Assembly: GCA_902795385.1 (NCBI GenBank)
Contig: CADBLC010000007.1
Location: 1-32,762 of the forward strand
Direction of reading: 5' to 3'
Source of the DNA: Fibrobacter succinogenes
GTDB taxonomy: Bacteria > Fibrobacterota > Fibrobacteria > Fibrobacterales > Fibrobacteraceae
Length of the DNA stretch: 32,762 bases
Each line of letters begins with the position of its first letter. Within the stretch, counting starts at the first letter, position 1. Of this stretch, positions 1 through 32,762 are shown in pieces. The position numbers were made by a program, and so were the translations under genes. The notes under the pieces were generated by a model. That model was not told the origin of the DNA and did not search any database. It saw only the letters and a list, made by a program, of their open reading frames with translations.

Positions 1-267
1 CTTGTCGCCGCCATCGACGAAAATCTATTTGATGACGCTGGCCGCGCGGAATGCCCCACCGACCGCTACTACGTGCAGATGGTTATCGCCTGGTACATGG
101 CGACTGCCCTCGCCAAGCAATGGGACGCGACGTTCCCTTACATCAAGGGCCGTAAACTCTCGCCCTGGATTCACAACAAGACCATCCAGAAAGCCTGCGA
201 AAGCTACCGCATCACGGACGCGCAGAAGAAAATCCTCCGCGGATTGAAGCTAGAATTGCATCAGTAG
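1..267 (+). CDS. DNA alkylation repair protein, AlkD-like (3' end only)
   Basis: Frame 1 is open from the first base to a TAG at 265-267, giving the last 88 residues of a protein that starts outside the window. The segment reads YYVQMVIAWYMATALAKQ and later WIHNKTIQKACESYRI, which matches the C-terminal HEAT-like helices of the AlkD family of DNA glycosylases that remove alkylated bases. The catalytic part lies upstream and cannot be checked. The last 18 nt overlap, on the opposite strand, the 3' end of the small membrane protein gene at 250-768. The last ~11 codons recur at 5560-5593 and 6134-6169 as part of a tandem duplication, so this C-terminus may have been remodelled, or copied, by that event. 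Confidence 0.75.
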   Translation, partial: LVAAIDENLFDDAGRAECPTDRYYVQMVIAWYMATALAKQWDATFPYIKGRKLSPWIHNKTIQKACESYRITDAQKKILRGLKLELHQ

Positions 268-447
268 GTTCAGCCCGCCGCCGCCATTGAAAAAATCAAG
301 CGACGGAAGGAGGGACATTTTTATGGAACCGGACGTTCCACGTCTTTGGTTGTAACTGTCCAAGGATCGCTGGTACTCGTCACGCTTGTTTGCATGACCC
401 TTGCGTTCATTGTATTTGTAGATATTATACGAAAGAACGGGGATGCC
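234..447 (-). repeat. Repeat block, copy 1 (3' part of small membrane paralog)
   Basis: These 214 nt align without indels and with few mismatches to 5560-5773. A 160-nt part (232-391) aligns the same way to 6134-6293. The block covers the last ~65 codons of the paralog plus 16-18 nt beyond its stop, which here are the end of the AlkD-like gene. Similarity drops sharply after 447 although the encoded proteins stay alignable. Confidence 0.85.
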
Positions 448-768
448 GATGCCCAAGAATGGAATTGAACCTATGATAAATAATGTGCCAATAAATCCTC
501 CTGCGGCCCCTTCATAAGATTTTGGATTGTAATTGCTTAATACTGCATAAGTTCCAAATCCAGCAAGGATTAATCCTATTCCAGTAAACGAGCCTCCAAC
601 AAGCATTCCTGTCGTATTCGGTGTATAGTCGGCGTCGTAGCCTTCTTCTGCAATCAGCTTAGAATAAATATTTGTGCTATCGACTTCATTAGTTACAGAA
701 GATGTTGATGGGGTTGCAAAACACAGGATGTTTACAAAAAAAATTATTAGTAAAATTTTTTTTTCCAT
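250..768 (-). CDS. Small exported/membrane protein, paralog 1 of 3
   Basis: A 172-aa protein of unknown function. It has a hydrophobic N-terminus (MEKKILLIIFFVNILCFA), two glycine-rich hydrophobic segments at about residues 54-78 and 88-115, and a polar tail containing KRDEYQRSLDSYNQRR that ends in FFNGGGGLNLLMQF. The tail is almost identical in the paralogs at 5576-6100 and 6152-6673, while the first half differs from both. The ATG lies 2 nt after the stop of the 771-1709 gene, so it is probably the third gene of an operon with the PLAT protein. Its stop overlaps the AlkD-like gene convergently by 18 nt. No enzyme motif was recognised. Confidence 0.7.
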   Translation of the reverse strand: MEKKILLIIFFVNILCFATPSTSSVTNEVDSTNIYSKLIAEEGYDADYTPNTTGMLVGGSFTGIGLILAGFGTYAVLSNYNPKSYEGAAGGFIGTLFIIGSIPFLGIGIPVLSYNIYKYNERKGHANKRDEYQRSLDSYNQRRGTSGSIKMSLLPSLDFFNGGGGLNLLMQF

Positions 769-770
769 AA

Positions 771-1709
771 TTACTTTAGCTCTTTTTCGATGGTTATAAT
801 GCCGCCTTGTGCAGTCTTAACGGTTATATCAATCTTAAAATCACGATTTTTGATAGAATCTTTTATCCTCTTGACGCTTTCTGAACAGGCTTCGTATATG
901 TCAAAGGACACATTATACTCTGATGAGACTCCTTTACATAATTCAACGATAGGTAATAAGGAATGGTTTGGCATGATTTGAAATCGTATTTTAAGTAATC
1001 TAAAAGGCTTGTTAGAAATAATGTTAAATGTTTGGGGGTCTCGAAACCAATCATCTGTTTGCATCCAATCCTTCAGTATAAAATACTGTTTTTCCGACTC
1101 TAACTCCATTTCTAAATGGACGGCGATGCTATTCGGTTCGTTTCCTATTAGAAGCTCAATTTGTGGGTCCTTTGTAACACTTAGATCGTATTTTTTCTCA
1201 AGTTTGTTGAAATAGTTGTCCAGCAAGGCGCCATACGTCTGCCGCCACAGTTCTACCGTTGTTTCTTCAAAAGGAGAGAAAAAGGATTTTATCGCGGATT
1301 TGACGGATTGTGTACTTACACCATGAGTTGTTAGAATGTCCTCAATAGCATCACCTAGATTCATTAGAATTACATAGGCTTTTTTCGTCTGCTGTACCAG
1401 AAATGCCCCTTGAATAGGAATGGCGCCTTCGATAACATGGTCGTTAACTTTCATATCGAAGCCCAAAACGACTTCATTTTTTCCCTGTATGTCAATGCCC
1501 AACTTGTTTATTTCCAATAAGACGTCGTCGTACCCTGCTATAGAAATTTTGTGCGAACCTGCAAAGTATGCCGTCAAGACATTGTTTATGGCCGCTTCCC
1601 CGACAAGTGTTTGCATCTTAATAGTTCCCGATTTCCTGAACGGTGTGCTATAATTGTCAGCGAAAAGGAAGGAGATGAAAGTGAACATGAGTAGCGCTAT
1701 TTTTTTCAT
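771..1709 (-). CDS. Exported protein of unknown function (312 aa)
   Basis: I chose the ATG at 1709 over a TTG at 1715. It forms an ATGA overlap with the stop of the upstream gene, is preceded by AGGGAG at 6-nt spacing, and begins a normal signal peptide (MKKIALLMFTFISFLFA). The mature protein is beta-rich, with a segment around KVNDHVIEGAIPIQGAFLVQ and a second half of about 150 residues containing several acidic patches. No family was recognised. Its first ~100 residues loosely resemble the N-terminal region of the upstream PLAT protein in hydrophobic pattern, which could mean a shared lipid-binding-like fold; this is weak inference. Translational coupling suggests the two proteins are made together and may act together at the envelope. 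Confidence 0.75.
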   Translation of the reverse strand: MKKIALLMFTFISFLFADNYSTPFRKSGTIKMQTLVGEAAINNVLTAYFAGSHKISIAGYDDVLLEINKLGIDIQGKNEVVLGFDMKVNDHVIEGAIPIQGAFLVQQTKKAYVILMNLGDAIEDILTTHGVSTQSVKSAIKSFFSPFEETTVELWRQTYGALLDNYFNKLEKKYDLSVTKDPQIELLIGNEPNSIAVHLEMELESEKQYFILKDWMQTDDWFRDPQTFNIISNKPFRLLKIRFQIMPNHSLLPIVELCKGVSSEYNVSFDIYEACSESVKRIKDSIKNRDFKIDITVKTAQGGIITIEKELK

Positions 1710-4700
1710 TGCCAACTCCCTGCAACTTCCAGCATACGAACGAAACCCATATTGTCAAGCAAGAACAGACCCGCATTGTTGTTGACGTTCATATATATGG
1801 AGAAAGAACATTTTCCGATTCCATAGCGCAGTGCTGCTACAGCTTCGTTCGGTAGAAGGAACTGTACGTTATTGAATTCCTCCCGGAACATATGCGTGAG
1901 TTCTGCATTTCCAAGATACATCAAACCGAAACCTTCATCCGGGCAATCCAATCCTAATCCCACATTTCCGATCCAATAGTCATTTGGCTGCGGATTTGGC
2001 ACATAGATATCCAACGAGATTGTATTGGAGATATATTCCAGTTCTGACGGCATAAAAGGACGGCTTTTGATTTCAATATACCCTGAAGCCATGATTCCCG
2101 CTGCACCAAGTCCCTCTGTCTTGGGAACTTCTACAAAAAGAACATTTGGTCCCGTTGATGCCCAATCATTTACATTGTCAAACGACATAAAATCTGCTGA
2201 GTAGACGTCTAAAATTGTGCTTGCGACTATATGCTCTGTTGTACGGATTATGACATTTCCACCGAATCGCAAGTTGTCTATGCGGTAATCTTCTGAATTC
2301 TGATTTACGTTCATAATAATGGAGAACTTTGCGTTGGGATAATCCCCAGCAAGGGCACTATAAATATCCCAGTTCAAGGGGAATGATAAGGTGTTCCATC
2401 CTGGAGTCAATCCTGTCAGTGAATTTTGACCTATCCAAGCGTTGTAAAGGCCTGCGGCAGGAATGTTTACGCTCATCTGGACTTCTCCATACCAGAAAGG
2501 ATTTGCTTGGTCTTCAGGAATCCAGACATCTAACAAAAGTTCATTCGAAATGGCCCCCAATTCGTATGTATTGAAAATCGGAGATTCAATGGTCATGTAG
2601 CCGTTTCCGTGAACTTTTAAAGAATAACCCTCGTCTCCAAATTTCACATAATTATCGTAAGAGAGGGTTGCAATTGCACTTGTCCAGGGATGATTTGTGT
2701 CGTCGAATGACATGAAGAAAGGTAAACTTTTGATGTCAATTGTTGTTGTCTCGGGTGCTGAAACTTCTTTGCGAATGACTTTGACTGCAATTCCTTTGCC
2801 GGAAACTCCAGTAGGGATTTGAATGGTAATCTCGTCATCGGATAAAGACTCTACAATTGCAACCGCATCCCCTATTTTTACAACAATATCTTTGACTTCG
2901 GTGCCGAAATTTTTGCCGGTTATTTTTATAGATTGACCTGTGTATGCCACATCTGGCGATACAGAAAGAATGTGAGGAACTACCGATTCTACAATCTCTA
3001 TAATTTCGTCAAAAGTAATATCCCATCCGTTTGATGAGACTCTGAAAGGATACATGCCTTTTTCTATGTTGCGGGGGATTCTGACATATGCTCCGCTATT
3101 GGATAAACCGAGGAAATCGAGTAAGATGTTCCCTAGATAAAATTTAGATGTAACGTCAATATTCCGCATGGAGACTTCGAATGCGTCTCCAGGTTTTGCT
3201 GAGACAACCGCAATTCCGTCTAGGATAGGTTTCTCACCAAGGACTTCGATGGTCACGTTTTGGATGATTCCATCCACAATGATGGGGCCCTGTTCATATT
3301 TGGCGAGAGGAGTGCTTTCGGGAATCTTGAAGAGGGCGTAATCCCTTGTCACAAGCGCCGGTTCAATCGGGATGGTCAAAGTCATTGTGATGTTTTGGGC
3401 CATATCCAAATTTAGACCGTACACCATCACGTAATTCCCGGGGTGGGTTGTATAGTTGAACGGATTCATTGCTGGAGTCTGTATGTCGGGACATGACTGA
3501 TTGTCGGATTCCCATGTCCAGCCATCTTCGCTGTTCAAACCGCGGTTAAATATATGAAAAAATGGTTTGTTATATAGCCCATCTTCCTTTCCATCAGCAT
3601 CCTTGCTGTAAACAACTTCGTTCAAGCCATCATAGTTCACTGGTGTTACGCTTATCCATTCTGGTGACCATCCAGGATGTGAATTCGATTGGTCGTTATG
3701 CAATTTTACCTTTTTTATTCCCTTTAAATTTTTTGTTCCCGTAAGGAAAAACCAATCCTCTATCCCCCGTTCAAAGTTGTCCATATCATCGTCTAGTTTG
3801 AATGTCTGAATTTCACCAGAGCATCCTTCAAGAGTCAAACGAATATTGGCGTTTGTGCCGGCTTGGTTTCCGTCAATTGTCTTGATGCCTATCTTATAGC
3901 CAAAATTATCCATTACATAACGAGAAACTACAACTTTTGATGAAATGGGACTAATACTTGTTTGTTCAGTGTAGTCCATTCCTTTTTCGTTGTCGATGGG
4001 AATGTCCATGGCCAGCCATTGATTGAACATGAATACTTGGCCGTCTATTAGGGTAGAATGATTAATATTTTCAGGGAACGAAGCGTGTGTGTAAGCTACG
4101 TTTTTTACATACCATCCAGGGTTGCTTTGGCCGGTCCATAAATTGGAAAGTGTCATTTTTTTGACGTTTGCAAGTTTTTCTTTAGTCACGATGGTGAAGG
4201 TTGAAGTTGTTCCCACCTCAAAATCATCATGGTTACCTTTGTCAAGTAAAAAAGAAAGACATTTGTCATTTATATCACAGATGTTTGCTTGAATGTCATC
4301 GTTTGTTCCTGCGCGGTGAAAGTGTTCTTCGTCGCCGGTTTCGACATAGAATGTGTAAATCTGCATATTGTCTTTTTCATTGAAAGTATATGTTGTTGGC
4401 GATGTGCCGCCAATCCAGCGGTGAATGGGGAACCAATAATGAAAATTTCGGTTATTCGGAAGTTGCATGTCTACGGATACGGAGTCGATGTACCAGCCTG
4501 GTCGATTGCCGGAATTGTCGCTACTCAATGTTAAGGACAAATTTTGTGCTAGGGCAAATGGGGCCTCCTCAACAAAATGAGAAATTTGTCCGTTTCTCAA
4601 TTGTTTTGTAGGAAGGCATCTGGGACCGCCTGAAATCTCATCACCGCATAGAGATAATGATATTTTTGATTCTGTTTCAGCGTTATCTACATCTTTAGCC

Positions 4701-5476
4701 GTATATACAGAAACATTGTACGATACGGTCTCACATGGCTTGTTGCTAATGATAACGTAGTCGTCCTTTATAATGCCTGCAACAGGACAGCCGTAAACAG
4801 CAATTTTTTTGTTTTCTATTTTAGGATAAGAATGAAGAATACTTATTTGTTCAAGAAATGAAGGAAAACTGATAGTGCCATAGTCTGTAAGGTCAATGCA
4901 ATCTGCCCCTTTTGTCTTTGATGCTATAACTTCGTCTAAAGCCAATTGAATCTTTGAGTTTATTACATCGTCTCCCCATGCTTTTGCAATGGATTCAAGT
5001 AAGTGTTGATATCCATATGAAATGTTTGAGGCATTAGCATCTGCATCGGATAAACAAATATTTAAATGAACATTTTTGTCGTTTGTTATATCATAATCTC
5101 TAAAAAAACTTTTTGTTGATGCGTCTATCCCTTTTGTTCTTACTCGGGGATTAAGAGGAATATTCCCAAAATTGACTTTTGTATTGACGTCAATGGATCC
5201 GCTTATATGAACGTCAATATCATTTTCGACTATGTTTGATTTAAAATCATGCAAATAGAACTCGTTTATGCTTTTTATTTCTTCGACATCTTCTAATTTA
5301 TGCGTGATATTAAAGTCATGATACCCAGCATTTTCGTAAACAGAAAGTAGATTTTGTAGACTGGTTTCATCTACACTTACAGAAACCATCCCTGCGTCTG
5401 GATCGGGAGAAAAGTTTACCGCGTAACACGCCGAAAATAAGAATATGGCTAAAATTAATGGGAAGGGCTGATGCAT
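1706..5476 (-). CDS. Large exported protein with three PLAT-like domains and an IPT/TIG domain
   Basis: A 1256-aa protein with an N-terminal signal (residues 1-19; FSAC could also be a weak lipobox). Residues 20-240 are unrecognised. Three PLAT/LH2-like units follow at about 252-358, 370-495 and 512-645. Their signatures are AGTNDD or AGTNAN, then an aromatic/FERG-like strand, then PGWY or PGWS (residues 327, 453, 601), with HYWFPIHRWIGG closing the first. An IPT/TIG Ig-like domain spans about 833-905, and two related beta-sandwich modules (each starting FMSFD, near 921 and 1096) end the protein. PLAT domains bind lipids or proteins, so an envelope or surface binding role is likely. A TATATT lies 8 nt before the ATG and no Shine-Dalgarno is visible. 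It is the first gene of an AT-rich operon with 771-1709 and 250-768. Confidence 0.8.
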   Translation of the reverse strand: MHQPFPLILAIFLFSACYAVNFSPDPDAGMVSVSVDETSLQNLLSVYENAGYHDFNITHKLEDVEEIKSINEFYLHDFKSNIVENDIDVHISGSIDVNTKVNFGNIPLNPRVRTKGIDASTKSFFRDYDITNDKNVHLNICLSDADANASNISYGYQHLLESIAKAWGDDVINSKIQLALDEVIASKTKGADCIDLTDYGTISFPSFLEQISILHSYPKIENKKIAVYGCPVAGIIKDDYVIISNKPCETVSYNVSVYTAKDVDNAETESKISLSLCGDEISGGPRCLPTKQLRNGQISHFVEEAPFALAQNLSLTLSSDNSGNRPGWYIDSVSVDMQLPNNRNFHYWFPIHRWIGGTSPTTYTFNEKDNMQIYTFYVETGDEEHFHRAGTNDDIQANICDINDKCLSFLLDKGNHDDFEVGTTSTFTIVTKEKLANVKKMTLSNLWTGQSNPGWYVKNVAYTHASFPENINHSTLIDGQVFMFNQWLAMDIPIDNEKGMDYTEQTSISPISSKVVVSRYVMDNFGYKIGIKTIDGNQAGTNANIRLTLEGCSGEIQTFKLDDDMDNFERGIEDWFFLTGTKNLKGIKKVKLHNDQSNSHPGWSPEWISVTPVNYDGLNEVVYSKDADGKEDGLYNKPFFHIFNRGLNSEDGWTWESDNQSCPDIQTPAMNPFNYTTHPGNYVMVYGLNLDMAQNITMTLTIPIEPALVTRDYALFKIPESTPLAKYEQGPIIVDGIIQNVTIEVLGEKPILDGIAVVSAKPGDAFEVSMRNIDVTSKFYLGNILLDFLGLSNSGAYVRIPRNIEKGMYPFRVSSNGWDITFDEIIEIVESVVPHILSVSPDVAYTGQSIKITGKNFGTEVKDIVVKIGDAVAIVESLSDDEITIQIPTGVSGKGIAVKVIRKEVSAPETTTIDIKSLPFFMSFDDTNHPWTSAIATLSYDNYVKFGDEGYSLKVHGNGYMTIESPIFNTYELGAISNELLLDVWIPEDQANPFWYGEVQMSVNIPAAGLYNAWIGQNSLTGLTPGWNTLSFPLNWDIYSALAGDYPNAKFSIIMNVNQNSEDYRIDNLRFGGNVIIRTTEHIVASTILDVYSADFMSFDNVNDWASTGPNVLFVEVPKTEGLGAAGIMASGYIEIKSRPFMPSELEYISNTISLDIYVPNPQPNDYWIGNVGLGLDCPDEGFGLMYLGNAELTHMFREEFNNVQFLLPNEAVAALRYGIGKCSFSIYMNVNNNAGLFLLDNMGFVRMLEVAGSWQ

Positions 5477-5559
5477 GAAAATTCAATATAAATTATTATG
5501 GAATCTATTCAAAATAGTTGAGTGTAAAAAAAAGATAACAAGGCTGCGCTTTGCGACAG

Positions 5560-5773
5560 CCTCCGCGGATTGAAGCTAGAATTGCATCAGTAGGTTCAGC
5601 CCGCTGCCGCCATTGAAAAAATCAAGCGACGGAAGGAGGGACATTTTTATGGAACCGGACGTTCCACGCCTTTGGTTGTAACTGTCCAAAGATCGCTGGT
5701 ACTCGTCACGTTTGTTTGCATGACCCTTGCGTTCGCTGTACTTGTAGATATTATACGAAAGAACGGGGATGCC
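5560..5773 (-). repeat. Repeat block, copy 2
   Basis: Near-identical to 234-447 over 214 nt with no gaps. It includes 16 nt (5560-5575) beyond the paralog's stop that match the end of the AlkD-like gene although no AlkD frame exists here. Confidence 0.85.
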
Positions 5774-6100
5774 TATCAACAGAAGCGGAATTGATCCTAC
5801 GATTAAAAGTCCACCGCCGATACGGTCGCCGACATCATCCCAGGTTTCTGGATGATAGTTGTCTAAAAGAACATTTATGCCCAACCCTAGGAAAATGCCC
5901 CCTGTTACAGTGAATATGCCACCCCATACGATTCCAGCCACGTTGTGTCCGCCGGAAGCGACAATATCTTCCTGTTTAATCAATTCCTCGTATATTTGGC
6001 TGCTATCTGCAACTGATTCCTTGTACAAAAGGGAATCTTCCTGTGCAAATACAGTACAGGCCGCGACAAGGACGAAAATTAATGTATGTAGGGCTCGCAC
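5576..6100 (-). CDS. Small exported/membrane protein, paralog 2 of 3
   Basis: A 174-aa paralog of 250-768 with unknown function. The GTG at 6098-6100 is the chosen start: it opens a signal-like sequence (MRALHTLIFVLVAACTVFAQ) and a TATATT lies exactly 6 nt upstream (6107-6112 on the other strand), as for several genes in this window. VAAC could be a lipobox, or cleavage could follow VFA. Two hydrophobic glycine-rich stretches follow, then SERKGHANKRDEYQRSLDSY and the conserved tail. The C-terminal ~65 codons are nearly identical to paralog 1 in DNA, while the signal peptide and 5' flank match paralog 3, so the gene is a mosaic of the two. It lies about 100 nt upstream of the PLAT operon on the same strand but has its own apparent promoter. 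Confidence 0.65.
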   Translation of the reverse strand: MRALHTLIFVLVAACTVFAQEDSLLYKESVADSSQIYEELIKQEDIVASGGHNVAGIVWGGIFTVTGGIFLGLGINVLLDNYHPETWDDVGDRIGGGLLIVGSIPLLLIGIPVLSYNIYKYSERKGHANKRDEYQRSLDSYNQRRGTSGSIKMSLLPSLDFFNGGSGLNLLMQF

Positions 6101-6133
6101 GCTTTAAATATAACCCATTTTGTGAAAAAGTTT

Positions 6134-6293
6134 ATCCTCCGCGGATTGAAACTAGAATTGCATCAGTAGATTCAGTCCGCCGCCGCCATTGAAAAAATCA
6201 AGCGACGGAAGGAGGGACATTTTTATGGAACCGGACGTTCCACGTCTTTGGTTGTAACTGTCCAAAGATCGCTGGTACTCGTCACGCTTGTTT
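6134..6293 (-). repeat. Repeat block, copy 3
   Basis: Matches 232-391 over 160 nt with only a handful of mismatches and no gaps. It includes 18 nt (6134-6151) past the paralog's stop that match the AlkD-like gene end. It abuts, within 3 nt, the 5' flank of copy 2 (6101-6131), which is itself identical to the 5' flank of copy 3 (6674-6704). That shows a head-to-tail duplication unit of about 570 bp. Confidence 0.85.
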
Positions 6294-6673
6294 TGGTGCT
6301 CGAGACGAACGCCGTACATAGAGATGTTGTATAAAAAAACAGGAATTCCAATCAAACACATGGGAATAGACACTATTAGGAGCGAAACGCCGAAATAGCT
6401 GGATGTAATTGCGTCTATGGCATCGTCATTGGCAGAACGTATAAGATATATTCCGCCAATTAGTAACAGCGTTCCTCCTCCTACCATTAGCCCTCCAGCG
6501 AAAGACCCGGAAGCGTTGCCGGATAATCCTTCTGCATTAAGGCGTTCCTGTTCAATCAGTTTCATGTATATCTGTGTGCTGTCTACAACGGGAACTTGTG
6601 GGGCGTTCTCGTTCTGTGCAAACACAGCACAGGCCGCGATAAGGACGAAAATTAATGTATGTAGGGCTCGCAC
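6152..6673 (-). CDS. Small exported/membrane protein, paralog 3 of 3
   Basis: A 173-aa paralog of the two genes described at 250-768 and 5576-6100. The GTG start at 6671-6673 gives the same signal sequence as paralog 2 (MRALHTLIFVLIAACAVFAQ) and has the same TATATT 6 nt upstream (6680-6685 on the other strand). The middle has two hydrophobic segments that differ clearly from the other copies. The region just before the shared tail (SMYGVRLEHQNKRDEYQ) is also diverged, and identity resumes at NKRDEYQ. The gene is divergent from the GH30 gene, with a 72-nt shared promoter region. Function unknown. Confidence 0.65.
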   Translation of the reverse strand: MRALHTLIFVLIAACAVFAQNENAPQVPVVDSTQIYMKLIEQERLNAEGLSGNASGSFAGGLMVGGGTLLLIGGIYLIRSANDDAIDAITSSYFGVSLLIVSIPMCLIGIPVFLYNISMYGVRLEHQNKRDEYQRSLDSYNQRRGTSGSIKMSLLPSLDFFNGGGGLNLLMQF

Positions 6674-6710
6674 GCTTTAAATATAACCCATTTTGTGAAA
6701 AAGTCCACAT

Positions 6711-6739
6711 TTGACATTCCTAGATACTTAGGGTATATT
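6711..6739 (+). promoter_or_regulatory. Sigma70-type promoter of the GH30 gene
   Basis: A consensus -35 TTGACA (6711-6716), a 17-nt spacer and a -10 TATATT (6734-6739) stand 6 nt before the ATG at 6746. Transcription would start at or next to the A of the start codon, so the mRNA should be leaderless. This is the cleanest promoter in the window. Confidence 0.75.
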
Positions 6740-6745
6740 TAGGGT

Positions 6746-8695
6746 ATGAAGGGATTGGTTCAGAAATTTACAGTTGTTTCGGCGGCTTTCGGCGTTGCGT
6801 GCCTTGCAGGCATTGCATCCCCTGCGCATGCGCAGACCAAGGTCGTCGTGGATCCGGGGAAAAAGTACCAGGTTTTCGAAGGCTGGGGCACTAGCCTCTG
6901 CTGGTGGGCCGTGAAGGCGGGCGCCTGGAGCGAGGCGAACCGCAGTAGCCTTATCGGTGCGATTGCCGACCCCGATACGGGTCTGGGCTACACGATTTTC
7001 CGCTACAACATCGGCGGTGGCGACCAGCCGGGCCATAACCACCTCACGAAGGGTGACGGCGGCGGCAAGGTTCCGGGTTACAAGCCCACCGAGAAAGGCG
7101 ATTACGACTGGACGGCCGACCCGTACCAGCGCGCGATTGCATTGGAACTCGCCAAGCGCGTGAAGGACCCGATTTTCGAGGCGTTCAGCAATTCGCCCCC
7201 GTGGTGGATGACCAAGAGCGGCTGCGTTTCGGGAAGTAGCGACGGCAGCGACAACCTCAAGGAAGACTACTTTGACGACTTCGCGGACTACCTCTCCGAA
7301 GTGGCGCTGCACTTCAAGACGGAATGGGGGCTCACGTTCCGCACGGTGGAACCTTTCAACGAGCCTAGCGCCGGCTGGTGGAAGTCTAACGGCGGGCAGG
7401 AAGGTTGCGGTTTCAAGAACAACCAGTCTAAGATGATTGTGGAACTCGGCAAGGCGCTCCAGAAGAAGGGGCTCTTCCCGGAAACGTCGGTGAGCGCCGC
7501 CGATGAGACGTCCATCAAGCAGGCGCACGACCAGCTGGGCAACTACACCGCGGAGGCGCTCTCTTACCTGGGGCAGGTGAACACGCACAGTTATTCCGAC
7601 GGCAGCTACCGCAAGCAGCTTTTCAACCGCGCCTTCGGCCTGAACAAGCGCCTTTGGCAGTCCGAAACGGGCCCGCTTAGCAAGAGCGGCGACGAACATA
7701 TCGCACTCTGGATGGCAAACGTGATTATCCAGGACCTGCGCGACATGCATGCGGAAGCGTGGATAGACTGGCAGATTGGCGACCCGGCCGAGAACTGGCG
7801 CAGCCTCGCGCTCAACCACAGTAAGCAGACTTTTACGCCGAACGCGCGCTACTACATGCACGCCGCATTCAGCCGCTACATCCGTCCGGGGTCCCGCATT
7901 ATCGATAGCGACAACGGCAATACGCTCGCGGCGCTCCGCCCCGACGGAGCCCTGGTGCTTATCGTGCGCAACAGCGGCTCTAGCGACGTGAAGTACAGTT
8001 TTGACCTGGGCGAGTTTGTGAAGATTGGCACGAGCGCGAAGGTGGTGCGGTTCGAACTGCCCGGCAGCTTGACCAAGCAATCCGACATCGCGGTTTCGGG
8101 CAAGGCACTCTCGATGACGGCGAAGGCCAACACGATTACCACGATGGTGATTGACGGTGCCGAGGGTGGCGCCTGCAAGCCGGATTCCATCATTCCGTAC
8201 GTGAAAATCCACAGCAATAGCGGCTGGGACGAGACGACCGACGTGAAGTTGAACAAGGGCGACTCGCTGGTGATTGGCCCGCACCCGTGGGAAGGCGGCC
8301 GCTGGGTATGGACCGGCCCGAAGGACTTCGGCAGCACTAGCCGTGAAATCCGCTTCAAGAACATGGACGGCACCATGAGCGGCTACTACAAGGCGGTCCA
8401 CACGAACGCCTCGGGCTGCGAAGGCTCCGTGACGTTCAAGGTGGTGGTGGACGATCCGGCGCACCCGTTCGTGGAACCGGACACGGCGAAGGATACCGCC
8501 ATAACGTTCTTGCGCGGACTCGTTCCCGAAATCTGTTCCATGCAGCAGGGCTTCAGCGTTGGTGAACCGCTGCAGGTGTTCGACGTGCAGGGGCATTTCC
8601 TGAAAAATGTGCAGGAATTCCGTCCGCAGGACTTCCGCCCGGGCGTCTACATCGTAAAGCAGGGTTTCCGCGTGCGCCAGATTCGCGTGCAGTAA
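6746..8695 (+). CDS. Secreted glycoside hydrolase, GH30-like, with Ig-like module and C-terminal sorting-type tail
   Basis: A 649-aa protein with a signal peptide (1-29, ending SPAHA) and a GH30-type (beta/alpha)8 domain at about 33-380. Family marks are VFEGWGTSLCWWA (43-55), FSNSPPWWM (147-155), the acid/base Glu206 in EPFNEP and the nucleophile Glu307 in LWQSETG. Residues 385-470 form the beta side domain of GH30. An Ig-like/CBM-like module spans about 483-570 (GGRWVWTGPKDFGSTSREI). The last ~50 residues (FDVQGHFLKN ... GVYIVKQG ... RQIRV) look like the C-terminal tail used by type IX secretion. GH30 members cleave beta-1,6-galactan, beta-1,6-glucan or glucuronoxylan; substrate cannot be told from motifs alone, though GTSLCWWA recalls galactanase-like members. 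It acts outside the cell. GC-rich, unlike the island before it. Confidence 0.85.
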   Translation: MKGLVQKFTVVSAAFGVACLAGIASPAHAQTKVVVDPGKKYQVFEGWGTSLCWWAVKAGAWSEANRSSLIGAIADPDTGLGYTIFRYNIGGGDQPGHNHLTKGDGGGKVPGYKPTEKGDYDWTADPYQRAIALELAKRVKDPIFEAFSNSPPWWMTKSGCVSGSSDGSDNLKEDYFDDFADYLSEVALHFKTEWGLTFRTVEPFNEPSAGWWKSNGGQEGCGFKNNQSKMIVELGKALQKKGLFPETSVSAADETSIKQAHDQLGNYTAEALSYLGQVNTHSYSDGSYRKQLFNRAFGLNKRLWQSETGPLSKSGDEHIALWMANVIIQDLRDMHAEAWIDWQIGDPAENWRSLALNHSKQTFTPNARYYMHAAFSRYIRPGSRIIDSDNGNTLAALRPDGALVLIVRNSGSSDVKYSFDLGEFVKIGTSAKVVRFELPGSLTKQSDIAVSGKALSMTAKANTITTMVIDGAEGGACKPDSIIPYVKIHSNSGWDETTDVKLNKGDSLVIGPHPWEGGRWVWTGPKDFGSTSREIRFKNMDGTMSGYYKAVHTNASGCEGSVTFKVVVDDPAHPFVEPDTAKDTAITFLRGLVPEICSMQQGFSVGEPLQVFDVQGHFLKNVQEFRPQDFRPGVYIVKQGFRVRQIRVQ

Positions 8696-8715
8696 CTAAT
8701 TACTATACTTTGTGC

Positions 8716-9474
8716 ATGCTTTTACAGACAACAGCACAAAAAATCGCATTTATCCTCCTGGTCATTTTCCTCCTTGTCACAACAGGGAAAGACTGGCTCG
8801 ACTTTCACACTTGCGGAGCGGTTGGCAACTGCCTCTCCGATGCGGGGACATTGCAGCTTTACACCAAGTCCGCGATGACGACCCTGCTCACGCTGCTCGC
8901 GTTTTTCGCGGTGCCGTCGACGTTCTCTGCCAGGGACGGCAAGCTGTTGCGCATCGCGTTCGTCTTCTCGCTCCTAGCCGATTACAGCTTCAGCCTGATC
9001 AAGGCGTTCTTCCATAATTCTGGGAGCCTCAGTTCCATCTTGGGAATCGCGTTTTTCATGGTGTTCCAGTCCATCCTGATTTACAGGCACTCGCGTAAAT
9101 CGGAATCCGATACGGCGCTGCCCAAAATCTACTGGCTGCTCGCTGTCGCTGTGGTTGCCGGAGTAGTCTTGATGGCAACGGGAACGTTGGACTTGGTGAC
9201 AGCTGTTGTCGCTGTCTACGCCGTATTCGTCATCACCTCGGTGGTGGTCGGTTTCCTCGCTCCGCGCAAGGGATATTTCCCCGCCGTTAACGCCAAGCTT
9301 ATCCGCTGGGGCATGCTCGCGTTCTTCTGCTGCGATGCGTGCGTCGGGCTCTCGATGGCAGGCGGCGACGACCACACTACAATGATGACCGTCTCCGAAA
9401 TCGCGAACAACTTCATCTGGTGGTTCTACGTACCGGCGCAGCTCATGCTTATTCGCGCTACGGCAAAACCCTAG
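8716..9474 (+). CDS. YhhN-like multi-pass membrane protein
   Basis: A 252-aa, strongly hydrophobic protein with about seven or eight membrane segments. The ATG at 8716 is preferred to a TTG at 8710 because TATACT (8704-8709) sits 6 nt before it, the spacing seen at other genes here. The end, with AFFCCDACVGLSMAGG followed by NFIWWFYVPAQLMLI, fits the last helices of the YhhN/TMEM86 family, whose eukaryotic members are lysoplasmalogenases. The bacterial function is unclear. It lies 20 nt after the GH30 gene with no visible terminator between, so some read-through is possible. It converges on the 6S RNA candidate. Confidence 0.6.
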   Translation: MLLQTTAQKIAFILLVIFLLVTTGKDWLDFHTCGAVGNCLSDAGTLQLYTKSAMTTLLTLLAFFAVPSTFSARDGKLLRIAFVFSLLADYSFSLIKAFFHNSGSLSSILGIAFFMVFQSILIYRHSRKSESDTALPKIYWLLAVAVVAGVVLMATGTLDLVTAVVAVYAVFVITSVVVGFLAPRKGYFPAVNAKLIRWGMLAFFCCDACVGLSMAGGDDHTTMMTVSEIANNFIWWFYVPAQLMLIRATAKP

Positions 9475-9478
9475 ATAC

Positions 9479-9644
9479 AAAAAAAAGGCATCCTACACGG
9501 TGGAACACTCGAAACTACTATTATGAAATGATAGCAGTGCCTCGGGGCTTTGTTTTTCGCGTCGTAGCGCGCCTAAACTGAACCACAAGAGCAACGAGCT
9601 GAAATAATCTTGTTAGATCGGGCGTTAATCCGTGTGATGCCTGT
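9479..9644 (-). ncRNA. ssrS: Candidate 6S RNA
   Basis: No protein is encoded in 9475-9743. On the minus strand a ~166-nt transcript is predicted. The ends pair in a long closing stem: AGGCATC (9641-9635) with GATGCCT (9492-9486), then ACACGG (9635-9630) with CCGTGT, about 13 bp with a small bulge, followed by eight Us. An inner hairpin CTGCTAT/ATAGTAG occupies the 3' half, and CUCG/CGAG arms flank the distal part. Length, closing stem, open middle and position directly downstream of zapA (as in Proteobacteria) all fit 6S RNA, which binds sigma70 RNA polymerase in stationary phase. A promoter places the transcript start at the closing stem. It could still be another structured RNA. Confidence 0.6.
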
Positions 9645-9650
9645 ATTCTT

Positions 9651-9679
9651 AATATACATCCGAATCAATCCAAAAACAA
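9651..9679 (-). promoter_or_regulatory. Promoter of the 6S RNA candidate
   Basis: On the minus strand, TTGTTT (9679-9674), a 17-nt spacer and TATATT (9656-9651) predict a start at about 9644, exactly where the closing stem of the RNA begins. Confidence 0.6.
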
Positions 9680-9743
9680 TAGAGAATTTACTCGAAATTG
9701 TACTTAGATTGTCAGATTAGTGTAAAATATTCGGAACGTGGCG

Positions 9744-10061
9744 TTATTCCCAGCTCTTGGGCGTATCGATGCCTTCGTCCAGCATGCTCGATATGTCCTT
9801 GATGCTTTGGTCCATCTGTTCCTTGTAGACTTTCGCCTGGTGCAGCCTGCGCTTTGCCTCGAACAGCTGTTGGGCCATTTCGAGGGCGAGGAGGGCCATG
9901 CGTTTTCCGGCTTCCAGGTTGTATTTCCCGTAGCTTGCGTAACGTTCGTCGATGTAGTCGACAATTTCCTTCAGGTCCGCGTCGGAGAGGTCCGTGCGGA
10001 TCTGAAGCCGTTCCTTGGCTACGTTGATACTTATCGATCTGTGGGATTCTACGTCAGCCAT
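9744..10061 (-). CDS. zapA: Cell division protein ZapA
   Basis: A 105-aa protein with the ZapA pattern: an N-terminal beta strand region (SHRSISINVAKERLQIRTD) with polar loops, YIDERY in the first helix, then a long C-terminal coiled coil (about 45-95). ZapA binds FtsZ and bundles protofilaments at the division ring. AGGA stands 7 nt before the ATG. It lies 42 nt downstream of a coiled-coil gene, probably one transcript, and directly upstream of the 6S RNA candidate. Confidence 0.85.
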   Translation of the reverse strand: MADVESHRSISINVAKERLQIRTDLSDADLKEIVDYIDERYASYGKYNLEAGKRMALLALEMAQQLFEAKRRLHQAKVYKEQMDQSIKDISSMLDEGIDTPKSWE

Positions 10062-10103
10062 TTTTCATTCCTACGCCGAATGGATCATCGTCCATCAGCC
10101 AGC

Positions 10104-10922
10104 TTAGCCGAAAAAATTTGTTTGCGAGCCTCCATTGCTCGCAGAGAAAAGGTCGTTGTCCTTCTCGTTGGCGCCGTGGACTTCGATGGGGAGGTCTTCG
10201 TCTTCGGCAATCTGGTTGAAATCGAGTACGGGCTCCTGTTCGGGGGCTTCGTCGTTGGCGGGTTCTTCCGCGACAGTCTCTTCGGCGGCTTCTTCGACGA
10301 CAGGTTCGACTGTCGGTTCGTTGGCCGGTTCTTTGGCAGGGGCTTCCTGGGCAGGGGCCGGCTCGGCAGCGGGTTCTGCGGCGCCTTCCGCGGAGGTTTC
10401 GAAGGAGTGTTCGACAGGGAATTCGGTGCCGAGCTCGTTTTCGATGGTGGAGAGGAGCTGCTTGAACTTTTCCTGGGCTTCGGAGATTTCTTCGCCCTGA
10501 GCCTGGATGGTGTCGTTCAGCTTCTCGATGGCGGATTCCTTTTCGGCAAGCTGGCCATTGAGGCTCTCGATGAGGTTTTCTTTTTCGGAAATGGATGCCT
10601 TGAGGCTGTCGATTTCCCCGCCCTTGGCGGCAATTTCTTCTTGTTGCTGGTTCAGCAGGCTGCGGAGGTCGCTGATTTCGTCAATTTTGAGATTCAACGC
10701 TTCGTTCTGGGCCGCCGCCTGGTTTTCGCGGGCGTTCAGGGCGGCCTTGCAGTCGATAAGGTCCGCGTTCGCGGTTTCCAGGAGCATGGTCTTGTCCTGA
10801 AGTTCGGCATTGGCGCCGGCTAGCGCCTGCTTCAGTCCTGCCACTTCTTGACGAAGGTTGCGCACCGTGGCGAGTACGCTGTCCACCTTTTGCGAAAGAA
10901 GGTTGATGTTCTCTAGGTTCAT
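10104..10922 (-). CDS. Coiled-coil protein upstream of zapA
   Basis: A 272-aa cytoplasmic protein with no signal peptide. Residues 1-170 are one long coiled coil with heptads (for example IESLNGQLAEKESAIEKLND). Residues 180-240 are a low-complexity acidic linker of repeated EPA/EEPA units. A short conserved-looking end (LFSASNGGSQTNFFG) closes it. GGAG precedes the ATG. Position before zapA suggests a division partner, perhaps a ZapB-like or septal linker protein, with the C-terminal peptide as a docking motif. That function is inferred from context only; no family was recognised. Confidence 0.7.
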   Translation of the reverse strand: MNLENINLLSQKVDSVLATVRNLRQEVAGLKQALAGANAELQDKTMLLETANADLIDCKAALNARENQAAAQNEALNLKIDEISDLRSLLNQQQEEIAAKGGEIDSLKASISEKENLIESLNGQLAEKESAIEKLNDTIQAQGEEISEAQEKFKQLLSTIENELGTEFPVEHSFETSAEGAAEPAAEPAPAQEAPAKEPANEPTVEPVVEEAAEETVAEEPANDEAPEQEPVLDFNQIAEDEDLPIEVHGANEKDNDLFSASNGGSQTNFFG

Positions 10923-11022
10923 TTTTGCTCCGTTAGGGTTCTTGAGGAGGAGGGGTCATTATTAAGATATATAAAAAAAATAGAAAAGGAATAAACTTTA
11001 TGTAATTATCTATTTTGGGAAT

Positions 11023-12897
11023 ATGCTTCCCGTTAGCGAACATATCGAACGCCGCCTGGCCGAACTCCCCGCGCTTCCTGGTGTCTACATCATGAAGAAT
11101 GCGCAGGGGAAGATTATCTACATCGGCAAGGCGAAGGTGCTCAAGAACCGCGTTAGGAGCTATTTCGACGGCAGCGAGCACAACGGCCACCGCGCGGCCA
11201 CGCTGATGCTGCCCTTTATCCGCGACATCGAGTGGATCATTACGGAGAGCGAGTCCGAGGCGCTTATTCTGGAGGCGAACCTTATCCGCAAGCACACGCC
11301 CAAGTACAACGTGCTGCTTAAAGACGACAAGCATTTCCCCTACCTCGCGTTCTCGGTAAACGAGCCGTTCCCGAGGCTTTTTTTGTCCCGTGCGGTGCGC
11401 AAGGACGGCTGCCAGTACTTTGGCCCCTTCATGAATTCCCGCATGATAGGCCAGCTGCAAGACATTGCCGCCCGCCTGTTCAAGATTCGCGAGTGCAAGC
11501 TGAAACTGCCGCTCGCAAAGCCCGCGAGGCCCTGCCTCAACTACCATATAGGGCGGTGTGGGGCCCCCTGCGTGGGGCTCGTGACGCAGGAGGAGTACCA
11601 CCAGGCGGTGCTCCAGACGCAAATGCTGCTGAACGGCAAGCGCGACGACCTGATTGCCCTGTGGGAACGCGAGATGCAGGAGGCGAGCGACCGGCTGGAT
11701 TTCGAGACCGCGATGAAAAAACGCGACGCCATCCAGGCCCTGAAGGCGACGGGCGTGCACCAGAAGACCGACGTGACGGATGCGCGCCTGTGCATGGACG
11801 TGCTGAGCCTCCGCCGCAACGGCACGATGGCGGCCGCGGTGATTTTTGAGTACAGGAACGGCGTGCTCTGCGGGCGCCGCCACTACCGCCTGGAATGCAA
11901 GCTGGAAGAGGACGAGACCGAGATTTTCCAGCAGATGCTTTTGCAGTGGTACATGGACGTGGAGTTTATCCCGGGCGAAATTGCGACCGACGTTCCCCTG
12001 GGGTTTGGCGATGAGGGCGGCATTGCCGGAGATTCGCCGGACACAGAACCGCTTGCGCAGGCCCTGGCCGAGAAGGCGGGCCACAAGGTGACCATCACGA
12101 ACCCGCAGCGCGGCGAAAAGGTGGGCTTTTTGAAGCTCGCGGGCGCGAACGCCGACATGATTCTGGTGGAAATGCGCTCCGAGGTGCAGAAGTTTAGCGA
12201 AATCGACGGCGCGGTCTTTGAACTGCAGAAGGTATTGGGGCTCAAGAAGACCCCGTTCCGTATCGAGTGTGTGGATATTTCGCACCTCTCGGGTACGAAC
12301 ACCGTGGCAAGCCTTGTCGCCTTCAAGAACGGCCGCCCTGACAAGAGCAACTACCGCAAGTTCATCATCAAGACGGTCTCGGGTGTAGACGACTTCGCGA
12401 GCATGCGCGAGGTGATGACCCGCCGTATCCGCCGCCTGGAAGAGGAAGGCACGCCGATGCCCGACCTGTGGGTATGCGACGGCGGCAAGGGCCAGGTGGA
12501 CGCCACGATGCAGATTCTCAAGGAACTGGGTCACGACCAGGACCTGCCGCTTATCGGGCTCGCGAAGCGCCTCGAGGAAATCGTGTTCCCCGACGACCGC
12601 AAGAGCATCGTGCTGCACCGCACGAGCCCGGCGCTCAAGCTGTTGCAGAACGCCCGCGACGAGGCGCACCGTTTTGCCATCACGTACCAGCGGAGCAAGC
12701 GCAAGAAGGACCTGGAAGTGGAATGGCTCAAGATGCCCGGCGTGGGTCACGAAACCCGCGTGAAAATCCTTTCCAAGTACAAGAGTGCGGAGGCGTTCCT
12801 GGAAGCTCCGCTCGAAGACGTTGTTGATTTGCTGGGGAAGGTCCGCGGCAACAGGCTCCGCGAACAGGTCGCAGAATATATGGGTTCCCCCGAATAA
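11023..12897 (+). CDS. uvrC: Excinuclease ABC subunit C
   Basis: A 624-aa protein with full UvrC architecture: GIY-YIG endonuclease at about 16-95 (GVYIM at 20, YIGKAK at 33), a cysteine cluster GRCGAPC near 180, a UVR motif that binds UvrB at about 203-238, and the RNase H-like second nuclease with Asp418 (VDISHLSG) and Asp486 (VCDGGKGQ). A tandem helix-hairpin-helix (PGVGHETRVKIL ... VDLLGKVRGNR) ends the protein. It makes the 3' and 5' incisions in nucleotide excision repair. TATTTT lies 6 nt before the ATG and no proper Shine-Dalgarno is present. A bidirectional terminator follows directly. Confidence 0.97.
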   Translation: MLPVSEHIERRLAELPALPGVYIMKNAQGKIIYIGKAKVLKNRVRSYFDGSEHNGHRAATLMLPFIRDIEWIITESESEALILEANLIRKHTPKYNVLLKDDKHFPYLAFSVNEPFPRLFLSRAVRKDGCQYFGPFMNSRMIGQLQDIAARLFKIRECKLKLPLAKPARPCLNYHIGRCGAPCVGLVTQEEYHQAVLQTQMLLNGKRDDLIALWEREMQEASDRLDFETAMKKRDAIQALKATGVHQKTDVTDARLCMDVLSLRRNGTMAAAVIFEYRNGVLCGRRHYRLECKLEEDETEIFQQMLLQWYMDVEFIPGEIATDVPLGFGDEGGIAGDSPDTEPLAQALAEKAGHKVTITNPQRGEKVGFLKLAGANADMILVEMRSEVQKFSEIDGAVFELQKVLGLKKTPFRIECVDISHLSGTNTVASLVAFKNGRPDKSNYRKFIIKTVSGVDDFASMREVMTRRIRRLEEEGTPMPDLWVCDGGKGQVDATMQILKELGHDQDLPLIGLAKRLEEIVFPDDRKSIVLHRTSPALKLLQNARDEAHRFAITYQRSKRKKDLEVEWLKMPGVGHETRVKILSKYKSAEAFLEAPLEDVVDLLGKVRGNRLREQVAEYMGSPE

Positions 12898-12924
12898 AAA
12901 AAGGCCCGCGAACGGGCCCTTTTT
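12898..12924. terminator. Bidirectional terminator between uvrC and FISUMP lipoprotein
   Basis: Stem GGCCCG (12903-12908), loop CGAA, CGGGCC (12913-12918), with an A run before and CTTTTT after, so it can end transcripts from both converging genes. Confidence 0.85.
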
Positions 12925-12941
12925 AAAGTTTTGTCGGTAGT

Positions 12942-13835
12942 TTATTCCTGCACGCAGCGTACGCTGAAGTGCTTGGACTTTTCGTCGACCTGGAAGAACT
13001 TCTGCTCGTTATCGCCGGCGTAACCGGGTTCCTTCTCCACGATAATCACCGCGTAGCTGTCACCCTTGTTATCTTCGAAGTTCTTGTCGCCGTCTTGCGG
13101 GGTGGCGTTTGTCCAGTGGAAGCCCATCTCGCCGGTGAACCCGCAATCGCTGGATCCCTTGCAGCGTCCGCTGTAGCTCCAGGTGTACGAGGCGTCGTTG
13201 ATGAGTGCCTGGGCCTCTTCGCGGCTCGGCAGCTTCCAGCCCTTGGGGCAGGCGCTCTGTGCGGCGTTGAAGGTGTACAGGCGGCCATACTTTTCGCAAT
13301 TGGAATCTTCGTTGTTGAAGCACATGCTCTGACCGAACGCGTAGTTCAGGTCCTTGGCCATCCAGAGCTTGCCGCCGACGGTCACAAGCGGGTACGTCTT
13401 CTTGTTGCGGTTGTCGGTCATGGTAGTGCCTTCGATGGTCGGGGGCTCTTCGGACGGGGTGTCGATGGAGGCTCCGCCGCCCGAACTGGACGAGGACTTG
13501 GCCTTGGACGAAGAAGACGGGAGGTTGGCCTCGCAGCCTTCGTCCCAGCAGAATGCGATGGCGCTGCTGTAGTAGGGGTTCTCAACGTTGGAATTGGCGC
13601 TGATGTAGACCTTGGTAGAGTCTACGACTTTGTTGATCTTGGTGGAGTCGACGACAACGACGCTGTCACCGGAAGATGTCGGGGTCTTGCTGTCGGCCGA
13701 CTTGGTCGAACCGGACGATGCTACGGAGGTTCCGTCGTCGGAATTATCGGCGGCGGCCAGGTCAGTAGAAGAGGAACATGCCGAAATTAATGAAAAAACG
13801 GCAATGAGTGCAGGGAAAGCTAGGTAACGTTTCAT
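12942..13835 (-). CDS. FISUMP-domain lipoprotein (297 aa)
   Basis: The ATG at 13835 starts a lipoprotein signal ending in SLISAC (Cys20); an upstream in-frame ATG would add 67 residues and bury the signal, so it was rejected. TATATT stands 7 nt before this ATG. Residues 21-150 are a Ser/Thr/Asp-rich linker with poly-Ser. The FISUMP domain spans about 155-297, marked by KKTYPLVTVGGKLWMAKDLN, YGRLYTFNAAQSACPKGWKL and the closing HFSVRCVQE. The domain is a large paralogous family in Fibrobacter and related taxa, thought to be exposed on the cell surface; function is unknown. It is divergent from nuoA, with both promoters in 67 nt. Confidence 0.85.
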   Translation of the reverse strand: MKRYLAFPALIAVFSLISACSSSTDLAAADNSDDGTSVASSGSTKSADSKTPTSSGDSVVVVDSTKINKVVDSTKVYISANSNVENPYYSSAIAFCWDEGCEANLPSSSSKAKSSSSSGGGASIDTPSEEPPTIEGTTMTDNRNKKTYPLVTVGGKLWMAKDLNYAFGQSMCFNNEDSNCEKYGRLYTFNAAQSACPKGWKLPSREEAQALINDASYTWSYSGRCKGSSDCGFTGEMGFHWTNATPQDGDKNFEDNKGDSYAVIIVEKEPGYAGDNEQKFFQVDEKSKHFSVRCVQE

Positions 13836-13902
13836 ATGCCGAAATATACTTTTCTTTTTCGCCCTGAACGGAAAAAACTTTTTTACTATCTTTTTCGTCA
13901 CT

Positions 13903-14295
13903 ATGAGCAATGTTGAAGTTTTTGACACCACATTCGCCATAACCATCCTGGTTGTAATGGCTATCTGCATTCCCGCCGTTCTGCTCCTTGCGAACTGGTT
14001 CCTGCACCCGGGCAAGATCAAGCAGGTGCTTATCAAGGGATCTGCATATGAGTGTGGCCTAGCTCACGTTTCTGGGACCGCCAACGAGCGTTACCCGGTG
14101 AAATATTACATGGTCGCCATGCTTTTCCTGGTTTTTGACCTGGAAGTGGCGTTCCTCTACCCGTGGACCGTCCAATTCCTGGGCGGTGGCTGGGAGCTCC
14201 TTTTTGTGCTGCTTGGATTCCTGGTGATTCTCGAAGCCGGCTACATCTACCTGTACAAGAAGGGCGTGCTGGACTGGACCAGCATCAAAGATTAA
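13903..14295 (+). CDS. nuoA: NADH-quinone oxidoreductase subunit A
   Basis: A 130-aa protein with three membrane helices (about 8-32, 67-88, 95-117). It has the NuoA signature loop YECGLAHVSGTANERYPVKYY and the following FLVFDLEVAFLYPW, in which the acidic residues within the second helix are conserved. It is a membrane subunit of respiratory complex I near the quinone site. TATCTT lies 10 nt before the ATG with no Shine-Dalgarno. Unusually, no nuoB follows: a hairpin and then a converging gene come next, so the other subunits must be encoded elsewhere. Confidence 0.93.
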   Translation: MSNVEVFDTTFAITILVVMAICIPAVLLLANWFLHPGKIKQVLIKGSAYECGLAHVSGTANERYPVKYYMVAMLFLVFDLEVAFLYPWTVQFLGGGWELLFVLLGFLVILEAGYIYLYKKGVLDWTSIKD

Positions 14296-14325
14296 GAGAG
14301 TGTTCTATCTCAAATAAATAAGATG

Positions 14326-14345
14326 CGGACCCCTTCTGGGGTCCG
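14326..14345 (+). terminator. Hairpin downstream of nuoA
   Basis: Perfect 8-bp stem CGGACCCC / GGGGTCCG with loop TTCT, followed by TGTCTTG. The T tract is weak, so termination may be partial. Confidence 0.6.
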
Positions 14346-14436
14346 TGTCTTGCTATGAGACCGCTCGCGCTAGAATTAGTAGAACAAGTACAGGGCTGGC
14401 GCTCGCTCTCGCAAAAGCACGCAAGGCGAATGCTGC

Positions 14437-14458
14437 AAAATTGAGTTTACTCAATTTT
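14437..14458. repeat. Inverted repeat in the nuoA-Omp85 gap
   Basis: Perfect 9-bp arms AAAATTGAG / CTCAATTTT with loop TTTA. A second hairpin GACGC/GCGTC follows at 14479-14493. Together with the flanking hairpins this makes 14326-14519 unusually structured. I see no gene in 14296-14553. Confidence 0.6.
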
Positions 14459-14497
14459 ATAGCTGAGCCGAAGCTGCGGACGCTGCAAGCGTCAACC

Positions 14498-14525
14498 GCC
14501 CCAGTTTAATAACTGGGGCTTTGTT
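14498..14525 (+). terminator. Second plus-strand terminator in the nuoA-Omp85 gap
   Basis: Perfect 9-bp stem GCCCCAGTT / AACTGGGGC, loop TAAT, then TTTGTTG. A T tract exists only on the plus side, so it serves transcripts coming from nuoA or from something between the two hairpins. Confidence 0.65.
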
Positions 14526-14553
14526 GCTCACGGTAGACCGTTCGAGCTGACAC

Positions 14554-15645
14554 TTAAAACGCTTCGCGGATGTAGAACGTGATGCCGAGCTGCTCGAAGT
14601 CTATCCACGAGAAATCGGCGCGGGCGTACAGTTTTTCGCTTTTGTTGAGGGCGAACTGGCCACCGAAGCCGAGCCCGGTATGCCACTTGTTGCGCATGAG
14701 GTCGCTGAAGTAGTCGCCGACCTTGCCCCCTTCGAAGAAGATGTTCCCGGCCAGGCGCCAGAACAACTCCTTGCGGAATTCGGTCTGCAGGAACAGGGCC
14801 TGGTCGCCGCTGAAGTAGTTCGTCTTGACCCCGCGGAAGCGCTTGATGCCGTCGGGTCCGGCGAGCATGTCGAAGGGGACGTCCCCGTCTACGCGCTGCC
14901 ACAGGAAGCCGACCGCCATGGAAGTGTTCCAGATGAACTCGCTGTAACCGCGGATGTCGAGTTCCTGCGTGCTGTAGCAGTAGTCGCTGAAGGCGCCGGG
15001 GAAGAATTTCTGTTCCCACTGGGCGAACATGCCGTGGCGCGACCAGTTCAGGTTGTCGCGCGTGTCGTAGTTGACGTGGTAGCCTATACCGTTGCGCCAT
15101 CCGTCCACTTCCCCGGGATGTTCCACCGGGCCGTCGTAGTCGTCGAAGTCAAAAGCGCTGTAGTTTATCTTGTACACGACTCCGTACTTGAATGCGGAAA
15201 GTTCCGGCGGCAGCAGGAGGCTCGTTTCCAGGTATCCTTCGGTATAGAAGGTCGAGCGCGTGAGTTCGCGGTATATGTCCTTGTCGGGGTCGTTCCCGAA
15301 GCCGTAAAAATGCGTGCTCCACTTTTCGTAGAACAGGTAGACCTTGCCCGATACGCGGTCGTGCATCATGAAGAAAAGCGGAGAGATGGATGCCGAATAC
15401 TGGTTCTCGGTGGTGGCGTAGGCGATGATGTCGAGTTCGCTGGTGCGCCCGCCCTCGAAGGAAGGCTTGAAAAAGATGTTGCCCATGAGGCCGTATTCGA
15501 ACTTGGTCTCTTCGGTGTAGCCGAGTACAGGGACGATGGCGTAGCGCTGGAAATCGTCTTTTGCCGGTTCCTGGGCAGAAACCGGGGCCAGGAGCGAGAT
15601 GCTCACGGCTAGGGTACATAGGGCTTTTCGGGCAAGGTTACTCAC
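14554..15645 (-). CDS. Outer-membrane beta-barrel protein, Omp85/surface antigen D15-like
   Basis: A 363-aa protein. The GTG at 15645 is the chosen start: it begins a signal peptide (SNLARKALCTLAVSISLLAPVSA), and TAAATT (15653-15658) with a TTGGAA 17 nt further up lies 7 nt before it. After the signal come alternating beta strands of a barrel of about 340 residues with no POTRA repeats. IKRFRGVKTNYFSGDQALFL resembles the conserved Arg-Gly loop 6 motif of Omp85 barrels. The end (ITFYIREAF) terminates in Phe, as expected for BAM-inserted barrels. It is probably a short BamA/TamA-like protein for which transport or assembly roles are possible. Being POTRA-less, it is unlikely to be BamA itself. 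Confidence 0.75.
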   Translation of the reverse strand: MSNLARKALCTLAVSISLLAPVSAQEPAKDDFQRYAIVPVLGYTEETKFEYGLMGNIFFKPSFEGGRTSELDIIAYATTENQYSASISPLFFMMHDRVSGKVYLFYEKWSTHFYGFGNDPDKDIYRELTRSTFYTEGYLETSLLLPPELSAFKYGVVYKINYSAFDFDDYDGPVEHPGEVDGWRNGIGYHVNYDTRDNLNWSRHGMFAQWEQKFFPGAFSDYCYSTQELDIRGYSEFIWNTSMAVGFLWQRVDGDVPFDMLAGPDGIKRFRGVKTNYFSGDQALFLQTEFRKELFWRLAGNIFFEGGKVGDYFSDLMRNKWHTGLGFGGQFALNKSEKLYARADFSWIDFEQLGITFYIREAF

Positions 15646-15793
15646 TGCATGAAATTTAGAAAAATACTGCCCCCGTTCCAAAGGGCTGTTTTTACAATTT
15701 GTAAACGGTATAAATTCGGCCAAGTGAGAAGGAGGCCGCGAAAAAATCTAGATAAACATATGGATAGTATGGGATGTCAAAAGAGGAGTCGTT

Positions 15794-17317
15794 ATGAACA
15801 AATCAGTTCTTTTTCTTTTGGCTATGGGCGTTAGCGCGGCAGTGGCTGCGCAGGCTCCGCTCAATTTCGACGTCGAAAACCGGGGCAACGACCTTGGCGC
15901 TACGGCGGGCGAGCTGAAATCAAACAAAAAATTGCCGAATCCGTTCGAATTCCACGACGGTTCCAAGGTCACCAAGTATGGCGACTGGAGCAAGCGCCGT
16001 AACGAAATCAAGGCGGATATCGAAAAGTACGAAATTGGCGACAAGCCGATTCCTTCCGACGTAAGCGCTACCTACAGCGGCGGCACCCTCACGGTGACGG
16101 TGAAGGAAGGCGGCAAGACGATGACGATTACGTCGAAGTTCAGCATTCCTTCGGGCGATGGCCCGCACCCGATTATCATCGGCATGAACAGCGGAACGGG
16201 CTCGCTTTCTTCGAGCATCTTCAGCGGTTTTGTGCAGGTGCCGTTTAGCCACGACCAGGTGGCAAAGTACTCCATGAACGGCCAGAAAGACACGAACGTG
16301 GGCTTCTACAAGTTCTACGGCAACAAGAACCAGAACGGTGACTATTCCGCATGGTCTTGGGGCGTGAGCCGCCTTATTGACGGCCTTGCGCAGATTGCCG
16401 ACGAATACCACCTCGACATGGGCAAGATTGCCGTGACGGGCTGCTCCTACGCGGGCAAGATGGCGCTCTTCGCTGGCGCCTTCGACGAACGCGTGACGCT
16501 CACCATCGCCCAGGAATCGGGTGGCGGCGGCATCAACTCGTGGCGTACCTCGGCCGATTTCGCTAGCCGCGGCACGAACATCGAAAAGATTGACAACACG
16601 AACTACAGCTGGTTCATGCAGAGCCTGCAGCGCCAGGATCCGTACAAGCTCCCGCACGACCACCACGAACTCATTGCCATGATTGCCCCGCGCGCGGTGA
16701 TTGCGCTCGGCAACCCCGGTTACGAATGGCTGGGCGACGAATCGGGCTACAAGTCCATGATGGCGGCGACCGAAGTGTGGAAGGCCATGGGAATCGAAGA
16801 TCGCATCGGTTTTGACTTTACCGGCGGTCACGAGCACTGCCAGGCGGCCAGTAGCCAGACCAAGTCGGTGACGGCGTTCGTCGACAAGTTCCTCCGCAAC
16901 AAGGACGCGAATACCGATATCCACGTGAAGCCCACGAACGGCAAGGGTTTCAAGATTGATAATTATGGCGACTGGATTGACTGGGAAACGCCGAATCTCC
17001 CGTTCGAGGCGGCGCCGGGTCCCGATACGACCGCTTCTATCGACACGAGCTCGACGGATACGGCTACCACGTCTTGTGGCGCAAGCCTCGCCATGCCGGA
17101 ACTCGGCATGCACGTCTCGATGGGCCGTCTCGAAATTACCGGCGCTCCGGCCGGTGCCCGCGTAAAGCTCTTCGATGTCCGAGGTAATGTGGTGGCTCAG
17201 TTCGGCGAAACCGGCGGCATGCTGCCGAAGGCCGGCAAGGGCAGGCTCCTCGCTATTGTCGAGAGCGCCTCGGGTGCACGACTCATGACCAAGGTCATCA
17301 ACAATACAGGCTTCTAA
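15794..17317 (+). CDS. Secreted CE15-like glucuronoyl esterase with C-terminal sorting-type tail
   Basis: A 507-aa protein; GAGGAG precedes the ATG at good spacing. Signal peptide 1-19. The alpha/beta-hydrolase domain (about 35-370) follows CE15 closely: WSKRRNEIKADIEKYEIGDKP, SWGVSRLIDGLAQ, the nucleophile elbow GCSYAGK (Ser218), Glu241 in AQESGGGG exactly 23 residues on, HHELIAMIAPRAVIALGNPG and the catalytic His346 in GGHEHC. CE15 enzymes cut the ester between lignin and xylan glucuronic acid. One oddity: the Arg normally next to the Ser (GCSR) is Tyr219. A Thr/Ser/Asp linker (about 405-430) leads to a tail (440-507, with LFDVRGNVV) like type IX secretion tails. Confidence 0.85.
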   Translation: MNKSVLFLLAMGVSAAVAAQAPLNFDVENRGNDLGATAGELKSNKKLPNPFEFHDGSKVTKYGDWSKRRNEIKADIEKYEIGDKPIPSDVSATYSGGTLTVTVKEGGKTMTITSKFSIPSGDGPHPIIIGMNSGTGSLSSSIFSGFVQVPFSHDQVAKYSMNGQKDTNVGFYKFYGNKNQNGDYSAWSWGVSRLIDGLAQIADEYHLDMGKIAVTGCSYAGKMALFAGAFDERVTLTIAQESGGGGINSWRTSADFASRGTNIEKIDNTNYSWFMQSLQRQDPYKLPHDHHELIAMIAPRAVIALGNPGYEWLGDESGYKSMMAATEVWKAMGIEDRIGFDFTGGHEHCQAASSQTKSVTAFVDKFLRNKDANTDIHVKPTNGKGFKIDNYGDWIDWETPNLPFEAAPGPDTTASIDTSSTDTATTSCGASLAMPELGMHVSMGRLEITGAPAGARVKLFDVRGNVVAQFGETGGMLPKAGKGRLLAIVESASGARLMTKVINNTGF

Positions 17318-17337
17318 AACAAAACTCCTCATGCAAC

Positions 17338-17366
17338 GCCGCACGGGTTTCCGTGCGGCTTTTTTT
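17338..17366 (+). terminator. Terminator of the CE15 gene
   Basis: 9-bp stem GCCGCACGG / CCGTGCGGC with loop GTTT, followed by seven Ts. Confidence 0.9.
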
Positions 17367-17409
17367 ATGGGCTTCGCAGATGCTAAACTTTTTCTAAATT
17401 GCATTTGCG

Positions 17410-19257
17410 ATGCCGATTCTTTCCGCACAGAATATCTTGCTCCGCTTTGGCGGCCCGCCGCTCCTGGACAATGTCTCGTTTGACGTCGAGGCGGGTGACC
17501 GCATTTGCCTTGTAGGCCGTAACGGCGAGGGCAAGAGCACGCTGCTCAAGGTGCTTACGGGCGAGATGGAAGCGAACTCGGGCGAAATCATAAAGAAGTC
17601 CGGACTCAAGGTCTCCCGCATGGTGCAGGAGATTCCCGCGCACCTGGATGGGACCGTCCGCGATGTTGTGATGTCGGGCGTGTCTCGGGACGGTCATGCG
17701 GACGATGCCGTGCGCAACAGCCATGCCGAAGCCATTCTTGGAAAGACGGGCATCGCTGCCGACGCTCCGTTCGACAGCTTGAGCGGTGGCCAAAAGCGCC
17801 GCGTGCTGTTCGCGAGGGCCGTGGCGAGCGATCCGGACTTGCTCTTGCTGGACGAGCCGACGAACCATCTGGACATTCCCGCCATACAGTGGCTGGAAGG
17901 CATCGTGACGCGCCTGGAATGCGCGGTGCTTTTCGTGAGCCACGACCGCACTTTTGTACGGCGCGTGGCGACCCGCATTTTGGAACTCGACCGCGGCCGC
18001 GTGCGCAGTTGGGATTTTCCTTACGACAAGTTCGTGCAGTTCAGGGACCAGGCCTTGGCCGAAGAAGAAAAAGCCAACGCGCTTTTTGACAAGCGCCTCG
18101 CCGAAGAAGAAGTCTGGATACGCAAGGGCATCCAGGCGCGGCGGACCCGTAACGAGGGCCGCGTGCGCGCGCTTATCAAGATGCGCGAAGAACGCGCTGC
18201 GCGCCGCACCCGAACGGGTAACGTGAACATGCAGATTACGGAGGCCGACCGTTCGGGGCGCCTGGTCGCCCGGCTTACCGACGTGAGCTACTCCTACGAC
18301 GGCGCACCCCTCATCAGCCATCTTTCTACGGAAGTTTCCCGCGGTGATCGCATTGGTATCGTGGGGCCGAACGGTTCCGGCAAGACGACTCTCTTGCGCC
18401 TGATCCTGGGCGAACTCAAACCCGACTCGGGCGATGTGCGCCTTGGCACCAACCTCCAGATAGCCTACTTTGACCAGATGCGTACGCGCCTGCGCGAAGA
18501 CAAGACTTTGATAGAGAATATCGGTGACGGCCAGGCGTACATTACCTTGAACGGCGTCAAGCGCCATGTGTTAAGTTATCTGCAGGACTTCCTCTTTTCG
18601 GCAGACCGTGCCCGCGGCCCCATCAGTGCACTTTCGGGGGGCGAAAGGAACCGCCTGCTGCTCGCTTGCCTCTTTAGCCACCCGAGCAACGTCCTCGTCC
18701 TTGACGAGCCCACCAACGATCTGGACATGGAAACGCTGGACCTCTTGGCGGAACTTCTGGCCGATTACAAGGGCACAGTACTGACCGTAAGCCACGATAG
18801 GGCCTTCCTGGATTCGGTGGCGACAAGCATTCTCGCGATAGAAGACAACGGTTCGGTGTTCGAAGCCGTCGGCGGATACTCGGATTATGAGGAAAATCGC
18901 AAGATTCGCGAAAAAGAAAAGGCCAAGGCCGCCCGTATTGCCGAGGAAAAGGCAAATTCGCAGAAAAATGCCTCTGCTTCGGGAATGTCTAATGCCGAAA
19001 ATGCAGTAAATTTAGCGAATTCTGCCAAGAAGCGCAAACGTAGCTACAACGAAGAGCGGGAATATACCGCACTTCCGGCCAAAATTGAAGGCCTGGAAGA
19101 GAAAATAGCCGAAATTCAGACGGAATTGTCCAAACCTGAAGTCTATACCGACGCAAAACGCATCGTGGAACTCCAGAAAGAGCTTTCAGAGCTTTCGGAC
19201 CTCAATTCCGAGCTCGAAAAGGCCTACGACAGGTTCGGAGAACTGGATTCTATCTAA
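17410..19257 (+). CDS. ABC-F family ATPase, Uup type
   Basis: A 615-aa soluble protein with two ABC domains and no membrane segments. Walker A: GRNGEGKST (36-44) and GPNGSGKTT (319-327). Signatures: LSGGQ (124) and LSGGERNR (408). Walker B: LLLLDEPTNHLD and VLVLDEPTNDLD. The inter-domain linker (about 225-285) is charged and helical, and a C-terminal coiled coil (about 535-615) follows a Lys/Ala-rich stretch, as in Uup. ABC-F proteins act on the ribosome; Uup is linked to ribosome rescue/quality control and to low transposon excision. TAAATT stands 9 nt before the ATG, and there is no Shine-Dalgarno. Confidence 0.88.
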   Translation: MPILSAQNILLRFGGPPLLDNVSFDVEAGDRICLVGRNGEGKSTLLKVLTGEMEANSGEIIKKSGLKVSRMVQEIPAHLDGTVRDVVMSGVSRDGHADDAVRNSHAEAILGKTGIAADAPFDSLSGGQKRRVLFARAVASDPDLLLLDEPTNHLDIPAIQWLEGIVTRLECAVLFVSHDRTFVRRVATRILELDRGRVRSWDFPYDKFVQFRDQALAEEEKANALFDKRLAEEEVWIRKGIQARRTRNEGRVRALIKMREERAARRTRTGNVNMQITEADRSGRLVARLTDVSYSYDGAPLISHLSTEVSRGDRIGIVGPNGSGKTTLLRLILGELKPDSGDVRLGTNLQIAYFDQMRTRLREDKTLIENIGDGQAYITLNGVKRHVLSYLQDFLFSADRARGPISALSGGERNRLLLACLFSHPSNVLVLDEPTNDLDMETLDLLAELLADYKGTVLTVSHDRAFLDSVATSILAIEDNGSVFEAVGGYSDYEENRKIREKEKAKAARIAEEKANSQKNASASGMSNAENAVNLANSAKKRKRSYNEEREYTALPAKIEGLEEKIAEIQTELSKPEVYTDAKRIVELQKELSELSDLNSELEKAYDRFGELDSI

Positions 19258-19319
19258 AATTGCCCTTTTTGGGCTAAAATAGCCGTTGTAAATTGTCCAA
19301 ACTAAATTTTGGATTCCTC

Positions 19320-19348
19320 TTGTGACAAAACGCACATTTTGATATAAT
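19320..19348 (+). promoter_or_regulatory. Sigma70-type promoter of the 911-aa protein gene
   Basis: TTGTGA (19320-19325), 17-nt spacer, TATAAT (19343-19348). Unlike most genes here, this gives a normal leader of about 35 nt with a strong GGGGAGA before the ATG at 19390. Confidence 0.65.
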
Positions 19349-19389
19349 TTTATAGTAATGTAATTGAAAGTTAACAAGGGGAGACTCCG

Positions 19390-22125
19390 ATGGCTATCGT
19401 AAGAAAATATTCCTCTATATTGCCTCTCTGTATGGCGGTATGTTTGTCGCAAGCTGTTGCGGCTGAAAAAGTTCTTTGGGACGAAACCGGAATAGGTAGC
19501 TTTGCGCCTAAGGGACTTTATGATTACAGCTATCCCAATAAGGCGACGGTGTCTGTTAGTGTGACCAAAACGAAGGATGCTGCTGTTCCTTACTACGTAC
19601 AGGCTACGTTTGAGGCCGAAGAAGGTTCGAAGAGTAGCGGTGCCGGATTCGGTTTCGCTTGGGAACTTGACGATGACTACGAAGCCAAGATTGTAAGCCT
19701 CGCGAACTATAGCGGCGTTTGCCTGAATTACTCGGCAACCGGCCAGGTCCGCATGGATTTCAAGCAGTGGACCATCGACGACGACAACTACTTTGGCTAC
19801 ATGCTCCCGGGAACCGAAGGCCAGAAGGTCAACTTGTTCATCCCATTCGATAGCCTGGAACTGGGTTGGGACAAAGTAAGCTCCACCAACAAGTGGAATG
19901 TCGCAAAACAGGTGGGTCTCCAGTTCAGTTACAAGTCGGAGTTCATTAAGAAGAACGGCCTTACCAATGTCTTGGGACTTTATGCCGTGCGCCTTGCTGA
20001 CGAATGCCCGCAGCATGCGCCCGTCGCGAACGCTTCGCTCCCGACGGAGTACGATTTGAACGAAGGTGAAAAGCTGGTTCTCCACATGTCCGATATTTTC
20101 AGTGACGAGGATGGTACCGATCTTTCGATCTCGGGAACCTTCAGCGGAAATAGCGACGTTGTTTCTTCGTACGACGATACGCAGCATATCACGTTGAAGG
20201 ACTCCATTGTGCTTACGGTAAAACCGAATCCGAAGTCCGACGATTTCACCATGAAGCTCACGGCGACCGACCCCACGAACAGGAAGGCTGTCTGGACCTT
20301 CACGATTTCGCCTATCGATGTCCCGCACGCTCCCACCATCCGCGATACGACATACACGCTCTTCCAGGGTGATTCTATCGGCTGCAAGAACAAGTGCTCC
20401 TTCTATGACACGTTTGCGACGGATGTGGATGGTGACGAGATTGACCTTTACGTTTATGAAGAACCTGTCTTTGGCACGTTCACGTTCGACGCGGAGAAGG
20501 GCCAGTTCTCTTACATTGCCCCTGCCGATACTTTTGGCGAGGTGTACTTCTCGCTGTACGCTGTGGAAACGGCTAATTCCGAAAGCGTGAGCGATACGGT
20601 GAAGTTCAAGATTAAGGTGCTGGATGTCAACGATCCGCCTACGGTGGAAATTCTGGACTCCCTGATTGACTACACCATTGGCGATGGCGATGCCAAGCAG
20701 ATCAAGTTGAACAATTCGAAATCGTTCATCGAGGTCAAGGAAGATTTCACGGATACTATCTGGGTCCAGATTTCTGCAGAAAATGTCGTGTTTAGCGATG
20801 TGGATTCCGATATCGACATGAAGGTGAAATCCAATGGCGTGGTAAAGGCTGAAATCAAGAAGATAGGTAAGGTCCCCTACGTCGTGGTTACCTCCAAGAA
20901 GGATGCCAATGGCCTGGCCAAGGTGACGTACTATGCCGACGACGGAGAGTTCACCGCGGGCGTAGACTTCTACGTGAATGTTGCCCCGGTGGTGGACAAG
21001 CCTATCGCAGTTGCAGATGCGTTCGACATGATTCAAGACAGCGCCGTGACGGTTGCTGCCAAGAACGGCGTGCTCGCCAACGACGCAAATCCGGATGATC
21101 CGGATATCGCGCTGGTTCCAGTGGTTGTCAAGGACGTGGCCCATGGAAAGCTGAAAATGAAGACGGACGGTGGCTTCACGTATACTCCGGCAGAAAGCTA
21201 TGTCGGTACGGATTCCTTCACCTACTACGTCTATACGGACGACGAGGCCAAGGTTGCTTCGGATACGGTCAAGGTGACGCTGACTGTGCAGGCCCAGCCT
21301 GGTCCGGTAGTTGTTGTTGATGCCAAGACGCTAGACACCACGCTCGTGGAAGACGCTACCAGGGAACTCAAGTACATCAAGGCCGTGGTGCAGAGCTGGT
21401 TCCACGATCCTGACTCTCTTCCGTTCAAGGTCTCTGCCGCTAGCGACGACGGAAAGACTGTCGTGGAAATCAATACCGCCGGAGCGCTGATTATCAAGGT
21501 GGCGAAGGACTCCGTTGGCGATGCCTACGTTACGGTGTCTGCGAAGGGTGACGTTGGCAAGCCGGCTTCGTTCAAGATTCATATTAAGATTACGCCGGTC
21601 AACGATAAGCCGGTCGTGATCAAGACGGATTCCGTCTATGTCAAGGATCTTGCCAACTGGACGGTCAAACTCGCGCTTAAGGACTACGTGAAAGATATCG
21701 ACGGCGATTCCCTTACCTTTACGCCGAGCGTTTCCTCTGCTCTCGCTACAAAGGTCTCGGTGGAAGTCAAGAACGACACTGTGATTGTCTCTGCCAAGGA
21801 TAAGGCGACCTTCAAGGAAGGCGATCTCGTAGCGTTCGGTGTGAAGGCTGCCGATGCCTCCACCAATGTCACGGCGTTCTTCTACGTATTCGTCGGTATG
21901 GAAAAGCCGGCCGTTGGCATCCACGCTATCGCTGCCGCGCCGAAGTCCGGCTGGCAGGGCGCCATCCTCGCCGATCGCGGTGTGGCTGCCATTATCGACA
22001 TGCAGGGCCGCGTGATGTGGAAGTCCAAGCTCCCGGTCTCCGAGGCCGACGTGCGTAACGCCGCCGCCCAGGTGCAGGGCCGCAAGATCCTCCGCGTCAA
22101 CAGCCAGACTTGGACGATTAAGTAG
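19390..22125 (+). CDS. Large exported repeat protein with cadherin/Ig-like domains
   Basis: A 911-aa protein. Signal peptide 1-25 (ending QAVAA). Residues 26-205 form a carbohydrate-binding-like beta-sandwich (WELDDDYEAK ... FKQWTIDDDNYFG). Then come about six Ig/cadherin-like repeats (about 208-840) with Asp-rich calcium-type motifs (DEDGTDLS, DVDGDEIDL, DVDSDIDM, DIDGDSLTF) and VNDPP/VNDKP linkers. One repeat at 536-635 has the Big_9/cadherin-like signature LANDANPDD then GGFTYTPAESYVGTDSFTY. The C-terminal 70 residues (IDMQGRVMW ... GRKILRVN) resemble a type IX secretion tail. It is probably a calcium-stabilised surface adhesin or substrate-binding protein. It stands alone with its own promoter and terminator. 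Confidence 0.8.
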   Translation: MAIVRKYSSILPLCMAVCLSQAVAAEKVLWDETGIGSFAPKGLYDYSYPNKATVSVSVTKTKDAAVPYYVQATFEAEEGSKSSGAGFGFAWELDDDYEAKIVSLANYSGVCLNYSATGQVRMDFKQWTIDDDNYFGYMLPGTEGQKVNLFIPFDSLELGWDKVSSTNKWNVAKQVGLQFSYKSEFIKKNGLTNVLGLYAVRLADECPQHAPVANASLPTEYDLNEGEKLVLHMSDIFSDEDGTDLSISGTFSGNSDVVSSYDDTQHITLKDSIVLTVKPNPKSDDFTMKLTATDPTNRKAVWTFTISPIDVPHAPTIRDTTYTLFQGDSIGCKNKCSFYDTFATDVDGDEIDLYVYEEPVFGTFTFDAEKGQFSYIAPADTFGEVYFSLYAVETANSESVSDTVKFKIKVLDVNDPPTVEILDSLIDYTIGDGDAKQIKLNNSKSFIEVKEDFTDTIWVQISAENVVFSDVDSDIDMKVKSNGVVKAEIKKIGKVPYVVVTSKKDANGLAKVTYYADDGEFTAGVDFYVNVAPVVDKPIAVADAFDMIQDSAVTVAAKNGVLANDANPDDPDIALVPVVVKDVAHGKLKMKTDGGFTYTPAESYVGTDSFTYYVYTDDEAKVASDTVKVTLTVQAQPGPVVVVDAKTLDTTLVEDATRELKYIKAVVQSWFHDPDSLPFKVSAASDDGKTVVEINTAGALIIKVAKDSVGDAYVTVSAKGDVGKPASFKIHIKITPVNDKPVVIKTDSVYVKDLANWTVKLALKDYVKDIDGDSLTFTPSVSSALATKVSVEVKNDTVIVSAKDKATFKEGDLVAFGVKAADASTNVTAFFYVFVGMEKPAVGIHAIAAAPKSGWQGAILADRGVAAIIDMQGRVMWKSKLPVSEADVRNAAAQVQGRKILRVNSQTWTIK

Positions 22126-22168
22126 ACGAAAGACGAGAGATTTTTCGTAACGAAAGTTTAAAAGAAAG

Positions 22169-22190
22169 GGCTCCGCTAAGCGGAGCCTTC
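22169..22190 (+). terminator. Terminator after the 911-aa protein gene
   Basis: 7-bp stem GGCTCCG / CGGAGCC (22169-22187), loop CTAAG, followed by TTCTCTC. A small TTTCGTAACGAAA hairpin precedes it at about 22142-22154. Confidence 0.65.
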
Positions 22191-22207
22191 TCTCGTCTGT
22201 AGCCGCA

Positions 22208-22237
22208 GAGCGGCGTTCTCTCGAGCGGCGTTCTCTC
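22208..22237. repeat. Tandem 15-bp repeat between converging genes
   Basis: GAGCGGCGTTCTCTC occurs twice back to back (22208-22222, 22223-22237), followed by GTCTCTCGTC. It lies just past the ackA stop in the convergent gap. No function is evident. Confidence 0.8.
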
Positions 22238-22246
22238 GTCTCTCGT

Positions 22247-23410
22247 CTATTTCACCAGCGCTTCAGTATCGAGGGCGATGAGCAGTTCTTCGTTGGTGGC
22301 GACGACCATCGCGGTCGGCGTGCCGTCCTTGCTGATGATGTGGCCGGAGTTCTTGCCGTTGTCCTCGTTGCGGGCTTCGTCGATCTGGTAGCCGAGAATC
22401 TTGAGGTTGTCCATCGCCATCTTGCGGACAAGCTTGCTGTTCTCGCCGATACCGCCGGTGAACACCAGCGCGTCGATGCGCGGGAGAGCCATGGCGATGC
22501 CGCCGATTTCGCGGGTAAGCCTGTAGGCGAACGTTTCGAGGGCGATCTGTGCGCCGACGTGGCCTTCGCTTGCGGCCTGCGTCAAGGTGCGCCTGAGCCC
22601 GGAGAGGCCGAGCAGGCCCGATTCCTTGTTCACGAGCTTGTCCAAGCGGTCAATGTCGTAGCCGTACTTCTTGCTGATGAAGAAGAGGATGGCCGGGTCG
22701 AGGCTGCCGGAGCGGGTGCCCATGATGAGGCCTTCCAGCGGGGTGAATCCCATGGTGGTGTCTACGCACTGGCCGTTCAAAATGGCGGAGCAACTGGAAC
22801 CGTTACCGAGGTGAGCCGTAATGAGGCAGACTTCTTCGGGCTTCTTGCCCAGGATCTTGGCGGCCTCGCCGGTCACGAAGCGGTGGCTTGTGCCGTGTGC
22901 GCCGTAGCGGCGGATCTTGTCTTCTTCGTAGAACTTGTAGGGGATGCCGTAGAGGAATGCCTTGCGCGGCATCGTCTGGTGGAAGGCGGTGTCGAACACG
23001 GCCACCTGCGGGAGCTTCGGGAAGAACTTGGTCGCGCATTCCATGCCGGTCGCGTGTGCGGGTTCGTGCAGCGGTGCGAACAGCGTGATGCTGCGGATGT
23101 AGTCGATAACTTCCTGGGAGACCTTCTCGCTCTTGATGTACTTGCCGCCATGCACCACGCGGTGGCCGATGGCTTCAATCGTGTCGATGAGCTTCTGTTC
23201 GTTCAAGAACTTCTGCACTTCGGCAACGGCTTCGGCGTGCGTGGGGCAGTCGAAATTGAAATCGATGTTGCCTTCGGGGCCCTTGGCCTTCACGTGGCCG
23301 TTCACGCCGATATTTTCGACGAGGCCGCTGGAGATGGACTGCTTGGTCTGGGTGTCGATGACGGCGAACTTGACCGAGGAGCTGCCGCAATTGAGAACGA
23401 GTACGCGCAT
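22247..23410 (-). CDS. ackA: Acetate kinase
   Basis: A 387-aa protein with ASKHA-fold acetate kinase motifs: phosphate-binding LNCGSSSVKF at the N-terminus, HRVVHGG, the substrate loop region around AVFDTAFHQTMP, RRYGAHGTSHRFV, HLGNGSSCSAI and VFTGGIGENS. It converts acetyl phosphate and ADP to acetate and ATP, the last step of acetate fermentation. AAGG precedes the ATG. The usual partner pta is not in this window, so the gene is apparently single here. It converges with the 911-aa protein gene. Confidence 0.96.
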   Translation of the reverse strand: MRVLVLNCGSSSVKFAVIDTQTKQSISSGLVENIGVNGHVKAKGPEGNIDFNFDCPTHAEAVAEVQKFLNEQKLIDTIEAIGHRVVHGGKYIKSEKVSQEVIDYIRSITLFAPLHEPAHATGMECATKFFPKLPQVAVFDTAFHQTMPRKAFLYGIPYKFYEEDKIRRYGAHGTSHRFVTGEAAKILGKKPEEVCLITAHLGNGSSCSAILNGQCVDTTMGFTPLEGLIMGTRSGSLDPAILFFISKKYGYDIDRLDKLVNKESGLLGLSGLRRTLTQAASEGHVGAQIALETFAYRLTREIGGIAMALPRIDALVFTGGIGENSKLVRKMAMDNLKILGYQIDEARNEDNGKNSGHIISKDGTPTAMVVATNEELLIALDTEALVK

Positions 23411-23524
23411 ATTAAAAACCTTTGTAATTGATTATGGACGAAAAAATAGCATTTTAGGTGGCGGCTGGCTTAGGGGATAGAAAAATATTTTATAATATCG
23501 TAAAATCATTGTTAAAACAAGAAT

Positions 23525-24367
23525 ATGAAAGCTGTGGAGCACAATTTAATGCTGACAAACCGGATTCAAGAAAAGCTTCTTTTGGGGGCGATTTTATTAA
23601 GTCTTTCCATCTGCTTGGTAGCCTGTGGTAATGATAGTGAAAGTAGTACCGGCCCGGAGTATGTTTGGGTAGACCCAAGTACTGTTGTTCACGGGACTAT
23701 GATAGATTCCCGAGATGGAAAAACCTACAAGACGGTAACCATTGGCGAGCAAACATGGATGGCTGAAAATTTGAATTACGAGTATAACGAAGGAACAGCC
23801 AAAAGCTATTGCTATGACAGCTTGACTACTAATTGCGATAAATATGGCCGTCTATATTTTTGGTCGGCGGCCATGGATTCTGCAGCGTTGTTTTCTGATG
23901 CGGGTAAGGGGTGCGGAAACTACATGCTATGTAATCGTAAGGGAAAAATCCGTGGAATTTGTCCTGAAGGCTGGCATTTGCCCCATTTAAGTGAATGGCT
24001 TGAATTGGTATATCCTATGGCTTCTAGAGTGTATGAAAGTGTAAAAGATGGACCGTACGGATATGGAGAATTTTATGGGGCAGGAATAAGACTAAAATCT
24101 GTTGATGGCTGGATGGAAGGATCTCACCAAACGGATGATTATGGATTTTCAGCCCTTCCTAGTGGATACTTTTTATGCCACTACGATGACGGATTTGAGC
24201 ATATGGGTAGGGGAACTCAATTTTGGTCTTCCAGTGAACTGAATATTTATCACGCATTCGCATTGGAACTAGATTATCGTGTACTTGAACCCGCTGCAAG
24301 CGATGATGCATTGATAAGTGGTAACCATAAAACATGGGCTTATTCTGTGCGGTGCGTTAAAGATTAG
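23525..24367 (+). CDS. FISUMP-domain lipoprotein (280 aa)
   Basis: A second FISUMP protein, AT-richer than its neighbours. A lipoprotein signal ends in LVACG (Cys34); an internal ATG (Met9) would give a more usual signal length and may be the real start. The FISUMP domain covers about 60-280: KTYKTVTIGEQTWMAENLNY, YGRLYFWSAAMDSA, GICPEGWHLP, FWSSSELN and the closing YSVRCVKD. Compared with the 12942-13835 protein it has almost no linker and a longer domain with an insert around residues 165-215. Two TATAAT-like stretches precede it (about 23492-23500). Function unknown; likely surface-exposed. Confidence 0.82.
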   Translation: MKAVEHNLMLTNRIQEKLLLGAILLSLSICLVACGNDSESSTGPEYVWVDPSTVVHGTMIDSRDGKTYKTVTIGEQTWMAENLNYEYNEGTAKSYCYDSLTTNCDKYGRLYFWSAAMDSAALFSDAGKGCGNYMLCNRKGKIRGICPEGWHLPHLSEWLELVYPMASRVYESVKDGPYGYGEFYGAGIRLKSVDGWMEGSHQTDDYGFSALPSGYFLCHYDDGFEHMGRGTQFWSSSELNIYHAFALELDYRVLEPAASDDALISGNHKTWAYSVRCVKD

Positions 24368-24439
24368 GCGTGAGAATTTCGCTCTGGAATTTATCAGGGG
24401 CTTGGCCTAGCGGCGGCTTATTTACTAAATTCCCCGTTG

Positions 24440-24970
24440 ATGCTCAAGAAGATTGCTGATTTTGACAACCGCGTATCGGTATACTGGACGAACCGCCATT
24501 TTTCGGAAAGGGTGAATGGCTGGCTCAAGTTCTATGTGCGCCTCGGCGACGGCTACATTTGGGCCGCCTTCGCGCTGTTCGTCTTCTTGATGGTCGGCTG
24601 GGAAAACTTCTTGCCCATCCTTTGGCAGGCGCTGATGGCGCTCGCGGTTAGCCTTGTGCTTTACGAGGTGGTTAAACTCAATACCAAACGCCCGCGCCCG
24701 TTTGCCGCGAATCCGCAAATCAAGGCCGAGGTCCCGCCGCTCGACAAGTACAGTTTCCCCTCGGGTCACACGATGAATAACCTGGCGGTGGCTTCGGCGG
24801 TGTTCTATTGCATTCCGCAGTACGGCTGGGTGATGATGCTGTTGCCGCTTACGTGGGGACTTTTGCGCGTGTACTTTGGCGTGCACTGGCTCACGGACAT
24901 TTTGTGCGGGTTCTTGCTCGGCATATTGAGCTTTGTGCTTGGGCATGTCATTTGGATAACGATTTTTTAG
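24440..24970 (+). CDS. PAP2-family membrane phosphatase
   Basis: A 176-aa membrane protein from the ATG at 24440 (TAAATT 8 nt upstream; a TTG one codon earlier is less likely). Three phosphatase motifs are present: KLNTKRPRP (79-87), PSGHT (107-111) and R143 ... H149 ... D153 in RVYFGVHWLTD. PAP2 enzymes dephosphorylate lipid phosphates such as phosphatidate or undecaprenyl diphosphate with the active site facing the periplasm; substrate is not predictable here. It is followed after 17 nt by a histidine phosphatase gene, then after 4 nt by a macro-domain gene, probably one operon. Confidence 0.85.
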   Translation: MLKKIADFDNRVSVYWTNRHFSERVNGWLKFYVRLGDGYIWAAFALFVFLMVGWENFLPILWQALMALAVSLVLYEVVKLNTKRPRPFAANPQIKAEVPPLDKYSFPSGHTMNNLAVASAVFYCIPQYGWVMMLLPLTWGLLRVYFGVHWLTDILCGFLLGILSFVLGHVIWITIF

Positions 24971-24987
24971 GGAATTGTCATTCGTAA

Positions 24988-25671
24988 ATGGGCTTTGTAA
25001 GTGCGAAAGATTTTTTTGCATCGCTGGCAAGTGACGAGCGCGTATTCCTCCTGATACGTCACGGAGAACGCAACCACATTACTCCAAGCGACCCCGATTA
25101 CGGTGCGCATGTAGGGCTTACGGAACGTGGGCGCGAACAGGCCCTGTCGCTAGGCAGGGCGATTCCAGCCGATGGCGACATCGTATTCTTCTCGAGCCCG
25201 GTAGGGCGCTGCATGGAAACGGCGAAGTGTATAGGCTTGGGCCGCGGCGGTTGCGCGTCAAGTGAGCCGCAGGTGGATGTGCTCGGCGGTCTCGGTGATT
25301 TTTTCGTGCAGGACAAGGAATCCTTCGAGAAAGTCTTGAAGGAAGGGTTCTACGAAGGCATTTGCGCCTGGCTCGAAAACGAAGCGTCGCAAGGGGCCCG
25401 CGGCATCCGTGAAGCGTTCTATCCGCTGGCGAGCCGTTCCGAGGAAATGCTTTCGACGATGCTTTCGAAAGGGACTGCCCGCTTCAACATCTTCGCGACG
25501 CACGATGCCTGGGTGGTTCCTTGCCTCACGCATTTTTGCCGCATGCGGTTTACGCCCCAGCGCTGGATGAACTACCTCACCGGAATGGCCGTGGTGACCG
25601 GCCCGGAAGGCAAGACTCCCCGCCGCATTGTTCCCGTGACCGGCCTTGAAACCGGCTGGCTGGAGTTCTAG
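24988..25671 (+). CDS. Histidine phosphatase family protein
   Basis: A 227-aa cytoplasmic protein with the catalytic RHG motif (LLIRHGER, His25), GLTERGREQA, a second phosphate-binding Arg in SSPVGRCMETA (Arg74) and the distal His172 in FATHDAW. These are the branch-1/2 histidine phosphatase marks; no kinase half is fused. Substrates in this superfamily range from sugar phosphates to phosphoproteins and nucleotides. It is the second gene of the PAP2-phosphatase-macro operon. Its position before a macro domain allows a guess at ADP-ribose phosphate or nucleotide clean-up, but that is inference only. Confidence 0.82.
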   Translation: MGFVSAKDFFASLASDERVFLLIRHGERNHITPSDPDYGAHVGLTERGREQALSLGRAIPADGDIVFFSSPVGRCMETAKCIGLGRGGCASSEPQVDVLGGLGDFFVQDKESFEKVLKEGFYEGICAWLENEASQGARGIREAFYPLASRSEEMLSTMLSKGTARFNIFATHDAWVVPCLTHFCRMRFTPQRWMNYLTGMAVVTGPEGKTPRRIVPVTGLETGWLEF

Positions 25672-25675
25672 ACCT

Positions 25676-26743
25676 ATGCCCTTGAAAATTGTACGCAACG
25701 ATATTACAAAGGTCAAGGCGGACGCCATTGTCAATTCCGCTAACAAGAAACCTGTTTGCGGTGGCGGCACGGAATACCACATTTACAATGCGGCTGGTTA
25801 CGACGACCTGCTGAAGGCTCGCGAAAAAGTCGGACCGCTCAATGTCTCCGATGTGGCGGTTACGCCCGCTTTTGCGCTTAATGCGAAGTACATCATCCAT
25901 ACCGTAGGTCCCAAATGGAATGGCGGCGATTCGGGTGAGGCCGTTGCCTTGGCTAACTGCTACCGCGGCGCACTCAACAAGGCGCTGGAATTGGGCTGCC
26001 AGTCCATCGCCTTTCCGCTTATTTCTAGCGGTGTTTTCAGGTTCCCCAAGGATAGTGCGTTAAAGATTGCGTTGAACGCTATCGGCGAATTTCTGCAGTC
26101 GAACGAGATGGATGTTCGCCTTGTCGTATTTGACCGCAAGTCGTTCGAGGTTTCGGAAGAACTTTATAGTGATATCCAGACGTTTGTTGACGATAATTAC
26201 GTACAAGATAAATACGATAATTTACGCCTGTATGCAAAAGAGCGGTGGGGCGAAAATGGCATTGTAGGTAATGAGCTGGAAGAACCGCAACGTTCCTTTG
26301 AAAAAAATGAAGACGTTGATGAAGATGATACTGCGGGCGAGTGCAAAAAACTGTGCATGTCTTTCGCCAGTGCCCGAAGTCTCGAGGATATCATCGCGGA
26401 ACCGGGCCAAACTTTCTGCGACAAGCTCTTCAGCCTCATTCACGAAAAGAACCTGGACGACGTGGAAGTCTACAAGCGCGCCAATCTCGATCGCAAGCAT
26501 TTTTCCAAGATTCGCAGTAACGTAAATTACAAGCCCACCAAGAAGACAGCGCTCGCGCTCGCCATTGCCTTGCGCTTGAATATGGACGAGACGGCAGACT
26601 TGCTCGCCCGCGCGGAATTCGCGCTTTCGCCTTCCAACAGGGGCGACTTGATAATCATCTATTTTATTGAGCGACAGAAGTACGATATCTGGGAAATCAA
26701 TAGCATGCTTTTCAAGTTCGGGCAACCGACTCTCGGCGCATAA
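25676..26743 (+). CDS. Macro domain protein with C-terminal helical (HTH-like) domain
   Basis: A 355-aa protein; the ATG lies 4 nt after the previous stop. Residues 1-155 form a macro domain: NDITKVKADAIVNSAN with the ADP-ribose-binding Asp9 and Asn20/Asn23, the GGG at 29-31, and the phosphate loop ISSGVFRFP (116-124). A charged linker (about 180-225, KNEDVDEDDT) leads to an all-helical domain (230-355) with KRANLDRKHFSKIRSNVNYK, TKKTALALAIALRLNMDE and a long tail, as in XRE-like helix-turn-helix folds. Macro domains bind or hydrolyse ADP-ribose derivatives. The fusion suggests an ADP-ribose-sensing regulator or an enzyme with a binding module. A VWA gene follows 182 nt downstream. Confidence 0.85.
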   Translation: MPLKIVRNDITKVKADAIVNSANKKPVCGGGTEYHIYNAAGYDDLLKAREKVGPLNVSDVAVTPAFALNAKYIIHTVGPKWNGGDSGEAVALANCYRGALNKALELGCQSIAFPLISSGVFRFPKDSALKIALNAIGEFLQSNEMDVRLVVFDRKSFEVSEELYSDIQTFVDDNYVQDKYDNLRLYAKERWGENGIVGNELEEPQRSFEKNEDVDEDDTAGECKKLCMSFASARSLEDIIAEPGQTFCDKLFSLIHEKNLDDVEVYKRANLDRKHFSKIRSNVNYKPTKKTALALAIALRLNMDETADLLARAEFALSPSNRGDLIIIYFIERQKYDIWEINSMLFKFGQPTLGA

Positions 26744-26761
26744 CTCCCAAAAAAAATGGCG

Positions 26762-26914
26762 AAATTTCGCAAATTTCGCGGTTTTAAAATGTCGCCTGCC
26801 AGGCGACCAAATCCCCCTTTGTAACATCTATTATTGCTTTCGTCAACCGGTCGCAAACGCAAAAGTGCGAATGCACTAAGCCAGCGACCATCACTAAGCC
26901 GCACTTATAGCGGC
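26762..26914 (+). promoter_or_regulatory. Structured leader between macro and VWA genes
   Basis: The gap has a tandem AAATTTCGC (26762-26770, 26771-26779), an inverted repeat GTCGCCT/AGGCGAC (26791-26807) and direct CACTAAGCC repeats near 26875 and 26892. A GCCGC/GCGGC hairpin (26898-26914) ends 2 nt before the GGAGG of the VWA gene. The elements suggest control of VWA expression, but no known riboswitch was recognised. Confidence 0.4.
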
Positions 26915-26925
26915 ACGGAGGCAAT

Positions 26926-27582
26926 ATGAAAAAGGGACTTACCGAAATCGTCTTTATCTTGGACCGCAGCGGCTCCATGAGCGGGCTCGAGAAGGATACC
27001 ATCGGCGGATTCAATACCACCATCGAGAAGCAGAAGAAGGAAGAAGGCGAGGCGATTGTCTCCACCGTGCTTTTCGACAACGACATGGAGGTTTTGCACG
27101 ACCGCGTCTCGTTAGAAAAGATTGCGCCGCTCACCGACAAGGAATACTATGCTCGTGGATGCACCGCACTGCTCGACGCTATCGGTGGGGCCATTCACCA
27201 CATCGGTAATGTGCATAAGTATGCCCGCGACGAAGATCGCCCCGAAAAGACCATCTTCGTCATTACTACCGACGGTTACGAGAATGCGAGCCACAAGTAT
27301 TCTTCCGATCGCGTGAAGCAGATGGTGGAACGCCAGAAGCAGAAGTACGGCTGGGAATTCATTTTCCTCGGAGCGAATATCGATGCCGTCGAGACCGCAA
27401 GGAATTTCGGTATCGATGAAGAACGTGCCGCAAACTACGTGAATGATTCGACCGGAGTTGGCGTTATGTATGAGGCGCAATGCTGCCTTATGAGCGATAT
27501 CCGCCAGAACCGCAAGAACGGCCGTAACTGGAAAAAGAATGTCGATGATGACTACGTTCGTCGCGGCAACCGCACGAGGTAA
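26926..27582 (+). CDS. VWA-domain protein, TerY-like
   Basis: A 218-aa cytoplasmic protein that is essentially one von Willebrand A domain. It has a full metal-binding MIDAS: DRSGS (Asp13, Ser15, Ser17), Thr80 in GCTALLDA and Asp116 in TTDGYEN. The GGGFNTT-like start (TIGGFNTTIEKQ) and the end FIFLGANIDAVETARNFGI fit the small TerY-type VWA proteins found with tellurite-resistance and stress/conflict genes. GGAGG lies 4 nt before the ATG. It probably mediates metal-dependent protein binding. Neighbours are the macro-domain gene upstream and a possible 21-aa peptide 3 nt downstream. Confidence 0.85.
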   Translation: MKKGLTEIVFILDRSGSMSGLEKDTIGGFNTTIEKQKKEEGEAIVSTVLFDNDMEVLHDRVSLEKIAPLTDKEYYARGCTALLDAIGGAIHHIGNVHKYARDEDRPEKTIFVITTDGYENASHKYSSDRVKQMVERQKQKYGWEFIFLGANIDAVETARNFGIDEERAANYVNDSTGVGVMYEAQCCLMSDIRQNRKNGRNWKKNVDDDYVRRGNRTR

Positions 27583-27585
27583 GCT

Positions 27586-27651
27586 ATGTGCGGCGGATGT
27601 CTTGGCACAATAATTATTGTGCTTGTATTTATTAAAGTGATTCTAGGATAA
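27586..27651 (+). CDS. Possible 21-aa hydrophobic microprotein
   Basis: An open frame begins 3 nt after the VWA stop, with GAGG at 6-nt spacing before its ATG. It encodes MCGGC, then LGTIIIVLVFIKVILG, a single membrane-spanning stretch with a CGGC pair at the N-terminus. It overlaps the 3' end of the converging acetyltransferase gene by 20 nt and contains a perfect 18-bp palindrome. The good ribosome site and operon position support it. Short length and the overlapping hairpin leave chance possible. Confidence 0.4.
   Translation: MCGGCLGTIIIVLVFIKVILG
27605..27622. terminator. Perfect 18-bp palindrome, possible terminator
   Basis: GCACAATAATTATTGTGC is a perfect palindrome followed by TTGTATTTATT. 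It may end the VWA transcript or bind a dimeric protein. It lies inside the possible microprotein frame. Confidence 0.45.
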
Positions 27652-28279
27652 GTTCTTTGATTTGCGACTTGACAGAATCCAGGTCGCTGTTTGTAAGAAT
27701 CGGGATGAGCTTGTTGATTTCTTCAACAGGCTTGTCCCACCAGCGCCACTTGAGTAGCATGCCAATCAGTTCGTTGTCAAAGCGCTTGCGTATCGGTTTT
27801 GCCGGGTTGCCTGCCACAATCGTGTAAGGCTCCACGTCGCTGCCTACGACAGCGTTTGCGCCGATGATGGCCCCGTCACCGATATGGACTCCGGGCAGGA
27901 TGACCGCATTCTGCCCAATCCATACGTCGTTTCCGATGACCGTATCCCCTTTGAGTGGGAGGTCCTCTTTTGCGGGCGCCTTCATGTCCCAGCCTTGAAG
28001 CGTGTAGAAGGGGAATGTCGAAACCGCATTCATCTGGTGGTTTGCCCCGTTCATCACGAATTCTACGCCGGCTGCAATCTGGCAGAACTTTCCGATAATC
28101 AGCTTGTCGTTGTTCCACGGGTACAGATGCGTCACGTGGCTTTCGAATTCACTGTCGGCAATGTAGGTGAAGTCGCCCACGACAATTTGCGGGTTCTTGA
28201 TTGTCGGTTTTACATAGATTTCCTTGTCGTAACCTGCAATCGGGTGGACTGTCATCGGATCGGGAAAGTTGTTGGACAT
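27632..28279 (-). CDS. Vat/CatB-type xenobiotic acetyltransferase
   Basis: A 215-aa protein. The ATG at 28279 is preferred to one 12 nt upstream because AGG stands 6 nt before it. It follows the Vat streptogramin A acetyltransferase pattern: MNGANHQM with the catalytic His81, FYTLQGWD, LPLKGDTVIGNDVWIG, then left-handed beta-helix hexapeptides (VHIGDGAIIGANAVV), GNPAKPIRKRF and a C-terminal WRWWDKPVEEINK. Such enzymes O-acetylate streptogramin A or related hydroxyl compounds using acetyl-CoA. Family members in gut and environmental bacteria often lack proven resistance activity. It is divergent from the thioredoxin-like gene. Confidence 0.82.
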   Translation of the reverse strand: MSNNFPDPMTVHPIAGYDKEIYVKPTIKNPQIVVGDFTYIADSEFESHVTHLYPWNNDKLIIGKFCQIAAGVEFVMNGANHQMNAVSTFPFYTLQGWDMKAPAKEDLPLKGDTVIGNDVWIGQNAVILPGVHIGDGAIIGANAVVGSDVEPYTIVAGNPAKPIRKRFDNELIGMLLKWRWWDKPVEEINKLIPILTNSDLDSVKSQIKELILESL

Positions 28280-28327
28280 AGGGGACCTCATAGGGAAAGG
28301 TAATAAAAAATTCCTATATTCTTCTAC

Positions 28328-28786
28328 ATGAAACGGATATTTTTTATAGCACTCGCCTGTGCAGCCGTGCTGGCATCGGCTGCCGAAGACATCAAGATTG
28401 TCAAGGTGAACGACGCCAACTTCGAGAAAGAGGTTCTGCAGTCCAAGAAGCCGGTCATTCTGGATATCACTTCCACGAGCTGCCCGCCGTGCCTCATCAT
28501 GATCCCGACACTCATCGGCATCGCGAAGAATTACCCCGACATCAAGATTGCGACGGTGGGCATCGACGAGCCGGGCATCGACAAGATCAAGGCGAGCCTG
28601 CCTATCCAGGCGTTCCCAACGTTCTTCATGGTGCGCGACGGCAAGATTGTAAACCAGCTGGTGGGTGCCGTCAAGGAAGAGGACCTTCCAAGAAGCCCGC
28701 AGCCAAGCCGAAGAAAATCAAGAACGCAAAGCGCAATATGGTGTGCAAGACTCCCGGCCAGTTCAACGGGCTCAAGAACCTGGTGA
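28328..28786 (+). CDS. Exported thioredoxin-like protein, apparently frameshifted
   Basis: As read, 152 aa. It has a signal peptide (1-18) and a thioredoxin fold with active site TSCPPCL (CPPC), then FPTFFMVRDGKIVNQLVGA. TATATT lies 7 nt before the ATG. After about 28684 the frame turns into an Arg/Ser-rich run unlike the rest, while the -1 frame continues with a normal Lys-rich linker (SKKPAAKPKKIKNAKRN) and about 105 further residues ending at 29055. A missing base in the CCTTCC region would restore one ~242-aa protein. There is no slippery heptamer, so a real indel or a sequencing error is more likely than programmed shifting. It probably acts in periplasmic thiol-disulfide chemistry. Confidence 0.7.
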   Translation: MKRIFFIALACAAVLASAAEDIKIVKVNDANFEKEVLQSKKPVILDITSTSCPPCLIMIPTLIGIAKNYPDIKIATVGIDEPGIDKIKASLPIQAFPTFFMVRDGKIVNQLVGAVKEEDLPRSPQPSRRKSRTQSAIWCARLPASSTGSRTW

Positions 28787-29055
28787 CTATCTCGTTCGTG
28801 TTCGGCGACTACGAAATCGAGAATGTTGACATTGTGACCGATGTGTTCGTGCCGCCCGAGTTGAACGACCGGCGCGAGCAGATGATGGAACACGTTCGCT
28901 CAAGCGGGAAGGGCGAGGTGGAGCCCACCATGACGGGCTTCCGCATCCATATCGACAACAACTGCCGATTCATGAAGGCGATGGACATGAAGCGCACGTC
29001 CACCTACGGCGAGATGCGCGCGGGCCTCGAACTGCAGGGCTTTAACTGCCAGTAG
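28738..29055 (+). CDS. Detached C-terminal part of the thioredoxin-like protein
   Basis: The frame open to 29055 encodes, from the ATG at 28738, 105 aa: MVCKTPGQFNGLKNL, FVFGDYEIENVDIVTDVFVP, a polar middle and CRFMKAMDMKRTS. There is no Shine-Dalgarno, and no TATATT-like hexamer at leaderless spacing stands before the ATG. It is best read as the C-terminal domain of the gene starting at 28328, split off by the frameshift near 28684. The domain was not recognised. If the shift is an assembly error the true gene is 28328-29055. Confidence 0.5.
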   Translation: MVCKTPGQFNGLKNLVTISFVFGDYEIENVDIVTDVFVPPELNDRREQMMEHVRSSGKGEVEPTMTGFRIHIDNNCRFMKAMDMKRTSTYGEMRAGLELQGFNCQ

Positions 29056-29118
29056 TCCGGCGCGTTTTCTGTTAGCGAAAAACTTCCGCAAACCGCGAAA
29101 ATAATATACATTACGGGT

Positions 29119-30099
29119 ATGGATACTACATCGGGTACATACCGCCGTATTTTTGTGCTGGGCTCCGGCTTCAGCAAGTCTTTCTGCCCGCAGATGCCCA
29201 CGCTTCGCGACCTGAACGAGCGCATTCCCTTCGGCATTCCGGACGAGTTCCCGCACCTGCGCGAATACTGCACGCGCTTTTTGGAACTGTGCAATAGCCA
29301 GCCGGATTACCTGGACATCGAGCGGCTTTCGACGTCGATTCTTTCGGCGCAGATTTTCCCGGGGGTGCGAGAAAGCCTGTACCATTCCAGTTTGCGGTTT
29401 GAACTTTTGCGGTTTATCGCAAGCGAGATTCGGCACGACAAGGGCATGGATGCGGACTGCGCGGCGGTGCTCCGCAAGTTCCTTTCGGGTTGCGAGAACT
29501 GCCCGGGCGAGGGTGTGCGCGATACGCTACTGCTATCGTTCAACTACGATACGCTTGTCGAGGATGTGATTACTGCCGACCCGGAGATGAGCTCGCGCGT
29601 GGCGGTGGATTACGGCGTTCGCATTGACCCTGCGGACCGGAGTGCGGTTCGTGCCCCGCGGACGCTCTCGGTCGACCTGATCAAGCTCCACGGTTCGCTC
29701 AACTGGTACCCGGTCAAGGGTGCCTCGGACCCGCTTGACCTCAAGAACGTGTGCCAGGTGGAACCCTGCGACCGGAGTTTCCCCATCTACCGCGAAGATA
29801 CGCCCATCTACATCCCGATGGCACATGCGAAGGAATCCTTTTTGCGCGGGAGCCTTTTCAACCTGCTCTGGAGCAAGGCGGATTATTACCTCAAGAATGC
29901 GCAGGAGATATACTTCCTGGGTTACGGTTTCCCGAAGACGGACATGAACAACCTGGAATTCTTGCTCCGGCATCGCGAACGCTTCAAGAAGGTGGTGGTT
30001 TTCGAGCCGGAAAATTCCCCTGTGCTGGAGCGGTTACGCAGGCTGCTCGGCAACCTGGTCGAAAGTCGCGACGCGAAGGAATACCTGGCGAATTTCTAG
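29119..30099 (+). CDS. SIR2-like domain protein
   Basis: A 326-aa cytoplasmic protein with the Rossmann-type marks of the SIR2-like family: FVLGSGFSKSF (12-22), LSFNYDTLVE with Asn142/Asp144, LIKLHGSLNW with His191, and YFLGYGFPKTD near 265-275. It lacks the zinc-binding Cys pairs of true sirtuin deacetylases. Members with these residues are NADases in phage defence (ThsA, DSR and others), usually with extra effector domains; this one is a stand-alone SIR2-like domain of the kind often annotated only as 'SIR2 family protein'. TATACA lies 8 nt before the ATG. The G of its stop codon is also the first base of the promoter-like motif for the next gene. Confidence 0.75.
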   Translation: MDTTSGTYRRIFVLGSGFSKSFCPQMPTLRDLNERIPFGIPDEFPHLREYCTRFLELCNSQPDYLDIERLSTSILSAQIFPGVRESLYHSSLRFELLRFIASEIRHDKGMDADCAAVLRKFLSGCENCPGEGVRDTLLLSFNYDTLVEDVITADPEMSSRVAVDYGVRIDPADRSAVRAPRTLSVDLIKLHGSLNWYPVKGASDPLDLKNVCQVEPCDRSFPIYREDTPIYIPMAHAKESFLRGSLFNLLWSKADYYLKNAQEIYFLGYGFPKTDMNNLEFLLRHRERFKKVVVFEPENSPVLERLRRLLGNLVESRDAKEYLANF

Positions 30100-30129
30100 T
30101 GACACTTTTGCCTCCCTGGGGTGTTATAC
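30099..30129 (+). promoter_or_regulatory. ECF-type promoter-like motif, copy 1 (flavodoxin gene)
   Basis: GTGACACTTTTG at 30099-30110 and GGTGTTATAC at 30120-30129 repeat the parts of copy 2 (30766-30796) at identical spacing, whereas the bases between differ. TGACAC and GTTATA would be -35 and -10 with a 17-nt spacer. A 5' leader with GGGAGG 6 nt before the ATG at 30151 follows. Confidence 0.6.
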
Positions 30130-30150
30130 CTATAAAAAGGGAGGTTTTGC

Positions 30151-30750
30151 ATGAAAATCCTTATTTTGAACGCCAGTCCGCGCAAAAACGGTACGATTTC
30201 GCAGGCCGTGGAACGCTTTGCCGAGGGTGCGAGCAATTCGTTCATGGGCGATTTTTCCGAAGACGTCCGAGTGGAGGTGGTGAACGTGAACGACCTGAAG
30301 TTCGCTCCCTGCAGGGGCTGCATGCAATGCCGTAAATGCGGCACGTGCTGCCTGCCGCAAGACGACGCGCACCGTGTGGCCGAAAAAATCGAGGCCTGCG
30401 ACGTGCTAGTGGTGGCCGCTCCCGTGTACTGGGGCAACATGCCCGGCACGCTCAAGATGCTTTTCGACCGCATGGTCTATGCGATGATGGGCGAATCCGA
30501 GATGGGCATCCCCAAGCCGCTCCACAAGGGCAAGGACGCCTACATAATTACAAGCTGCACGACTCCCTTCCCGTTCAACATTTTCTGCAGGCAGACTTCC
30601 GGCCTGGTGGCCGCCCTCAAGGAGATTTTGGGCACATCGGGGTTCAAAATCCGCGGAAAAGTGGTAATTCCGGGCACAAAGGCCAAAAAGGGGCTCCCTG
30701 TGCATGCCGGAAAATGCGCCTACCGGCTGGGCTTCTCGCTCGCCTGGTAA
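30151..30750 (+). CDS. Flavodoxin-fold NAD(P)H:FMN oxidoreductase family protein with Cys cluster
   Basis: A 199-aa cytoplasmic protein. The FMN-phosphate loop is LNASPRKNGTIS (6-17), followed by a cysteine cluster CRGCMQCRKCGTCC (about 54-67) just before LPQDDA, and APVYWGNMPGTLKMLFDRM, the second flavin loop. The C-X2-C-X2-C arrangement recalls iron-sulfur flavoproteins, but many flavodoxin-like reductases have fewer Cys; a 4Fe-4S cluster is possible. GGGAGG stands 6 nt before the ATG. Its promoter-like element is shared with the downstream ECF sigma gene, so it may belong to that sigma factor's regulon, perhaps for redox or electrophile stress. Confidence 0.82.
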   Translation: MKILILNASPRKNGTISQAVERFAEGASNSFMGDFSEDVRVEVVNVNDLKFAPCRGCMQCRKCGTCCLPQDDAHRVAEKIEACDVLVVAAPVYWGNMPGTLKMLFDRMVYAMMGESEMGIPKPLHKGKDAYIITSCTTPFPFNIFCRQTSGLVAALKEILGTSGFKIRGKVVIPGTKAKKGLPVHAGKCAYRLGFSLAW

Positions 30751-30765
30751 TTTTCTAAATTTGCG

Positions 30766-30796
30766 GTGACACTTTTGACCTCCCTAGGTGTTACAC
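30766..30796 (+). promoter_or_regulatory. ECF-type promoter-like motif, copy 2 (sigma gene)
   Basis: GTGACACTTTTG at 30766-30777 and GGTGTTACAC at 30787-30796; same total length as copy 1. It ends 4 nt before the sigma ATG, so the sigma mRNA would be nearly leaderless. GTGACAC and GTGTTAC also form an imperfect inverted repeat, so an operator is the alternative reading. Confidence 0.6.
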
Positions 30797-30800
30797 AGGC

Positions 30801-31304
30801 ATGGAAAGGATGAATCCCGCAGATAACATGACGTTTTCGAAACTGTACGAGGTGTATGCCCCGATGGTTTACCGCCGCGCCATGGCCTTGCTGAAGGATG
30901 AATCCGAGGCCGAAGACATGGTGCAGAACGTGTTTTTGCGCGTGTACGAACGCTGGGACAGCCTGGATGTATCGCAGCCGAGCAGCCTCTTGTGGAATAC
31001 GGCTACAAGGCTCTGCCTCAACCGCATTCGCGACAAAAAACGCCGCGGGCTCGATATGGACACGAGCGAACTCCTGCTCTCTATTGCCTGTGCAGACGAC
31101 GAACAGGAATCTTTCGCGGCCCGGAACATCCTTTCGAAGATTTTTTCGAAGGAACAGGAATCGACAAGGACTATTGCGGTGTTACACTATGTGGACGGCA
31201 TGACGCTCGAGGAAACTGCCCGCGAGGTGGGGCTCTCGGTGAGCGGCGTGCGCAAGCGCTTGCGCGGTTTGCAAGCCAAGGTAAAGAATCTGGAGGTAAA
31301 GTGA
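30801..31304 (+). CDS. RNA polymerase sigma factor, ECF subfamily
   Basis: A 167-aa protein from the ATG at 30801 (Met4 is an alternative). Region 2 at about 12-75: FSKLYEVYAPMVYRRAMALL, then SEAEDMVQNVFLRVYERW, typical of ECF sigma region 2.2-2.4. Region 4 at about 110-160: AVLHYVDGMTLEETAREVGL, then SVSGVRKRLRGL, the -35-reading helix-turn-helix. There is no region 1 or 3. The next gene starts with a TGATG overlap of its stop codon, indicating tight co-translation with a membrane protein placed like an anti-sigma factor. The motif at 30766-30796 suggests it drives its own transcription. Confidence 0.9.
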   Translation: MERMNPADNMTFSKLYEVYAPMVYRRAMALLKDESEAEDMVQNVFLRVYERWDSLDVSQPSSLLWNTATRLCLNRIRDKKRRGLDMDTSELLLSIACADDEQESFAARNILSKIFSKEQESTRTIAVLHYVDGMTLEETAREVGLSVSGVRKRLRGLQAKVKNLEVK

Positions 31305-32113
31305 TGATCCCCGATTGGAAACTGGAACGCTACTTGACGGGCGACTTGCCCGCTGCCGAGATGCGCGAGATTCGCGAACTCGAAAAGACGGACGCGATTT
31401 TCGCGAACCGCGTGAAGATGATGCGCGAGGACAACGCGGCGATTCTCCGCAAGATGCCTTTCGAGAGGCTCTCCGAGAAGATGGACGCGATGCCGGCGCG
31501 TCGCGGTGCTGGCGCAGGTTTTAACGGCGCTGGCAACATCGTGAATTTCAAGCTCGTGAAGTTCGCGGCCGCCGCGGCACTTGTGCTTGCCGTGGTGTCG
31601 GTGGCGCTCTTTAGCCAGCGCGAAGTTATGGCCCCGGCTACGGATGGCGCACAGGTGATGGATGTGGCCATGGTAGACGCTTCGGAAATTCCGGGCGATG
31701 CCGGCGATACGCGCATCAAGGGCATGGACGCCCGCATGGAAGTGTGGAAAAAGACGGCCGACAGTGCCGTGCAGATGTCGAACCTGGACGAAGCCCGCGA
31801 AGGCGACGAAATCCAGCTCCGCTATTCCGTTCCCGAAAAAAGTTTTGGCCTATTGTTCAGCATGGACGGGAATGGCGCCCTCACGATGCACATGGGCAGT
31901 GAAAACCACGCTGTTGAGCTTGCTCCCGGCGAGATGACGACCTTGCCGTTCGCCTACAAGCTCGATAACGCGCCCAAGTTCGAAAAGTTCTTCTTGTTGA
32001 CCTCGCGGAACATGTTCTCCATCAATGCGTCCGATATAGACGCTTCGCTCAAGCAGGAGGGCGTCCGTGTGGTAAGTTTTACGCTGCGTAAAGTGGGGGG
32101 AGTGTCGAAATGA
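31304..32113 (+). CDS. Single-pass membrane protein, putative anti-sigma factor
   Basis: A 269-aa protein starting at the ATG in the TGATG overlap with the sigma gene. N-terminal cytoplasmic part (1-82): DWKLERYLTGDLPAAEMREI, a short helical segment like those that bind ECF sigma factors, but without the zinc-binding HxxxCxxC. One membrane helix (about 84-104, LVKFAAAAALVLAVVSVALF). A periplasmic domain (about 150-265) contains GDEIQLRYSVPEKSFGLLFS, MDGNGALTMHM and LPFAYKLDN, a pattern like DUF4384-type domains that accompany caspase-like proteins. Its stop forms an ATGA overlap with the caspase gene. Role as sigma inhibitor and caspase partner or substrate is inferred from order and topology. 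Confidence 0.7.
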   Translation: MIPDWKLERYLTGDLPAAEMREIRELEKTDAIFANRVKMMREDNAAILRKMPFERLSEKMDAMPARRGAGAGFNGAGNIVNFKLVKFAAAAALVLAVVSVALFSQREVMAPATDGAQVMDVAMVDASEIPGDAGDTRIKGMDARMEVWKKTADSAVQMSNLDEAREGDEIQLRYSVPEKSFGLLFSMDGNGALTMHMGSENHAVELAPGEMTTLPFAYKLDNAPKFEKFFLLTSRNMFSINASDIDASLKQEGVRVVSFTLRKVGGVSK

Positions 32114-32762
32114 GGAATATTATCGAAAAATTGGATACGTCCATAGTGCTTCAGGTTTTTTCCTTGGTGATTTTGCTGGTACTCGCGGCAACGACGGGTG
32201 CGCAGGCCGCGACAGGCTCGGCAGAAACCCAGATTAACCGCTATGTGCTCGCGGTGAGCGCGAATAACGGCGGTAAGGGCCGTCCTATGCTCCGCTATGC
32301 CGAAAGCGACGCGAAGTCGTTTGTGAACGTGCTCAAGGAAATGGGCGGCGTGCAACCGCAGAATATAGTGTTTGTGAAGGGCCCGAGTGTAGAAAAGCTC
32401 CGCCACGAGATGGACGCCCTCGACAAGAAGATTGCCCAGGGCAAGTCTACTGGCGGCCGCAACGAGGTGCTGGTGTACTACAGCGGCCACGCCGACGACA
32501 AGGGCCTTCGCCTTGGCGAAGAAGTGTACAACTGGAAGGAATTCCGCAAGCGTATCGACGCCCTCAAGGGCGACGTGAAGATTGCGGTGATCGACGCCTG
32601 CGGTTCGGGAGCGATTACGCGCCTCAAGGGCGGTGTGGCCGTGCCCGCGTTCATGGTGGACAAGAGCAGCGACATGAAGGGCTATGCCTTTATCACGAGC
32701 AGCACGCAAGATGAATCTAGCCAGGAGAGCGACAAGCTGAAGGGTTCCTTCTTTACGCATTC
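32110..32762 (+). CDS. Exported caspase-like (C14) peptidase, cut by window end
   Basis: At least 217 aa; the gene runs off the window. N-terminal hydrophobic export signal (about 11-33, VFSLVILLVLAATTGAQA), so the domain faces the periplasm. The p20-type caspase fold follows: RYVLAVSANNGG, the catalytic His127 in YYSGHAD and catalytic Cys164 in IDACGSGAI, then ITSSTQDESSQES and a FFTH end, as in bacterial orthocaspases. An acidic S1 pocket, giving Arg/Lys specificity as in metacaspases, cannot be judged without a structure. Four-base ATGA overlap with the membrane protein gene indicates coupled translation. Possible role: cleaving the partner or itself in envelope stress signalling (inference). 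Confidence 0.85.
   Translation, partial: MRNIIEKLDTSIVLQVFSLVILLVLAATTGAQAATGSAETQINRYVLAVSANNGGKGRPMLRYAESDAKSFVNVLKEMGGVQPQNIVFVKGPSVEKLRHEMDALDKKIAQGKSTGGRNEVLVYYSGHADDKGLRLGEEVYNWKEFRKRIDALKGDVKIAVIDACGSGAITRLKGGVAVPAFMVDKSSDMKGYAFITSSTQDESSQESDKLKGSFFTH

Follow-up and report, generated by a model that had tools for sequence, protein, structure and literature searches.

6S RNA, which most bacteria carry, binds to the active site of RNA polymerase holding the housekeeping sigma factor as a mimic of an open promoter, and the enzyme is released when a short product RNA (pRNA) is synthesized from the central bubble and the P2 helix (PMC8876501). In beta- and gamma-proteobacteria its gene is embedded in the arrangement ZapB-ZapA-SsrS-(FAU1), and the SsrS-FAU1 pair is broadly distributed among Proteobacteria (PMC7641849). 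The order in E. coli is zapA-ssrS-fau. A literature search on 6S RNA together with zapA or its neighbours showed no description of the zapA-6S order outside Proteobacteria, and in the paper found on 6S RNA together with Fibrobacter or Fibrobacteres the name Fibrobacter occurred only within a reference title. Neither the genome paper nor the RNA-seq paper on strain S85 contained any of the ncRNA terms that we searched for. There is reportedly a survey of 6S RNA across bacteria from 2014, and an earlier prediction of a Fibrobacter 6S RNA may exist in the literature.

Fibrobacter is a key degrader of cellulose in the rumen. We analyzed a stretch of 32,762 nucleotides of the Fibrobacter succinogenes assembly GCA_902795385.1 (contig CADBLC010000007.1; hereafter the window), in which an earlier note had proposed a 6S RNA gene. 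The models, intermediate lineages and covariation patterns described below support this proposal, and the interval 9479-9644 very probably encodes the 6S RNA of this cell, in a divergent form. The features of the locus, all on the minus strand, are the following:

9479-9644, minus strand: very probable 6S RNA gene, 166 nt (fold z -3.29; covariance models R2 and R3)
9674-9679, minus strand: -35 element TTGTTT (read from the sequence; TTG conserved in 34 of 35 aligned loci)
9651-9656, minus strand: -10 element TATATT (read from the sequence; conserved in 35 of 35 aligned loci)
9630-9642, minus strand: closing stem P1, 5' strand, RNA nt 3-15 (MFE fold; covariation)
9618-9626, minus strand: P2, 5' strand, AACGCCCGA, RNA nt 19-27; predicted template for a product RNA starting opposite U28, a start assigned by analogy
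9600-9617, minus strand: central bubble, 5' side, beginning UCUAACA, RNA nt 28-45 (R3 alignments; ensemble prediction)
9539-9599, minus strand: apical arm, RNA nt 46-106 (covariation in helices 5-7)
9515-9538, minus strand: predicted hairpin within the 3' side of the central bubble, RNA nt 107-130 (MFE fold)
9486-9500, minus strand: closing stem P1, 3' strand, RNA nt 145-159 (MFE fold; covariation)
9479-9486, minus strand: U8 tail of the terminator (read from the sequence)
9744-10061, minus strand: zapA (PF05164, E 1.7e-6), the upstream neighbour on the strand of the RNA
10104-10922, minus strand: coiled-coil protein, possibly ZapB-like (PF06005 ZapB, E 0.0023, below the cut-off and among many coiled-coil matches)

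The two promoter elements (9679-9674 and 9656-9651) are separated by a spacer of 17 nt and place the start at the A of position 9644, precisely as the earlier note had read them; the length of 166 nt counted from there to 9479 agrees with its estimate as well. The one aligned locus that deviates in the -35 element carries TTC instead of TTG. Our consensus promoter scan does not list this promoter because TTGTTT agrees with TTGACA at too few positions. At its 3' end the RNA reads GAUGCC followed by eight Us (9486-9479), so that the U8 end had been recognized correctly while GAUGCCU plus eight Us contained one U too many. Folding of the interval, which had been suggested as a check, gave an MFE of -50.6 kcal/mol (z -3.29), a value that none of 200 shuffled sequences equalled, and the closing stem, anticipated at about 13 bp, is formed in the MFE fold by 7 + 6 pairs with a 2-nt bulge. 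The ensemble prediction leaves the 5' side of the central bubble largely unpaired, and its CUAACA motif aligns through R3 in register with the bubble of the other 6S RNAs of the phylum. The overall architecture is that of 6S RNA: a closing stem, P2, an open central bubble with a hairpin on its 3' side, and an apical arm. Elsewhere in the window, the plus strand carries a gene for a glycoside hydrolase of family 30 within 6746-9474 (PF14587), and a 254-aa hydrophobic protein with no Pfam match at E 0.001 is encoded at 8710-9474, convergent with the 6S terminator. Positions 5576-6673 hold two tandem paralogous minus-strand ORFs (174 and 173 aa), whose N- and C-termini are nearly identical and whose middle parts have diverged.

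Similar DNA was present in 35 of the 60 genomes searched, the window's own included, and all 35 belong to the same genus; identity per matched piece in these genomes ranges from 77 to 99% when the window itself is excluded. Mean pairwise identity amounts to 0.79 inside the RNA versus 0.33 just upstream, and the ZapA protein is less conserved than the RNA (e.g., 41% versus 88% in genome G003). To follow the RNA further, we used R2, a covariance model derived from 32 distinct aligned copies with a hand-made structure. It replaced R1, a model with an automatically derived structure in which the closing stem was missing and the alignment was shifted at that place in a minority of sequences; no conclusion rests on R1. 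Among 167 genomes of the phylum, R2 matched 76 of the 80 from the genus, the four misses being genomes of 62-82% completeness, and at E below 0.01 it matched 16 genomes from other genera of the family (E 1.3e-29 to 0.0016), to which a less filtered search added G160 (9.7e-8), G094 (3.2e-7) and G103. The E-value of 8.2e-47 for positions 9477-9642 of the window's own genome is expected by construction, the window sequence being part of R2. Antisense matches, a consequence of the pseudo-palindromic fold, made up 17 of the 61 rows of one R2 search and were removed by a stricter E-value in a later search, whose sources did not include L137 and L140, the latter being cut at its 5' end. The gene is single-copy in most genomes. 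Genome G153, which has the RNA next to zapA, gave an additional weak R2 match on contig C57 (31380-31519, L138; E 0.03) that may be a paralogue or a chance match. In several genomes of the genus (L082-L085; e.g., L083, 3843-4049) the RNA has about 40 extra nucleotides at the apical end and a length of 207-208 nt; the U run after the closing stem is weaker in these loci, and some of them have a separate hairpin just downstream.

The predicted structure is reflected in the pattern of substitutions. Two-sided changes occur at 28 of 40 pairs in 42 aligned sequences and 95.7% of the cells pair, pair counts that favour the structure because the alignment was fitted to its own model R2; the covariation score is 0.270, versus 0.115 in shuffled and 0.026-0.055 in slid controls. 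Every one of the 12 modelled pairs of the closing stem (helices 1-2) shows two-sided changes, as do 4 of 8 pairs in P2 (helices 3-4) and 12 of 15 in the apical arm (helices 5-7). In L027-L030 the closing stem has been rewritten on both strands, a change visible by eye. Four of the five pairs of helix 8, the hairpin in the 3' side of the bubble, are invariant, so that covariation neither supports nor refutes this element. The RNA thus presents the covariation-supported rod of closing stem, central bubble and apical arm by which 6S RNAs are recognized, and it has the size (about 160-200 nt), the usually single gene and the transcription signals of its own that go with it. This locus is a real gene for a structurally constrained RNA with its own promoter.

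Direct support from the standard 6S model RF00013, the covariance-model check that had been envisaged, was absent. Rfam at the gathering score returned nothing for this RNA in the window, and in a permissive scan of 9400-9760 with all 4227 Rfam families RF00013 had no match even at E 10; the sole row was a chance match to narK (E 7.7), and RNase P, tmRNA and SRP RNA were set aside solely on this outcome. RF00013 did not match anywhere in the window's whole genome, nor in 16 loci from the family's other genera at E up to 5. Of the 167 genomes of the phylum, 31 had an RF00013 match when E-values up to 10 were allowed, chance matches included, and three had one above the cut-off. The weak RF00013 matches inside the family (E 1.19 or worse) were rejected as chance, those compared being located on contigs other than that of the RNA. 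The gathering cut-off, below which this RNA remains, is an operational detection criterion and not a biological definition. The standard model is thus blind to what is very probably the Fibrobacter 6S RNA, and annotation relying on RF00013 would overlook the gene; the models built here recover the RNA in nearly all genomes of the genus and provide a bridge to other lineages.

R3 was built from 20 loci that RF00013 had found elsewhere in the phylum (families f9, f4, f7 and f13). It detects 6S RNA in most of the other families of the phylum, with matches across f9, f8, f7, f12, f11, f13, f4 and f6 plus a single genome of f3. When 18 sources (74 kb) were searched with R3 unfiltered, the best 4 of 82 rows were the RNA studied here (L006, E 0.0021; L087, 0.0083; L027, 0.011; the window, 0.024), followed by a short hairpin at the RNA's end in L126 and, in row six, by L122 (0.04). 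The match in the window, the best one there, spans 9483-9644 and the full length 1-169 with 17.2 bits (E 0.024 in 74 kb), and the alignments of the top loci of the genus are likewise full length. Further down, L019, L128, L133, L124 and L123 appear at E 0.23-1.1; among the family's most divergent members, L126 and L127 gave edge fragments only, L135-L137 partial matches or none, and L129, L131 and L134 have no listed match at the RNA. Filtered genome-wide R3 searches of the window's genome fail to return the site. For calibration, we noted that, within the 5 kb surrounding zapA of E. coli, R3 matched ssrS best (18.0 bits), and that RF00013-verified 6S RNAs of Nitrospinota/Nitrospirota receive 18.6-26 bits; with 17.2 bits, R3 thus rates the RNA about like a true 6S RNA of another phylum. 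R2 does not detect E. coli ssrS.

Intermediate lineages were sought in 19 zapA loci from f1 (genera g15 and g20), f2, f3, f4, f5, f6 and f10, together with one locus without zapA. At the sites that R3 marks beside zapA, R2 gave E-values of 1.1e-9 (g20), 2.3e-9 (g15), 1.3e-5 (f6), 8.3e-5 and 4.6e-4 (f2) and 2.2e-4 (f5), and weaker matches at several f3 loci; for g15 and g20 the E-values of R2 and R3 lie between 1e-9 and 2e-6. In the f5 locus (L194) RF00013 itself reaches 31.1 bits at the zapA-adjacent site (E 0.014, below the cut-off). The agreement of R2 and R3 in g15, g20, f2, f5 and f6 forms a chain from the window RNA over the intermediates to accepted 6S RNAs. The direct match of the window is weak by itself (E 0.024), and the profile homology is established via the register of the R3 alignments and these intermediates. 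Judged by this chain of sequence models, the RNA is homologous to RF00013-recognized 6S RNAs through intermediate lineages; the covariance-model check was thereby answered in favour of the proposal by lineage models, intermediates and strong covariation.

The RNA lies about 100 nt downstream of zapA in the window, in the direct adjacency that the earlier note had described. The two genes are adjacent on one strand in 23 of the 35 genomes, the matched stretches being separated by 85-182 nt. The remaining 12 no longer have zapA adjacent, and RNA and promoter are intact in all of them. Eleven of these (L082-L092) have the zapA-coiled-coil-uvrC block inverted, so that uvrC now stands beside the 6S gene; this reading rests on uvrC and the coiled-coil gene, which now separate the RNA from zapA and are arranged as an inversion would leave them. 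In the twelfth (G031), about 2.3 kb without uvrC separate the two genes.

This neighbourhood bears on the possibility that the element is an attenuator or part of the 3'-UTR of zapA and not a separate gene. Its position on the strand of zapA and directly downstream of it in most genomes would fit such an element, but the RNA's own promoter is conserved in all 35 loci, and RNA and promoter survive the displacement of zapA, including that in the 11 inverted loci, which sets the RNA apart from the zapA transcript; we regard this explanation as exceedingly improbable. A family-specific structured small RNA with another function, such as antisense regulation or protein binding, that resembles 6S RNA in shape only would account for the lack of any Rfam match, gathering or permissive, and for the unusually invariant loop sequences GCUC, CUAUC and GUAG. 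Against it speak the occupation of the same syntenic slot by the 6S RNAs that R3 or RF00013 detects in f2, f3, f5 and f6, and the g15 and g20 copies recognized by both R2 and R3. Moreover, most bacteria carry a 6S RNA (PMC8876501), yet RF00013 found no alternative candidate in the window's genome and R3 only one 26-nt fragment (E 3.34). Such an RNA therefore seems improbable to us. A further alternative is an RNA of the Ms1 type, which attaches to core polymerase lacking sigma; a structural relationship of Ms1 to 6S RNA has been described (PMC9130861). Profile and position, in contrast, tie the RNA to the 6S RNAs of its own phylum, making an Ms1-like identity highly improbable.

As a 6S RNA, and by analogy with the known family, the molecule would accumulate as growth slows, occupy RNA polymerase carrying the housekeeping sigma factor by mimicking an open promoter, and damp transcription. 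On recovery, the polymerase would copy a short product RNA off P2 and the central bubble. The predicted pRNA would start opposite U28 (window position 9617), a start chosen by analogy, and read 5'-AUCGGGCGUUAAUC, beginning AUCGGGCG; its synthesis would open P2 and release the enzyme. A helix by which the central bubble could collapse after pRNA binding is predicted for the window RNA (nucleotides 46-50 with 134-138). Among 26 representatives it was no better than in shuffled bubbles (mean z -0.25), and we dropped this element.

Of more interest than the identity of the RNA is that the zapA-6S order recurs in distant phyla. In 16 of the 19 fetched loci of the phylum, R3 matches the stretch that immediately follows zapA on its strand (E 3.3e-15 to 0.0092), the exceptions being two f4 loci and one f10 locus. 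In the two f4 loci (L179 and L180), an ORF with a FolD-like translated start abuts zapA and leaves no room for a 6S gene, which is found on another contig; either 6S was naturally relocated out of the zapA slot in f4 or it was never there. The 6S RNAs that RF00013 found in f9, f7, f4 and f13 are not on zapA's contig in the genomes compared. A scan of a named genome collection with a ZapA alignment yielded 49 loci: 9 from Nitrospinota/Nitrospirota, 6 from the phylum itself (L186, L193, L194, L201, L206 and L230) and 34 others, comprising Zixibacteria, Eisenbacteria, Neomarinimicrobiota, KSB1, Gemmatimonadota, a Clostridiales, an Effluviviaceae, one Chitinivibrionales and further bacteria. In all nine loci whose label is Nitrospinota, Nitrospina, Nitrospinaceae, Nitrospirae or Nitrospirota, RF00013 finds a 6S RNA just downstream of zapA (86.7-90.4 bits). 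None of the 34 other loci gave an RF00013 match at E up to 0.1, a few being weak negatives with only about 200 nt after zapA; R3 returned one 59-nt fragment from these 34 (L196), and neither model gave a full-length 6S match beside zapA in the sampled Zixibacteria, Eisenbacteria and Marinimicrobia. The old synteny that the earlier note had suspected gains support from the occurrence of zapA-6S in five families of the phylum, in Nitrospinota/Nitrospirota and in E. coli, but the order is not universal.

The surrounding genes recur as well. A Nitrospina locus (L218) reads pheT, a ZapB-like gene (E 1.3e-4, below the cut-off), zapA, 6S, 5-formyltetrahydrofolate cyclo-ligase and rny; a Raymondbacteria locus (L186) reads pheT, zapA, 6S and rny; a Fibrobacteria locus (L194) reads a ZapB-like gene (E 2.3e-6, below the cut-off), zapA, 6S and a polyprenyl synthetase gene; and in L201 folD follows 6S. 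Because many families of the phylum lack the zapA-6S order, ancestral inheritance with losses and repeated gain are both possible, and we consider the chances evenly balanced that the arrangement pheT-zapB-zapA-6S-folate gene (fau or folD)-rny was, in whole or in part, ancestral to Pseudomonadota, Nitrospinota/Nitrospirota and Fibrobacterota. If it was, zapA-6S would rank among the most ancient conserved positions of a regulatory RNA gene and would point to a selected link among division control, folate metabolism and the shutdown of transcription. With the order, including its folate gene and rny, recurring in phyla far from Proteobacteria, the old question of why 6S lies next to a gene for cell division can be put to the test in lineages that have kept it, broken it by inversion or lost it.

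The known systems share much with this locus. In free B. subtilis 6S-1 RNA the bubble already contains a small hairpin on its 3' side (PMC8876501), which the MFE fold predicts here too; the collapse helix proposed for 6S-1, in contrast, lacks statistical support here. The 6S RNAs of f9, f7, f4 and f13 begin and end at the same model positions as the window RNA, and those of f9 have a CUAACA-type 5' bubble after P2; unlike the window RNA they are found by RF00013, mostly below the cut-off, and away from zapA's contig in the genomes compared. RF00013 does not detect the window RNA, whose family shows strong conservation of CUAACA and of the GCUAUC...GUAG hairpin; several relatives have about 40 extra apical nucleotides. 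The window RNA agrees with the RF00013 6S/SsrS family, as represented by E. coli ssrS and B. subtilis 6S-1, in its length, its own promoter and its architecture of closing stem, P2, central bubble and apical arm, and with E. coli ssrS it also shares the zapA-6S gene order.

Follow-up and report, generated by a model that had tools for sequence, protein, structure and literature searches.

A three-gene operon for an ECF sigma factor, a single-pass membrane protein that looks like its anti-sigma factor, and an exported caspase closes the window (the whole stretch of DNA that was analyzed, 32,762 bases, which is the entire contig C7 of assembly G000, itself 74.7% complete). The association of the three genes is far beyond chance. 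We lean toward the reading that they form a self-regulating envelope-to-nucleoid unit, in which a caspase tethered to the outer membrane would cut the anti-sigma factor at an RxKG sequence and RseP would then free sigma.

The first gene (30801 to 31304; features of the window lie on the plus strand unless stated otherwise) encodes a protein of 167 amino acids with matches to the Pfam domains Sigma70_r2 (1.7e-14) and Sigma70_r4_2 (1.1e-6) and to TIGR02937 (1.4e-23); the small size and the presence of regions 2 and 4 only are those of an ECF sigma factor. It is followed by the gene of the membrane protein (269 amino acids, ATG at 31304, end at 32113, with an alternative GTG start possible at 31301), delimited from the open reading frame, an AF2 model, and the alignment of homologues, and by the caspase gene, which runs from the ATG at 32110 to 32762 and is cut at its 3' end because the window is a complete contig. 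The translational overlaps named in the original prediction (TGATG at 31302 to 31306 and ATGA at 32110 to 32113) are both present, and the gene order that it proposed, sigma, single-pass membrane protein, exported caspase, was borne out by the open reading frames, the domains, and the AF2 model. It had also called for the caspase gene to be completed past 32762. The missing 3' part was not found in the 74.7%-complete assembly itself, but a near-identical genome, G025 (98% identity for the membrane protein and 99% for the caspase), carries the gene whole, at 767 amino acids, and there it is followed by genes for a TonB-plug protein, a lipoprotein, and a coiled-coil protein. The only other caspase match in the genome of the window is a large protein on contig C163, with no sigma or anti-sigma neighbors in the part seen.

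Within the genus, the caspase was present in 36 of the 37 genomes examined, nearly always in a single copy and immediately preceded by the membrane protein gene; it also occurred in most other families of Fibrobacterota. A wider scan, with one genome per species, used a caspase profile built from a 6-sequence subset, as the alignment of 13 sequences was too diverse for a contig scan, and the closest 80 caspases were retained. Their loci came from Fibrobacterota, Myxococcota/Deltaproteobacteria, Spirochaetes, Acidobacteria, Gammaproteobacteria, Eisenbacteria, and Aminicenantes. A locus was counted as testable when at least 1.8 kb of upstream sequence was available, and the sigma and anti-sigma profiles were built from Fibrobacterota only. 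In 64 of the 67 testable loci, across about seven phyla, the sigma and anti-sigma genes stood immediately upstream of the caspase gene in this order, a figure that applies to this caspase subfamily and not to all bacterial caspases, since the scan kept the closest 80. The trio thus stays together in Fibrobacterota and beyond, a point on which the original prediction had depended. Variant arrangements were also seen: a tandem pair of caspase genes behind a single sigma/anti-sigma pair (L133, 3556 to 6950), and a sigma gene, or a sigma/anti-sigma pair, divergent from the caspase gene (L165, 3287 to 5151; L172, 1 to 803), with an additional anti-sigma fragment at the usual position in L172.

The membrane protein was modeled by AF2 as a cytoplasmic four-helix domain (residues 4 to 62, positions 31313 to 31489; helices 4-12, 17-29, 31-50, and 53-62) with a pLDDT above 90 over most of its length, a transmembrane helix (residues 85 to 103, 31556 to 31612), a linker of low confidence, and a periplasmic DUF4384-like beta domain that was again modeled with confidence (residues 144 to 263, 31733 to 32092). 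By itself, the protein has a sole Pfam match, to DUF4384, starting at residue 165 with an E value of 0.12. Its 33 homologues, which align across their length, were more informative: 15 of them match DUF4384 (best, 7.7e-10), 4 carry zf-HC2 in the N-terminal domain (best, 2e-6), and nearly all have a single hydrophobic segment at about residues 70 to 105. Four of the six weak PDB matches were membrane or anti-sigma entries of ECF systems, aligned to the N-terminal part, with E values of 0.08 to 0.7 that are singly nonsignificant; a fold search with the whole model returned generic beta-sandwich proteins only. The N-terminal domain, on which an interaction with sigma hinged in the original prediction, proved to be a confident four-helix domain whose relatives include the zf-HC2 anti-sigma domain. 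An N-terminal four-helix domain with an optional zinc finger is what characterizes membrane anti-sigma factors of the ASD/ZAS type, and the protein thus looks like an ECF anti-sigma factor that should keep sigma inactive.

The caspase begins with a signal sequence recognized by inspection (about residues 1 to 33, 32110 to 32208, ...LLVLAATTGAQA|AT). N-terminal hydrophobic segments are found in most caspase homologues, with a helix at residues 9 to 32 in the AF2 model of the orthologue from Fibrobacter locus L180, and together with the export signal of the window protein they speak against a cytoplasmic enzyme. The periplasmic location originally proposed holds as far as export is concerned, but an enzyme tethered to the outer membrane is more probable than a simply periplasmic one. 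In full-length caspases, the signal sequence and the caspase domain are followed by a small beta domain and then by a long C-terminal portion. The L180 model (756 amino acids, pLDDT 78, pTM 0.47) matched caspase-7 in Foldseek and, separately, the barrels NspA and OprF (TMt 0.54 and 0.69; E about 5e-4 to 1e-3); we assigned the barrel matches to the C-terminal portion, given that the caspase region was already explained. One relative, L095, matches OMP_b-brl_2 at residues 326 to 496 (3e-4), 15 of 36 caspase members match LA_2272 surface repeats or the VC2662 family, and the C-terminal residue is Phe in 43 of 105 caspases versus 10 of 167 control ORFs. Pfam returned no OMP family for 36 diverse caspases, which makes the barrel likely and yet not secure in every lineage. 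On the strength of one AF2 model, a C-terminal OmpA/NspA-like beta-barrel probably holds the caspase in the outer membrane.

The caspase domain matches Peptidase_C14 in Pfam (2.7e-9). His127 (CAC, 32488 to 32490) and Cys164 (TGC in a DAC motif, 32599 to 32601), assigned from the open reading frame and the alignment, are intact as predicted, each kept in 99% of 112 relatives, and they form the His-Cys dyad of the YSGH and DxC motifs that marks family C14 of clan CD. Over the same 112 sequences, the predicted acidic S1 residues were equally well preserved (Asp67, 100%; Asp162, 99%). They align with the "ND" and "DxC" positions of solved metacaspases and, judging by position relative to the dyad, presumably correspond to Asp95 and Asp211 of TbMCA2. 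Those two residues are reported to matter for the acceptance of basic residues in the substrate (PMC6426788; PMC4357240). This conservation leads us to expect an acidic S1 pocket and hence a preference for Arg or Lys at P1, in keeping with the RxKG sequence described below.

A candidate cleavage site, RIKG (residues 137 to 140, 31712 to 31723), lies in the flexible periplasmic linker of the anti-sigma model, upstream of residue 165, where the Pfam DUF4384 model starts. Over 103 sequences, K139 was conserved in 96%, G140 in 97%, and R137 in 78%. The most conserved positions were D188, G140, K139, L220, and P52, so that the K139-G140 pair ranks second and third in the whole protein despite its position in a low-confidence linker. 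Of 107 sequences, 93 have KG within 75 residues past the transmembrane helix, and 75 have RxKG there. RxKG lies anywhere from about 6 to 60 residues past the transmembrane helix, while a short and almost fixed stretch separates it from the beta domain. Such spacing, fixed to the beta domain and variable to the membrane, would suit a site that the beta domain presents, but also a structural cap or a docking motif.

A natural control came from two genomes of one genus, which have an extra sigma/anti-sigma pair (L254, contig C89 of G057, 801 to 1867; L255, contig C25 of G059, 2072 to 3048) with no caspase match on that contig. Their anti-sigma proteins keep the cytoplasmic domain and the transmembrane helix and have a short, acidic tail, without the beta domain and without RxKG. 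Both pairs probably trace to one event and hence count as one independent observation. Conversely, all the DUF4384 matches in 61 genomes fell in anti-sigma genes at caspase-holding loci. In domain-wise mirror-tree partial correlations, the caspase tended to go with the periplasmic half of the anti-sigma protein and sigma with the cytoplasmic half, which is the pairing expected; with bootstrap values of 0.92 and 0.91, this split is weakly suggestive.

Upstream of sigma, we found a predicted autoregulatory ECF promoter, GGTGACA-N15-GGTGTT (30765 to 30792), which is conserved within the genus, across the phylum, and in further phyla. A second copy with one mismatch, AGTGACACTTTTGCCTCCCTGGGGTGTT (30098 to 30125), which pairs with 30758 to 30796 in the comparison, stands 25 nt before a gene for an NADPH-dependent FMN reductase (30151 to 30750; FMN_red, PF03358, 6.7e-22), a probable regulon member whose orthologues in L215, L225, and L251 are also preceded by the motif. 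The window thus has two sites versus 0.06 expected. The GGTRACA-N15-GGTGTT pattern upstream of sigma is conserved and its flanking sequence is not, and 61 genomes contained 106 exact sites versus 10 for the reversed pattern. In the cross-phylum set, which includes a few Fibrobacter, the motif preceded sigma in 16 of 66 loci, versus 0.0 in shuffles, and the phyla concerned were Spirochaetes, Myxococcota, Gammaproteobacteria, Acidobacteria, and Aminicenantes. Another pattern, G[GT]AACM-N-CGT, was not clearly above shuffles (3 versus 1.5). In Fibrobacter the motif repeatedly stands before the operon itself, before genes for a TonB-plug outer-membrane protein and a lipoprotein, and before those for a DUF3450 coiled-coil protein and FMN reductases. 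Taken together, the motif data support autoregulation and a small envelope-related regulon. As separate observations, the DUF3450 coiled-coil secreted protein is among the most regular predicted sigma targets in Fibrobacter (L215, 8899 to 9744; L226, L228, and others), and only 8 nt separate the predicted -10 element from the sigma ATG (window, 30765 to 30803), with a similarly short gap across the genus, so that the mRNA of sigma may have little or no leader.

Two further features of the window were recorded. A thioredoxin-like gene (28328 to 29055) is split by a frameshift into ORFs at 28328 to 28786 and 28489 to 29055; in the neighboring species L066 it is one intact ORF of 250 amino acids, and the frameshift is either an assembly error or a pseudogene. 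On the minus strand, three paralogous membrane proteins (250 to 768, 5576 to 6100, and 6152 to 6673) differ at their N termini and are almost identical over their C-terminal 45 residues (KRDEYQRSLDSYNQRRGTSGSIKMSLLPSLDFFNGG...LLMQF), which suggests gene conversion.

In the mechanism toward which we lean, an envelope signal, for which the barrel is the obvious candidate sensor, would give the caspase access to the periplasmic domain of the anti-sigma factor. The caspase would cut after Lys139 or Arg137 of RxKG, this site-1-like cut would let RseP (found in all 5 genomes tested) cleave within the membrane, and the freed sigma would transcribe its own operon and the genes for the TonB-plug protein, the lipoprotein, the DUF3450 coiled-coil protein, and the FMN reductase. 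That the loci represent a widespread ECF class, in which an outer-membrane-anchored caspase would reach across the periplasm and cut an inner-membrane anti-sigma factor at RxKG as its site-1 protease, is possible, and we put it forward more tentatively. Since the caspase gene itself lies behind the predicted sigma promoter, the caspase may be an output and not an activator. Sigma and anti-sigma would then sense the envelope otherwise, for example through DegS-like or Prc-type site-1 cleavage, sigma would raise the level of an outer-membrane caspase that cuts other envelope proteins, and the partnership would be one of co-regulation; that the remaining predicted regulon members are envelope proteins agrees with this. 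We nevertheless consider it rather unlikely, as the other predicted regulon genes vary among genomes, whereas the caspase adjoins the anti-sigma gene in 64 of 67 loci, and as the periplasmic domain and RxKG are gone where the caspase is absent, a loss that co-regulation alone does not predict.

The constant and short spacing between RxKG and the beta domain could also reflect a contact without proteolysis, with the barrel-caspase serving as a transducer of the FecA kind, or with the DUF4384-like domain holding the caspase in check, and with a structural or docking role for RxKG. Cell-surface signaling offers a precedent, in which an outer-membrane transducer binds the anti-sigma factor and shields it from proteolysis (PMC11637429). 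However, a mere scaffold would hardly keep the dyad and the acidic S1 residues in 99 to 100% of 112 sequences, and RxKG lies in a low-confidence linker, so this explanation appears decidedly improbable. A module for programmed cell death or defense, with sigma controlling a killing caspase, would match the frame in which bacterial caspase homologues are often placed (PMC3501461) and the proposal that EACC2-caspase/ECF neighborhoods are immune systems (PMC8195603). We give it hardly any credence: one copy is present in nearly all genomes of the genus, the caspase is exported and probably in the outer membrane, the regulon is of envelope type, and no mobile or toxin features were seen around the locus.

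The preferred arrangement, with a caspase as the first protease, resembles SigmaE-RseA-DegS-RseP in its ECF sigma factor, its single-pass anti-sigma factor, and a presumed periplasmic cut followed by RseP, but the presumed first protease is an operon-encoded clan CD caspase tied to the outer membrane, unlike DegS, an inner-membrane PDZ serine protease. With FecI-FecR-FecA cell-surface signaling it shares an outer-membrane protein, an inner-membrane anti-sigma factor, and an ECF sigma factor in one unit; FecA, however, is a TonB-dependent transducer, while here the outer-membrane partner would be a protease domain with a small barrel, and the TonB-plug protein is only a predicted regulon gene, in Fibrobacter. 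The ECF54/CHAT, EACC2-caspase/ECF, and Csx29 systems are cytoplasmic. ECF54 with CHAT proteases, the EACC2-caspase/ECF loci, and Csx29-Csx30-RpoE likewise have a caspase-fold protease near an ECF sigma factor (PMC8999054; PMC8195603; PMC10028731), but none has an exported caspase beside a membrane anti-sigma factor; ECF54 has been described as being without an anti-sigma factor (PMC8999054), and Csx29, unlike the caspase of the window, is part of a CRISPR effector. In type III CRISPR CalpL-CalpT-CalpS, named in the original prediction as a distant parallel, a protease cuts an anti-sigma-like partner and releases sigma (PMC12751052; PMC11417357), as is proposed here; CalpL, however, is a SAVED protease of the Lon type that cA4 activates, with no homology to the caspase, and that system has no membrane counterpart and the present one no CRISPR. 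Pfam gave no match to a SAVED or Lon domain in the exported caspase, which places it outside that set. A CRISPR-like reading was ranked low, its supporting context being missing.

The operon almost certainly belongs to the family of sigma/metacaspase operons described in the operon text of Asplund-Samuelsson et al. in 2012 (PMC3501461), which lists sigma-70/metacaspase operons in Myxococcus xanthus (four of its five metacaspases), Anaeromyxobacter, Haliangium, Sorangium, Ralstonia, and Fibrobacter. That operon text gives no mechanism, anti-sigma partner, cut site, barrel, promoter, or regulon. The original idea of a caspase acting on the membrane partner of sigma is partly supported: the cleavage is a proposal from sequence, the caspase probably sits at the outer membrane, and the bare association of sigma with a metacaspase, Fibrobacter included, was already published there. 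The RxKG candidate site and the autoregulatory promoter, neither of which the original prediction contained, strengthen it. In the open-license literature, an incomplete sample, we came across no account of a membrane anti-sigma factor being acted on by a caspase.

To our knowledge, no physiological substrate is known for most caspase homologues of bacteria, which are usually framed in terms of death or immunity. The present family offers a specific candidate substrate, a specific candidate bond (on the C-terminal side of K139 or R137), and a readout in transcription, and its lineages include the genetically tractable Myxococcus xanthus. If the proposal is true, it would give caspases a housekeeping role in signaling, extend the known site-1 proteases by a new kind, and account for the sigma-metacaspase operons that have stood without a mechanism since 2012. 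With a co-inherited caspase probably in the outer membrane and an almost invariant candidate site in the anti-sigma factor, bacteria may relay envelope signals to their genes by means of a caspase.
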